Of a stretch of DNA of 46,874 nucleotides, positions 1-46,874 are shown piece after piece. Source of the stretch: a virus; the IMG/VR virus record IMGVR_UViG_3300021959_000079, positions 1 to 46,874 of that record. The stretch is one strand, 5' to 3'. The translations under genes and the position numbers were made by a program. Under the pieces are notes generated by a model, which saw only the letters and a program-made list of their open reading frames with translations, was not told the origin of the DNA and searched no databases. Position 1 is the stretch's first letter. Every line of letters starts with the position of its first letter.

Positions 1-3000
1 AGTATAAGGTAATGTTATAAGATCACCAGTTTTTCGGAAGTGTGAGGATGAACTTGTATTCTGTGAAATGTCAAAGAATTGTTCGTATGATCTTGGTCTT
101 AGTTGTCCTCTCTTACTATCAATTGCACACTGATAATCAGGATGGAAAACATCACCTCGTTTGTGACCTCTAAAGTTATCTACTAAGAAACCTGACTTGA
201 ATCTGTCGAAACCGTCAGCGTCTAAAATCTGTTTTGATTGAACATCTTTTTCTAATAATGAAAGTGATGTTATTCTTTCTAAGTTGGTAACCCTTTTGTT
301 TATCTTACCGATATCAGCCATTGTGTATCGTCTGTGATCTTTTGAGGTTACTGTTATTCCATCTGTATTCAGCGTGTACGCAGGTATGCGTAACTCGAAT
401 AATTCGATTGCATCATCAACACCTTTAGGTCTTTGAGGTGTGATTGCAGGAATACCAGTTGCAACTTGGAATAGTCCACTCTTATGTAAGTATACTCTGT
501 CTATTCTACTTACATAAAAATCAATATCTCCGACAACACTTGTTCCGTCAACTGGAACATCGTTTACACTTGAACCAGTTGCAGTGATACCTGTTCTTGC
601 AGACTCAAATGATTTACCGTGATTTGTACCAAGTGCTTGTGTATTACCAACATATGAGAACGGTGCATATACAGCACCACTTGTTGTGTTTGATAAGTCT
701 ACAATCGATGTAAGATCAGGGTTTGCACTTCCAAAAGTTGTAGTACCTAAAATTTGTCCTAAGTTTGGTCTAAAGTCGACTGCATCTGATAATTCAAATG
801 TACCATCAGGTTCTAATCCACCTAAGTCAACTCTACTTGGTGAGTAAACAGGAATGTCTTTATAATCAACACCTGCATTTAGATATGAGTTTACATCATA
901 GTAATCTCCACTACCTGAAGAGGTGAAATAATCAAATACAATTACAATTGGATTATTTGGAGCTGCACTACCTTGTTTTCTAATGATTTTTGATATGTCA
1001 TAGTATCCATCTCTCTGTCCATCATCAAATAGATATCTGTTTCTAATATTTGGTGAACCTTGTGATACACCACTAATTGTTGCAAAGGCACTTGAAGTCG
1101 CTCCAACGATTGTCTCTCCATCTACAAATTTATTTGCATTTGTATAATACCAATATGAAGTTGCACTTCCACCATTGTAATCGATTAGTGTTGCTCTTGC
1201 ACCTGAAGTCTGACCAACGACAGTTTCAAAGAGTGTAAATGTTCCATTGATACTGTTTAGTGTTGCACTTGGTGGTAGTGGATCTGTTCCACCCACACCT
1301 TCGTAAATTGCACGAATTCTGAATACATCAGAGACACCTAGTGTAATATCTCTATCATCGTATGCAGTTCCATAGTATCCACCAGCAGTTCTTGCACTTC
1401 CGACTTTCAAACATCTTGCTTGTCGTAATACTTTTTGTCTGTTAGATGGATTAGTAATTGTAACTGTAAATGTTGCACGAATCAATGCACCATTATCGTT
1501 TGGTAATCCTGACATTGTAAGAACCTGACCTGAACCTGTAGAAGTCAAACTATCTTCAGTAAGTGATTCGATATCGATCAAATCACCAGCGGCATAATCA
1601 GGTGTTCCACCTGACTTAGGTTCTACAATTGCAAGAGTGAAATTATCTGTGTTTCTTGTACCAAAAGTACCTGTTCCTGTGTCTAATTCAAACTTACCGT
1701 TTGAGTCAACGGTAACAACCTCTTGTCTTCTTACAGTAGCAGACTCACCTGTATGTGTTGCAACCCAATCTCTTGGCCATGCAAATATATTTGCAAGTTG
1801 GTCTTGGTTATAGATTGCAGTTCTAAATCTTGTTACTTTACCTTGATAGTCTCCACCAGCAGTCGTTGCACCGTTTCCATTGAATTGTGTAATGGTTGCA
1901 GTTGTATCGTTGGTTACTGCTGTTACAACATGATATTCAGAAGCTGCAGGGTTGTATACCACATCACCTACATTTAGTTGATTTACAAATCTAGAACCAA
2001 ATCCTGACATGGTTGCAGATGCATTAGTAAATGTTACAACTCCTGATAATGTTGCTTCTTTATCAACAAGTGTATCAGCTGTGAAAACTTCTCTGTTTGT
2101 GTTTTGTGGAACTTGAGAAATACCTCTAACCACACCAATGTCATAGGTTCTAACTCCTGTGTTTTGACCTGCTGTAAGTGCAAAGTCTCCAGCACCTTCT
2201 GAACTGATTGCATCAGTGTCTAAGAATGTACCATCTACATCGTGTATGTAAAGTGCATTCGAGTTGTTATCGTATGCAATGATACCTGTTGCACCTGATA
2301 CAGAACCAGTGACTTTATCACCACCTTTTGCTGTACCTGAATGTGCAGAATATGAAATCTTTGTCAGTAATTTTACATCAAATATACTAAGTTGAAATAC
2401 TGAACTGTCGTTGTATACACCGTCTCCGTCAACACCACCACTTGATCTAATTGTGATGTCTCTAACTCTACAGAAACCAATATAGTCTCCTGAAGGTTCT
2501 GTACCTGCAGATGAAGATGTATAATCACTCCATAGTTTACATAATCCGTATGGAGTTTGTGCATCTGTACCTGACTCATTACCAAATTCAGGTAGTGAGT
2601 GTGCATTGTTTACTCGTAAAAAGTTTCCAAGTCTAACTGGTGAGTTTGCATTGTCAAGTGATACTTTTGTTCTTGCTTTATTGATAGTGATTGGTGTTGT
2701 TCCAACTTTATCAATTTCGTATCCTCTTACATATGCTTTTCCAGGCGACACTTGCATAATAACTTTAGTCTCATCACCACCAAGTGCAGAAGTGTAATAT
2801 CCTCTGTTGGTTGTGTCGTCTAAGTGTTCTCTGAAATTATATCGGAATTGATTGACAACAAAATCACCGTTTGTATCGTATGTTCTTCTTGCAAGTGTGT
2901 TCTCTATTTCATTGTAAATAGGTTTGGTGATTTCTAATTCGATGATACCATTATTGACTCTTACAAACTCAATGAAGTTTGTATCGTCTGTATCTGTAAG

Positions 3001-3798
3001 TGAAAACTTGGAGAGAGTAAGAGAAAACTTAAGTCTGTCAGCACCAGCTGCATTCTCGTTATTTGTTCCTGTTGCATTGTCTAAAAGTGTGTTGTCATTT
3101 GCAGAACTGATAAGTTCTTCTGTTACTTTTAGACCTACTCTATAAGATGGTTTACCTGAATATTTCTCAAGTATAATTTCTTGTGCATCTACTTTACAGA
3201 AGAAACCTCTGATAAAGACGACACCCTCTGAAATGTTTGCAATAGAGGCACGACCATTTGGTGTGTCGGTAGATGCAACAACTGAGAACTCGTTATTACT
3301 TCCAGTTGCAGTTGCATTACCACTTGAATCAAATGAAACAAATTCTATACTCTCATTTGCAGTAAAGGCAAATGAATGATCTGTGTCTGTACCTTGTGAT
3401 TTATACTTGACAAATAGTGTTAGTTTATCATCGGTTGTCTCTGCACTAGATGTCATAATCTGTGCAACTACACCTGAAGTTTTACCTCTGATAAATGAAC
3501 CGTGTGATGATGTTCTATATGTCTCTACATTAGCATCACCATTTGAATTAGGGTTTGCAGAATTTACTTTAACAAAGTAGTAGTCCATATTGACATCAGT
3601 TTGAGCACCTTGTATGATAGAACCTTCTTTGAAGAAGTGACTACCAAGTCTTTCAACCTGATTTTGTAATATAGACTGTGATTGAGTTAATTCTCTTGCT
3701 TGAAGTGGACGACCAGCACGGAACAGAACCTTATGAAAGTTTTTGTCCTCACTATAGTCGTCATAATATGGTGTAATATTTAGGTCAGTTTTCTGCAT
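1..3798 (-). CDS. DUF4815-type virion structural protein, partial (3' end off the left edge)
   Basis: A single minus-strand frame stays open from an ATG at 3798 to the left edge (at least 1266 codons, no stop), so only the N-terminal part is here. The N-terminus (residues about 9-60) has the DUF4815 signature: YYDDYSEDKNFHKVLFRAG, then QARELTQSQSILQNQVERLG and HFFKEGS. The rest is rich in Gly, Ser, Thr and Asp and low in Cys, with many beta-strand-like repeats, as in tail-fibre or baseplate appendage proteins. DUF4815 proteins are large structural proteins of marine T4-like phages. The gene follows gp8 in the transcription order, where T4 encodes its short-fibre and appendage proteins (gp9-gp12). 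A weak SD (TAGGGAAT) precedes the ATG. Whether it is a fibre or a baseplate component cannot be told from sequence. Confidence 0.85.
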   Translation of the reverse strand, partial: MQKTDLNITPYYDDYSEDKNFHKVLFRAGRPLQARELTQSQSILQNQVERLGSHFFKEGSIIQGAQTDVNMDYYFVKVNSANPNSNGDANVETYRTSSHGSFIRGKTSGVVAQIMTSSAETTDDKLTLFVKYKSQGTDTDHSFAFTANESIEFVSFDSSGNATATGSNNEFSVVASTDTPNGRASIANISEGVVFIRGFFCKVDAQEIILEKYSGKPSYRVGLKVTEELISSANDNTLLDNATGTNNENAAGADRLKFSLTLSKFSLTDTDDTNFIEFVRVNNGIIELEITKPIYNEIENTLARRTYDTNGDFVVNQFRYNFREHLDDTTNRGYYTSALGGDETKVIMQVSPGKAYVRGYEIDKVGTTPITINKARTKVSLDNANSPVRLGNFLRVNNAHSLPEFGNESGTDAQTPYGLCKLWSDYTSSSAGTEPSGDYIGFCRVRDITIRSSGGVDGDGVYNDSSVFQLSIFDVKLLTKISYSAHSGTAKGGDKVTGSVSGATGIIAYDNNSNALYIHDVDGTFLDTDAISSEGAGDFALTAGQNTGVRTYDIGVVRGISQVPQNTNREVFTADTLVDKEATLSGVVTFTNASATMSGFGSRFVNQLNVGDVVYNPAASEYHVVTAVTNDTTATITQFNGNGATTAGGDYQGKVTRFRTAIYNQDQLANIFAWPRDWVATHTGESATVRRQEVVTVDSNGKFELDTGTGTFGTRNTDNFTLAIVEPKSGGTPDYAAGDLIDIESLTEDSLTSTGSGQVLTMSGLPNDNGALIRATFTVTITNPSNRQKVLRQARCLKVGSARTAGGYYGTAYDDRDITLGVSDVFRIRAIYEGVGGTDPLPPSATLNSINGTFTLFETVVGQTSGARATLIDYNGGSATSYWYYTNANKFVDGETIVGATSSAFATISGVSQGSPNIRNRYLFDDGQRDGYYDISKIIRKQGSAAPNNPIVIVFDYFTSSGSGDYYDVNSYLNAGVDYKDIPVYSPSRVDLGGLEPDGTFELSDAVDFRPNLGQILGTTTFGSANPDLTSIVDLSNTTSGAVYAPFSYVGNTQALGTNHGKSFESARTGITATGSSVNDVPVDGTSVVGDIDFYVSRIDRVYLHKSGLFQVATGIPAITPQRPKGVDDAIELFELRIPAYTLNTDGITVTSKDHRRYTMADIGKINKRVTNLERITSLSLLEKDVQSKQILDADGFDRFKSGFLVDNFRGHKRGDVFHPDYQCAIDSKRGQLRPRSYEQFFDISQNTSSSSHFRKTGDLITLPYT

Positions 3799-3821
3799 AT
3801 TCCCTACTCGTTATTAATGTT

Positions 3822-3839
3822 TGAGGAGAACTCTCCTCA
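3822..3839. other. Perfect intergenic hairpin between gp8 and DUF4815 genes
   Basis: TGAGGAGA-AC-TCTCCTCA is a perfect 8-bp inverted repeat filling the gap between the gp8 stop and the DUF4815 start. No T-run follows on the minus (transcribed) strand, so it does not look like an ordinary intrinsic terminator. A processing or mRNA-stabilising hairpin is possible. Confidence 0.5.
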
Positions 3840-3843
3840 CCAA

Positions 3844-5298
3844 TTACATTTCGATAATCAGTTTGATATCTTCTATTTGGTCGGCAGCTCTTGATACAGC
3901 ACCCCTATTTTCAATATAAAGAACTTGTCCTGTATATTTTTCTACTTCAGGGAAACTTGTTGAAACTGAAGACACTGTACCAATTGATGAACCACTTTCA
4001 TAAACAGTATCAGCAGCTGCAAACGAAGCATAACCACCTTCACTATTTGCGACAGGGATATAGGAAACATCATTTGATGATATAGATAAAATTCTTCCTA
4101 CTGCTACACCAGCACCATTAGCAGCTGCATCCATAATGATGTCATCTGTTGATAGTCCTGAAACACTTGAAAGTGTCATTTTTTTGTATGCAGCTAATGT
4201 AGTTGCAGTTGCGACAGTGGTTGTACCAACAGTGAATGGATCTTGAACTAGACCAATTCTTCTGAAATCGTTATCTGTTGGGAAGTCACCTGAACCTTCT
4301 GCAAACTCAAGTCTTGAGTTTACGATTACATAGTTTCCACCAAGTTCTTGAACTGGATCTGCACCGTGTCCGATTAAAGGTGTAATAATTGGTGTAACAA
4401 CTGCATTTGATCCTGATCCGATACCTGTGATACCTGCAATGTCAATCGATGCTCTTCTATAACCTGTTCCGTAAGTTGTAACTGTAACATAGTCTACAGC
4501 ACCGTTTGCAACAACAACTGTACATTCACCACTTGAACCATCACCATCGATAGCAACTGAAGTATATGAACCATTGTTATAACCTGAACCACCTGCATCT
4601 ACTCTTACATGATAGATTGCACCGTCTACTGCATCGTTCTCAACATCCCATTGAGAAGAACCATCATCGGTTGCAGATGAACCCATTCCACCACTTGTTC
4701 CTGTTCCGTCTATTTCAGCTTGAGCACCAAGTGTTTTTACTGGAATGAAGTCGTTAGTTACAAATTTGATTGTGTCTGAGGCAGATATTGTGTACATGTA
4801 TTTCCACTGATATCCTTGGGCAGCTCCTGAATCTGAGGTTGTAACTATTGCAGTTGAGCTTGTACCAGTAGGTTTGACAGTAGAGGCAACGACAGCACCA
4901 TTTGCATCTCTACCTGTTCTAATACATTTGTAAACATTATACTCGTCTGTTATGACATAAAATCTTCCATCAAACAAACTGTTTTGTGATGTTGCAGGTG
5001 TTTGATTTGATGATGAATAATCATGTGCATACTCATCGTAAGATGTTCCTGAAGTCCAGTCGTATCTTGTTATACCATGTGATACATCTGAAGAAGAAAC
5101 CTTCTTCATTGCAATCATATCTGACCATGCATCAACCTCTTCCCCTATACCGTTTGAAGGTGAAGGTGGGTTGTTATCGTCAGTCCATGCCCATGGTCTA
5201 CCTATGAATAAATAAGTCGATGAAGCGGATTCACCGAAATCTTCCTTAAATTGTTTAGCGTTATGTACTCTAAACTTTTCCGTAATAATTGCTGCCAT
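3844..5298 (-). CDS. 8: Baseplate wedge protein gp8-like
   Basis: 484 aa (T4 gp8 is 334 aa). The first ~190 residues follow the T4 gp8 pattern: an N-terminal KFRVHNAKQF, FIGRPWAW (31-38) matching the ITFGRSEPW region, a D-x-W-x-D-M segment near 56-61, RYDW (78-81), YKCI (123-126) and YQWKYMYTI (163-171) matching the GYVWEYLFEI region of T4 gp8. The remaining ~290 residues are Gly/Ser/Thr-rich and seem to be an added beta-rich domain. T4 gp8 is a dimeric wedge protein that sits on gp7 and gp10. The gene lies just after the gp7-slot gene, as in T4. It has a strong SD (GAGGAGAT) and a tandem late promoter upstream. Confidence 0.75.
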   Translation of the reverse strand: MAAIITEKFRVHNAKQFKEDFGESASSTYLFIGRPWAWTDDNNPPSPSNGIGEEVDAWSDMIAMKKVSSSDVSHGITRYDWTSGTSYDEYAHDYSSSNQTPATSQNSLFDGRFYVITDEYNVYKCIRTGRDANGAVVASTVKPTGTSSTAIVTTSDSGAAQGYQWKYMYTISASDTIKFVTNDFIPVKTLGAQAEIDGTGTSGGMGSSATDDGSSQWDVENDAVDGAIYHVRVDAGGSGYNNGSYTSVAIDGDGSSGECTVVVANGAVDYVTVTTYGTGYRRASIDIAGITGIGSGSNAVVTPIITPLIGHGADPVQELGGNYVIVNSRLEFAEGSGDFPTDNDFRRIGLVQDPFTVGTTTVATATTLAAYKKMTLSSVSGLSTDDIIMDAAANGAGVAVGRILSISSNDVSYIPVANSEGGYASFAAADTVYESGSSIGTVSSVSTSFPEVEKYTGQVLYIENRGAVSRAADQIEDIKLIIEM

Positions 5299-5316
5299 TT
5301 TTTAATCTCCTCAGAT

Positions 5317-5336
5317 TATTTATAATACTATTTATA
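5317..5336 (-). promoter_or_regulatory. Tandem T4-type late promoters for gp8
   Basis: Two perfect TATAAATA boxes read on the minus strand (5336-5329 and 5324-5317). They are 12 bp apart and lie 18-31 bp upstream of the gp8 ATG, with a GAGGAG SD between. TATAAATA is the sigma-gp55/gp33 late promoter consensus of T4. Confidence 0.75.
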
Positions 5337-5338
5337 AC

Positions 5339-8300
5339 TTATGCAGACTTTACATAAGCATTAAATGATAAATTTGTCCTTTTTCTTTCATGTAAAGGCA
5401 ATTCTGATACATACATCTTAGGTAGATAGTATTCCATATCAGATATTCTAATTCCTTCAGGTTGTGATTCTTCACTTAGAACATTACCTGTACCGTCTTC
5501 CAATAAGAAATCATCTTCATCCGTTTCATCTTTTAAGTAATAAGAGATGTCGTAAGTCCGTTGATTTGATATTGTATTTATTGTTCTATAAGTTGACCCT
5601 AATGGGACAAAAGAAGTATAACTATGACTACCTGCATCCTCGTCTGAGATTGCATCGCCATCTTCAAAGATGATTCTATTACCATCTTCAAACAAGAAGT
5701 ATTTGTCTTTGAGTTCTATTGATCTTTCTGTTGTAAAGTAATGTACTGGTTCATCTGTTGTTGCAGATTCTAATCTAACAATATCACCATCTTCCATAAT
5801 CATTACATCACCATAATCACCCTTAACATTTGCATGTTCACTAGGTTCTAATCTTAGTTTGCAAACTTCTTCTTCTAATTCTATTCGACTACCATCTTCT
5901 AATATCAATACTTCATCTACAATATCGTATGAAGTGAAAACTTTACCGTGTCTTGCAGGCCTTCTTTCTGTTTCTATTGACAACCAACCGTTGTCTGCTG
6001 ACTCAAGTGATAAAGATGTAACTGTTCCATTACCACCTTGTAGTCTTGTTCCTGTAAGTGTAGTTGCACTTGCAAAACTATTGATAATGTTTATATTCAA
6101 GTGTCTGTTTCTATGAGATGAATCACCGAACTCTGTGAAAGGTGTTGTTCTAAAGATAGAAGGTACACCTGCATCTCTCAATACAATCAATGGTGTATTC
6201 ATCTCATCTGCATTCGTGTAAATCTCAATTTCTCTCATTGAGTTTGTAAATGCATTGACTACATAAGGTACAACTTCAAGTCCGATAATAATAGTTGGTC
6301 TAAATCTAACCTGTTCTGTTGGTTGTGCATCAATAACATTTTTGATTGCAACCTCACCAAAGAAAATATGACCTGCTGGATGTAAGAGGTCTTTCAATGC
6401 ACCTCTCCATTTGTTGATTGATTCTCCAACCTTCAAAACATAAGAGTGTGTCTGATAATAATAACCATCGTGAATGTTAGCTGCATCTTCATCTAAGAAA
6501 CTTCTAACACCCAAGAAATTAGTTTGTATGATACCCTCACCAGCTTGTGTACCACGACCAGTGTAAGGATCAAATTTTAGAACTCTAAACTCGTCCACAT
6601 TGTTGTAAGATACCATTTCATTTTCTAAAAAGTATCCATCAACATCTTTGACAGTTACAATATGTTTGTTTGCATTGTAAGAAACTACTGTTGCAGTTGC
6701 ACCTGAGATATCCCCTGTAAGTGTTATATCTCGTGTAAGTGTTGCAGTAGGTGTTTCGATTAACATAGGTGAGAATGAGGAACTATCTAATGCACCATCT
6801 GAGTCAAACTTATAACCTTGTTCTTGTATATTGACTGATGCAACACCACCAATGTTTTCACCGTATGCGAAAAGTTTTGCACCTGTACCTGATGAAACGG
6901 TTGTGTTAGTGTTTAGTTTTTGTGTATTTGATGTACCACCAGTAATCTGTTCACCATCTATGAACACCCCTGTGTCTGTTGATTCTCTTTTGACAACTAT
7001 TCTTTTCTTCTTAGGTTCAAGTCTAAGAATAGTTGCAGTTGCAGAAGAGTTTGTTCCTGTAACAACCTCACCTTCTTGGAAACCTGTTATGTCATCAAAA
7101 TAAATGTATCCGCCTGGATACACATTGGGTACACTATTATACCATCCACCGTCTTTGATTCTAATTGAACGAATATTACCTACAGTAGTCTCTTGGTTTA
7201 TAAGTGAACCATCTTCATAGGTTATTCTATTGAACTGTGTATAAATCTCTACGAGTTCACCACCTGAAAGTGGAGATGTGAATGTAACTCTATCGTTTTG
7301 TGATATAAAATCAGTTGTAGGAGTTGATTCAATACCATCAACAAATACTCTTACAGTATTGTCATTGAAAAATATTCTTTTACCATTGTTGTCTACTCCT
7401 GAAAAAACAGTCTGACTAGCTGCTGCAGTGATTTCAAACTGACCCCAGTAAGTTGCATTTTCTAAAAGGATTTCATCACCTACTGAACCGATGATTGCCT
7501 CTGCACCACCTGTTTGTAGATTATCTTCAAATACAACTAAATCACCTGAGTCATAGTTTATTCCTTCTTCTTCAATGTAGATATGTGTGATAGGGCCGTA
7601 AGTAAGACCATCTACAACACCTTTTGAACTGACTACATCTGTATCATCTTTTGAACCAGTATAATTGATTGCATCACTGATATTGTACATGGAACCTCTA
7701 GTTGGTGTTTCTAGAGTTAGACCACCACCATCTTCTAAAAGAATAACACCACTATCGTCATGTTCAACATAAACAGATGAATTGTCTAAATTGGTTCCTG
7801 CAATGATACCTTTGATAACACCTGTATATTTTGTTTTATCGTCTCTATCTAAAAATGTGACTGCATCGGTATTACTAAATGTACCGTAGTGATTGTTTTT
7901 GATATTACATGAATAGATAAATGCAGAACTGTCTAACACATAGACATTTTCAATAATTGACTCTGCAAGTATTGTGATACCATCTATATCATATTTGGTA
8001 ATCTTATCTGTTGCTTTGGGTAAGTAATCTCTATCCATTTGCACAACCAATCTTCGTTGTTGGCTGTAACTAGAATCTGAAAGATATATTGTTTCGTTAT
8101 CAGGATATCGTATCTCTGAATCTTCACCAAACAATATACGCATCAAGAACTTTGCAGACTCTTCTGTACCCTTAGTCTGATATAGTTCTTTTATATGTTT
8201 GATTGCAAGTCTTTTGTTCGGAACATTAGTCAAGTCTAATGATGGTACAAAGTCTCTTTGATAATATTCTAGGAAATCTTCTGTTGTATGATCTACATCT

Positions 8301-8809
8301 CCTATATCTAGAAGTCTGTTGTTTGCAGAGATTGTGTTTTGTTTATATGTCTGCACTATGGCAGTTTGATTACCGTCTCTTCCCTTTATTGTTTCAAGTT
8401 TTGAAAAACCTGTTCCTGATATAGACCGAATGTAAAGAGTATTACCACTGATGACTTCTATTTTTGCAACTGAACCGTTTGTTTCACTGTAGATGTATTC
8501 ACCTACTACAAACGGACTTGCAGTTGGGTTTGTGTTTGCAGAAGATGATTCTGTTTTTATCTTTGAAACATTTTGATCAGGAGACGGAGAGACGGTGGCA
8601 GGTTCAAGTAAAATTGACCCATCACCGTCTTCAAGTAAAATACCGTCTATTTCACTTTGAGACTTTAGAACTAAAATCTCAGCTTCTAGGTACTCAAAAT
8701 ATGCTTTAAGAAACTGCTCAAAGATAGGTGATTCTTCCTTAACAAAATCAGGAAGAAGATTCGGTAATCTTTGACTTAGTTTATCAATGACATATTTTTC
8801 GTGTGACAT
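5339..8809 (-). CDS. Large baseplate wedge protein in the gp7 position
   Basis: 1156 aa (T4 gp7 is 1032 aa). Gene order gp25-gp6-small protein-this-gp8 puts it in the gp7 slot, and marine T4-like phages have a similar large protein here. The N-terminus (1-60) and the block around residues 180-240 (EDFLEYYQRDFVPSL, KHIKELYQTKGTEESAKFL) are conserved-looking. Sequence identity to T4 gp7 is not evident, so the gp7 role is inferred from synteny and size. Six or more short repeats of the form hh-h/L-E-D-G-x(2-4)-h-x-L/F-E occur near residues 56, 354, 963, 1000, 1035-1057 and 1098. A segment near 475-530 (VRVFVDGIES, RVTFTSPLSGG) is a beta module also seen at the end of the 547-aa protein at 11672-13315. 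Confidence 0.65.
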   Translation of the reverse strand: MSHEKYVIDKLSQRLPNLLPDFVKEESPIFEQFLKAYFEYLEAEILVLKSQSEIDGILLEDGDGSILLEPATVSPSPDQNVSKIKTESSSANTNPTASPFVVGEYIYSETNGSVAKIEVISGNTLYIRSISGTGFSKLETIKGRDGNQTAIVQTYKQNTISANNRLLDIGDVDHTTEDFLEYYQRDFVPSLDLTNVPNKRLAIKHIKELYQTKGTEESAKFLMRILFGEDSEIRYPDNETIYLSDSSYSQQRRLVVQMDRDYLPKATDKITKYDIDGITILAESIIENVYVLDSSAFIYSCNIKNNHYGTFSNTDAVTFLDRDDKTKYTGVIKGIIAGTNLDNSSVYVEHDDSGVILLEDGGGLTLETPTRGSMYNISDAINYTGSKDDTDVVSSKGVVDGLTYGPITHIYIEEEGINYDSGDLVVFEDNLQTGGAEAIIGSVGDEILLENATYWGQFEITAAASQTVFSGVDNNGKRIFFNDNTVRVFVDGIESTPTTDFISQNDRVTFTSPLSGGELVEIYTQFNRITYEDGSLINQETTVGNIRSIRIKDGGWYNSVPNVYPGGYIYFDDITGFQEGEVVTGTNSSATATILRLEPKKKRIVVKRESTDTGVFIDGEQITGGTSNTQKLNTNTTVSSGTGAKLFAYGENIGGVASVNIQEQGYKFDSDGALDSSSFSPMLIETPTATLTRDITLTGDISGATATVVSYNANKHIVTVKDVDGYFLENEMVSYNNVDEFRVLKFDPYTGRGTQAGEGIIQTNFLGVRSFLDEDAANIHDGYYYQTHSYVLKVGESINKWRGALKDLLHPAGHIFFGEVAIKNVIDAQPTEQVRFRPTIIIGLEVVPYVVNAFTNSMREIEIYTNADEMNTPLIVLRDAGVPSIFRTTPFTEFGDSSHRNRHLNINIINSFASATTLTGTRLQGGNGTVTSLSLESADNGWLSIETERRPARHGKVFTSYDIVDEVLILEDGSRIELEEEVCKLRLEPSEHANVKGDYGDVMIMEDGDIVRLESATTDEPVHYFTTERSIELKDKYFLFEDGNRIIFEDGDAISDEDAGSHSYTSFVPLGSTYRTINTISNQRTYDISYYLKDETDEDDFLLEDGTGNVLSEESQPEGIRISDMEYYLPKMYVSELPLHERKRTNLSFNAYVKSA

Positions 8810-8813
8810 AATA

Positions 8814-9287
8814 TTATGTTAATGTTGCTCCAACAGTACCTAATGGGAACCAGTTGTTACCGTCCCAAATAAGAATAGCAGCTTCACCAAGTGCATCAAA
8901 CACGATTTGGTTTGTTGTTGTTGATGAATAACCCCATGAGGTTACTGTTACTCTTGCTTCGTAAGATGAACCATGAAATGATTTCATCCACAATACTTTT
9001 AATTGACCAGTGTTAGTTCCATTGTCAAGTGTAAATGATGTATGAGCACTGAAAGAACCACCATCAAATGCAGTACCAAAAGTACTTGCAAGGTTTGATG
9101 CAGTTGCTGTCAATGATGCAATATCATCTACTGCAAGAAATGTAGGAACATTCTCGAACAATTGTCCGATAGTCATTTTTTTATTTACTGGTGTGCCGCC
9201 AGGGTTGTCAACAATATGCAAAAGATCATCGGCACCGATGTCTGAATCTGCAACTGCTGTTAAAGCACTAATTTTTTTATCTGCCAT
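8814..9287 (-). CDS. Small virion structural protein
   Basis: 157 aa. The N-terminus has a common phage tail/fibre leader motif: KKISALTAVADSDIGADDLL, then HIVDNP and KKMTIGQLF (residues 4-44). The C-terminal half is beta-rich and ends with AILIWDGNNWFPLGTVGA. Such leaders usually tether fibre or decoration proteins to the baseplate. The gene lies between gp6 and the gp7-slot gene and has a good SD (AGGAGAAA). It ends 5 bp before the ATG of the downstream gene. Structural role is inferred from motif and location; the exact function is unknown. Confidence 0.65.
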   Translation of the reverse strand: MADKKISALTAVADSDIGADDLLHIVDNPGGTPVNKKMTIGQLFENVPTFLAVDDIASLTATASNLASTFGTAFDGGSFSAHTSFTLDNGTNTGQLKVLWMKSFHGSSYEARVTVTSWGYSSTTTNQIVFDALGEAAILIWDGNNWFPLGTVGATLT

Positions 9288-9323
9288 TTTTTTCTCCTAT
9301 AATCCAAATAAATGGGAAACTAC

Positions 9324-9338
9324 TCAGGGGACTCCTGA
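9324..9338. other. Intergenic hairpin between gp6 and the small structural gene
   Basis: TCAGG-GGACT-CCTGA (5-bp stem, 5-nt loop) lies in the ~65-bp gap upstream of the 157-aa gene. No U-tract follows. It shares a GGAGT/ACTCC core with hairpins elsewhere in the window and may be a processing site. Confidence 0.35.
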
Positions 9339-9353
9339 TCACTTTATACATAA

Positions 9354-11222
9354 TTAGTAACTAGATGAAGGTGTTGATTTATAACCGACACCTGCACTAG
9401 ACTCACCACTTGCGATGGTGTCTATTTCACCTTGTACCGAAATGTCGGCAGAAGAGATATCTATTAGATTACCCCTTGTTGCAACAACATCATAACTGTT
9501 TGGTATGACGGTGAAGTCGATTGATGTATTGGCATTTACCGTTGAGGTAATGTTCAATGCATCTATTGATAACAATCCAGTGGAATAATTTATTGTTCCA
9601 GCTTCTGAATCGTTATAAATTCTTGTAGAACCTGATAGGTGATATCTTCTTACATTACCTGTACCATCTTCGTCAAAGTAATATGTTTTTGTATCACCAT
9701 CAAGTAAAAAACCTGTTGTGGTTAGAATACCACCTGTACTTGCCATGTGTCCTGAATGAGGATTGTAAAGACTGTTTCCAAAGTTTACAGTGATGTCTTT
9801 CTTCTGACCAATTGTAACAGAGTGTTGTTTTCTTAGTCTTATGTTTGTAATGTTTGACAAAATACTTGAGTCTGCATCATCAATAGCTCTGACAAGTTTT
9901 GAATGTCTAAAGATTGAATCAAAATTGTTTAGATTTGCAGTATCCCAATCAACGATTGCATTCGTTACTAATGTCTGCAATTCTCCTAGAGAAAGTCTTG
10001 TTGATTTAGGGTTGTACTTGAATGTAGTTGAGACAAGTATTTTGATAATTTCAGGATCAATGATTACAGGTCGAACTGTAATCATATTAAGTTTTCTGAG
10101 TTTCTGTTGTATCACTCGTTTTTCTTCTGCAGTTATATAATCAGAATTGTTTGGTTTGATTGCAAGGAATACTTTACCGTATTCAGGTGGATCATTATCT
10201 TCACCACCCCATACTGCAATTGCATCAGCATTTGGATAGTACTCAGAAACTTTTGCTTTATAGTCGTTCAATGTAACTAATCTGTTTTGTGATGTAAAGA
10301 ACTTATTGGCTTTGAACTTGATTGAGTCAATACTTTCTCTCTCTGAACCACCAGTTGCAGGTGTTTGAACAATAATAGTACCTCTAGAGTATCCATTGAT
10401 TGCAGTAACAATACTAAAAGATTTAGCACCATTTGCATGGTCATCATCAACCAATATATAAGTTACATCAATAATATCACCATCTAAAAGTTCTTTTCCT
10501 AATACACCATCACCAAAATAAATTTCTTGAAACCCTTCTTCGTTTTCTTGAATGTAAAACACTTCAGATGTTGTTTTGATTTCTGATACATCGGTAGAAA
10601 GTGTATATGCAGTAGAGACATTGTTAGAAGTAACTGTGACCTCTATAGATGATCCATCTACTCTATCATTAGATAAAACATATTTTGGATTTTTTATTTG
10701 ACGATCATGAACAAAGGTATCTGTAACATATGTTCCCTGAATTAGTTCTACATCAGTGTAGCTAAAGTTTGTACCATTTTGAACTGGTTTGACAGAAGAG
10801 GAAACAACAAATTTATAGTTTGAACCATCAAAGACTGACTCGAATACATTTCCTCTTAGAAGAGTCATCTCTGTTGTAGTCGGATATGTACCGTCTGCAT
10901 TCCTTACATTAGAAAGTGTAAGTTCTATTTTTGCTCTTGCAGCCTTTTCTGATGCAGGGATAAAACCTAAATCTTTTGCACGAGATACAACATTTTTTCT
11001 AATCTGTGCAGAGTCTAAGAATAACTCTGATGCAGCTAAGTTAGTATTGAATGCATTGATATGTGATGCATAAGCAAGTAAGTCAATAAGTAAAGACATA
11101 TTTGAACCTTCAAAGTTATAATCTTTGAATTTGTCTTGACCTTTGAGATAGGTTTTTAGATTCGCTGAAATATCATCAAAATCTAAATCCGATACATTTA
11201 ATAATGAACTTTTGACTGCCAT
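9354..11222 (-). CDS. 6: Baseplate wedge protein gp6 (baseplate J-like)
   Basis: 622 aa (T4 gp6 is 660 aa). Early residues follow the gp6/J-like pattern: SDLDFDDISANLKTYLKGQ (11-29), FEGSNMSLLIDLLAY near 39-53, then NAFNTNLAASELFLDSAQIR with RKNVVSRAKDLGF (roughly 57-90). The middle has the J-like core GFQEIYFGDGVLGKEL, then TPATGGSERESIDSIKF and LVTLNDYKAKV. In T4, gp6 dimers form the inner wedge ring that closes around the hub and changes conformation on contraction. It is directly upstream of the wedge genes and 2 bp after gp25. Confidence 0.9.
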   Translation of the reverse strand: MAVKSSLLNVSDLDFDDISANLKTYLKGQDKFKDYNFEGSNMSLLIDLLAYASHINAFNTNLAASELFLDSAQIRKNVVSRAKDLGFIPASEKAARAKIELTLSNVRNADGTYPTTTEMTLLRGNVFESVFDGSNYKFVVSSSVKPVQNGTNFSYTDVELIQGTYVTDTFVHDRQIKNPKYVLSNDRVDGSSIEVTVTSNNVSTAYTLSTDVSEIKTTSEVFYIQENEEGFQEIYFGDGVLGKELLDGDIIDVTYILVDDDHANGAKSFSIVTAINGYSRGTIIVQTPATGGSERESIDSIKFKANKFFTSQNRLVTLNDYKAKVSEYYPNADAIAVWGGEDNDPPEYGKVFLAIKPNNSDYITAEEKRVIQQKLRKLNMITVRPVIIDPEIIKILVSTTFKYNPKSTRLSLGELQTLVTNAIVDWDTANLNNFDSIFRHSKLVRAIDDADSSILSNITNIRLRKQHSVTIGQKKDITVNFGNSLYNPHSGHMASTGGILTTTGFLLDGDTKTYYFDEDGTGNVRRYHLSGSTRIYNDSEAGTINYSTGLLSIDALNITSTVNANTSIDFTVIPNSYDVVATRGNLIDISSADISVQGEIDTIASGESSAGVGYKSTPSSSY

Positions 11223-11224
11223 GG

Positions 11225-11644
11225 TTATCGTGTCCTTTTAATTTTTACTTCAAAACTGTTCGTTAGTGAACTATTTCTTATGGTATATGTAACAGAAACA
11301 TGCAAGTGATTATTACTCTGATTTGAAAACTGTAGTTTTACATTGTATACTCTTGGTTCAAGTGTTTCGATTGCATTGACTACTCTATCATAGAGTAAGT
11401 GTCTTATTCTGTCGTTATCTAACTCAAACAACGAAGCTCTGATATTGGTTCCGAGGTTAGGTTTAAATGGTCTCTCGTAGAAATTAGTAAGAACGATATT
11501 TCTTACTGACCTCTTAACTGCCTCTGCATCTGTCTTGAGTGTAATATCACCTGTTACAGGATGAGGTGTAAGAAATAAATCTAAATCAGAATATAGACTC
11601 TTACCTGTAGCAACTACTTTTGCTTGATTAACTAAATCTACCAT
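11225..11644 (-). CDS. 25: Baseplate wedge protein gp25 (lysozyme-like wedge family)
   Basis: 139 aa from the chosen ATG (T4 gp25 is 132 aa). Family marks are NFYERPFKPNLGTNIR, a C-terminal ExxEPRVYNVKL stretch (the conserved EPR of gp25), and a terminal beta strand VTYTIRN. gp25 joins gp6 and gp53 in the wedge core and helps start sheath assembly. An in-frame ATG 18 bp further upstream (11662) also exists, but its codons consist of the TATAAATA late promoter itself. The ATG at 11644 (MVDLVNQ) is therefore preferred. It lies only 5 nt from the promoter, with no room for an SD. Confidence 0.9.
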   Translation of the reverse strand: MVDLVNQAKVVATGKSLYSDLDLFLTPHPVTGDITLKTDAEAVKRSVRNIVLTNFYERPFKPNLGTNIRASLFELDNDRIRHLLYDRVVNAIETLEPRVYNVKLQFSNQSNNHLHVSVTYTIRNSSLTNSFEVKIKRTR

Positions 11645-11649
11645 AATAC

Positions 11650-11657
11650 TATTTATA
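11650..11657 (-). promoter_or_regulatory. Late promoter of gp25
   Basis: Perfect TATAAATA on the minus strand, followed by GTATT and then the ATG of gp25. T4 late transcripts start about 5-7 nt after this box, so the mRNA would begin at or next to the start codon. Confidence 0.65.
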
Positions 11658-11671
11658 AACAAATATAATCT

Positions 11672-13315
11672 TTAGATTCTAATTAGTGAGATATTATCAC
11701 CTTCTTTTGGTGTATCCACAAATCTCACATAATTTCCGTTTTCCACATAGTTATTGACACCAAGTGCAGCTGAGTTTATCAATCTATTATCGTTCAGATA
11801 AACACGAAGGGTTCCCTTACCAGTAGGTGCAATAAACTTATCAGTTACACCATCACCTTGATAATATGCAACATTGACTCTTTCTGATCTCTCTAAAATC
11901 TCGTTCAACTGTTCTTGTGATGTGACTTTTGTTTTTCTTCCCAATGCATCCTCTACTTCAAGGTATTCATTTACTGTACCTGAACCTCTTACAGTTGTAT
12001 TGAAGTTGAAAGTTTGGGACTCATCAACATCTATAATTTTAGCAGCTGCAAGTGCAGATAAACCTGAACCTAAATTTGAAGGAAGATCGAAGGGGAAACC
12101 TATAAGTTCTAATATATCACAGAAAGTTATGTTGATCCATTTGAAAATAGAACCCAATCCAATCTTGTCAAAAAACTTCTTTATAATTTTGACCCAATCA
12201 AATAAAAGTTTCTTTTTCCAGTTGATTGCAAAATCTCTGAATGCTTCTATGTATGATTGTATAAGTTCATCACATGATTTGACCGTTGACTTTATTTCAC
12301 CACCTAAAAGTGATAACACATTGAAACCTAGAATGTTCAATTCCTCAAGTGTACGACATACTAACTTTCTTAGTTGTTGAATTCTCTTGTTATATTCTTT
12401 TCGTAGTTCTTCAGATAAGTCAATATTCCTAAGTTTTTCTCTCAACTCATTTATCTCAGTCTTAAATTTACCTATTGCAGCTTGAATGAAAGCTGAAACA
12501 TCAAACTCAAATAATGCAGATAGATCAGGAAGTCCTAAAAGTTTCCAAATAACTTTGAAAATTTTTATAAGAGTTTTTGCAAGTTTGAAGATACCATTTG
12601 TGATCCAATCATGTACCTCTGACTTTATCCAACTCCAAACAACTTGACATCTTTTCTTTCTGTCATCTACTCCAAAAGTACCATCAAATGTTTTATAACC
12701 CTCAGGAACTAAATCATAAAGAGAATCAATCTTCTCACATATCTGCATTTTGATTCTTTCCTGTTCTGCCTTTGTAGCAAGTTTTGCAACATCAATGGAA
12801 ATACCAAAGAGTGTGACTTTGAGACTAAAACTTGTAATCTTAGAAATCAATTCTGCAACCTTCATAGGAATATAGATATGCATTTCTTGTATGAACTCTG
12901 TAACTGCCTGCCTTGCTTCTGCTTGCCAATCACGAACATTGAACTCAAGTCTAAGTTGTCTTATCTGTTCAAGTATTCTTTCTCTTTCCTCACCGACCTT
13001 ACCTTCGAGTTCTGCCATGAGTTCTTGTATTCTTCTTCTGATATCAGGATCAACACCATCTATATTCCACCATGGAGATAATATATTTGCAATTTTTTCT
13101 CTCCATTCTTCTATGGTGTTAATAACTTCCTCTATCTCTGCACGGATTTCATCTGTAATCTCGTCTCTTTGTTCTACCATCCATGCTCTAAGTTTACTTG
13201 GTATCTGACCAATTTCATTGAGTATGTTTGTTAAATCAGCAGGTGTAGGAAATTGAAAAATGTCTCCCTGTGGGCATGAGATCTTGCTTGGAATTGATGG
13301 AAGTGTGAATGCCAT
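11672..13315 (-). CDS. Unknown virion-associated protein, helical with C-terminal beta module
   Basis: 547 aa, not assigned to a T4 gene. Residues ~30-150 are highly charged and helical (EEVINTIEEWREKIANILS, EERERILEQIRQLRLEF), likely coiled coil. 150-400 mixes amphipathic helices with Trp-rich patches (INWKKKLLFDWVKIIKKFF). The last ~70 residues are a different beta module (YYQGDGVTDKFIAPTGKG, LRVYLNDNRLI, YVRFVDTPKEGDNISLIRI) resembling the segment near residues 475-530 of the 1156-aa protein. It sits between gp5 and gp25, 1 bp from gp5, so a hub- or wedge-associated role is likely by position. Marine T4-like phages often have a gene of this kind here. Confidence 0.55.
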   Translation of the reverse strand: MAFTLPSIPSKISCPQGDIFQFPTPADLTNILNEIGQIPSKLRAWMVEQRDEITDEIRAEIEEVINTIEEWREKIANILSPWWNIDGVDPDIRRRIQELMAELEGKVGEERERILEQIRQLRLEFNVRDWQAEARQAVTEFIQEMHIYIPMKVAELISKITSFSLKVTLFGISIDVAKLATKAEQERIKMQICEKIDSLYDLVPEGYKTFDGTFGVDDRKKRCQVVWSWIKSEVHDWITNGIFKLAKTLIKIFKVIWKLLGLPDLSALFEFDVSAFIQAAIGKFKTEINELREKLRNIDLSEELRKEYNKRIQQLRKLVCRTLEELNILGFNVLSLLGGEIKSTVKSCDELIQSYIEAFRDFAINWKKKLLFDWVKIIKKFFDKIGLGSIFKWINITFCDILELIGFPFDLPSNLGSGLSALAAAKIIDVDESQTFNFNTTVRGSGTVNEYLEVEDALGRKTKVTSQEQLNEILERSERVNVAYYQGDGVTDKFIAPTGKGTLRVYLNDNRLINSAALGVNNYVENGNYVRFVDTPKEGDNISLIRI

Positions 13316-13316
13316 T

Positions 13317-14387
13317 TTAGTTCAATGTTATGGTAGGAGCTGCAACTGTCAAATCACCACCTGAGGTAATATCTGTTTTACCTGTGACTTCTATACTTGC
13401 ATTTCCTTTCACAACTATTTTCATATCACCACAAACGGTGACTTCTTTATCACCACACACAACTTCGTAATCACTTTGTACGATTCTTGTATGTCTATCA
13501 CCTAGTGGTTGTACTTCAGTATATGTTCCTGAACGATGATAGATTAGTATTCTTTCTGCATCTCTTGTGTCATCATATTCAATCAAGTGTCCTGACTCAG
13601 TGTACATTGACTTGTTATATGGATACTTAGGTGCAGCTTTTGTATCAGGTGTATGAGGTGAGTTTAGAAATGAATAGTCTGCTTCACCTTGTGCAAAAAC
13701 AGATACATCTGACATGTTGTAATAATCTTCTAGTGGATAATAAGGTAAGTCATCATTTGTAAGTGTTGGGTTAGTAATCTTAGTTCCACCTGAACCTTTT
13801 TTCTCATCACTACCTGAACCTGTCAACGAACTTATTGCATCTCTGATCGATGACAAAATTCCAGTTGCACCACCTGATGCAAGTTTAGAGGAGTAATCAA
13901 TCTCAACTGTTTTAGGTGTAATAGGTGCATTTTCTAAATCACCGAGTAAACCAAAACTTCTTCCTGCACCAAAGATAGGGCCATCAGGTGTTCCAACATA
14001 GTCACTCTCCTTCAGTGCTCTAGGATCATTGAAACCAATTTCTCTGTCTCTTATTTTTTCTCTTCTTGCATCTCCTAATCCAAATCCTGTAACTGGTATT
14101 TCTTTAGGTTGATTGAACCCTACCATACCACCTATGACCATAGGTTCTTGCATTGATTTTCCGTCTTTGAAAGTTACAACTACAGTAGTTCCCTCTACAA
14201 GTCCGTGTTGAGTTCCGAAACCTGATAATGTTGCAGAGGTTGTAGGCATAAGAACGGTTGCCCATGGTAAGTCAGGTGTTCCTATCTTTTGTTTGTTCTC
14301 CGTGTGTAACCCATGCACACGCACACGCACGCGACCCAACTTTTGTGGATCGTTTCTATCTTCAACTACACCGTAATAAAAATTCAT
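13317..14387 (-). CDS. 5: Baseplate central spike gp5-like, without the lysozyme domain
   Basis: 356 aa (T4 gp5 is 575 aa). Residues 1-~95 form the gp5/VgrG OB-fold: FYYGVVEDRNDPQKLGRVRV, LPWATVLMPTT and VVVTFKDGKSMQEPMVIGG. The C-terminus (about 285-356) has short alternating repeats (GDRHTRIVQSDYEVVCGDKE, VTVCGDMKIVVKGNASIEV, then TDITSGGDLTVAAPTITL), as in the triple-stranded beta-helix needle. The ~170 residues between them are Gly/Ser-rich and show no T4-lysozyme motif. It is a membrane-piercing spike whose cell-wall hydrolysis must come from elsewhere. Its ATG overlaps the end of the gp27-like gene by 4 nt. Confidence 0.85.
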   Translation of the reverse strand: MNFYYGVVEDRNDPQKLGRVRVRVHGLHTENKQKIGTPDLPWATVLMPTTSATLSGFGTQHGLVEGTTVVVTFKDGKSMQEPMVIGGMVGFNQPKEIPVTGFGLGDARREKIRDREIGFNDPRALKESDYVGTPDGPIFGAGRSFGLLGDLENAPITPKTVEIDYSSKLASGGATGILSSIRDAISSLTGSGSDEKKGSGGTKITNPTLTNDDLPYYPLEDYYNMSDVSVFAQGEADYSFLNSPHTPDTKAAPKYPYNKSMYTESGHLIEYDDTRDAERILIYHRSGTYTEVQPLGDRHTRIVQSDYEVVCGDKEVTVCGDMKIVVKGNASIEVTGKTDITSGGDLTVAAPTITLN

Positions 14388-15859
14388 CGTCTTATTGCAC
14401 TTCCTTCTTCAGGGCCACTTGCTGTCAATAATGGTGAAGGTATATCTTTGATAATACCTGCATAACTTTCTTTTACACAACTAAGATTGAGTATACCCAC
14501 TTCTTCTACTGGTGAACACTCATAACCAATTTCAGTTATAATGTACCGATTATCGTTCAGTTTGTCAGGAGATACTTGTCTACCCTGTACATCCTTAGGT
14601 TGTTGTTTCAGTATGATAACATGACCCACACTTAGATCTGTTCTAAAAGGAATTTGAACTGTTACACGATATTGTCCTATAACTTGCATTAGTGCATTTC
14701 TACCTAATCTCTTTTCATCTAAATTTTGTCTACCTCTCCATTCTTCATCTTGGTCTATTTGACCATTATCAAATGAATGTCGTGAATGAATGTCGTGTAC
14801 AATAAGTGAACCGTCTTGTTCGTTTGGTGCAGAGTCAACATCGTATTGAGTAACTGTTATGTTCTCTGTTGCACCTTTAAGGTTATCAGAAGTTAACCAA
14901 ACTTCGTCTTGATCTAAAACACTTAGTGGATGACCTGATACATGATGACCTTTGTTATACACTTTCTTTAGATCAAACACTTGGTTGTATTGTATTTTTC
15001 TTATAGGGTCAAATACTTTCATGGTACTTGCATACCCACCTGTTTCTGTTAGTTTGAGTGTGTCAAATTGTTGTTCCCTCATAAATGTTTTGATTTCAGA
15101 ATGTAGACCACCCTTTCCATTTAGATCACGAATACTTGCATCGTAATCTGTTCTTGGAACATTGTCGAACTCTACTGGAAATTCACTTTGACACATTTCT
15201 GAAAACGACTTGAATTGAAACTTACCGTTTGCAGTTTGAAAGAAAAACATTTCATTACCCCATGTGTTATCGGATGGAGTACCTTGTGCTGAAATGTAAT
15301 CTATTATATCGTTTACTGTCCAGTTAGGAGAAATGAATTGAAAGTTTTCGTATTTGGTATCTTCCCAATGATCAAATTCTTCTTCTTTGAAGCTCGCATC
15401 ATTGAGTAAAATGTTCTGTAAGATATTACTCCACGAACCTCTATACACTTGACTGATTCGTGTTCGTTTTGCATAGAATTCTCTTGGATCACAAAATATA
15501 AGTTGATAACCAATACCTAGTCCCTCAGGATTGTCTTGAATATTATGTACTTTGTGAATACGAAAAGTTTTGTCTATAGAAAATTGAGTTTCTGCACTCT
15601 TATTCATTCCTTCTTTTTGTCTGAATGCAACTCTAAGAAATTCTTGTCCAGTCATACGGAAGTTTTTTAAGTAATCCATACCATCAATGATAGATGCATC
15701 ACCAGTAAGAAATTTTGAATCTATAGATTCAAAGATTCTAAGATTGGTACACAACGATCTCAAATCAACAGCCTCTTCAAACTGATTGATAAGAACAAGT
15801 GCATCGATTTCAAATTGACCTGCAATCAGGTTTTGTGTTTCTGTTTGTCTGCCTGACAT
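14384..15859 (-). CDS. 27: Baseplate hub protein gp27-like
   Basis: 491 aa (T4 gp27 is 391 aa). Assigned to gp27 because it lies directly before gp5 with a 4-nt overlap (T4 gp5 and gp27 form the hub), and because it has the tube-like hub pattern: IDALVLINQFEEAVDLRSL at the start, AFRQKEG, FRIHKVHNIQ, LIFCDPREFYAKRTRIS (about 125-140) and FNVNDIIDYIS-like ENFQFISPNWTVNDIIDYIS near 180-200. Near the C-terminus, QIPFRTDLSVGHVIIL and RYIITEIGYEC resemble the second tube-like domain of hub proteins. Identity to T4 gp27 is low by eye, so synteny carries much of the call. Confidence 0.65.
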   Translation of the reverse strand: MSGRQTETQNLIAGQFEIDALVLINQFEEAVDLRSLCTNLRIFESIDSKFLTGDASIIDGMDYLKNFRMTGQEFLRVAFRQKEGMNKSAETQFSIDKTFRIHKVHNIQDNPEGLGIGYQLIFCDPREFYAKRTRISQVYRGSWSNILQNILLNDASFKEEEFDHWEDTKYENFQFISPNWTVNDIIDYISAQGTPSDNTWGNEMFFFQTANGKFQFKSFSEMCQSEFPVEFDNVPRTDYDASIRDLNGKGGLHSEIKTFMREQQFDTLKLTETGGYASTMKVFDPIRKIQYNQVFDLKKVYNKGHHVSGHPLSVLDQDEVWLTSDNLKGATENITVTQYDVDSAPNEQDGSLIVHDIHSRHSFDNGQIDQDEEWRGRQNLDEKRLGRNALMQVIGQYRVTVQIPFRTDLSVGHVIILKQQPKDVQGRQVSPDKLNDNRYIITEIGYECSPVEEVGILNLSCVKESYAGIIKDIPSPLLTASGPEEGSAIRR

Positions 15860-15866
15860 AATATAA

Positions 15867-16574
15867 TTATCCCAATAATCTATCTAACTCAGCAATTAGG
15901 GGTTTTACTAAGTGTCTCTTAAGTACTTTGATACTCCTCTTCTTCTCATTTATTGCAAATTCTTCGTCATAAAAAGTAACAGGATTAAAACCTGATGATG
16001 GAGTATTCTTTTCAACTCCATCTGAGTTCTTATAATGTGTTACACCGTCTCTATGATTTTGCACAGACTGTACTGTAAATGATTTACCACTATTTGCACC
16101 TGTAACCACATCTCCTGCAGTCCATGAACCTCTGTCGACAATAACTCTTTTGAATGTTGGATCAACAAATATAACATTTGCAGTTGATAAAGAACTACTG
16201 ATTTTTTCTCCTAATAAGAACTTAGAAGAAGATGAAACAATATCGGTGGTGTTCGATGCAGTTAGTATGTAGCCTGGATATTTTTGACTGATATACTCTT
16301 CAAATTCATCAAAACTTTTATACCATTGGTAATAGTTATCAAAGTTGTTTGTCAAAAAGAATAACCAATGTAAGTCTGCATCACCGTATAGTTTTGTTGC
16401 AACTATATCAGGTCTTTCACCATCGTGAATTTCATAACTTGTGTATTCTATCATACTATCAAGTGCTTCAGGTTCAATTACAACCTTACGAAAAATATCT
16501 TTGATTCTTATGATATTACCAGTTTCTAGTTGATACTTTATCTTAGGGAAATTTGAAAAATACTGATTAGGCAT
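15867..16574 (-). CDS. 53: Baseplate wedge protein gp53
   Basis: 235 aa (T4 gp53 is 196 aa). The N-terminal half matches the gp53/LysM-like wedge family: YFSNFPKIKYQL, IRIKDIFRKVVIEP, YEIHDGERPDIVATKLYGDA (67-86) and DLHWLFFLTNN, then YQWYKSFDEFEEYISQKYPG. The pattern 'degree of freedom, not known, path dead' around GERPDIVA-LYGD-HW is shared with many contractile-tail wedge proteins. The C-terminal ~110 residues hold a small beta domain (DVVTGANSGKSFTVQSV) that T4 lacks. gp53 links wedges around the hub. It overlaps gp48 by TAATG coupling at 16574. Confidence 0.85.
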   Translation of the reverse strand: MPNQYFSNFPKIKYQLETGNIIRIKDIFRKVVIEPEALDSMIEYTSYEIHDGERPDIVATKLYGDADLHWLFFLTNNFDNYYQWYKSFDEFEEYISQKYPGYILTASNTTDIVSSSSKFLLGEKISSSLSTANVIFVDPTFKRVIVDRGSWTAGDVVTGANSGKSFTVQSVQNHRDGVTHYKNSDGVEKNTPSSGFNPVTFYDEEFAINEKKRSIKVLKRHLVKPLIAELDRLLG

Positions 16575-17764
16575 TATCCGTCACCCCCTGCAGCTCTTTG
16601 TCTTCTTTCTTCCTCTCGTCTTCTAGCGGCTGCTAATTCATCTGCTTCTGCTTGTAACTCATCTTGATTACCTTGAAAATCATGATACCCATTTCGTTTT
16701 ACTGAGATGTATTCTTTATAATTTTCTTGTGTTGCAATAACAACTTCAGTAAACTCTAAATCTAATGTTGTTTTTATAGGATAACCATCGTGGTAAGTCA
16801 TAGTGTAATCGTCTGCATATTTAACAGAAGCCTTTGTTAAAAAGCAAGGTAGAAATCCTTCTACATGATTTTTGATAGGGCCGTGATAGTCTATTTGAAA
16901 TTTGTTTGGATAATTGAAAAAGTTTTCTAATGTTTCTTCTTGACCTTGTTCTGCACCATGATCTTGACGACCAAACATACCGTGTCTAAAGGTATTAGGT
17001 AACATCAACATTTTGAAATGATGACAAATCAACTCAACTTGCTGAGCTTCTTCTGCACTTGCAGGTATAAACTCAAAAGCAAAACTATGTGATCTAAAAT
17101 CCATTCCTTGAAATTGCATTTCTTCCATAGGGTTTTTCGCTTTACCTGCACGGAAGTTAGAATAACCACCAGTCATTGTATTACTAATTGCATTGAGACC
17201 TGTTCCAATTGCAGTACTTACTGTTCTCCCAAGTTGAGAAAAACCAGCACCTACACCTTCATTTGCAAATGCACTTCCAGTAGATGTCATTCCTCTAGAC
17301 AAAATACCGAATTCCTTTTTACCTGTAGATACTTCTATATCACTTATCATTGCACCATCAGGTATATACAACATGATACTTACTTCTTGTATAAAATCAT
17401 ATATATTACCTGTTCCCCCTTCTGTATTATCTGAAGTTTGTGGAATTGCATTTCTTGCTAGTGATCTAAACTCTATAGAGTTCATCATTTGGTGATGTAA
17501 TGGGTAGGTCAACGCGAGAGGACTTCCATTAGGTTGAAGTGATGCAAATCGTACTGGTGCATTTGCAGAATCAAACGATGCCTTTAGAGACTCTCTTCTC
17601 TGATCTAAACGATTTCGTGCATCCTCTCTTCTATCTGCAAGAATATCGTTACTGATAACTCCATCGTAGTTGATACTTCTTAGTTTGCCACTAATTCCTT
17701 TGAATGAATTTATTGCATTCTGTACTTTTTTGAATTTTTTGATTAGTTTGCTAAGTGATGCCAT
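16574..17764 (-). CDS. 48: Tail tube cap / baseplate protein gp48-like
   Basis: 396 aa (T4 gp48 is 364 aa). The N-terminal ~60 residues are basic and helical. Family-like features: a low-complexity Gly/Ala/Thr linker near 150-210, FRSHSFAFEFIPASAEEAQQ (about 233-252, matching the TWDLTPRSTEDL region of gp48), IDYHGPIKNHVEG, CFLTKASVKYADDYT and TTLDLEFTEVVI at the end of the fold. A charged tail (AAARRREEERRQRA) closes the protein. gp48 caps the baseplate and starts the tail tube together with gp54. The downstream neighbour is gp53, and upstream lies a divergent late-promoter region. Confidence 0.65.
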   Translation of the reverse strand: MASLSKLIKKFKKVQNAINSFKGISGKLRSINYDGVISNDILADRREDARNRLDQRRESLKASFDSANAPVRFASLQPNGSPLALTYPLHHQMMNSIEFRSLARNAIPQTSDNTEGGTGNIYDFIQEVSIMLYIPDGAMISDIEVSTGKKEFGILSRGMTSTGSAFANEGVGAGFSQLGRTVSTAIGTGLNAISNTMTGGYSNFRAGKAKNPMEEMQFQGMDFRSHSFAFEFIPASAEEAQQVELICHHFKMLMLPNTFRHGMFGRQDHGAEQGQEETLENFFNYPNKFQIDYHGPIKNHVEGFLPCFLTKASVKYADDYTMTYHDGYPIKTTLDLEFTEVVIATQENYKEYISVKRNGYHDFQGNQDELQAEADELAAARRREEERRQRAAGGDG

Positions 17765-17775
17765 TAATTGTGACC

Positions 17776-17783
17776 TATAAATA
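17776..17783 (+). promoter_or_regulatory. Late promoter for the plus-strand gp4 block
   Basis: Perfect TATAAATA on the plus strand, 22 bp upstream of the gp4 ATG at 17806. It lies in a 41-bp divergent intergenic region. Confidence 0.7.
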
Positions 17784-17800
17784 ATAAATACTATTACTGT

Positions 17801-17808
17801 TATTTATG
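17801..17808 (-). promoter_or_regulatory. Probable late promoter for the gp48 operon (CATAAATA)
   Basis: CATAAATA on the minus strand, 36 bp upstream of the gp48 ATG. It overlaps the ATG of gp4 on the other strand, so the two divergent late operons share one short control region. The first base departs from TATAAATA. Confidence 0.45.
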
Positions 17809-18246
17809 TCAAGAAAAGCTTATAAAGGAAAGTTTAAACCCAAGAATTATAAGAAATATAAGGGTGATCCAACAAGAATTATTTATCGTTCTCTGTGGGA
17901 AAGACGATTTATGGTCTATTGTGATAACAATCCAAACATTATAGAGTGGGGAAGTGAAGAAGTTATCATCCCCTATAGGTCTCCACTTGACAAAAAGATA
18001 CACCGTTATTTCCCTGACTTCTATGTCAAATATGTAAACTCAAAAGGTCATACTGTAAGAGAAATTATAGAAGTCAAACCAAAGAGTAAACTCAAACCAC
18101 CACCTGAACCCAAAAGGAGAACACAGAGATATCTAAATGAGTGTGTATCCTATATGATCAATCAAGCAAAGTTCAAGGCTGCTGAAAGTTTTTGCAAGGA
18201 AAGAAGATTAGGTTTTAGAATTTTAACAGAAGATCAATTGACATAA
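17806..18246 (+). CDS. 4: Head completion nuclease gp4 (TnsA/PD-(D/E)XK-like)
   Basis: 146 aa (T4 gp4 is about 150 aa). Near full-length match by eye to T4 gp4: FKPKNYKKYKGDP, IIYRSLWERRFMVYCD (25-40), IEWGSEEVIIPY, HRYFPDFYVKY (66-76) and EIIEVKPKS (87-95). These give the TnsA-like nuclease triad E32, D71 and E89-x-K91. gp4 acts late in head completion, before head and tail join; the nuclease activity is inferred from the fold. It begins the plus-strand late block, with TATAAATA 22 bp upstream and no SD. Confidence 0.92.
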   Translation: MSRKAYKGKFKPKNYKKYKGDPTRIIYRSLWERRFMVYCDNNPNIIEWGSEEVIIPYRSPLDKKIHRYFPDFYVKYVNSKGHTVREIIEVKPKSKLKPPPEPKRRTQRYLNECVSYMINQAKFKAAESFCKERRLGFRILTEDQLT

Positions 18247-18249
18247 TTG

Positions 18250-18257
18250 CATAAATA
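18250..18257 (+). promoter_or_regulatory. Probable late promoter (CATAAATA) upstream of the 196-aa gene
   Basis: CATAAATA, then GTTAT, then ATG at 18263. This is the same N5 spacing to the start codon as at gp25. No SD is present. Confidence 0.5.
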
Positions 18258-18262
18258 GTTAT

Positions 18263-18853
18263 ATGGCAATACTCTCAGATTTATTAGAACAACGAGTTAA
18301 ACTTCCTGAACAGTATGAAAAAAGAAGTTTTGAAAGTTTAGAGTGGTTCAAACAAAGACTTAGAGTTATTCGTTTAGATCAACAAGACTTGATGTTGGAT
18401 GATGACTTGAAGAGAGAAACTCAAGCATATCCTCGTTTAGGTGAAATGTATATTTATTCTTATGGTGCAAAGTGGGATAAGAAACTACCATACTGGGATA
18501 GATTTCCAGTTGTAATTCCTTACAAATATATGAGTGATGGATGGTATGGTATCAATCTACACTATATTGCACCAAGATACAGAGTAAGATTACTTGATGC
18601 AATGTATGGTTCTATAGAAATAAACGAAACCACAGGTGCTTTCAAAAGAGATGCACTCAGTTATGAAAGATTGATATCTGCAACTGTATTCAGATATGCA
18701 AAACCTTGTATCAAAAGATATCTAATATCACAACTGAAAAGTCCACTATTTCAAGTCCCACCTAAATTTTGGGATATGATTGCACTCTTACCACTACAAG
18801 ACTTCAACATAAATGCAAACACGGTTTATGCAAAAAGTAGGAAACAATTTTAA
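18263..18853 (+). CDS. Conserved phage protein next to gp4, unknown function
   Basis: 196 aa. Motifs: MAILSDLLEQRVKLPEQYEK, then YIYSYGAKWDKKLPYWDRFP (72-91), PVVIPYKY and WYGINLHYIAPRYRVRLLDA (100-119). The 'LPYWDRFP ... G(I/L)NLHY' pattern occurs in structural or packaging proteins of many T4-like marine phages. T4 has the DNA end protector gp2 beside gp4, so that role is one possibility, but I cannot show homology. It starts 16 bp after gp4 and is coupled to the gp54-like gene by TAATG at 18853. Confidence 0.6.
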   Translation: MAILSDLLEQRVKLPEQYEKRSFESLEWFKQRLRVIRLDQQDLMLDDDLKRETQAYPRLGEMYIYSYGAKWDKKLPYWDRFPVVIPYKYMSDGWYGINLHYIAPRYRVRLLDAMYGSIEINETTGAFKRDALSYERLISATVFRYAKPCIKRYLISQLKSPLFQVPPKFWDMIALLPLQDFNINANTVYAKSRKQF

Positions 18854-19623
18854 TGGCTGACAATTATTTACAAAAAGGTTCAATAAACAAATTCAAGTAT
18901 AACTTTGATTTCGGTGCAAGGTCTAATCTTTTTCATGTAGACTTTTTCCTACCACAAATACTTATTTCTCAGAATAGAGATAGAGAGGGTGCAAACAGAC
19001 CAAGAGACATGGGTCTAAGAGTTGAGAAGTGTTCTTTACCTTCTAGAACACTTGAAACAACAGATTACAAAATATGGGGGCCTACCAAACCAAGAGTTTC
19101 AGGTTACAACCATGACACTACTATCGATATGACCTTTTTGTGTGATAGTAGTTTTTACGATAGATTTATTATAGAGGCATGGATGCAAATGATCTATGCA
19201 TCTCCTAATACTTCAGAGAGAGTAAACAGTTCATACCCTATTTTTAGTTATCATAACGAATATGCACAAGGTTCACAAATTATAATTTATCAACTTAGAC
19301 GAGATATGAAAATTGACAGACCTGCACTCAAGTGTACATTGTTCGACACTTATCCGATAAGTTATTCTGCACAAGATTTAGATAAATCGTCAACAGACTC
19401 GTTGATGAGATTTGATGTTACTTTTGCATTTGCAGATTTTACAAATGAGTACACCGATGCACCACCTAGGTCTGCACTAAATAGAGGTAGACTAGCACTT
19501 GATGCACTTATACAAGGTTCAAGTGTACTCGGAAGATTTAACGATTCTGCAAGAAGATTTTCAGATCGTTTGAATAGACTTGACAGTATTGCTGGACAAG
19601 TCAGTGATTTAATTGGTGGATAG
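18853..19623 (+). CDS. 54: Baseplate-to-tail-tube junction protein gp54-like
   Basis: 256 aa (T4 gp54 is 320 aa). Tube-protein-like pattern: LFHVDFFLPQILI (26-38), RVEKCSLPSRTLETTDYKIW, VSGYNHDTTIDMTFLCDSSF (82-101), FIIEAWMQMIYA, IIIYQLRRD, and LFDTYPISYSAQDLD plus FDVTFAFADF near the end. The 'DTYPISYSAxDLD ... VTFAFAD' ending is typical of tail-tube/gp54 proteins. In T4, gp54 starts tail tube polymerisation on gp48. A gp19-type tube paralogue is the alternative. It is coupled by TAATG to the preceding gene and followed 16 bp on by gp26 with SD GAGGAAAA. Confidence 0.65.
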   Translation: MADNYLQKGSINKFKYNFDFGARSNLFHVDFFLPQILISQNRDREGANRPRDMGLRVEKCSLPSRTLETTDYKIWGPTKPRVSGYNHDTTIDMTFLCDSSFYDRFIIEAWMQMIYASPNTSERVNSSYPIFSYHNEYAQGSQIIIYQLRRDMKIDRPALKCTLFDTYPISYSAQDLDKSSTDSLMRFDVTFAFADFTNEYTDAPPRSALNRGRLALDALIQGSSVLGRFNDSARRFSDRLNRLDSIAGQVSDLIGG

Positions 19624-19639
19624 TAAGTGAGGAAAAATT

Positions 19640-20341
19640 ATGGCATTACCAATACAGTCTGCACCAACTTATAGAACCTTATTACCAAGTTCTAATGAAG
19701 AGGTGAAATACAGACCGTTCCTTGTGAAGGAACAAAAACTTTTGATTCTTGCAAGAGAATCAGATGACCAAAAGCAACAGTTAGAGTCAGTAAAGGAACT
19801 GATAACTGCATGTACTTTTGGAGAAATAGATACAGATAAAATTGCAGCCGTTGACTTAGAATGGTTATTTTTACAAATCAGATCTAAGTCAGTAGGTGAG
19901 AACATAACGGTAAATCTGAAGTGTTCAGATACAGAATGTAACGGTACTGGAGAAATCCATATTGACATTGAAGGAGTAAAAGTGACAGGTGAAGCTAGTA
20001 ACGAACCTATAATGATAACTGACTCTGTAGGTGTCAACTTGAAACTTCTAACCGTTGATGGAGTCCAAGATTTGTTTGATAAAACACAAGACGAACAAAT
20101 CATTGGAGTACTAAAAGCAAGTATCGCAAGAATTTTTGATAATGAACAAATTTTTGAAAGGGTGGATATATCAGATAGTGATCTAAATGATTTTATAGAT
20201 AACCTAACAATTGATCAACTACAAAAATTGACCAATTGGTTTGAGAAATCACCTAAAATTAGTTTTGATGCAAGTTACGAATGTAACACATGTGGGAAAC
20301 AAAACACTCGTAGATTAGAGGGTATACAAAGTTTTTTTTAG
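19640..20341 (+). CDS. 26: Baseplate hub assembly protein gp26 (T4_baseplate family), with frameshift site at its end
   Basis: 233 aa (T4 gp26 is 208 aa). N-terminal PAPTYRTLLPS-type start (residues 3-17), then RPFLVKEQKLLILARESDD and LFLQIRSKSVGENI fit the gp26/T4_baseplate family. Four cysteines, C95-x4-C100 and C215-x2-C218 (YECNTCGK), could form one zinc site. The last in-frame codons are AGT TTT TTT TAG, so termination occurs inside a run of eight T. The -1 frame is open through this run and continues into gp51 (see 20332-20360). gp26 is a non-virion or hub-assembly factor in T4. Its place just before the tape measure is that of tail assembly chaperones in other phages. Confidence 0.85.
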   Translation: MALPIQSAPTYRTLLPSSNEEVKYRPFLVKEQKLLILARESDDQKQQLESVKELITACTFGEIDTDKIAAVDLEWLFLQIRSKSVGENITVNLKCSDTECNGTGEIHIDIEGVKVTGEASNEPIMITDSVGVNLKLLTVDGVQDLFDKTQDEQIIGVLKASIARIFDNEQIFERVDISDSDLNDFIDNLTIDQLQKLTNWFEKSPKISFDASYECNTCGKQNTRRLEGIQSFF

Positions 20342-20360
20342 TATGCCTCTCTCATGAGAG
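20332..20360 (+). promoter_or_regulatory. Candidate programmed -1 ribosomal frameshift site joining gp26 to gp51
   Basis: The zero-frame reading AGT TTT TTT TAG gives the heptamer T TTT TTT (20332-20338), a canonical X XXY YYZ slippery site one codon before the gp26 stop. Slipping back one base gives TTA (20338-20340) and then an open frame to 20535. A short hairpin CTCT-CATG-AGAG (20349-20360) begins 10 nt downstream. The first ATG in the -1 frame (20392) has no SD. Confidence 0.65.
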
Positions 20361-20535
20361 TTTGTATAACTATTACAACTCAAACTTTCAGATGATGCAA
20401 CACCACAAGTATTCGTTATCAGAACTTGAAAATATGATTCCTTGGGAAAGAGAAATTTACATAAATCTTCTCATCAAATACCTAAAGGAAGAAGAGGAGA
20501 GGCAAAAGGCTAGAGAAGCCAGAATGAAAAAATAA
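20338..20535 (+). CDS. 51: gp51-like C-terminal extension of gp26 (via -1 frameshift)
   Basis: In the -1 frame relative to gp26 the reading from 20338 to the TAA at 20535 gives 65 aa, for a 298-aa gp26-gp51 fusion. Protein-like sequence begins well before any ATG: VCLSHESLYNYYNSNFQ, then MMQHHKYSLSELENMIPWER and EIYINLLIKYLKEEEE. This resembles the short gp51 proteins of marine T4-like phages (T4 gp51 itself is 249 aa). The first ATG (20392) would give only 47 aa, lacks an SD and would drop the conserved-looking SHESLYNYY. Frameshift expression is therefore the better model. gp51 is a hub assembly catalyst in T4. Confidence 0.65.
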   Translation, partial: LVCLSHESLYNYYNSNFQMMQHHKYSLSELENMIPWEREIYINLLIKYLKEEEERQKAREARMKK

Positions 20536-20556
20536 TAAACTCACGAGGACACAACA

Positions 20557-20943
20557 ATGAGTGAAGCAGTAGAAAATAGAAATGAAGTAAACATCGATCT
20601 TGAGAAATACACCGATCTAATGTTAAAGTTAGACGATGCAAATGACAAGATCAAAGAAATGGAAAAACTAACCAAAGACCTTAAGGTTGCAGCTCTAGAA
20701 GCTAAACCTAAAGAGAAGTTCACATTTGGTTCTTTGTTTATGGATGACAATCATCTCAATGAGAAATCAATCATTGGATTTATATCATTCTTTATGATGG
20801 TGATCTTTGGTATCACTGATCTAGTCACAGGTTACATGGGACAAGATTTAGTAATCTCAGACACTATCTACACTTCCTTCGTGGTGGTTACTTTAGGTTC
20901 ATTCGGTATTGCAGAAGCTGGAAAGGCATTTGGTAAACAATAA
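20557..20943 (+). CDS. Two-TM membrane protein between gp51 and the tape measure
   Basis: 128 aa. Residues 1-50 are charged and helical (IDLEKYTDLMLKLDDANDKI), probably a short coiled coil. Two hydrophobic segments follow, about 71-93 (SIIGFISFFMMVIFGITDLV) and 103-122. The tail is AGKAFGKQ. SD is GAGGA, 9 nt from the ATG. Topology with two TM helices and a charged N-terminus would fit a holin, but a tail-associated membrane protein packed near the tape measure is just as possible. No family recognised. Confidence 0.6.
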   Translation: MSEAVENRNEVNIDLEKYTDLMLKLDDANDKIKEMEKLTKDLKVAALEAKPKEKFTFGSLFMDDNHLNEKSIIGFISFFMMVIFGITDLVTGYMGQDLVISDTIYTSFVVVTLGSFGIAEAGKAFGKQ

Positions 20944-20954
20944 GAGAAAAATAA

Positions 20955-23057
20955 ATGGCTGATAACGACAACGAACTAAGTAAGGTTCTAAAAGAACAGG
21001 CAAAACAACAGAAAGAAGCTGCAAGAGATCTCGCAGAAACAAATCGTGAGATTGATGCAACTACTAGAGAGTTTTCTAGTTCTTTTCAAAAAGTCGTTAA
21101 GGGTTTACAAGAAGTAAATCCTGAATTAGCAAAAACAGTTGCAGAAATTCGTAAGACAACTAAAGATACTCTTGCAGGTGCATTGCAAAAACGAAAGTCT
21201 GAACTAGTTATATCTAACATCGAGTTACTTCAAAAAAAACAAACAATAGAAGCATTTAAAGAAGCAGGTGGTGATCTTGATTTGATAAGAGACACCTTCG
21301 CAAAATACGGTGATAAAGATTTTGATTTTGATACATTTGCAAACATTGAAGCAGAGGTAAAGAGAACTACTGATAGATTTTTTGAAGTACAAAGACAATT
21401 AGGTGAACAGGCAGATAGAATAGGTTTTCTAACACAAACACAAGAAGAAAACAATAAAGAAACAGACAAGTTCATAAAAGAAACTGCAAAATTTTTGAAG
21501 ATAGATCCATCTTCTTCTCTAGAAGATATCCAAAAAAAATTAGATGAAAATTTTCAATTTTATCAGGACTATATTGGTGAAGGACTTATTTCTAAACAAG
21601 ATGGAGATGATGCTCTTGCAGCTATAGACAAGAATAGAGAACTTTATAAAAAATCAAGAATATTACAAGGAGAAGCTTCTCTCTTAGGAGAAGAAATTGC
21701 AGAATTAAACAAAAGTGGTCTTGAACAACAACTTGCACAAGCAGAAGAAGATCAAGAAGAAAACTTAAGACTCCAAAAAGACTTCAACGAAAGAGTAAAG
21801 AAAAACCTCAAAGAATTAAATAATGATAGTAATCCGATAGGTGATTTTGCAGAGGGTCTCAAGGACTTGACTGATGGTGTCATTGATCTAGAAAGTGTAT
21901 TTGATGATGTAGTAAAATACACCAATGCAGTTGGAAAAATATTCGGTAAAAAAGATTTATTTGGAAGTGTCGTCAGTGCTTCTCAGAACTTCTTTGCATC
22001 CGATAATAAACTTGAATTAGCATCTAAAATGTTTAGAGCAAGTATAGTTGGATTAGGAAAATTGTTTACTGGTTTGGCTACAGGATTTGCAACTGTAATA
22101 AAATCCCTCGCTGTTTCTGCTGGATCACTAATCAAAGTTCTTGAAAAAATAGCCGCAGGACTTGGTACGGCTGCAAAAGGTCTAGGAAGAGCATTGATAG
22201 CATTTATTCCAGCTGCACTTGCATTCGTTACTGGTTTATTAGCAACTGCTGCTGGTATGTTAGTAGCTGCATTACCATATATTGCAATAGCAGCTGCAGT
22301 GATTGCTCTTGGTTATGCAGTATACAAAGCAGCAGAATGGATTGAAGAAAAGACAGGTTTCTTCTCTGCACTATGGTCAGGTATATCAACTTCCTTCTCC
22401 ACTGCATTAGGTGGATTGTTTGATTTCTTCGGTGGAATAGGAACCTTCTTTTATGGTCTATTCACCCTCGACTTCGGAATGATGTGGGCAGGTCTGAAGC
22501 AAACTTTTAGTGGTTTTTGGGATGTTATAACATCTCCGTTGCAGGGACTATTTGATTTCTTTAGTGAACTATTCAATTTTGATATATTAGGTTATTTCAA
22601 AAACATAATCAAAGATATACCAGTTATAGGTGGTTTGTTTGGAGGCGGTGAAGAGTTTGATGCACAGAAAGATCTTGCAGATTCTTCAGGTATTCTTACT
22701 CGTGATTGGGGTATGGACACCATTGACACTTCAATGGCTGGAAGAGCATCCGATAAACAGATCCAAGCAATCTTAGATACTGCTGATGTAAGTCCTGCTG
22801 ATCGTGAAACATTAGAAGGTATACTCGCAGATAGAGCTGCAATTAGAGCTGCTGATGAACAAGAACTTGCATATCAACAACAAGCAACAATACTAGCAAC
22901 AGAGTCAGCTGCTGGTACAAGTACACAACAACCAGTGATTGTAACTAATGCACAATCAACAAACAGTTCAACCTCTAATGTCTATCCTTCAGCCCCACAA
23001 ACTAGGAACCAAGACAGATACGGTGCAACTGTTGCTAGCACTCAGTTTGTATACTAG
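20955..23057 (+). CDS. 29: Tail tape measure / hub protein, gp29-like
   Basis: 700 aa (T4 gp29 is 590 aa). N-terminal ~330 residues are highly charged and helical (KEQAKQQKEAARDLAETNRE, EEDQEENLRLQKDFNERVKK), a long coiled coil. About residues 355-463 are hydrophobic and Gly/Ala-rich (VSAGSLIKVLEKIAAGLG, AAALPYIAIAAAVIALGYA), several potential TM helices. The C-terminus has DADQ-rich helices and a low-complexity Ser/Thr tail. This is the tape measure pattern: coiled coil, hydrophobic injection segment, coiled tail. It follows gp26/gp51 directly, as chaperone genes precede tape measures. It ends at 23057, overlapping the 3' end of a minus-strand gene by 23 bp. Confidence 0.8.
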   Translation: MADNDNELSKVLKEQAKQQKEAARDLAETNREIDATTREFSSSFQKVVKGLQEVNPELAKTVAEIRKTTKDTLAGALQKRKSELVISNIELLQKKQTIEAFKEAGGDLDLIRDTFAKYGDKDFDFDTFANIEAEVKRTTDRFFEVQRQLGEQADRIGFLTQTQEENNKETDKFIKETAKFLKIDPSSSLEDIQKKLDENFQFYQDYIGEGLISKQDGDDALAAIDKNRELYKKSRILQGEASLLGEEIAELNKSGLEQQLAQAEEDQEENLRLQKDFNERVKKNLKELNNDSNPIGDFAEGLKDLTDGVIDLESVFDDVVKYTNAVGKIFGKKDLFGSVVSASQNFFASDNKLELASKMFRASIVGLGKLFTGLATGFATVIKSLAVSAGSLIKVLEKIAAGLGTAAKGLGRALIAFIPAALAFVTGLLATAAGMLVAALPYIAIAAAVIALGYAVYKAAEWIEEKTGFFSALWSGISTSFSTALGGLFDFFGGIGTFFYGLFTLDFGMMWAGLKQTFSGFWDVITSPLQGLFDFFSELFNFDILGYFKNIIKDIPVIGGLFGGGEEFDAQKDLADSSGILTRDWGMDTIDTSMAGRASDKQIQAILDTADVSPADRETLEGILADRAAIRAADEQELAYQQQATILATESAAGTSTQQPVIVTNAQSTNSSTSNVYPSAPQTRNQDRYGATVASTQFVY

Positions 23058-23205
23058 ATTTCTTTCTATTATATTTTGTTTTATCTGTATGGACTTGAGT
23101 AAGTCCGTGTGATGGTGTTTTCTTTTGAGTAAATATCTTATCCCAAGCCAAAGAGAACTGTTCGTCTGATACGATTTGAGGTCTTCTCTTTGAACCTTTA
23201 GACAT
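23035..23205 (-). CDS. Small conserved phage protein (MSKGSKRRP family)
   Basis: 56 aa: [17 protein letters not shown], then SLAWDKIFTQKK and a basic tail ending in IQTEC. The start SKGSxxRP and 'F-x(2)-AWDxIF' resemble a small protein widespread in T4-like and other phages, of unknown function. It is the last gene of the minus-strand operon and is coupled to bS21 by TAATG at 23205. Its stop (23035-23037) lies inside the convergent tape measure gene. Confidence 0.75.
   Translation of the reverse strand: MSKGSKRRPQIVSDEQFSLAWDKIFTQKKTPSHGLTQVHTDKTKYNRKKSSIQTEC
23091..23106. other. Hairpin at the convergent junction after the tape measure gene
   Basis: GGACTT-GAGT-AAGTCC, a 6-bp stem with a 4-nt loop, 34 bp after the tape measure stop and inside the opposing 56-aa gene. 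No clear U-tract follows on either strand. It could weakly terminate plus-strand late transcription. Confidence 0.3.
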
Positions 23206-23441
23206 TATCTTTTCCTTCTATAACCGTTTAGTGCTTGTCTTTCCTTTTCTAACTGTCTTTTTCTATTTTGATCTTGCATTTTTTTGTGTTTCTTAGCAGC
23301 TGGTTTTTCGAAAAATTCTCTTTTTCTTACTTCCTCTACGATACCTGCTTTTTCACAAGATTTCTTAAACCTTCTTAGCATCTTATCAAACGGTTCAACA
23401 AATTTAGATTTTGGATTAGTTCTTGGTGTTACACTTGGCAT
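23205..23441 (-). CDS. rpsU: Ribosomal protein bS21 homologue
   Basis: 78 aa, a full-length bS21: [20 protein letters not shown] (14-33), [20 protein letters not shown] (34-53) and a basic C-terminal helix. bS21 sits near the Shine-Dalgarno/anti-SD helix in the 30S platform and helps initiation. Phage bS21 genes are common in pelagiphages and other marine viruses and can be built into host ribosomes, so this is likely a tool to steer host translation. It has an AGGAAAAT SD before the ATG and lies 8 bp downstream of a small ORF, upstream of MSKGSKRRP with TAATG coupling. Confidence 0.95.
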
Positions 23442-23449
23442 AAATTTTC

Positions 23450-23605
23450 CTATAATAAAAAATGTGAAGTCGCCCCTACTGTTATAGCAACCCGCTCTTC
23501 ACCGAAGTCCCCGCATCTAGCTGAACTTCTTACCCCTACTAAGTACCCCCTGTTATCCACGGTCTTAGTCAATGGTAGTACTTTCATAGGACACATTATA
23601 ATCAT
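23450..23605 (-). CDS. Possible small ORF upstream of bS21
   Basis: 51 aa from ATG 23605 (other in-frame ATGs at 23596 and 23587): [20 protein letters not shown], then [20 protein letters not shown] and [11 protein letters not shown]. It fills the gap between gp32 and bS21 in the same direction and ends 8 bp before the bS21 ATG. Its base composition is more GC-rich than its neighbours (GGG and CCC runs), which is odd for this genome. An alternative is a structured RNA leader that controls bS21. No family recognised. Confidence 0.45.
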
Positions 23606-23626
23606 ACTACCATCCCAAACATAAAC

Positions 23627-24520
23627 TTACTGTTCAGTTGCAAGTTTACGGAAGTAATCCATAGTATCATCTTCACTATCTTCTAATGATGAGTCAACTG
23701 ATCTGATTACTGGTTCATCTGCAACAGATTCGTTTGCATTTGACCAAGGCACTTCTTCTTCGTCATTCGCAATACTTTCTGCTGTAGAGGTTGCAACACT
23801 ACCAGTGAGACCTAGAACTCTCTCAAATTTTTCTTTGAGTTCTTCGTAGGTTTTGAACTCTGATGGTGCAACGATATCAGCAAGACCATGCACAGAATTA
23901 AACACTTCTGTTAGTCTTGTTTCATCTGTAAAAAGTGGTGAAACTGAATCAAATTCTGATTTGTCGTAGTTCCAATAACCGTCTACTTTTCTGATTTTGA
24001 TTTTGAAGTTAGCACCCTCTCTGAGATCAAAAGGATTTACTGCTTTTTCATCTTCAAATGCAGGTGACATTGCTTCTTTGAGTTGTTCAAAGATTTTCTT
24101 ACCATATTTGAATAAGAAAACTTTACCTTCATTGTCAGGATTTTTTGGATCAGAAACAACAAAGACATTTGAGACATAGTGCAATCTGCGTTTTTGTCTC
24201 CTTGCAATTTCTTTGTTTGCTTCAATTCCAGTATTCCACAACTGAGTGTTGTATTCTGACACTGGGTCTTGTTTATTGAGGGTAGTCAAAGACTTCTCAA
24301 TATACCAACCGCCTGGGCCTTGGAAACCATGATCCCAGTAAGAAACCCAAGGTAATTCCTCTCCCTCTGGCGTAGGTAAAAAACGAACCACTGCAAAACC
24401 ATTACCACTCTTGTCGAGTTCAGGTTTCCAGTATCTATCGTCTGAGTAGGATTTTGTTTCACCTTGAGTTGGTGAAGCAGCGTTCATGGCTGCACGAAGT
24501 TTATCTAATGATGCTGACAT
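23627..24520 (-). CDS. 32: Single-stranded DNA-binding protein gp32
   Basis: 297 aa (T4 gp32 is 301 aa). Basic N-terminus SASLDKLRAAMNAASP (cooperativity region), core OB-fold with WKPELDKSGNGFAVVRFLP (32-50), VSYWDHGFQGPGGWYIEKS (58-76), NVFVVSDPKNPDNEGKVFLF, FKYGKKIF and NPFDLREGANFKIKIRKVDG. An acidic tail (SLEDSEDDTMDYF) ends it, as needed for partner recruitment (gp59, polymerase). The zinc ligands of T4 gp32 (His and three Cys) are not conserved: the whole protein has no cysteine. SD AGGAG precedes the ATG. The neighbours gp59 and gp33 make a T4-type 32-59-33 cluster. Confidence 0.95.
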   Translation of the reverse strand: MSASLDKLRAAMNAASPTQGETKSYSDDRYWKPELDKSGNGFAVVRFLPTPEGEELPWVSYWDHGFQGPGGWYIEKSLTTLNKQDPVSEYNTQLWNTGIEANKEIARRQKRRLHYVSNVFVVSDPKNPDNEGKVFLFKYGKKIFEQLKEAMSPAFEDEKAVNPFDLREGANFKIKIRKVDGYWNYDKSEFDSVSPLFTDETRLTEVFNSVHGLADIVAPSEFKTYEELKEKFERVLGLTGSVATSTAESIANDEEEVPWSNANESVADEPVIRSVDSSLEDSEDDTMDYFRKLATEQ

Positions 24521-24555
24521 TGTATTCTCCTATTGTATTACATTGTATTTGCATT

Positions 24556-25272
24556 TTATCTACTAGATTCTAGACCGAAACCTAGAATCCACCTTTCACT
24601 ATTTTCATAGTAACTAAGATTAGTATAGTCAATTTCCTCTATATCGTCAAGCGACTTTTGGAAATAAACTTTACTATTTTTATACTCTTCTAAAAGAGCA
24701 ATAAATTGAGAACGCTGTGCATCATACACTCTGTCCTCAAGCGTATATTTATATCGATAATGAGTTGAACCTTCATAAACATTACCAACATTTTCTGAAA
24801 AGAGTGCATCAAAACCTAAGAGTGTAATCTCAGTCATTCCTTCCTCTAATGCATATCCCAATGCACTCATTCCAGTAAAGAGGTTCTTGAGTTTCTCTTT
24901 TTTATATATAACTATGTTATCTTGAAAACCAGCTCTATATCCCAAGAAATCTACTTGTCCTTCCCCACCTTGTACAACAAAATGAGTATCCCCCTCTTTG
25001 ACAAAAACATTCTGTTTTTCTTCTGACCACTCAAATCCTGCACGGATAATATCTAACATAGATATGTCTATGGGTTCCCATCCACCAACCACAACTTTGT
25101 TCTTCTCGTAGTATCCTGAGTGGATGATCTCACTCTGCATTGAAATATCCATTGCAAAGAGTAGTTCAGGAATGTATCCATCACGATACACTGCATTACA
25201 CCCCCACCATCTACCGATAGTGTCAAGATTTATTCCTTCTCTACTTCTACCGTTTCCAACTATTGTGAGCAT
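24556..25272 (-). CDS. DUF115/GT42-like protein, possible nucleotide-sugar enzyme
   Basis: 238 aa. Starts with a nucleotide-binding-like strand-loop LTIVGNGRSREGINLD (2-17), then WWGCNAVYRDGYIPELLFAM (22-41) and D-ISMQSEI. Later TGMSALGYALEEGMTEITLL (133-152) and GFDALFSE, then HYRYKYTL. These are the features of DUF115-like and GT42 (sialyltransferase-type) proteins: GNGxS start, NxVY, LLGFD. Cyanophage and pelagiphage genomes have similar genes in the gp32-gp59 cluster. A glycan-transferring role is possible but unproven. Its start overlaps gp59 by 13 nt. Confidence 0.55.
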   Translation of the reverse strand: MLTIVGNGRSREGINLDTIGRWWGCNAVYRDGYIPELLFAMDISMQSEIIHSGYYEKNKVVVGGWEPIDISMLDIIRAGFEWSEEKQNVFVKEGDTHFVVQGGEGQVDFLGYRAGFQDNIVIYKKEKLKNLFTGMSALGYALEEGMTEITLLGFDALFSENVGNVYEGSTHYRYKYTLEDRVYDAQRSQFIALLEEYKNSKVYFQKSLDDIEEIDYTNLSYYENSERWILGFGLESSR

Positions 25273-25853
25273 AATTCAATTAGTCTTTCTTTATACTTTT
25301 TGAAATCATAAGAAATAAAGGATTTGTACTTACTTATTCTGTTTTGTAAATCAGGATAGATAACTTGTTCCCCAATCAGTTTAGACCATGTAGGTAAAAA
25401 CCCCATGATGTCATCCAGTATACACATGGTTTCAATGGAGATACTTTTTCTCATAAACTCTTTGAGTAGAATAGGATGTTGTCCATTCTTTACTTCAATG
25501 ACTTGTTTGATGGTTTTACTTCTAAGTAAGTCAGACACTTCTGTTTCAAACATATAAAAAAGTTTCTGATGTTTCTTCTTCCATTCTATGTATCGTCTAT
25601 CACTTTCCTCATTGAGTAGATCACCTGCCCACAAGTCATGTTGTGATAGATTTGCAACAAAGAAATCTTTCAGTTCTGTTTTATATGTTTTGTATAGTTT
25701 ACCAAAGTGGTATTTGTCTTTTCGTTTGAGAAAAGAATTGATGTCAGCCTTTACTTTACCGTTGTATGTTATAAAGTTATAACTATCTGAATGAAAGTGT
25801 AACTTTATTCCAAGGTACAACTGATATGCATCAAATCCTTCTCTACTGGTCAT
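25260..25853 (-). CDS. 59: Helicase loader gp59
   Basis: 197 aa (T4 gp59 is 217 aa). Similar along its length to T4 gp59: DAYQLYLGIKLHFHSDSYN (8-26), FITYNGKVKA, RKDKYHFGKLYKTYKTELKD (44-63), FFVANLSQHDLWAGDLL and FMRKSISIETMCILDDIMGF. gp59 binds gp32-coated forks and loads the gp41 helicase. It is next to gp32 as in T4, with a DUF115-like gene between. Coupled by TAATG to the downstream 96-aa gene. Confidence 0.9.
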   Translation of the reverse strand: MTSREGFDAYQLYLGIKLHFHSDSYNFITYNGKVKADINSFLKRKDKYHFGKLYKTYKTELKDFFVANLSQHDLWAGDLLNEESDRRYIEWKKKHQKLFYMFETEVSDLLRSKTIKQVIEVKNGQHPILLKEFMRKSISIETMCILDDIMGFLPTWSKLIGEQVIYPDLQNRISKYKSFISYDFKKYKERLIELCSQ

Positions 25854-26143
25854 TAGATTACAATCTTGGGTTTTGCGACTGTAATACCTGACACTGCTTG
25901 TCTGTGTCCATCTGCAATAGTCTCATTGACTTCTGCAACAAACACGAATTGATTGAACACTTGAGAAGTGGGGTTCTCTACACCTGATACACAAATACCT
26001 TTTGCAAATCCCATTTTTCCATGTCCATCTGACAATATCATACGAGGGTTTTTGAGTTCAACACTACCTTCTGTTAGGTTGACTAACTCTCCAACATACT
26101 CTCCTGACATTGTAACTACTGCAACAATTTCACCGTTTTTCAT
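25853..26143 (-). CDS. Sm-like conserved phage protein
   Basis: 96 aa: KNGEIVAVVTMSGEYVGELV (2-21), VELKNPRMILSDGHGKMGFA (28-47), SQVFNQFVFVAEVNETIADG (60-79). The opening strand pattern and V-x-L-x-N-P-R-M are those of Sm/LSM-like small beta-barrel proteins found in cyanophage and pelagiphage replication clusters, next to gp59 and gp33. RNA binding is suggested by fold only. Coupled to gp59 by TAATG. Confidence 0.65.
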   Translation of the reverse strand: MKNGEIVAVVTMSGEYVGELVNLTEGSVELKNPRMILSDGHGKMGFAKGICVSGVENPTSQVFNQFVFVAEVNETIADGHRQAVSGITVAKPKIVI

Positions 26144-26151
26144 AACAACTC

Positions 26152-26394
26152 CTATTTGGAATAAAAACTGGTAAGTGTCCCTTGACTAGACTTACCTCTA
26201 TTGATTAGATTTAGGGACTTGGCTTCTGCCTCTAGTTTTTGTTTCAATGGGTCAGATAACAATCTCTTTGCACTCTCAGGTTCTAGTGCATGATCATCAC
26301 ACACTCTAAGAATTGCATCTACGACACCTGCACGACCATTACTCAATAATCGTTCTACCTTTTCGTTGAATTGTTTTTTAGATAGTATTGACAT
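26152..26394 (-). CDS. 33: Late transcription coactivator gp33
   Basis: 80 aa (T4 gp33 is 112 aa). Pattern: KKQFNEKVERLLSNGRAGVV (6-25), DAILRVCDDHALEPESAKRL, LLSDPLKQKLEAEAKSLNLI (45-64), then a C-terminal hydrophobic TLTSFYSK. This fits the reduced gp33 of marine T4-like phages, which carries the RNAP beta-flap-binding helices and a C-terminal clamp-binding peptide. gp33 bridges RNA polymerase, sigma-gp55 and the gp45 clamp at TATAAATA promoters, of which several are in this window. It abuts the PD-(D/E)XK exonuclease gene and lies near gp59 and gp32, as in cyanophages. Confidence 0.7.
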   Translation of the reverse strand: MSILSKKQFNEKVERLLSNGRAGVVDAILRVCDDHALEPESAKRLLSDPLKQKLEAEAKSLNLINRGKSSQGTLTSFYSK

Positions 26395-27072
26395 TTATAC
26401 TCCATATAAATTTTTATAACGATTTCTCAACGATACCAGTTCCTCGACATGACGATGAGGTTCACTAACAAACAGTTGATAATTACCGTCTTCTATTGCA
26501 ACAATCGCACACAACTCATCTATGGCTTCACCAGTTAGTTCTTCAACCATGATTGCATAAGCAGTCATTTGTAAATACCAAGACTCTGCATACTCCTCTT
26601 TCTTATATTTTGCACTTGTCTTGAAATCTATAATTGCAAGTGCATCTTCAAAGATACCTACACAATCCACACGACCTGCCATAGACAGTGTTGGACTGTA
26701 GAGGGGACACTCAATTGCAAGAGGTGTTATTTGATCTAACAAACCTCGAATACCTTTGAACATACCTTCTTCTATTAGGTTATTAAACTCTATGTAATCA
26801 TCTTCTCTACGAAGGTACTGTTCTACTTTATCGTGGAATGCAGTTCCTCGTCTTGCAGCCTTTTGGGATATACGATTGGCTTCTTCTTCACCAACTCGTT
26901 TTCTCCATAGTTGTATTTGATCTCTTGTCTTTAGTCCAACGACTGTAGTAACACTGGGTAATTTAGTTCCCATACTATCTACATAAAACCGTGTTCCGTT
27001 TTCTGTAATAGTTTTTAGATCTAATCTTTCTAAATCAGAAAAGTCTAAGTAATCTGTTTGCACTTTACCCAT
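26395..27072 (-). CDS. PD-(D/E)XK exonuclease (MGME1/PDDEXK_1-like)
   Basis: 225 aa. LPSVTTVVGLKTRDQIQLW (38-56), RRGTAFHDKVEQYL (75-88), CPLYSPTLSMAGRVDCVGIF (122-141), DALAIIDFKTSAKYKK and SWYLQMTAYAIM (165-176). Catalytic triad candidates are D136, D149 and K151, with H80 and Q168 of the wider motif. The family includes mitochondrial MGME1 and phage RecB-like single-strand exonucleases. It lies in the replication cluster and is followed 9 bp on by the 101-aa gene's end. A role in recombination or end processing is likely. Confidence 0.85.
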   Translation of the reverse strand: MGKVQTDYLDFSDLERLDLKTITENGTRFYVDSMGTKLPSVTTVVGLKTRDQIQLWRKRVGEEEANRISQKAARRGTAFHDKVEQYLRREDDYIEFNNLIEEGMFKGIRGLLDQITPLAIECPLYSPTLSMAGRVDCVGIFEDALAIIDFKTSAKYKKEEYAESWYLQMTAYAIMVEELTGEAIDELCAIVAIEDGNYQLFVSEPHRHVEELVSLRNRYKNLYGV

Positions 27073-27081
27073 GATATTATT

Positions 27082-27387
27082 TTACTTGTTTTTGTTCTGT
27101 TTGTCTATGTGTTTTCTGACAACTTGTTCTGCTTTTATTCTTTTGATTGATTTGTTTCCGTGGGTCTCTGCAAGTTTAGATGCAGGATTAGCTTCACCTA
27201 TTCGTGATAACACTTCATTGAACCCACCAGTCTTATCTCTGATAGTTACACGACCAACAATGTTAGGTGAACCGATCTGTTGTTTGAGGTGTGGGTTGTT
27301 TTCTTTGAACTCATCCAACTTAGTGTAAGACATGAAGTGTTCTTCAATCTCGTTGGTTTCGGTATTTAGAAATTCGTATGTTGGCAT
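27082..27387 (-). CDS. Conserved small phage protein, FmdB-like start
   Basis: 101 aa. N-terminus MPTYEFLNTETNEIEEHFMS resembles FmdB-type proteins, but the zinc-binding cysteines of FmdB are absent. The rest (EFKENNPHLKQQIGSP, GGFNEVLSRIGEANPASKLA) matches a protein found in many T4-like marine phages. C-terminus is basic (VRKHIDKQNKNK). Function unknown. It shares one base with the upstream gene at 27387. Confidence 0.65.
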   Translation of the reverse strand: MPTYEFLNTETNEIEEHFMSYTKLDEFKENNPHLKQQIGSPNIVGRVTIRDKTGGFNEVLSRIGEANPASKLAETHGNKSIKRIKAEQVVRKHIDKQNKNK

Positions 27388-27926
27388 TATGCACTCATAA
27401 AACTAGGAACTGGTCGACCAGTCCACTTTGCAAAGTCTTTCTTATAAACTCTGTAGTATTTATGGTATGCATTTATGACATTTTTTTCCTTGACATCATC
27501 TGGCATTGCAGGTGGTGGTGCAGAAAATCTTTCACTAGGAATGTTTTGAGGTGGTTCCTCTAACACTTGTCTGAGTAGTGTATCAGTCAAATGTGTTTTA
27601 CCATAACGATATGTGTATTCATCACACAACGCACAAAACAGTTTGTAGAGATAACGGTAGTTACCCCAAGACTGTCTTGTCCATACTGCAGTAGGATGGT
27701 TGATGTGTGAAGCTTTATACAACACATTCTCCATATTATTGTTAGGATGTTTCCATCGTCTAATCCTTCTACCGTTTTTAGTTTTATCTTCATACTCAGA
27801 TCCATCTAACACACGGTGTGCAGTAGACATGAGTTGTGCATACTCGATGATCATCTTGACCACATGTTTATCACAATGCAGAGTTGCACATTTCTCAGGT
27901 CTTGTATCTAAGTAGAATAGGTTCAC
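27387..27926 (-). CDS. Conserved phage protein (CDKHVVKM family)
   Basis: 179 aa. NLFYLDTRPEKCATLHCDKH (2-21), VVKMIIEYAQLMSTAHRVLD (22-41), HINHPTAVWTRQSWGNYRYL, and AYHKYYRVYKKDFAKWTGRP at the C-terminus. This is a widespread, uncharacterised phage family; the conserved HCDKHVVKM and a HPxAVW motif might be catalytic or metal-binding. There is a loose resemblance in layout to DNA-glycosylase-type proteins, which I do not trust. The start is a GTG that overlaps the stop of the coiled-coil gene (GTGA). Confidence 0.65.
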   Translation of the reverse strand: MNLFYLDTRPEKCATLHCDKHVVKMIIEYAQLMSTAHRVLDGSEYEDKTKNGRRIRRWKHPNNNMENVLYKASHINHPTAVWTRQSWGNYRYLYKLFCALCDEYTYRYGKTHLTDTLLRQVLEEPPQNIPSERFSAPPPAMPDDVKEKNVINAYHKYYRVYKKDFAKWTGRPVPSFMSA

Positions 27927-28111
27927 GATACTCTGCTATCTATTGAGTTGACTGTACTTTCTAGTGAACCTAGTATACTGTCAACAGTGTTGATAGAATT
28001 TGAAAGTATGTTTATTTCACTTTGTAGAGAGGACACTTGGTATTCTATTTGTTCCAATATGTCTTGGTTCTTCTCTATTCTTTCTTGTAATGCTTTTAGT
28101 ATTTCTTCCAT
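27923..28111 (-). CDS. Short coiled-coil protein
   Basis: 62 aa. Almost entirely heptad-like helix: ILKALQERIEKNQDILEQIE, YQVSSLQSEINILSNSINTV, then SILGSLESTVNSIDSRVS. Probably a small oligomeric coiled coil. No family recognised. Its TGA overlaps the downstream GTG start by GTGA. Confidence 0.55.
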   Translation of the reverse strand: MEEILKALQERIEKNQDILEQIEYQVSSLQSEINILSNSINTVDSILGSLESTVNSIDSRVS

Positions 28112-28126
28112 ATAGTCTCCATTATA

Positions 28127-28381
28127 TTATAGTTTTTGTATCTCGTCTAGGGTGTTTTCGACTTGTTCCCAAGTCAGATGTCCTAGTACATCATTTGTTA
28201 TATGTGTATCATAGCATATAACTCCATGATCTAACACTGCAAGTTCCCAAAGTCCATCTTTACCACCATAAGAGTATTGACTCTTTATGACACTTGCACC
28301 CCAACCATTCGCAAAAGTAAACTCTAACGATACACCATCGTTTCTGTCGTATGTTCTATGTAAACTGCCTATGTGTCTCAT
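28127..28381 (-). CDS. Conserved phage protein, unknown
   Basis: 84 aa: RTYDRNDGVSLEFTFANGWG (9-28), SVIKSQYSYGGKDGLWELAV (30-49), then TNDVLGHLTWEQVENTLDEI. Such DxxSVEFTFxNGxGASVI sequences occur in small T4-like phage genes. Coupled to the lysin gene by a 4-nt ATGA overlap. No function can be assigned. Confidence 0.6.
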   Translation of the reverse strand: MRHIGSLHRTYDRNDGVSLEFTFANGWGASVIKSQYSYGGKDGLWELAVLDHGVICYDTHITNDVLGHLTWEQVENTLDEIQKL

Positions 28382-28944
28382 TTGTAAAATATGTGGTTAT
28401 CGATTGTTGTTGTTTTGTTTAGGCTGTCTGCCCAAAAGGGATGTATGTAGTCTGCATGATAGTGAGTTGCACCCTCAGTGATGTCTGACCATTCACCTTG
28501 CACTACTCTCCTTGCAATCAGGATACTTTCTATCCAAGTCTTACTGTCTACAGGGTCGTCAGATTTACCATCACAATACCAACTGAACTGACAACGACCT
28601 ATAACAGGAACCATTTTACCTAACCAGTTTTCTTTGAGTTCTGCATCATATATGACACCACAGATAGTGTCAGGATAGAGATCACTCTCTACACGATTGA
28701 GAACTACATGAGATACTGCTATCTTTCCTGCTAGAGGTTGATTACCACTCTCGAAGTAAATGTTCTGTGCAAGACAAAGTATATCTCCGTTCTCATCTGA
28801 AGCATTTGCTTTTATTGATACAAACATGAGGAACAGACCCATCAAAAAACCAAATGTTGCTGAACCTAATCCAATACCCAAACGAATGAGTAGTTCTCGT
28901 TCAGCTATTTTCCCAATTACTCCAAACTTATGTTTCTCGTTCAT
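28378..28944 (-). CDS. SleB-type cell wall hydrolase (lysin) with N-terminal signal-anchor
   Basis: 188 aa from the chosen start. Residues about 20-44 form one hydrophobic helix (LIRLGIGLGSATFGFLMGLF) followed by SIKANASD, a likely signal-anchor or Sec cleavage site. The catalytic domain is Hydrolase_2/SleB: LCLAQNIYFESGNQPLAGK (57-75) with catalytic E65, AVSHVVLNRV, CQFSWYCDG and EGATHYHADYIHPFW. It hydrolyses peptidoglycan and is the only lysin seen here; gp5 lacks a lysozyme. The export signal implies holin-independent delivery. An ATG at 28965 lies upstream, but the ATG at 28944 has an AAGGAG SD and an ATGA overlap with the small TM gene upstream. Confidence 0.9.
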   Translation of the reverse strand: MNEKHKFGVIGKIAERELLIRLGIGLGSATFGFLMGLFLMFVSIKANASDENGDILCLAQNIYFESGNQPLAGKIAVSHVVLNRVESDLYPDTICGVIYDAELKENWLGKMVPVIGRCQFSWYCDGKSDDPVDSKTWIESILIARRVVQGEWSDITEGATHYHADYIHPFWADSLNKTTTIDNHIFYK

Positions 28945-29072
28945 TTCCAAAACTCCTTCTCCCATATAAGGGGTATGCGTTTTTTCTGTCGATTCTCCTC
29001 ACATATCACGGCACCAATGTAAACACATAGTACCATAACAATTGTGATAACGATTACAAGTATTGTTACCAT
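28941..29072 (-). CDS. Small single-TM protein upstream of the lysin
   Basis: 43 aa: MVTILVIVITIVMVLCVYIG (TM), then AVICEENRQKKRIPLIWEKE and FWK. An N-terminal membrane helix with a basic tail is followed directly by the lysin (ATGA overlap). Small holin-like or spanin-like function is possible from context only. It starts 2 bp after the stop of the upstream gene. Tight packing on both sides supports that it is real. Confidence 0.6.
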   Translation of the reverse strand: MVTILVIVITIVMVLCVYIGAVICEENRQKKRIPLIWEKEFWK

Positions 29073-29074
29073 AT

Positions 29075-29269
29075 TTAGTACCCACTTGTTACATGTGCAT
29101 ATTCATCTGCACAATTAGTTTCACCACAAACACATGTGTCGTTATCGTTTTGATGATTTTGATTTTCAAAGTGATCAAGGGCAGCATCAACATGTGCCTT
29201 TTCTGTTTCACTTAGGTTCTCGTAGTCTGCCATTGCATTCGGCAACCAATCTAGTTTTAGTTGTATCAT
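29075..29269 (-). CDS. Small Cys-containing phage protein
   Basis: 64 aa from the ATG at 29269. IQLKLDWLPNAMADYENLSE (2-21), a His/Asn/Asp-rich linker, then CVCGETNCADEY with C46, C48 and C53, possibly a metal site with nearby His. SD GGAGAAAAGAT and an ATGA overlap with the 97-aa gene support this start rather than one 24 bp upstream. Function unknown. Confidence 0.6.
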   Translation of the reverse strand: MIQLKLDWLPNAMADYENLSETEKAHVDAALDHFENQNHQNDNDTCVCGETNCADEYAHVTSGY

Positions 29270-29559
29270 ATCTTTTCTCCTAGGTTCCCCCAAAATTTAT
29301 CTGTTTCATCTTCCCTCAACTCACAAGTCTTTTTGAGTTGTTTAGGTGTTATGTAGAGTGCTTCACATAGATCTAACAACACATCACCAAAAGGTAATTG
29401 ATTGTTAGACTTCCAACGAACTATGTCGCCAGGAGCTACATAAAACTTGTCTTTGTATTTTTCTACTACATTGCCTGTAGTAGAGAATGTGCCTGTAACA
29501 GACCATCTTTTGTAGTCACGACCTGCGACTTCTATTGTATCAAAAAATCTTTTTACCAT
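29266..29559 (-). CDS. Hypothetical protein
   Basis: 97 aa. FFDTIEVAGRDYKRWSVTGT (5-24), EKYKDKFYVAPGDIVRWKSN, then LDLCEALYITPKQLKKTCEL, which looks like a short helix-turn-helix-like pair of helices. Coupled by TAATG to the upstream gene at 29559 and by ATGA to the downstream gene. No family recognised. Confidence 0.55.
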   Translation of the reverse strand: MVKRFFDTIEVAGRDYKRWSVTGTFSTTGNVVEKYKDKFYVAPGDIVRWKSNNQLPFGDVLLDLCEALYITPKQLKKTCELREDETDKFWGNLGEKI

Positions 29560-29891
29560 TATTTTGCTCCTACAAAGGTTGATAAATCTTTTAGATAGTT
29601 TCTGAGTTTACCCCATGCAAGGTTATATCCCCAATCTTTTAAGTATTGGTTTCTCAAAGCACTGTATTCAGAATAACTTGAATAAGGATAAATTGCAAAG
29701 GTTTCTGCATAGTCCTTATGACAATAGTTTTGTGGTCTTTTATAACCTTCCTTAGATCTTCCTCTGTATTTGACAGAGAACAACCTAGTTTTCATAAGAT
29801 CTCTAACTGCAGGATGATAACGATATACAGCAGGAATACCCTTGTATAAAGCATTATCATTCTTGGTTTCGTATTGCATGATGTCAAACAT
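29559..29891 (-). CDS. Hypothetical protein, first gene of the 29.9-kb early transcript
   Basis: 110 aa from ATG 29891. NDNALYKGIPAVYRYHPAVR, SKEGYKRPQNYCHKDYAETF and YSEYSALRNQYLKDWGYNLA are aromatic-rich and basic. The start at 29891 has a perfect AAAGGAG SD and matches the leader shared with the gene at 30984-31355. An ATG 27 bp upstream (29918) belongs to the promoter-proximal leader. A consensus sigma70 promoter precedes it. Function unknown. Confidence 0.6.
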   Translation of the reverse strand: MFDIMQYETKNDNALYKGIPAVYRYHPAVRDLMKTRLFSVKYRGRSKEGYKRPQNYCHKDYAETFAIYPYSSYSEYSALRNQYLKDWGYNLAWGKLRNYLKDLSTFVGAK

Positions 29892-29924
29892 TGTGTCTCC
29901 TTTTATTGTTTCTCTCATAATTTA

Positions 29925-29954
29925 ATTATATAAAAAAGTGATACCTATTGTCAA
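29925..29954 (-). promoter_or_regulatory. Sigma70 consensus early promoter (copy 1)
   Basis: TTGACA-18 bp-TATAAT on the minus strand. The promoter, the leader and the AAAGGAG SD form an almost identical ~70-bp unit to that at 31386-31415. Confidence 0.85.
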
Positions 29955-30036
29955 GTGTTTTGAAAAGAAAGTTGGCGGGGTGGGTCGCACACATCAATCG
30001 TGTAAATACTTGTGGATTTTGTGATACTTGACCCAT
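29926..30036 (-). CDS. Doubtful small ORF running into the early promoter
   Basis: 36 aa: MGQVSQNPQVFTRLMCATHP then ANFLFKTLDNRYHFFI. It starts with a TAATG overlap on the preceding gene, as real genes here do, but its last third is the promoter sequence itself (the stop is inside the -10). It is more likely a remnant or chance frame. Confidence 0.25.
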   Translation of the reverse strand: MGQVSQNPQVFTRLMCATHPANFLFKTLDNRYHFFI

Positions 30037-30248
30037 TATCCCTGCCCGAGCTCGGAGCCCCTATTGTGATCTTCTCCTAGTGCAAAGAACAGACGCTTTT
30101 CAACATGTTCAATAACATCCTTTTCTTTATACCAAATACCTGAGAACATTTCAGTCTTGTCAGGCCACACCACATGGTATCTCTTATATCCAAATGGTCT
30201 ATCGTAGAATATCCTGACATCCCCATAGTTTTGCACTAACACTCTCAT
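30036..30248 (-). CDS. Hypothetical protein
   Basis: 70 aa: RVLVQNYGDVRIFYDRPFGY (2-21), KRYHVVWPDKTEMFSGIWYK, then KDVIEHVEKRLFFALGEDHN. Beta-rich start and a helical end; resembles small SH3-like or regulatory phage proteins only loosely. Overlaps the nuclease-like gene by 4 nt (ATGA), so both are one transcript. Confidence 0.5.
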   Translation of the reverse strand: MRVLVQNYGDVRIFYDRPFGYKRYHVVWPDKTEMFSGIWYKEKDVIEHVEKRLFFALGEDHNRGSELGQG

Positions 30249-30898
30249 AGTTTTATATTATTTTCCTCTATCACATTTCCCTCTCGTTTGTATGCAATCT
30301 CATACAAGTGTATATCTCGTAAACTGATTGACACATTATTACAGTTGGTTGTTTTGCCTGGCTTTCTCTTTGCATTGTTTTCTGTCAACTGTCGTATGAC
30401 CTCATCAGTGTTGACTTTGATAATCAACAGAACTTCTTCTTTCCAAAACACTCCAAAGTAATGATCAATCTTTGTGTATGCTTCGATTGCACTCTCTTTG
30501 TATGCACCATTGTAGACACCCTTCACAACAAGAGGTGCAAAGGTTTGTCCATTGTTTCCTTTAGGTAGTTCGTAAAAGTTTCGTAGTTGACGATCAACGA
30601 CTGCATTGGATTTGTATTCTGAGAATTTACCAGTTTCCTCGTTGAGTGCATCAGAACCGTATTCATCCGATCCTGCACCTGAGGATATCTTAGGATGCAC
30701 TTTATGTCTTAGTTTACCCGCCATTGACGCTTCTCTCCACTGTGTCTTGTCAGTTCCCTTTTGCATACCCAGTTCCTCAGTTGAAAGATAAAGTCCGTTT
30801 GCCCAATTATCAACAGAGAATTGTTGCTTTGCAAAATATCGTAAATCGTCAAATGTCAATGGACGGCCGTTAGCATCTGTAAAATCTTCTAGTTTCAT
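30245..30898 (-). CDS. Possible PD-(D/E)XK endonuclease, partner gene of the methyltransferase region
   Basis: 217 aa from the ATG at 30898. MKLEDFTDANGRPLTFDDLR start, then SSGAGSDEYGSDALNEETGK and FSEYKSNAVVDRQLRNFYEL. The spacing D83-(x10)-E94-x-K96 is of the PD-(D/E)XK type (SDAL ... SEYKS). The rest (GVYNGAYKESAIEAYTKIDH, FGVFWKEEVLLIIKVNTDEV) has the alternating strands expected of a small restriction-type nuclease. It lies in the same orientation as an adenine methyltransferase two genes upstream, but under a different promoter arrangement. The nuclease call rests on the motif alone. An internal ATG with SD and an ATGA overlap with the upstream TM ORF decide the start. Confidence 0.5.
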   Translation of the reverse strand: MKLEDFTDANGRPLTFDDLRYFAKQQFSVDNWANGLYLSTEELGMQKGTDKTQWREASMAGKLRHKVHPKISSGAGSDEYGSDALNEETGKFSEYKSNAVVDRQLRNFYELPKGNNGQTFAPLVVKGVYNGAYKESAIEAYTKIDHYFGVFWKEEVLLIIKVNTDEVIRQLTENNAKRKPGKTTNCNNVSISLRDIHLYEIAYKREGNVIEENNIKL

Positions 30899-30984
30899 AG
30901 TGTCGTTCCTATAAGAATAACTATGATACACCACACTACAAAAAGTAGTGCAGAGTATCCTAGTAGTTTGAAAAAAGTTTTCAT
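30895..30984 (-). CDS. Tiny single-TM peptide
   Basis: 29 aa: MKTFFKLLGYSALLFVVWCI then IVILIGTTL, one membrane helix with a short basic N-terminus. Coupled to the gene before by TAATG and to the gene after by ATGA. Exact fit on both sides suggests a true gene. Function unknown. Confidence 0.55.
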   Translation of the reverse strand: MKTFFKLLGYSALLFVVWCIIVILIGTTL

Positions 30985-31355
30985 TAGATTAGATAGTCAG
31001 GGCCGTATCTTCTTCTTCCTTTGATCACATAACCGTCAAAGAGGTTTCCTCTTGGTCTGTTTAGAGCAGGTGTTTTCCAACCAGCTGCCATAAGAACATC
31101 ACCAACTTTGAAAGTAATTCCACACGAACCTTTTTTGAATTCAGTTTTGTTGATAAAACCCCAAACGGATCGTTGGTAGGTACCACTTTCAATTATCTTG
31201 ATGTATTTTCGTCCAACTTCATAACCCCAAGAATAATCGGTTAGAGTAGGAAAATTTTTGAAGTGTTCAGCTGCGATATCTTCACAGAGTTTATCACATA
31301 ACTGGAACAACTCTTGTTCTTGGTTCACTTCATTTACTAATTCAGAAAGTTTCAT
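30984..31355 (-). CDS. Conserved T4-like marine phage protein, unknown
   Basis: 123 aa. MKLSELVNEVNQEQELFQLC start, then DKLCEDIAAEHFKNFPTLTD, RSVWGFINKTEFKKGSCGIT, FKVGDVLMAAGWKTPALNRP and NLFDGYVIKGRRRYGPDYLI. The 'SVWGFI ... FKxGDVLxAAxWKxPxxNxxRGN' pattern is common in small genes of marine T4-like phages. The ATG at 31355 has AAAGGAG SD; an upstream ATG (31379) is in the promoter leader. Function unknown. Confidence 0.65.
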   Translation of the reverse strand: MKLSELVNEVNQEQELFQLCDKLCEDIAAEHFKNFPTLTDYSWGYEVGRKYIKIIESGTYQRSVWGFINKTEFKKGSCGITFKVGDVLMAAGWKTPALNRPRGNLFDGYVIKGRRRYGPDYLI

Positions 31356-31385
31356 ATTGTCTCCTTTTATTTCTCTCATAATTTA

Positions 31386-31415
31386 ATTATATAAAAAAGT
31401 GATACCTATTGTCAA
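31386..31415 (-). promoter_or_regulatory. Sigma70 consensus early promoter (copy 2)
   Basis: TTGACA (31415-31410)-18 bp-TATAAT (31391-31386) on the minus strand. The TGA stop of the methyltransferase lies inside the -35 hexamer. The sequence from -35 to the SD is nearly identical to copy 1. Confidence 0.85.
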
Positions 31416-32173
31416 CCCATAAATTCAGTTATTCCTGTATGTAGCGATAACCGTTCTAAGGACTTATTATAATACTCCTCATACCCCTCACAACCAACGA
31501 AATCACGACCAGTATTGATACAGGCTAATGCAGTGCTACCTGATCCACTGAAACAGTCTAATACGGTCTCATCCTTAGGACAGTAAGCATTGATCATTCG
31601 TTGTAGAATAAACTGGGGTTTTACGGTGGGGTGGAAGTTTGACTCTTTAGCTTCCTTAGAGTTAGTGGTTAGATTACCTTCCCAAATAGTAGTGGGGATA
31701 GTTCCGTTCTCATACTTCTCTCCAGTCCTTACATTGATCTCCATCTTTCTAGGAACTTCAATGTGTGTCCTATCAAAGTGAAAGTCTTTACCTTTAGAAT
31801 AACACCATGCAGTTTCAAACTTGTGTGCAAAGTTATTACGAGGACGACCACCCCAGTTGTATGACCAGTGGATTGCAGACTGAGGAACAAGTCCTTCTAT
31901 CTTGTTCAACACTTCCAACTTCAGACGAAAGAATAGATCGGTCTTTTGTGTTCCCCATACACATAACATACGATTGGGTTTCAATACACGACTACACTCG
32001 GTAATCCACAACTTAGACCATTCCAAATATTCATCTTCATTTGCAAATGTATCCCATCCTGCACCACCGTCATAACCAATGTTGTAAGGTGGATCACAAT
32101 TGATATGTCCTACACTTTCATCAGGAAGTGCATACAAAAATTCTAGACAATCTTTGTGTTGTAAATCTATCAT
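31412..32173 (-). CDS. DNA adenine-N6 (or cytosine-N4) methyltransferase, beta class
   Basis: 253 aa. Catalytic motif IV DPPYNIGYDGGAGWDTF starts at residue 27, before the SAM-binding motif I VLDCFSGSGSTALAC (204-218) and RDFVGCEGYEEYY. This order defines beta-class type II methyltransferases (N6-adenine or N4-cytosine). The spacer (HWSYNWGGRPRNNFAHKFET, HPTVKPQFILQRMI) holds the target-recognition region. It may modify phage DNA against host restriction or be part of a restriction-modification pair. It overlaps the upstream 88-aa gene by 4 nt, and its stop overlaps the next promoter. Confidence 0.93.
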   Translation of the reverse strand: MIDLQHKDCLEFLYALPDESVGHINCDPPYNIGYDGGAGWDTFANEDEYLEWSKLWITECSRVLKPNRMLCVWGTQKTDLFFRLKLEVLNKIEGLVPQSAIHWSYNWGGRPRNNFAHKFETAWCYSKGKDFHFDRTHIEVPRKMEINVRTGEKYENGTIPTTIWEGNLTTNSKEAKESNFHPTVKPQFILQRMINAYCPKDETVLDCFSGSGSTALACINTGRDFVGCEGYEEYYNKSLERLSLHTGITEFMG

Positions 32174-32436
32174 AGTTTTGCAGTGGTTAGGTTCACCTCT
32201 TCAAGAAACTTAGCACCTTGTTTGGATTTGATAAAACCTAATACTGCTTGTATTTCGTTTCTGTCTAAAGACGAGAAGTCTTTGAACCTAGACCATACTG
32301 TTCCCACGGTTACCATCTTATTCCCAGCAGTAACAGCTGCATTCCACAAGAGATCGTCCTTAGGATACAATTCATTCTTTTCACATTGATTGATTAGGTG
32401 TCTACCTAATGCAACAATACCATTTTCTGATAACAT
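32170..32436 (-). CDS. Small helical phage protein upstream of the methyltransferase
   Basis: 88 aa from the ATG at 32436. MLSENGIVALGRHLINQCEK, NELYPKDDLLWNAAVTAGNK and VTVGTVWSRFKDFSSLDRNE form an all-helical small protein. Start choice: SD AAGGAG, 6 nt from the ATG, within the transcribed leader; the ATG at 32463 is not near an SD. The gene begins the transcript driven by the promoter at 32486-32515 and is coupled to the methyltransferase (ATGA). Function unknown; a control protein is possible from position. Confidence 0.55.
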   Translation of the reverse strand: MLSENGIVALGRHLINQCEKNELYPKDDLLWNAAVTAGNKMVTVGTVWSRFKDFSSLDRNEIQAVLGFIKSKQGAKFLEEVNLTTAKL

Positions 32437-32458
32437 AATATACTCCTTAGTAGAGAGA

Positions 32459-32510
32459 TACACCTCTCACAGTTATAGTATTATTAGTATAATAAAAAGT
32501 GAGAGGTGTA
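32459..32510. promoter_or_regulatory. 12-bp perfect inverted repeat overlapping an early promoter (possible operator)
   Basis: Left arm TACACCTCTCAC (32459-32470) and right arm GTGAGAGGTGTA (32499-32510) are exact complements, 28 bp apart. The right arm lies between the -35 and -10 of the promoter at 32486-32515. The left arm lies downstream of the expected start site. An RNA hairpin cannot form because the right arm is not transcribed, so a DNA-binding repressor acting at two half-sites or looping is the natural reading. Confidence 0.5.
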
Positions 32511-32515
32511 GTCAA
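32486..32515 (-). promoter_or_regulatory. Sigma70-like early promoter (copy 3)
   Basis: TTGACT (32515-32510)-18 bp-TATACT (32491-32486) on the minus strand. It drives the small helical protein and the methyltransferase. It begins directly after the stop of the 386-aa gene. Confidence 0.7.
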
Positions 32516-32517
32516 GG

Positions 32518-33678
32518 CTATTTCAAATAGTTTTGAAAATAATTTTTCATGACATCAAAAGGAATTACTGTTCCAAACTTCAGTAATCCATCTGACTCCC
32601 TATCCAACTCTAGAGATTGCTGGTAGAACCCCTCAATAGAGAACCTATTAGTGAGGACGAGAGGTGAGTTGAAGTATGCATTCCCAAAGAAGTCATGCAA
32701 TCTTCTCCACTCATACTCGAATGCCACAAACGCATCCCTAATCCATTTGATAGGATCACTAGGATTTGGTGTTCCAAAATGGATGATCATATCCATTCTT
32801 ACTTTCTCACACCTTCCTCTATCATACCATTTTGCAGAAAAACTTGGTAAGATTTTTTCTGAGAAACAAGAATAACCAGTCCACTGATTATACTTTCCAT
32901 CAGTGTATATTTCAGGAAATTGTTCCTTTAGAATTTCCATCAACTGTGTTTCACTTTTGATAGTAATGACAGAAGCATCACCTGTCTGTTCAACATAAAG
33001 TTCAATTAGAAGAGCGTTGATCTTCTGTTCCTTCGTATCGAACTTACCATTTCCTGTAAAAGAAATAACTTCTCTAATATCATCAAAGAATTTTTTTCTC
33101 TGTTTTTCAGTAGGATTTTTAGGAAGTGCAATTTCACCTTGTTCCACTTGGACTCTAGCTATAACTTCCATATCTTCCCAAGAGATAGAATCAAATTCTA
33201 AATCTAAGGCATTGAAATATCCACCAATTTGTGCAAGTTTGGCTATAGAAAAGAATGCATTCTTTCTGAATACATGCACAACTCTATTTTGCATATTAGT
33301 GTGTTTGGTTAGAATATCATGAGTAGTGTTTCCACTAAACAGATATTCAACATTACCATTCTCGTCAACTAGGACAAATATTCCTTTTGCACGAAGGTCA
33401 TACCCTCTACTGAGAAAACTGTCTTTAACGATAGGATATTTTTTTGACGAACCTTTACGGAACATTTGCAACATCTTCTTACGAAGTGTTGGGTTGATGT
33501 TGTTAACTTCAACATCTTCCATAAGGGTTGTTTTGACATACTCTAGTCCCATTTCTGAGAGATAAAAGTATTCAGGATGCGTATCAGGATTGAAAACTGA
33601 TTTTGACAATTCTAAATCCTTATCGGTAAATACTGTAGATTTCGCCAAGTCCACAATATATTTGTTTTGTAATGACAT
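32518..33678 (-). CDS. Unknown early protein with possible ParB-like N-terminal segment
   Basis: 386 aa, alone under its own strong promoter. A weak ParB/sulfiredoxin-type pattern lies at residues 85-125: KDSFLSRGYDLRAKGIFVLV, then DENGNVEYLFSGNTTHDILT. The middle and C-terminal parts (SISWEDMEVIARVQVEQGEI, KWIRDAFVAFEYEWRRLHDF) are helix-rich and show no known domain. The strong promoter and accessory-region location suggest an early host-takeover or regulatory gene. No confident family. Confidence 0.55.
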   Translation of the reverse strand: MSLQNKYIVDLAKSTVFTDKDLELSKSVFNPDTHPEYFYLSEMGLEYVKTTLMEDVEVNNINPTLRKKMLQMFRKGSSKKYPIVKDSFLSRGYDLRAKGIFVLVDENGNVEYLFSGNTTHDILTKHTNMQNRVVHVFRKNAFFSIAKLAQIGGYFNALDLEFDSISWEDMEVIARVQVEQGEIALPKNPTEKQRKKFFDDIREVISFTGNGKFDTKEQKINALLIELYVEQTGDASVITIKSETQLMEILKEQFPEIYTDGKYNQWTGYSCFSEKILPSFSAKWYDRGRCEKVRMDMIIHFGTPNPSDPIKWIRDAFVAFEYEWRRLHDFFGNAYFNSPLVLTNRFSIEGFYQQSLELDRESDGLLKFGTVIPFDVMKNYFQNYLK

Positions 33679-33710
33679 ATAAAATACCTCAATGTATTAC
33701 GGTTCGGTTC

Positions 33711-33732
33711 TCAATACAAAACCCTGTATTGA
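33711..33732. promoter_or_regulatory. Inverted repeat in the leader of the 386-aa gene
   Basis: TCAATACA-AAACCC-TGTATTGA, 8-bp arms around a 6-nt loop, located about 16-37 bp downstream of the -10 at 33748-33753, so inside the transcribed leader. It can be a DNA operator or an RNA hairpin. No U-tract follows, so it is not a typical terminator. Confidence 0.5.
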
Positions 33733-33747
33733 TTCAACCATGATTAC

Positions 33748-33776
33748 ATTATAGGGCAGATGGACTGTTCTGTAAA
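33748..33776 (-). promoter_or_regulatory. Sigma70-like early promoter (copy 4)
   Basis: TTTACA (33776-33771)-17 bp-TATAAT (33753-33748) on the minus strand, about 70 bp upstream of the 386-aa gene ATG. Upstream of the -35 lies a long A/T-rich palindromic stretch (33777-33803), resembling an UP-element. Confidence 0.75.
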
Positions 33777-33803
33777 GGGGTTTTTTATTTTTTTATAAAA
33801 AAA

Positions 33804-34052
33804 TTATAAATTATTTTGAATGTCGTTTAGTTCTTGAATTTTCTTATTGATGATCTCTACTCTATTGGGCCAATAGATGTAGTCCTTGTCTGAGTCCTTT
33901 GCAAGGTTTTCAAGGAGAGGTCGGATGAAGTTATCTAGTTTGTTGATAACTTCTGTTGCTGTTGTGGTCTTTTGTACAATCTTAGTATCTACAGAAGCAA
34001 GTTCCTCTGCATCCATTGCTGTAAAACCGAAGTCGTTGTATTCTATACTCAT
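33804..34052 (-). CDS. Conserved small T4-like marine phage protein
   Basis: 82 aa: MSIEYNDFGFTAMDAEELAS, KIVQKTTTATEVINKLDNFI, then PLLENLAKDSDKDYIYWPNR with VEIINKKIQELNDI. This DYGFTAVDxxEL ... KEYIYWPNR form is a common cyanophage/pelagiphage protein of unknown role. It has a late promoter CATAAATA with only 5 nt to the ATG and no SD. The region downstream is A/T-rich and holds the next early promoter. Confidence 0.7.
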   Translation of the reverse strand: MSIEYNDFGFTAMDAEELASVDTKIVQKTTTATEVINKLDNFIRPLLENLAKDSDKDYIYWPNRVEIINKKIQELNDIQNNL

Positions 34053-34057
34053 ACTAT

Positions 34058-34065
34058 TATTTATG
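34058..34065 (-). promoter_or_regulatory. Late promoter (CATAAATA) overlapping the SDR gene stop
   Basis: CATAAATA on the minus strand, then ATAGT, then ATG of the 82-aa gene. The TAA inside the box is the stop codon of the SDR gene. Confidence 0.6.
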
Positions 34066-34636
34066 CAAATGGGAACCCATCTGTCTTATACTTGTCCATA
34101 GTCAAAAGAAACTCTTTGTCATTCTGAACACTTTTGTAGTTCTCTCTATGTTGAATAGTTACTTCTGTCATTTCGACATCAGGGTATTGTGTCACTATAC
34201 GATACACTTCACCTGCAACATACTGATAACTCAAACTAGGAAGTTCATGGTTCATAAGACCGAGATTGAGTGTAGTCATTCTACACTTCTTATCAGAGTT
34301 GTACACTAGATTACTTGCAAGATGATTGAGTGCAGCCTTTTGTGCTGAATACAAATACCCCTTTGAGATATTAGGCTCATGAGCACGACTGGAGATATTG
34401 ATGATGTGTTTGGTTTCATCACTACCCCAATGTTGGAAACATTCCCACAATAATTCTGTTTGTCTGAACTTGACATGTGCATTGTTGATAAAGATATCAT
34501 AGTCATTCCATGATATCGCTTCGTCCACTCTTGCATTGTGTACTGTAAACACACCACCTTGCCATGGGGTTTTGGTAAAGGTATTTGTTATTGACCTTGC
34601 AAGTTTTGTGCTACCTGTTATTAGTATTCTTTTCAT
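34061..34636 (-). CDS. Short-chain dehydrogenase/reductase (SDR family)
   Basis: 191 aa, short for an SDR. Starts RILITGSTKLARSITNTF: the glycine-rich cofactor loop is reduced (GSTxxA), so NAD(P) binding may be altered. Then AISWNDYDIFINNAHVKF with the NNAH (NNAG-like) motif, HIINISSRAH with the catalytic serine region, and YLYSAQKAALNHLASNLVY with the YxxxK catalytic pair (Y-S-A-Q-K). Conserved residues suggest an enzyme, but the Gly loop makes the cofactor uncertain. It is the last gene of the radical SAM cassette, coupled by ATGA to DUF2061. Late promoter for the next gene overlaps its stop. Confidence 0.8.
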   Translation of the reverse strand: MKRILITGSTKLARSITNTFTKTPWQGGVFTVHNARVDEAISWNDYDIFINNAHVKFRQTELLWECFQHWGSDETKHIINISSRAHEPNISKGYLYSAQKAALNHLASNLVYNSDKKCRMTTLNLGLMNHELPSLSYQYVAGEVYRIVTQYPDVEMTEVTIQHRENYKSVQNDKEFLLTMDKYKTDGFPFA

Positions 34637-34839
34637 TTTACATTACTCCATGCTCTTTCGTGTATATAGAAGATCACCATCTTGAAAATAAATTCTGCTA
34701 CTCCTATACTCAGTGCAACTTCAACATTATCCGTAAAGAGATATGCTATCCCTATTGTGGATATGGTTGCAATCGTTCTCCAACTAAATGTTTTCAGTAG
34801 ACTCTTTGTCTTTGAGTCTTTTTCTAATGTCTGTTGCAC
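34633..34839 (-). CDS. DUF2061 membrane protein
   Basis: 68 aa. KSLLKTFSWRTIATISTIGI, then AYLFTDNVEVALSIGVAEFI and FKMVIFYIHERAWSNVK: the DUF2061 signature (K-T-x-SWR, ... E-x(2)-K ... Y-x-HERxW) with two TM helices. It starts with GTG 56 bp inside the 3' end of the nucleotidyltransferase gene, a long overlap; a start further inside cannot be excluded, but no in-frame ATG exists before the SWR motif. Overlaps the SDR gene by ATGA. Often found near sulfur or sugar-phosphate activation genes in bacteria; role here unknown. Confidence 0.75.
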   Translation of the reverse strand: MQQTLEKDSKTKSLLKTFSWRTIATISTIGIAYLFTDNVEVALSIGVAEFIFKMVIFYIHERAWSNVK

Positions 34840-35161
34840 TTATGTTTTCTATCTCCTTATCTAAGTGTTCTTGTTCTATAGTGTAACCTACATCACGACC
34901 ATAGGTGATATGTGTGATGTTGGGTACTCTAAGAATTGTAAAATCTTCTAAGTGTCTATATCCATTACTTTCTAATGCATATACAATTTGTTTTTCCCTC
35001 TCTCCAAAAGTGTAGGGATTCTTATCGTCTAACTCAGTATTTCTAATCAGTATAACTACTTGGCCAGTTTTGGCAATTGCTCTTCTAAAAAGTTCTGTAT
35101 GCCCTGTATGCCAGGGCTGGAATCTCCCAAGCATTTGCGTAGTCGGTTTAGTCCAATCCAT
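34784..35161 (-). CDS. Nucleotidyltransferase (cytidylyltransferase/NMNAT-like)
   Basis: 125 aa. WTKPTTQMLGRFQPWHTGHT (3-22) holds the HxGH catalytic motif (H18, H21), and the C-terminal ENISATDIRKRLKD holds the ISxTxxR motif. This is the nucleotidyltransferase fold that transfers NMP to a phosphate group. Marine phages often have this domain fused to a P-loop kinase; here the kinase ORF overlaps it by 106 bp in another frame. ATG 35161 has AAGGA 7 nt upstream. One extra A in the A-run (GAAAAATGG, 35158-35166) would restore a single fused protein. Confidence 0.85.
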   Translation of the reverse strand: MDWTKPTTQMLGRFQPWHTGHTELFRRAIAKTGQVVILIRNTELDDKNPYTFGEREKQIVYALESNGYRHLEDFTILRVPNITHITYGRDVGYTIEQEHLDKEIENISATDIRKRLKDKESTENI

Positions 35162-35493
35162 TTTTCTATCCTTACATTATATTTGGTAGGTGGTATGAAC
35201 ACTTTGTTTGTATCTTCAAATCTTCCTTTTTCAATCGTATCCATCCAAATGGTATAATCTGCATTGACTATATCTCTGTATGCAGGAGAAGGACAAACGA
35301 AATCTAGAATACCAAATTCAAAAGATGACATTCTATGTGCCTGTCTTGCTCTACCTAAATTAGAGAAATCCCAATCGTCATGAAACTCCCTAAGGGTATC
35401 TGCATTGTAGTGTGGAATAAGAAAGTGGTAAGATAACTCTTTAGCTAGTGTCGTCTTTCCTGAGCCTGGCAGACCCATTATTAATATCTTCAT
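35056..35493 (-). CDS. P-loop kinase (adenylylsulfate-kinase-like)
   Basis: 145 aa. Walker A GLPGSGKT at 7-14, then TLAKELSYHFLIPHYNADTL, with the HYNADTLR region typical of CysC/Zeta-like small-molecule kinases (the D before the substrate site). The C-terminal ~36 residues (LNRLRKCLGDSSPGIQG onwards) are read from the antisense-like overlap with the nucleotidyltransferase and look unlike protein. This suggests that the ancestral fused protein continued in the other frame. It overlaps the radical SAM gene by 53 bp. Confidence 0.75.
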   Translation of the reverse strand: MKILIMGLPGSGKTTLAKELSYHFLIPHYNADTLREFHDDWDFSNLGRARQAHRMSSFEFGILDFVCPSPAYRDIVNADYTIWMDTIEKGRFEDTNKVFIPPTKYNVRIEKWIGLNRLRKCLGDSSPGIQGIQNFLEEQLPKLAK

Positions 35494-36400
35494 AGTGTTT
35501 CACTACCAAATCAAACGATGGTTTTCCAAACAGTGAACCATCTACACTGCATTTATTACAAGGTGAATGTGAACGATCACCCTTCATAAGTCGTTTACGG
35601 ATCTTTGTCATAGGTTTAGAGAACCATACATCGTATAAGGATTGTTGCAGTAGATTGCCTACTACATGTTCTCTACCCCAATCGTTAGAACAGAATAACA
35701 CATCACCGTTCCAATCAACAAACATTTTATAGAAGGGATAATGACAGGGTTTACCTTGTAGAGACTTGATATTATCTTCTTCAATACCAACCCAATCTAT
35801 CACACCACTTCTGTTATTTAGTATCAATCCATGTTTCTCATAATCACCCCAGTGCATACGATACTTATATTGATCAGGTCTTATCTCTGCCGATAGAATC
35901 ATTTCATCAAAGTGTTTCATTTGTTCAGGGCCATCATATAGATTGATATACAACAAGTCTAAACCCGCATAATGAACTAGGTCTCTGATATACTTGTCTG
36001 TAAGTTTGTCACCGTTTGTGTTGCACTCTATGGTTGCATAGGGTAATGCTGTTTTGAATATCTTGACGATCTCTACGAAATTAGGATTGAGTAGGTTCTC
36101 TCCGAAACCACTAAACGAAATCTTACCGTTATATCCTTCTTCTTCTAATTGTTCTGCAATGGTTTCAGCACCTTTAGGCGTAAGATGTAAATTCCTGTTG
36201 GGGAATACTTGTGGGTCATGTCTAGGGCAAAAGATACAGGTGCGATTGCACAACTCAGTAGTATTAATTTCAACTGTAAGAATCGAGTCAAGAGGTCTCC
36301 CACTGAGACTGTTTTTGTTCCAGTGTTTTCTCTCTTGTTCTCTTCTGTGCTCAAGAAACTCATATTGATCTACCTTTGTTGTTGCTATAATTTCCGACAT
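35441..36400 (-). CDS. Radical SAM protein with SPASM-like C-terminus
   Basis: 319 aa. LTVEINTTELCNRTCIFCPR (41-60) contains C51-x3-C55-x2-C58, the radical SAM [4Fe-4S] triad. ISFSGFGENLLNPNF is the glycine-rich region, and IECNTNGDKLTD a SAM-binding strand. The C-terminus has CHYPF, VLFCSNDW and SPCNKCSVDG, a SPASM-type extra cluster domain. Substrates of such proteins include peptides, sugars and nucleotides; the substrate here is unknown. It leads a cassette of kinase, nucleotidyltransferase, DUF2061 and SDR genes overlapping head to tail. Confidence 0.88.
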   Translation of the reverse strand: MSEIIATTKVDQYEFLEHRREQERKHWNKNSLSGRPLDSILTVEINTTELCNRTCIFCPRHDPQVFPNRNLHLTPKGAETIAEQLEEEGYNGKISFSGFGENLLNPNFVEIVKIFKTALPYATIECNTNGDKLTDKYIRDLVHYAGLDLLYINLYDGPEQMKHFDEMILSAEIRPDQYKYRMHWGDYEKHGLILNNRSGVIDWVGIEEDNIKSLQGKPCHYPFYKMFVDWNGDVLFCSNDWGREHVVGNLLQQSLYDVWFSKPMTKIRKRLMKGDRSHSPCNKCSVDGSLFGKPSFDLVVKHYEDINNGSARLRKDDTS

Positions 36401-36840
36401 AGTACCTTTCTTTCTGTATCAGGTTCATCTTCAGGTACATATTCAAACTCAATCTTATCACCTTCTTTGAAGGGTGAAAAATATTTGGGTACAATAAAGA
36501 ACTGACAATCTTCATCTGCATCTAAAACTATAGATGTAGGATTTCCTTTTCTTTTATATAGGTAAGGTCTAAGAGTGATCTGATTGAGAATAGGAAGTTG
36601 TGTCATACAGAAAATAAGTTCATCATTCTCTTTATGTAGAAACATTCTACCTGAGTAGAGAGAACCTAGTCTAACAGAATAGTCATGAGGAAAATTGAAA
36701 CGAAGAACATCGTCTGCAATTTCTTCTAGTCTATCAACATAATGACGACTTACTTTTTTTGTGTCTAGTGGTTCAACCACTCCATAACTAAAAGTATCCG
36801 CCGTCTCTGATATCGTCAGCATCCTTCTTATCCGTTTCAT
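36385..36840 (-). CDS. Unknown protein overlapping the coiled-coil gene
   Basis: 151 aa. FNFPHDYSVRLGSLYSGRMF (49-68), ILNQITLRPYLYKRKGNPTS, then EFEYVPEDEPDTERKVLC. Mixed alpha/beta with a beta-rich centre; no family recognised. Its first ~17 codons overlap the end of the coiled-coil gene by 53 bp; an ATG at 36822 is an alternative start. The stop overlaps the start of the radical SAM gene by 16 bp, so both may share one mRNA. Confidence 0.55.
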   Translation of the reverse strand: MKRIRRMLTISETADTFSYGVVEPLDTKKVSRHYVDRLEEIADDVLRFNFPHDYSVRLGSLYSGRMFLHKENDELIFCMTQLPILNQITLRPYLYKRKGNPTSIVLDADEDCQFFIVPKYFSPFKEGDKIEFEYVPEDEPDTERKVLCRKL

Positions 36841-38155
36841 CTTTCACATCTGTTTCAGATGCACTTACAAACTCACCACTCTCTTGTAGGCTGGTTATAA
36901 AAGAATCGGTTTCACTTAGAAAGTTATCAATCATTTTATCTTTAGTGAGTGATGTAATTACTGACTCAAAACCTAATGTCTTTGCAATAGTTTCAATTTC
37001 TGTTTTAGTCATACCACGAAGTTCACTTTCAGAAGGTATAGTTATTTCTTCAAACTCTTCTTCTGCTTCTTTTTGTGCCTTTCTTTCTTCTGCTCTTCGT
37101 TTTGCATCTGCAAGGAGTTCTTCTTCACTATCATATTGACGAATAGGTTTGTCTACTTTTGCTTCAACATTTTTAGGTTCTTGAACAACTGCTTTTAGAT
37201 TGGGTGCATTACCAGCAGTGATAGTTGGTTTAGTGTAGTTAGGTTTTGTCTTTACATCTTCTTCAACGAATTTGAAGTCTGACTCTTGTGATGCTTCTAG
37301 TTCTTCAAAGGTATCTTCCATGTAGTGAGTTGGTTGCAATCTCTCTTGTGGAATTGCAGACGGAAGATCTTCTACTCTTTGCACTTCCTCAAAGAAGTCT
37401 TTGACGGTCTTTGCATCTTGAGGAACATCGAGTTCAATAACTTTATCTACACTTGTTGTTGTTGCATCTTTCTGACTTGCACCTAGTGGATCTAAGAGAA
37501 CTTTTTCTCTACGAGATAGTTCTATGTGTGGTGTAGTTGCTTCTACTAAATCAGGATCATCCTTTGGTTGAGGTTTGATTGTATGACTTAGATCAGAATC
37601 ATAGGCATCATCTATATGAGGTCTACCTGCACGAATCATATCCCATGCTTTTGATTTTGGTTTCTCTACTTTTGGTGCATGTGGTTGTTCTACAGCTACA
37701 GGTGCAGATGTTACATTACCTGCAACACCTGAAAGTACTTCGAGTTGGGCTTTGAGAATTCGTACTTCTTCTTCTGCTTTCTTTCTTCGTTGTCTTTCGT
37801 CTGTGATTTCTTGTGTTCTTTCAGCTTCTCGTTTTGCAAGTTCAGCTTGTTTTGCGACAAGTTCTTCTTCTTGCAATTCAGCAAGTTTTGTTTGTACAAA
37901 CTTTACAGTGTTATTGAAATCAAGTATTCCTTTCTCTACTTCATTTCTGACTACTAAGAGAGAGTCTAATTCTTGGAGAGAAAAGATACCCTTCTGTAAT
38001 CCTTTCTCTATTACTTGTCTTACACTTTGTGCTGTGTTGGGTTTTATACCTACAGTAAAATTTTCTACACGCTCAACTAGTCTTTCCGATTCTGTTTTTT
38101 GACGGATTGCTTGTTCTTGAGCAAATTGGGATGGTTTCAATTCATCTGTTGCCAT
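36788..38155 (-). CDS. Late coiled-coil protein, unknown function
   Basis: 455 aa. About residues 25-145 are charged helix with heptads (VKFVQTKLAELQEEELVAKQ, ELAKREAERTQEITDERQRR, RKKAEEEVRILKAQLEVLSG), then a long acidic, disordered middle, and a small helical module near 375-420 (SELRGMTKTEIETIAKTLGF, LTKDKMIDNFL) that looks SAP/Rho-N-like. A TATAAATA late promoter lies 118 bp upstream. Late expression and a coiled coil suggest a virion or assembly protein. No family recognised. Confidence 0.6.
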   Translation of the reverse strand: MATDELKPSQFAQEQAIRQKTESERLVERVENFTVGIKPNTAQSVRQVIEKGLQKGIFSLQELDSLLVVRNEVEKGILDFNNTVKFVQTKLAELQEEELVAKQAELAKREAERTQEITDERQRRKKAEEEVRILKAQLEVLSGVAGNVTSAPVAVEQPHAPKVEKPKSKAWDMIRAGRPHIDDAYDSDLSHTIKPQPKDDPDLVEATTPHIELSRREKVLLDPLGASQKDATTTSVDKVIELDVPQDAKTVKDFFEEVQRVEDLPSAIPQERLQPTHYMEDTFEELEASQESDFKFVEEDVKTKPNYTKPTITAGNAPNLKAVVQEPKNVEAKVDKPIRQYDSEEELLADAKRRAEERKAQKEAEEEFEEITIPSESELRGMTKTEIETIAKTLGFESVITSLTKDKMIDNFLSETDSFITSLQESGEFVSASETDVKDETDKKDADDIRDGGYF

Positions 38156-38272
38156 TATATATTCCTCATAAAAATCCTAGGAGTCCTACTCGACTATAGA
38201 AGTTACATAAGTCGAAGTTATATAATAACTCCCTTTTTTCTATATGTAGTCTCTGAGGACTGTACTAATATT

Positions 38273-38280
38273 TATTTATA
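38273..38280 (-). promoter_or_regulatory. Late promoter of the coiled-coil gene, overlapping an upstream stop
   Basis: TATAAATA on the minus strand; the TAA inside it is the stop codon of the DUF6433-like gene. A ~120-bp leader follows, with short inverted repeats (TCCTAGGA, CGACT...AGTCG). Confidence 0.65.
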
Positions 38281-38794
38281 CTTGAATCTCAGGGAATGCC
38301 TTTGATACAAGTTCTTTAGTTATGTTAGGGAAAGGATTTACTTTATCCTTTACCAAATCCATAAGTTCAGCTTCTTTAGATGGGATACCTTCTAGTAGTT
38401 GTATCCACATCGTTTCTCTTCTGACTTGGGGTACCTGTTCTGTTACAAAGTACTTGAACTGTCTTGTCTCTAATCTCAATGCAGTTTCACTCAGGTCGGA
38501 TGCAGGTGCAGTGTTGGAGTTATATGGTGTTTTACCTTCAGGCAATGTAGAAACAATCTTAGGATCAAATAACCATTGCAGTACTTTTTTTACTGCACCG
38601 TTTCTATCATTGAATACTCTCAGACCATTGACTGCTTTGTCTTTATCTTCACCTGCAACAATGTTTGCCTGACATAGTATTTCAAATACATCTGCATTAT
38701 GAGTAAGATTCTTCCTCTCAGTAATCAGTTCCATTTTAGGTTTATTAGGAGCTCCCTTTGGTCTCCCTCTACCTCTTTTCTTTTCTTCTATCAT
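38276..38794 (-). CDS. DUF6433-like protein with N-terminal AT-hook
   Basis: 172 aa. The first residues KKRGRGRPKGAPNKPK form an AT-hook-like DNA-binding segment. The rest (VFEILCQANIVAGEDKDKAV, GLRVFNDRNGAVKKVLQWLF, DPKIVSTLPEGKTPYNSNTA, TRQFKYFVTEQVPQVRRETM) matches the DUF6433 family of cyanophages: 'VFNDRN, ... LPEGxTPY ... FKYFV'. It may bind DNA or interact with RNase H, encoded just upstream in the operon (ATGA overlap). Function unknown. Confidence 0.65.
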   Translation of the reverse strand: MIEEKKRGRGRPKGAPNKPKMELITERKNLTHNADVFEILCQANIVAGEDKDKAVNGLRVFNDRNGAVKKVLQWLFDPKIVSTLPEGKTPYNSNTAPASDLSETALRLETRQFKYFVTEQVPQVRRETMWIQLLEGIPSKEAELMDLVKDKVNPFPNITKELVSKAFPEIQV

Positions 38795-39633
38795 AATCTA
38801 AAATCCTCGACATTATCTAATAACTCATTGAGTCTGTGTTCCCTAAGGTAATCGAAAACTTTACCTTGGGGTGGTTCACACTTTTCAAATTCATTCACAA
38901 TGTTTTGTTCTATATCACTAGGAATGAAATCTAAATCAATAAGAGTTTGATTTCGTAAATAATTACGATAGTATTTATCATCGTTTTCAATCGTAATTCT
39001 CATGTATTTATCTAAAACATTTTTTCTCAGTGGAGTTTGTCTGATACCTTCATCTAAACAATTGTCTGTAGAGAGTATGTTTGGTATTCCATCAGACTTA
39101 TCACCTTTGAGTATATGTTCTTGTTTGAATGCAATCGGATCACTGCATACAATGAACCGACCTAAGTTAGGTGAGAACTGTTTTACTGTTTCACCATGCA
39201 ACTGTTGAAAGTCCTTATCACCTGATATGATAAGTGTATCCTCACCCACCTCTGCATTTCTTTTAGTGAGGACTGCAATGATATCATCTGCTTCACAGTT
39301 CTCTACATACATGTAGTAGTAAGGAAAGTTATCTCTGATTTCTTCTTTGACTGTTTGCAAAGTCTCAAATATAAGACCCCAATCTAAATCATCTTTATCT
39401 CTAGCTTTCTTTCTGTTTGATTTGTAAAAGGGAAAGTAATCTCTTCTCCATGGATTACTTGCATCAGTACATAAAACAATGGAACCGTATTCACTTGCAT
39501 ATCGTTTCTGATAGTTCCGAACTGAGTTTATTATCATGTGACGAAGTAGGTCTTTACTGATCTCTCCATCGTTTATCTTGAGTTGTGCCATCAGACCTGC
39601 AATGATGGTCTGAGTAAAATCTATAAGTATCAT
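38791..39633 (-). CDS. rnh: RNase H / 5'-3' exonuclease (T4 rnh, FEN1 family)
   Basis: 280 aa (T4 RNase H is 305 aa). LIDFTQTIIAGLMAQ start carries the first metal-binding Asp; CTDASNPWRRDYFPFYKSNR (55-74) carries the second; CEADDIIAVLTKR (113-125) and LIISGDKDFQQLHGETVKQF the third and fourth acidic sites; LKGDKSDGIPNIL is the H3TH-proximal KGDxxDGIPN motif. It removes RNA primers during lagging strand synthesis with gp32. Overlaps neighbours by 4 nt on both sides. Confidence 0.95.
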   Translation of the reverse strand: MILIDFTQTIIAGLMAQLKINDGEISKDLLRHMIINSVRNYQKRYASEYGSIVLCTDASNPWRRDYFPFYKSNRKKARDKDDLDWGLIFETLQTVKEEIRDNFPYYYMYVENCEADDIIAVLTKRNAEVGEDTLIISGDKDFQQLHGETVKQFSPNLGRFIVCSDPIAFKQEHILKGDKSDGIPNILSTDNCLDEGIRQTPLRKNVLDKYMRITIENDDKYYRNYLRNQTLIDLDFIPSDIEQNIVNEFEKCEPPQGKVFDYLREHRLNELLDNVEDFRL

Positions 39634-40334
39634 TTAATCACTTTAGCTAATAATGTATTTTTGGTAATCCTGTTGTTTCCTTCTTTTCGTTTACTTCTTG
39701 GTATCTCGTCTAAGAAATTTTTTGCAATAGTATTACCACCTTTAATTAGTCTATCCAATAACTTCAAATCTGTCAAGGTCTTTTCTTCACATTTCTGAAA
39801 TCCAATTATGTGAGATCCTTTGACGGATAGTCCACCCATACCTGCATCAAAGCAAGTGAGTTTTTTATTTGAAGTGTTGTAAGTGTATAACATTTTTGCA
39901 CGGATAATATCCTCAGGGTTTACACTATCGTATTTGGTAAACCTTTTTGCAAATGGTAATTTCTTTACGAGTTGAGCAGGGGTCTTGATACGAACCCTAC
40001 GGACTGGTTTGTAATCATCACAATATCGGACAATATCCTTTTCTATACTTTCTATAAATTTTATAGTGTAGTCTTTATTCTTTAGAAAACTATAGGCTTC
40101 ATCCAACTGTTCACATTCTTCTTCGTTCTTGAGTTCGAAGATTGTATTCTCAAAGTATCCTTTCATGTGTTCTATGACACGAGAACTGTAGTCTAGTTTT
40201 TTGAGATAGTCGTACATAGAGAAGTTGGACTTATGATTGTCCATGATTTTATCAATTTCAAACTCGACATGATCCATGGCACTGAGTGCCTTGTTTCTCA
40301 TTCTTTCTTGAATACTAATCTTCTGACTTGTCAT
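39630..40334 (-). CDS. Conserved hypothetical phage protein
   Basis: 234 aa. Helical N-terminal half (residues 1-110, with FEIDKIMDNHKSNFSMYDYL), then VRIKTPAQLVKKLPFAKRF and the C-terminal LYTYNTSNKKLTCFDAGMGG with LSVKGSHIIGFQK. The 'YNTxNKKLTxFDA ... LxVKGSxIxGF' pattern is shared with cyanophage hypothetical proteins beside RNase H. No catalytic motif seen. Overlaps RNase H by 4 nt and the RimK-like gene by 20 bp. Confidence 0.6.
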   Translation of the reverse strand: MTSQKISIQERMRNKALSAMDHVEFEIDKIMDNHKSNFSMYDYLKKLDYSSRVIEHMKGYFENTIFELKNEEECEQLDEAYSFLKNKDYTIKFIESIEKDIVRYCDDYKPVRRVRIKTPAQLVKKLPFAKRFTKYDSVNPEDIIRAKMLYTYNTSNKKLTCFDAGMGGLSVKGSHIIGFQKCEEKTLTDLKLLDRLIKGGNTIAKNFLDEIPRSKRKEGNNRITKNTLLAKVIK

Positions 40335-41700
40335 AATCCACTTTCTTCGTCAACATAAACTTCCTTGCAGGATTGATCATAAGGTTTGCTCGTTTCATAA
40401 AATCTCTGTTTGCAAGGAAGGGTATTTGGTTCCTCTTATCTAACGAGACTTCCACCTCATAGTTCTTATTTAGAAATTTTACATCCAGCAAGACTACTGG
40501 TCTTTTCTCTGCAGGTTTCAATAGTTCGATTGTTCGTTCAAGTGGTTTGGTATATTTTTTTCCGTATGTGTTCCATGAGATATTCTTTCCTTTGATTACG
40601 ATGTCCTCTGCATGAAGGGAACACACCGTTGTGTTATTACCAGTATCGAGTTTGACCATTAGTTCTTCACCCTCGATTTCTATGGTTTCTAACACACCAC
40701 ATTCAGTTGCAGCCTTCTTCCATATATCTCTATCAAAGAATTCTTCTAACACAATTCTATTGATGTCTTCACCTATCACACTGGATATACCTTCGGTGCC
40801 AGGCGAGTGGTTGATCTCAATAATATAAGGTTCACCAGTTTCTCTATTTTTTGCAGGCATGAAATCCACACCTACCCATTGTCCATTTACTGCTTTTGCA
40901 GCGTTCAAGGCTGCATCCTTCTCTTTCTCTGTAAGTGTTATCTCTGTAGGTTTAGAACCCTGAGAGACATTAGAACGGAAGTCATCAATAATCTTAGGTC
41001 GTTTCATTGCACCTATGATCTTACGATTGAGGATAATAACTCTCACATCGTAGTCTTCTTCGATGTATTCTTGTAAGAGTAAGTCTGCATAAGGATCAAT
41101 CTTTGCAATCAATTGTACGGTAGACTGGAGTGATCTCTCTGTTTCAATCAACAGAACACCCACACCTTTAGAACCCTGCAATGTTTTCAACACCATAGGG
41201 AACTTATCATCAAGTGCTTCATGAGCACGATTGACTGCTTCAGGATCATCACTTGGTATCAATACGGTACGAGGTTGGTTCATACCCACCTCTTGTAAAC
41301 GAAGATATGCACGGAACTTATCTGAACATACTTCAATAGTTTCACGGAAGTTTGATATTGCAATACCGTATCTCTCAATCTGAGAAATCAAATCCATGTA
41401 AGAATCTTTTTGTGTAACATTACCACGAACAAGAACTAGTGTATCCATATCCAATTCAAAACCTTTATCATCACCCTCGTTGTGAATGGTGATGACCTCA
41501 GTGTCTTGATCTCTATTGATGAATGCACCGTTGATACGACAGTTATAAACTTCGATGCCCATCTTCTCTGCTTGTTTGACTAGTTTGAATGAGGTAGACT
41601 TATCGGTTTGTTCTTTAGGACGGTTAGCCAAGACAACTAGACGAAACTTATTGTTCGTAACTTTGTCGTCTCCTTTGACAGCCTCTAAAAAACTTTTCAT
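40315..41700 (-). CDS. rimK: RimK-like ATP-grasp ligase fused to an RimK-associated protease-like domain
   Basis: 461 aa. About residues 15-330 are a RimK/ATP-grasp ligase: RLVVLANRPKEQTDKS, ETIEVCSDKFRAYLRLQEVG, GSKGVGVLLIETER (the ATP-grasp GSxGxGV loop), LLLQEYIEEDYDVRVIILNR, WVGVDFMPAK and EINHSPGTEGI. Host RimK adds glutamates to ribosomal protein bS6. The last ~120 residues (VKLDTGNNTTVCSLHAEDI, VLLDVKFLNKNYEVEVSLDK) match the RimK-associated Zn-protease/retropepsin-like domain (DTGxxT). In bacteria these are separate neighbours. Here they are one protein. Overlaps a small nuclease gene by 4 nt. Confidence 0.88.
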   Translation of the reverse strand: MKSFLEAVKGDDKVTNNKFRLVVLANRPKEQTDKSTSFKLVKQAEKMGIEVYNCRINGAFINRDQDTEVITIHNEGDDKGFELDMDTLVLVRGNVTQKDSYMDLISQIERYGIAISNFRETIEVCSDKFRAYLRLQEVGMNQPRTVLIPSDDPEAVNRAHEALDDKFPMVLKTLQGSKGVGVLLIETERSLQSTVQLIAKIDPYADLLLQEYIEEDYDVRVIILNRKIIGAMKRPKIIDDFRSNVSQGSKPTEITLTEKEKDAALNAAKAVNGQWVGVDFMPAKNRETGEPYIIEINHSPGTEGISSVIGEDINRIVLEEFFDRDIWKKAATECGVLETIEIEGEELMVKLDTGNNTTVCSLHAEDIVIKGKNISWNTYGKKYTKPLERTIELLKPAEKRPVVLLDVKFLNKNYEVEVSLDKRNQIPFLANRDFMKRANLMINPARKFMLTKKVDYDKSED

Positions 41701-42026
41701 TTATGTAATCCGATAAAATACTCTGCATCCACAACAACCAAGGGTTTGTGATTATTTCTTTTGATCACCACGACAGGTTCGTATCCTTTACAGTTTGACT
41801 CTGCCTGTTCGTATGCTTTCCACACATTCACTGCTTCTTGATTCTTACATTCTACACTATAGGGAAACTTTTGTCTAGTGAGTTTTCCCATAATGATATC
41901 TTCACCTGAGGAACCCATAGGTCTTGATTCTAAATCTTCTGCATCAACTCCTAAGTGTTCAACAAGTTTGGTTGCAACCCATTGTTGTAGTCTACGACCT
42001 TTTGCTTTTGCACTTGATGTTTTCAT
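41697..42026 (-). CDS. Small PD-(D/E)XK nuclease-like protein
   Basis: 109 aa. SKAKGRRLQQWVATKLVEHL-type helix start, then SRPMGSSGEDIIMGKL with D43, YSVECKNQEAVNVWKAYEQA with E59-x-K61, and VVVIKRNNHKPLVVVDAEYF. The G-x-D ... E-x-K pattern fits a small resolvase-type or VRR-NUC-like nuclease. In marine T4-like phages a protein like this has been taken for a recombination or junction nuclease. A late promoter TATAAATA lies 11 bp upstream. ATGA overlap with the RimK-like gene. Confidence 0.7.
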   Translation of the reverse strand: MKTSSAKAKGRRLQQWVATKLVEHLGVDAEDLESRPMGSSGEDIIMGKLTRQKFPYSVECKNQEAVNVWKAYEQAESNCKGYEPVVVIKRNNHKPLVVVDAEYFIGLHK

Positions 42027-42037
42027 AACGATAATAC

Positions 42038-42045
42038 TATTTATA
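42038..42045 (-). promoter_or_regulatory. Late promoter overlapping the HesB stop
   Basis: TATAAATA on the minus strand; the TAA inside it is the stop codon of the HesB gene. The ATG of the nuclease gene lies 11 nt downstream. Confidence 0.65.
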
Positions 42046-42370
42046 TAGTAAAGGTAATACTTTCACCACATCCACACGATGCTTGTTCTTTGGGATTTAT
42101 AAAATCAAAATACTCGTTGAACCTTTCGACTTTGAAGTCTAAGGTCATACCGTCTAAGTAGGGAAGGGAATGTTTGTCAACTACGAACTGCAGTTGACCC
42201 ATGTCAACGAGTTCGTCTATACTCTCGTCAAATACATCATCAGTGTCAAAGACATATTTAAAACCACTACACCCCCCACCAGTAACACCCAATCGGATGT
42301 AGGTGAAATTGAGTTTAGCTTTCTTCTCAAGTAGTTTTTCAATTGCCTCATTTGTGATACCTAGTTCCAT
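42041..42370 (-). CDS. A-type Fe-S carrier (HesB/IscA/SufA)
   Basis: 109 aa, full length. RLGVTGGGCSGFKYVFDTDD (26-45) with C34, VDKHSLPYLDGMTLDFKVE, then ASCGCGESITFTI with C99 and C101: the three conserved cysteines of the family. A-type carriers deliver Fe-S clusters to apo-enzymes. In this phage a cluster-needing radical SAM enzyme lies about 6 kb downstream in the same direction. Marine T4-like phages often have this gene. Shares one base with the carbamoyltransferase C-terminal gene. Confidence 0.93.
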   Translation of the reverse strand: MELGITNEAIEKLLEKKAKLNFTYIRLGVTGGGCSGFKYVFDTDDVFDESIDELVDMGQLQFVVDKHSLPYLDGMTLDFKVERFNEYFDFINPKEQASCGCGESITFTI

Positions 42371-42960
42371 TAGAAATGTTTTGGTTTGATAAGTTCAAAA
42401 GGAATATGAATATCCTGATCTTCAGGAACATAGAGAAAGTTTATCTCACTACGATTGCAAGTGTCGATTGCATCGTAGATAGTCTCTACTAATGCTTCAC
42501 CACCTAGGTTGAATGAAGTGTTGAAGATAACAGGAACATCCGTGATACCATGAAACCCTTTGATCAAGTCGTAGTAGTTTGCATTCTGTTCTCGTGTCAC
42601 TGTTTGAATACGACAGGTTCCGTCTGCATGGACAATACTTGGTATCTTCTCGTATGCAATTTGTTTTGCTTGAATCGCAAAAGACATCCATGGGGAATCA
42701 TCCAGTGTCAACATTTCAAACCATTCGTGTGCATGTTCAGCCAATACACTTCCTGCAAAAGGACGATAGTCTTCTCGTTTCTTCACACCGTTGACAATTT
42801 GTTTTGCTTCAGGATGTCGTGGATCAAACATGATAGATCGATTACCCAATGCACGAGGGCCCCATTCGGACTCGCCTTGAAAGATCGCAACAATCTTTTG
42901 TTGATCAATCAATAAGTCTAATACCGTATCTAAGTCTCTGACTATTTCTGTTCTAATCAT
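42370..42960 (-). CDS. Carbamoyltransferase, C-terminal part (separate ORF)
   Basis: 196 aa. FQGESEWGPRALGNRSIMFD (27-46), DPRHPEAKQIVNGVKKREDY, RPFAGSVLAEHAHEWFEM, and CRIQTVTREQNANYYDLI with VPVIFNTSFNLGGEALVET: the Carbam_trans_C domain (GPRALGNRS, FRPFA, NTSFN). Bacterial NodU/CmcH/TobZ enzymes have both halves in one chain of ~540-600 aa. Here the N-terminal half is the upstream ORF, which overlaps by 8 nt. An SD AAGGAGACAACA precedes its own ATG, so two-subunit expression is planned rather than a random break. Confidence 0.9.
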   Translation of the reverse strand: MIRTEIVRDLDTVLDLLIDQQKIVAIFQGESEWGPRALGNRSIMFDPRHPEAKQIVNGVKKREDYRPFAGSVLAEHAHEWFEMLTLDDSPWMSFAIQAKQIAYEKIPSIVHADGTCRIQTVTREQNANYYDLIKGFHGITDVPVIFNTSFNLGGEALVETIYDAIDTCNRSEINFLYVPEDQDIHIPFELIKPKHF

Positions 42961-44089
42961 TGTTGTCTCCTTGTTTCAGATGTCGTTTCAACCACATACA
43001 TGCACCCAGTGCGGTTCCACCGTCATGAGGAATAGGATCCACAAAGAATTTATGCTCAGGGAATGCAGAGAGATACTTGTAGTTGTTGGTACAGTTCAAT
43101 GAGTACCCACCACTCAAAAGAATTTTATTGACATGAGGAAGCATGTCGATACCTTTTTGTATGATGTTGACGGAGTTGGTCAACGATTCTAATTCACATT
43201 GTTGTGCAACCGAGTATTGATTGAATGCATTCGGATGAACGGAACCGTAACTTGCCATACCCATGATCTTACCTGCAGCTCTTCCTTGATTATCACAACC
43301 AAACACTTTGGATAGATTACTAAAGTTCATACCTGAGGATGGTCGTGAAGAAATAACAATCTCCACACCGTCTCGATCTATGATCTCATCTTCCCAGTTG
43401 ACCAAACAATCGTAAGGAAGGTTAGGGAATGTCCACCCCATGTCGATAAGAAAACGATGGTTGGATAATCGTTGCCATATTTTTCTTGGTGTCTTGCCTG
43501 GCACACAATGATAGAGTGTTTCCATTTCTTGATGAGTGGGGTAAGTGTCGTACTCTGCATACACACCACCACCGTCCCATACGACTGCAAGACACTCTTC
43601 ACCTTTCCATGGTGACAGTGCATGAACACACTCTGCATGATACAGGTGATGTTCAAAGTCTAAGTGAAATTTTTTAAGTCCGACTTGTTCTGCAATGACT
43701 TGTGAAATCAATGCATCCGCGTCTTCCATGCGTTCTTCGGTGATCTCATAATCCTTGATCAGTTTTTGAATCGTGTCGTTAGAGAGTTGTTCGTTTTGAA
43801 ATACACGACAGAACTCCATCGACTTCAAACGATCACACACGATATCCTCGTAAGGGACACTCAGTTTGACACCCCTACGATCAAAGGTTGCAACAATCAG
43901 TTTATCAGGAGTAGGAATATTGCGTTGCACAATACACTGCAGTCCATCTTCGTTGCGTTTCATCATTTCATCCACTTCCCAATACTTCTGGCGTCTGAAC
44001 CGTGCTTCGTCAAAAACGAAGTCGATGGTGTCATCCGTAATGGATGCAACCGAAGTATCGTGTGAAATATTCACACCCAATATATTCAT
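42953..44089 (-). CDS. Carbamoyltransferase, N-terminal part (Kae1/NodU-like)
   Basis: 378 aa. NILGVNISHDTSVASITDDT (2-21) and FVFDEARFRRQKYWE match Carbam_trans_N; LDFEHHLYHAECVHALSPW with the metal/ATP-binding HHxxHA (HHLYHA) motif; LAVVWDGGGVYAEYDTYPT; and KILLSGGYSLNCTNNYKYL near the C-terminus. The family transfers carbamoyl from carbamoyl-phosphate to hydroxyl groups of natural products or sugars. The protein ends after CMWLKRHLKQG. Together with the downstream ORF it makes a full two-domain enzyme. The substrate is unknown; modified nucleotide or surface glycan are candidates. Confidence 0.9.
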   Translation of the reverse strand: MNILGVNISHDTSVASITDDTIDFVFDEARFRRQKYWEVDEMMKRNEDGLQCIVQRNIPTPDKLIVATFDRRGVKLSVPYEDIVCDRLKSMEFCRVFQNEQLSNDTIQKLIKDYEITEERMEDADALISQVIAEQVGLKKFHLDFEHHLYHAECVHALSPWKGEECLAVVWDGGGVYAEYDTYPTHQEMETLYHCVPGKTPRKIWQRLSNHRFLIDMGWTFPNLPYDCLVNWEDEIIDRDGVEIVISSRPSSGMNFSNLSKVFGCDNQGRAAGKIMGMASYGSVHPNAFNQYSVAQQCELESLTNSVNIIQKGIDMLPHVNKILLSGGYSLNCTNNYKYLSAFPEHKFFVDPIPHDGGTALGACMWLKRHLKQGDNND

Positions 44090-44092
44090 AAT

Positions 44093-44260
44093 TTATTTAC
44101 CGTAAAATTTTTCCAGTCTGTCTGCTGATAGTAATCTATCTGCTATCAACATATTTAGAGTTTGTCTTGAACCCTTTTGTTTTCCGTTTCGATATCCCAT
44201 GTAGTAACAAGTGGATACACATGCAGTGATGTACAATAGATGTACGATGTAAAGATCCAT
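44093..44260 (-). CDS. Small single-TM protein upstream of carbamoyltransferase
   Basis: 55 aa: MDLYIVHLLYITACVSTCYY (TM), then a basic stretch RNGKQKGSRQ and an amphipathic helix LIADRLLSADRLEKFYGK. Its ATG is joined to the preceding gene by TAATG at 44260, and it ends 3 bp before the carbamoyltransferase ATG. Function unknown. Confidence 0.6.
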   Translation of the reverse strand: MDLYIVHLLYITACVSTCYYMGYRNGKQKGSRQTLNMLIADRLLSADRLEKFYGK

Positions 44261-44469
44261 TATTCTTCTCCTTCTTTCTTTTGAAGATCAACGACCTTCT
44301 CTAATATTTCTTTTAGTGCCATGACTTCTGTCACATTGACAGCATCTTTTGGCACCTCTCTTACCTCTTGTGTTTTTTCTTCAATAGGTGGCTCAACCAT
44401 CAGTGGTGGTTGTACCATTTGACTATCTAAAAATAGTATGAGTGCAGTAAGCAGTAAAAATGTTTCCAT
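44260..44469 (-). CDS. Small protein with N-terminal TM and coiled-coil tail
   Basis: 69 aa from the ATG at 44469: METFLLLTALILFLDSQMVQ (TM), a Pro-rich spacer, then KEILEKVVDLQKKEGEE. The ATG has a GGGGAG SD and TAATG coupling to the upstream gene, which decides it against a start 12 bp upstream. Function unknown; spanin-like or membrane-anchored linker. Confidence 0.6.
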   Translation of the reverse strand: METFLLLTALILFLDSQMVQPPLMVEPPIEEKTQEVREVPKDAVNVTEVMALKEILEKVVDLQKKEGEE

Positions 44470-44690
44470 TAGACTCCCCAATCGTCAGGGTTCATATAAG
44501 TATCGTCCCCTGAGTTTGATTTTACTTTATAACGGTTGACGACTTTCTCTCGCCACCACGCCAAAAGTTTTGTTCCAAAAAAGCGTTCGATGGAATATAC
44601 TCCAAAGGCTCCCACACTAAACCAAAAGATCACACTGTATGTGGTCACGAAGATCCACATCGGTATATCAAAAAACCACCAATCCAACAT
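44469..44690 (-). CDS. Small TM protein
   Basis: 73 aa: LDWWFFDIPMWIFVTTYSVI, FWFSVGAFGVYSIERFF, then a basic segment LAWWREKVVNRYKVKSN. One or two TM helices at the N-terminus and a hydrophilic Asp-rich C-terminus (YMNPDDWGV). Unknown function; between two other small membrane proteins. Confidence 0.6.
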   Translation of the reverse strand: MLDWWFFDIPMWIFVTTYSVIFWFSVGAFGVYSIERFFGTKLLAWWREKVVNRYKVKSNSGDDTYMNPDDWGV

Positions 44691-44691
44691 A

Positions 44692-45006
44692 TCAATACCC
44701 CACTAAAAATTTTATCATATTGTTAATTAGAAAACCGAGACCGATACCGTTCAACAATATCAATGCACGGTCTTGCCATAGAATGGCAACCCATAACCAT
44801 AATCCCACACCAATCATACTAAAGCTCATATCAAGAAAGGCAAGTTCAGGTATGCCTCGCATCGACATACCGATCAATACAAAGACGGATGCAATCCATT
44901 TGACATACCACGACAAATCGTATTTCGGTGTCGCAGACTTGAATATGCGTTTACTGTTCTTTAGTTCTTTAGGATCAAAGTCCATCCACTTTTTCCATAC
45001 TGACAA
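44692..45006 (-). CDS. Conserved marine phage membrane protein (DUF6552-like)
   Basis: 104 aa. VKWIASVFVLIGMSMRGIPE, LAFLDMSFSMIGVGLWLWVA, ILWQDRALILLNGIGLGFL: three TM helices with conserved MRGIPE and WxDRALILLNxIGL motifs found in small cyanophage membrane proteins. It overlaps the DUF2693-like gene by 32 bp (ends differ in frame). Function unknown; accessory membrane protein. Confidence 0.65.
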   Translation of the reverse strand: MSVWKKWMDFDPKELKNSKRIFKSATPKYDLSWYVKWIASVFVLIGMSMRGIPELAFLDMSFSMIGVGLWLWVAILWQDRALILLNGIGLGFLINNMIKFLVGY

Positions 45007-45208
45007 TGGTACTTACCTCTATATCTTTCCATGCTTGAATCTCTTCATCAAACACAATTATTTTATCACTCTCCGATTGATGGAGAAACATGTTCGTGTT
45101 CAACAAGGATGCGATCATGGTGTGTTGTTTTCCTTCCGTAGTAAGCGAATTGTAAACCAGCCGATGTTTACCTTGTAATAGTTTTTCTCTTACTTTATGA
45201 AAGTCCAC
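44975..45208 (-). CDS. SH3-like DUF2693-type protein
   Basis: 77 aa from the chosen GTG at 45208: FHKVREKLLQGKHRLVYNSL, TTEGKQHTMIASLLNTNMFL, then IIVFDEEIQAWKDIEVSTIV. The 'MxFxxVREKLLxGxHRVxY' start and the terminal DxxxxAWKDI strand match the DUF2693-type small phage proteins. Start choice: the GTG is exactly 5 nt after a CATAAATA late promoter, and an upstream ATG (45229) would place the promoter inside the coding region. Both lack an SD. Function unknown. Confidence 0.6.
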   Translation of the reverse strand: MDFHKVREKLLQGKHRLVYNSLTTEGKQHTMIASLLNTNMFLHQSESDKIIVFDEEIQAWKDIEVSTIVSMEKVDGL

Positions 45209-45213
45209 GGAAT

Positions 45214-45221
45214 TATTTATG
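45214..45221 (-). promoter_or_regulatory. Late promoter (CATAAATA) overlapping the 2OG oxygenase stop
   Basis: CATAAATA, then ATTCC, then GTG. The TAA inside the box is the stop codon of the oxygenase gene. Same architecture as at 34058-34065. Confidence 0.55.
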
Positions 45222-45747
45222 CACGACATCGATACCAACCTACGAGAGAAATTCGTTGACCCAGTTCGACTGGAGTGACACGATGTTCTAAGAAAGAAGG
45301 GAACACACACCAATCCCCCTGTGAGAGTTGTACGACTCCCTCAGAGGTCTCTAATATGCCACCCCTACTTGCACCCTGCAATAACAAAATCGTACTCAAG
45401 GCACGAATGCTACCGTCTTCTGAGGGATGCGTTTGATCGTTGTGCCATGTGTAATGATCACCCTTATCGTAGACCGTATACTGCCACGGTTCACGATAGA
45501 GAAACCTTAGGTTCCAATCAGGGACAGCCTGCTTGACACCGTTCATAATATGAAGAAACTTTTCTTCGTATGCCTGTATCTCATGCACCCATGCCTGTTT
45601 CGATTGACGAATCATACTCTCTTTAGCCTTGGTCTTATGCACACCAATACCTGAGGTTTTCAACTCTTTGTATTTACAGATATCCAGTATATCCAAACAC
45701 TCGGCATCACTGAATACACTTTTTACGACATAGGGTTCCAGTCTCAA
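45217..45747 (-). CDS. 2OG-Fe(II) oxygenase (PKHD-type)
   Basis: 176 aa. TVYDKGDHYTWHNDQTH has the H102-x-D104 iron motif; FPSFLEHRVTPV provides H155; QRISLVGWY carries the 2OG-binding R165. The family hydroxylates proline, peptide or small-molecule targets with 2-oxoglutarate and O2. Common in marine T4-like phages; target unknown. It overlaps the downstream gene's promoter and the upstream DUF7220-like gene by 4 nt (TGATG). Confidence 0.92.
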   Translation of the reverse strand: MRLEPYVVKSVFSDAECLDILDICKYKELKTSGIGVHKTKAKESMIRQSKQAWVHEIQAYEEKFLHIMNGVKQAVPDWNLRFLYREPWQYTVYDKGDHYTWHNDQTHPSEDGSIRALSTILLLQGASRGGILETSEGVVQLSQGDWCVFPSFLEHRVTPVELGQRISLVGWYRCRA

Positions 45748-45977
45748 ACTTTTTGTCTCCCTCTTTTAGTAAAGAACCGATTGACGATATAGACTCTTGT
45801 GTATGCAAACACGGTCATGATCAGTGTTGAATAGGTGGCAATCCAAAAACTATCCAACACACTGAACCGATCAATCAGTATATACAACACAAGGATTTGG
45901 AGTGGGTAGTTGATCACCAAACCACTGAAGACCACCGAAGCAGTCCGTGCATGTATTTCTCTAACTTCTTGACTCAC
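45744..45977 (-). CDS. Two-TM membrane protein (DUF7220-like)
   Basis: 77 aa from GTG 45977: MSQEVREIHARTASVVFSGL, INYPLQILVLYILIDRFS, VLDSFWIATYSTLIMTVFAY, then RVYIVNRFFTKRGRQKV. Two hydrophobic segments and a basic tail resemble a small phage membrane family (DUF7220). A GGAG SD lies 9 nt upstream; a GTG at 46001 is the alternative. The start overlaps the 26-aa ORF. Confidence 0.6.
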   Translation of the reverse strand: MSQEVREIHARTASVVFSGLVINYPLQILVLYILIDRFSVLDSFWIATYSTLIMTVFAYTRVYIVNRFFTKRGRQKV

Positions 45978-46041
45978 GCCATTGTCTCCAATAGTAACCA
46001 CCGTAACCGTAGGGTGCAGACCGTAAACGATTGTAGATCAC
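45961..46041 (-). CDS. Tiny Tyr/Gly-rich ORF with GTG start
   Basis: 26 aa: MIYNRLRSAPYGYGGYYWRQ then WRESRS, from a GTG overlapping the stop of the preceding TM ORF (GTGA). Overlaps the start of the next gene by 17 bp. The composition is protein-like and similar short YGGYYW peptides occur in cyanophages, but such a short frame may be fortuitous. Confidence 0.35.
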   Translation of the reverse strand: MIYNRLRSAPYGYGGYYWRQWRESRS

Positions 46042-46151
46042 GGTAATGCAGGTATAGGATAGAGTGCAAACTCAGGTGTGTATATCGCACCGATAGCAGA
46101 AACCACTATCATAAAGAATATAAGAATGAGTATAGGCCAGTTATTATCCAT
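46038..46151 (-). CDS. Small single-TM peptide
   Basis: 37 aa: MDNNWPILILIFFMIVVSAI then GAIYTPEFALYPIPALP. One membrane helix. Its ATG is inside the last codons of the 111-aa gene and it couples to the next tiny ORF by GTGA. Function unknown. Confidence 0.5.
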   Translation of the reverse strand: MDNNWPILILIFFMIVVSAIGAIYTPEFALYPIPALP

Positions 46152-46479
46152 AGTAGTCTTGCCAACTGCCTTCGTGCCACTGTTCACTCCATTGATTCAC
46201 TGTATACCACAATGCATAGAAGTGTGCAGAAGTATCCATATCGTAACCTGCACCACCTTCACTATAAGGTGTCTCTAAGTATCTTACCAACTCTTCACAT
46301 TGTTCTAAGTGTTCTTCTGTGAAGTCTGCAAGATCATTCAACTCTAAGTACTCCATGAGAACATCATGCATTTCCTCTTCGTTTTCTTGGAACTGCAACT
46401 CGTCTCTCTTACCAATGACCTTAGACCAGTACCAGTCTTGTCTTAGATTGAATTTGCTTTCGTCATAAAATTCTGCCAT
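46144..46479 (-). CDS. Conserved acidic phage protein
   Basis: 111 aa. DESKFNLRQDWYWSKVIGKR (6-25), EEMHDVLMEYLELNDLADFT, then ETPYSEGGAGYDMDTSAHFY and ALWYTVNQWSEQWHEGSW. Acidic, aromatic-rich, predominantly helical. Preceded by a sigma70-like promoter and an AGGAG SD. No family recognised. Confidence 0.6.
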   Translation of the reverse strand: MAEFYDESKFNLRQDWYWSKVIGKRDELQFQENEEEMHDVLMEYLELNDLADFTEEHLEQCEELVRYLETPYSEGGAGYDMDTSAHFYALWYTVNQWSEQWHEGSWQDYYG

Positions 46480-46503
46480 TTTTTATCTCCTGTTATAGCA
46501 TTA

Positions 46504-46532
46504 TTATACTCGATGTTGGACGAGCTGTCTAG
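46504..46532 (-). promoter_or_regulatory. Sigma70-like early promoter (copy 5)
   Basis: TAGACA (46532-46527)-17 bp-TATAAT (46509-46504) on the minus strand, 25 bp upstream of the 111-aa gene ATG. About 120 bp of apparently non-coding sequence with short inverted repeats (GGGG...CCCC; ACTCC...GGAGT) lies upstream. Confidence 0.75.
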
Positions 46533-46653
46533 AGGGTTTTTGCTGCTGAAAAATTTTTTGCTTGGATTTATTTGAACTCCTTTGAGACTTTTGGGGTACC
46601 ACTTTACTCCCCTGCTATTTTTTCTAGGAGTCCCAAAATACTGTTTCTCCGAG

Positions 46654-46863
46654 CTATTCCGAGACTCTGCGTACCTCTACCACATGACCCTGCTTGTGCA
46701 GCTCTGAGGCCAACGACAGACCTGCCTTCATGCTCAGAGGTTTCTCACAGCGTTTCACGAGTTTGTGCGACCCATCGATATTGGTTATCTTGGTGTCGAT
46801 ACTGTATATCCATACAGTGCTTGTCTGTTTTTCGGCCATAGTGTAAGTGGGGGACTTTCTCAT
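46654..46863 (-). CDS. Small hypothetical protein near the right edge
   Basis: 69 aa from ATG 46863, or 61 aa from ATG 46839 (MAEKQTSTVWIYSIDTKITN). C-terminus SLASELHKQGHVVEVRRVSE. A G-run SD (GGGGGAA) sits 2 nt before the first ATG, which is very close; the second ATG has no SD. No family recognised. Confidence 0.5.
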   Translation of the reverse strand: MRKSPTYTMAEKQTSTVWIYSIDTKITNIDGSHKLVKRCEKPLSMKAGLSLASELHKQGHVVEVRRVSE

Positions 46864-46870
46864 TTCCCCC
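46849..46870. other. GGGGG/CCCCC hairpin at the right edge
   Basis: G-run (46849-46853) and C-run (46866-46870) pair with a 12-nt loop. It covers the SD and the first ATG of the last gene, so it could hold back that start. Confidence 0.3.
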
Positions 46871-46874
46871 TTGG

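Follow-up and report, generated by a model that had tools for sequence, protein, structure and literature searches.

In phages lambda and P2, a single gene ahead of the tape measure gene gives rise, through a -1 shift near its end, to a short protein and to a long form with an extra C-terminal domain (gpG/gpGT and gpE/gpE+E', respectively). Tail assembly chaperones of the lambda, P2 and HK97 types diverge strongly. At the -1 frameshift of E. coli dnaX, a slippery heptamer is preceded at about 10 nt by a Shine-Dalgarno (SD)-like element and followed by a hairpin.

A review of 2016 described G-T frameshifting as widely conserved in long-tailed phages "except T4" (PMC5009743). T4 gp26 and gp51 are listed among the hub assembly chaperones, and gp51, although required, is not part of the particle (PMC3004832). 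Tail assembly chaperones of T4-like phages were identified by Vladimirov, Gautam and Davidson (2022, Virology 566:9-15, as cited in PMC10885494 and PMC12846349). According to these two citing papers, TAC-N genes of T4-like phages have known poly-T frameshift signals, and in some T4-like phages a short gene is accompanied by a fused long gene, without frameshifting. Since the chaperones and the poly-T signals are, as related there, already described, the core idea is in print and the locus reported here is a well-supported new example. The initial annotation had proposed a link of two T4 hub assembly genes to the G/GT system; our data support this link, which in view of the 2022 study is not novel. 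Possible additions to the earlier work may be an SD-like element upstream of the slippery site, for which we found no description at this site in the literature searched, and the extent of the survey.

The gp26 junction and its predicted products

The window, a stretch of 46,874 nucleotides from the IMG/VR virus record IMGVR_UViG_3300021959_000079, contains a gp26 gene (Table 1), whose ATG is preceded by the SD sequence GAGGAA at 19629-19634. Its product belongs to the PF12322 family with 178 bits against a curated cut-off of 24.5 (E 2e-52; PHROG 150, E 2e-56). Modelled with AlphaFold at high confidence (pLDDT 92), the short form finds matches among other hub proteins of the T4 type; fold and sequence searches of the PDB gave no relevant match and no solved chaperone. 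The gene ends with AGT (20330) TTT TTT TAG, and its heptamer lies within a T8 run (20332-20339), the sole one on the plus strand of the window. The in-phase heptamer had been described correctly, but it had been placed one codon before the stop, whereas TAG directly abuts it. Likewise, the -1 frame stops at 20535 as had been noted, but it is already open from 20314 and not exactly from the T run.

Table 1 Features of the gp26 junction and its surroundings in the window.
Feature	Position	Strand	Remarks
gp26 short form (TAC-N like), 233 aa	19640..20341	+	PF12322 / PHROG 150
SD-like GAGGG, presumed frameshift stimulator	20318..20322	+	9 nt 5' of heptamer
Slippery heptamer T_TTT_TTT	20332..20338	+	in phase with gp26
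-1 frame C-terminal extension ("gp51"), 65 aa + stop	20338..20535	+	PHROG 634, E 4e-28
Zero-frame stop TAG	20339..20341	+	heptamer immediately 5'
Possible stimulatory RNA hairpin	20341..20401	+	inner 10-bp stem 20355-20364 / 20381-20390
First in-frame ATG of -1 frame	20392..20394	+	without SD
Tape measure protein, 700 aa	20955..23057	+	PHROG 4200, E 3e-10; next but one gene

Across the junction, the -1 frame reads FF followed directly by LVCLSHESLYNYYNSNFQMMQHHKYSLSELENMIPWEREIYINLLIKYLKEEEERQKAREARMKK and closes with the stop at 20533-20535; the product from 20338 begins LVCLSHESLYNYY, and the junction peptide of the fusion contains GIQSFFLVCLSHESLYNYY. As had been claimed, this frame encodes a gp51-like protein before any ATG is reached, and its product matches PHROG 634, a baseplate hub assembly catalyst. 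Its first eight codons contain no start codon, and a TTG is found in frame at 20362. The observation that the first ATG of this frame would remove conserved residues also holds: initiation there gives only 47 aa without the conserved first 18 residues. The long form (TAC-NC like) would comprise 19640-20338 plus the extension, that is 233 + 65 = 298 aa. PHROG 150 itself (282 positions) also matches the -1 product with its positions 237-281 (E 5e-5), which gave a first hint of fused members in this family.

In-phase NNT TTT TTN occurs seven times in the window ORFs of at least 100 aa, and only the case at the gp26 junction lies at an ORF end; together with its in-phase presence in all 149 distinct junctions of relatives (see below), this argues against a chance occurrence. 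Another of these heptamers, ACT TTT TTT with its codon at 38583 in the ORF 38322-38672, lies 29 codons before the ORF end and is probably due to chance in an AT-rich genome.

Regarding gene place and architecture, the locus resembles lambda and P2: the short and long forms share their N-terminal part, and the gene lies ahead of the tape measure gene. P2 E carries T_TTT_TTG where its record annotates the -1 shift, but the short form of the window is longer than the 91 aa of P2 E. Profile comparison with P2 E, P2 E' and lambda T revealed no sequence relation, which is weak evidence as single sequences of strongly diverging proteins were compared, and a Pfam scan of the C-terminal domain gave only chance-level matches such as Stealth_CR2. 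One small ORF (20557-20943, 128 aa) separates the extension from the tape measure gene; it has two hydrophobic stretches and a holin-like look and yielded no family match. Small ORFs are found at this position also in Mosig, Melnitz-3, phiM7, RHph_Y68 and OLIVR5. The cyanophages viewed lack one, and a large ORF directly adjoins the junction gene there.

Judging from the sequence, we consider it very likely that -1 programmed ribosomal frameshifting at T_TTT_TTT yields a short and a long protein from one gene. A ribosome positioned at xxT TTT TTT would slip, promoted by the upstream GAGGG and the downstream hairpin; both tRNAs would re-pair one base back, and translation would continue beyond the TAG. 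We infer the slippage itself, its rate and the ratio of the products, of which the short form would presumably be abundant and the long form scarcer. The place of the gene, the short/long pair, T4 genetics and the prior literature suggest a probable role of the two proteins as tail assembly chaperones that act around the tape measure while hub and tail tube are assembled, like lambda gpG and gpGT.

Conservation of the junction in relatives

We surveyed the junction in loci from named phages and IMG/VR, determining the frame relation by profile searches over stop-to-stop ORFs. No DNA-level neighbour of the window was found among known phages. A scan of viral contigs with the window gp26 as a single protein gave no match and a profile built from mixed non-marine relatives proved too diverged to scan with, while other profile scans succeeded. 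A tblastn search with the window -1 product retrieved 540 phage records, and most alignments begin at residue 1-3, flush with the shift site. In 168/168 loci the gp51 domain is encoded in the -1 frame with respect to gp26, and in none of them by the same ORF. The T run, its frame and the -1 coding, which the initial annotation had suggested to examine in relatives, are kept in every marine and in most other T4-like relatives. In the GenBank records of S-WAM1 (L004), ACG-2014d (L005) and S-PRM1 (L006), the C-terminal domain is unannotated, and gp26 of S-WAM1 is annotated with a truncated start.

The 149 distinct junctions all carry T TTT TT(C/T/A) in phase (T TTT TTC in 86, T TTT TTT in 47 and T TTT TTA in 16), and the zero-frame stop follows 0-1 codons past the heptamer in 136 of them. 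Elsewhere in the same gp26 ORFs, in-phase NNT TTT TTN occurs 23 times in 34,919 codons. The codon 5' of TTT specifies Ser, Asp, Asn, Ala, Gly or His, and its third base is invariably T. The first Phe codon is invariably TTT, although TTC makes up 27% of the Phe codons in these ORFs, and where TTA (Leu) changes the amino acid, the heptamer pattern is retained. From codon usage and without correction for the tree, the invariant T wobble and the invariant TTT have log10 P values of -34 and -20; among 54 divergent representatives (<50% identity across the last 60 residues) the probabilities are about 10^-12 and 10^-7, again not tree-corrected. Given the T-ending wobble, the invariant TTT and the TTA cases, the conservation of the junction exceeds plain protein conservation.

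Downstream of the site, codons 1-17 of the -1 frame show a mean heterozygosity of 0.36, 0.27 and 0.57 at codon positions 1, 2 and 3, respectively; the peak at position 3 is the mark of protein-coding constraint before the usual first ATG. Within 54 nt, the -1 frame contains a stop in none of the 149 junctions, whereas the other two frames do in 149 and 143. Thus, the downstream frame encodes a conserved protein from the site onwards without a start of its own.

The most plausible alternative has the C-terminal domain made as a small protein in its own right, either from its own start (TTG 20362 or ATG 20392) or through reinitiation after termination at the gp26 stop. This is how GenBank annotators usually place gp51, and a start codon in the -1 frame lies within 15 nt of the stop in 26/149 loci; in the KVP40 type, D482, RHph_Y68, Ps15, phiM7 and S-CRM01, the gp26 stop overlaps a -1 frame ATG (TAATG/TGATG). 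Such a start near the stop is, however, absent in the other 123, in 107/149 codon 18 or 19 is the first ATG, inside conserved sequence, and an SD-like 4-mer precedes that ATG in only two of the 149. An ATG with its own SD at the SHESL start, which had been named as evidence against frameshifting, was not found as a rule. Moreover, a separate gp51 would not explain why the heptamer is invariant and preceded by an SD-like element, the conserved coding begins flush with the slip site, and in T4 the domain exists only in fused form (gp51). We therefore consider an independent start improbable and reject it on conservation.

Still less probable is a fusion that arises through transcriptional rather than ribosomal slippage. 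The T8 run, found in the window and likewise in 29/149 loci, could permit slippage of the polymerase. In 102/149 loci, however, the run has just six T before a C or A, on which the polymerase is not expected to slip, and the codon phase and the SD-like element indicate the ribosome. Although homopolymer runs are typical indel sites, a sequencing indel or gene decay that split an ordinary single ORF can practically be dismissed, refuted by the conserved -1 relation in all 168 loci, including isolate genomes and mostly with T6 runs, and by purifying selection on both sides of the junction. Programmed ribosomal frameshifting thus remains the reading supported by the conservation of the junction, in line with the interpretation of the initial annotation.

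Candidate stimulatory elements

The relatives carry, as the counterpart of GAGGG in the window, a purine-rich element of the GAGG/GGAG type, 7-9 nt ahead of the heptamer. Its pairing to the anti-SD exceeds that of synonymously resampled sequences with a z of about -12 (about -6 in the 54 divergent representatives), and EG, KG and QG dipeptides elsewhere in the gp26 gene show no comparable SD-like bias.

On the downstream side, the fold predicted for 20339-20404 of the window has -15.2 kcal/mol (z -3.2 against dinucleotide shuffles). In relatives, 48-nt stretches that start 2-20 nt past the heptamer show a modest gain in folding over the synonymous null (mean z -1.1 to -1.6, standard error 0.2), an effect that fades farther out, and stems with a 5' arm 8-31 nt past the site are in excess. 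RNAalifold detected no common structure in 148 gapless junctions. The shapes vary by locus, and an Rfam search returned no frameshift family but only chance-level matches. Overall, the SD-like signal is strong, while RNA structure is modest and its shape is not conserved. The arrangement of a heptamer, an SD-like element at similar spacing and a downstream hairpin is like that of dnaX; the heptamer here consists of T instead of A, and the downstream structure is weak and variable.

Paralogous genes in T4 and the spread of the junction

In T4, genes 26 and 51 lie next to each other and are transcribed divergently; both products match PF12322. Among 18 genomes scanned, only T4 has two genes of this family, and the other 17 have one each. 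On PHROG 150 (282 positions), T4 gp26 covers positions 14-235 and gp51 13-280, and the gp51 C-terminus also matches PHROG 634, in agreement with profile comparison. On this sequence evidence, T4 gp26 and gp51 are mutual paralogues, and their coverage together with the PHROG 634 match identifies gp26 as the short and gp51 as the long form. It follows that the marine "gp51" corresponds to the C-terminal extension only and that T4 gp51 is the counterpart of the frameshift product, which refines the equivalence to T4 proposed initially. Like the window, T4 has a short (208 aa) and a long protein (249 aa) that are homologous, but it makes the pair from two separate genes without a frameshift. Instead of the slippery heptamer, T4 gene 26 has GAG TTC TTT GAG, and its product ends three codons past FF (C-terminus FFELL). 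A tblastn search with T4 gp51 matched 1339 records, mostly T-even-like.

These relations would explain the long-unclear T4 gp26 and gp51 as two forms of a conserved tail chaperone pair and provide a natural contrast between frameshifting and gene duplication for setting a protein ratio. They also imply an annotation correction for hundreds of cyanophage and other marine genomes, in which gp51 is a fusion fragment and sometimes unannotated.

The heptamer and the -1 domain were also found in KVP40-type Vibrio phages, Menderavirus, Emdodecavirus and Pootjesviridae, of which one junction has T TTT TTG, as well as in the freshwater phage S-CRM01 and other environmental loci. In Ackermannviridae (Vi01, SS9, VAP7, D510 and IMG/VR relatives; L011, L178, L173, L174 and L180-L199), the -1 domain is kept, while T TTT TTN is replaced by ATT TTC, GTT TTC, GTT TTT or CTT TTC, where by codon pairing only the A-site codon could re-pair well. 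Kuttervirus loci mostly have no ATG near the junction either. We slightly favour a history in which SD-stimulated -1 frameshifting is the ancestral and, outside the T-even branch, near-universal source of the tail chaperone pair in T4-like phages and was lost in T-even phages by duplication into 26 and 51, while Ackermannviridae exchanged the heptamer for another element and retained the -1 relation.

The slippery heptamer and an overlapping TAATG or TGATG occur together at L176 (3325-3333), L009 (3831-3839), L172, L010, L008 and L177. Such loci could produce the C-terminal domain as a free protein in addition to the fusion.
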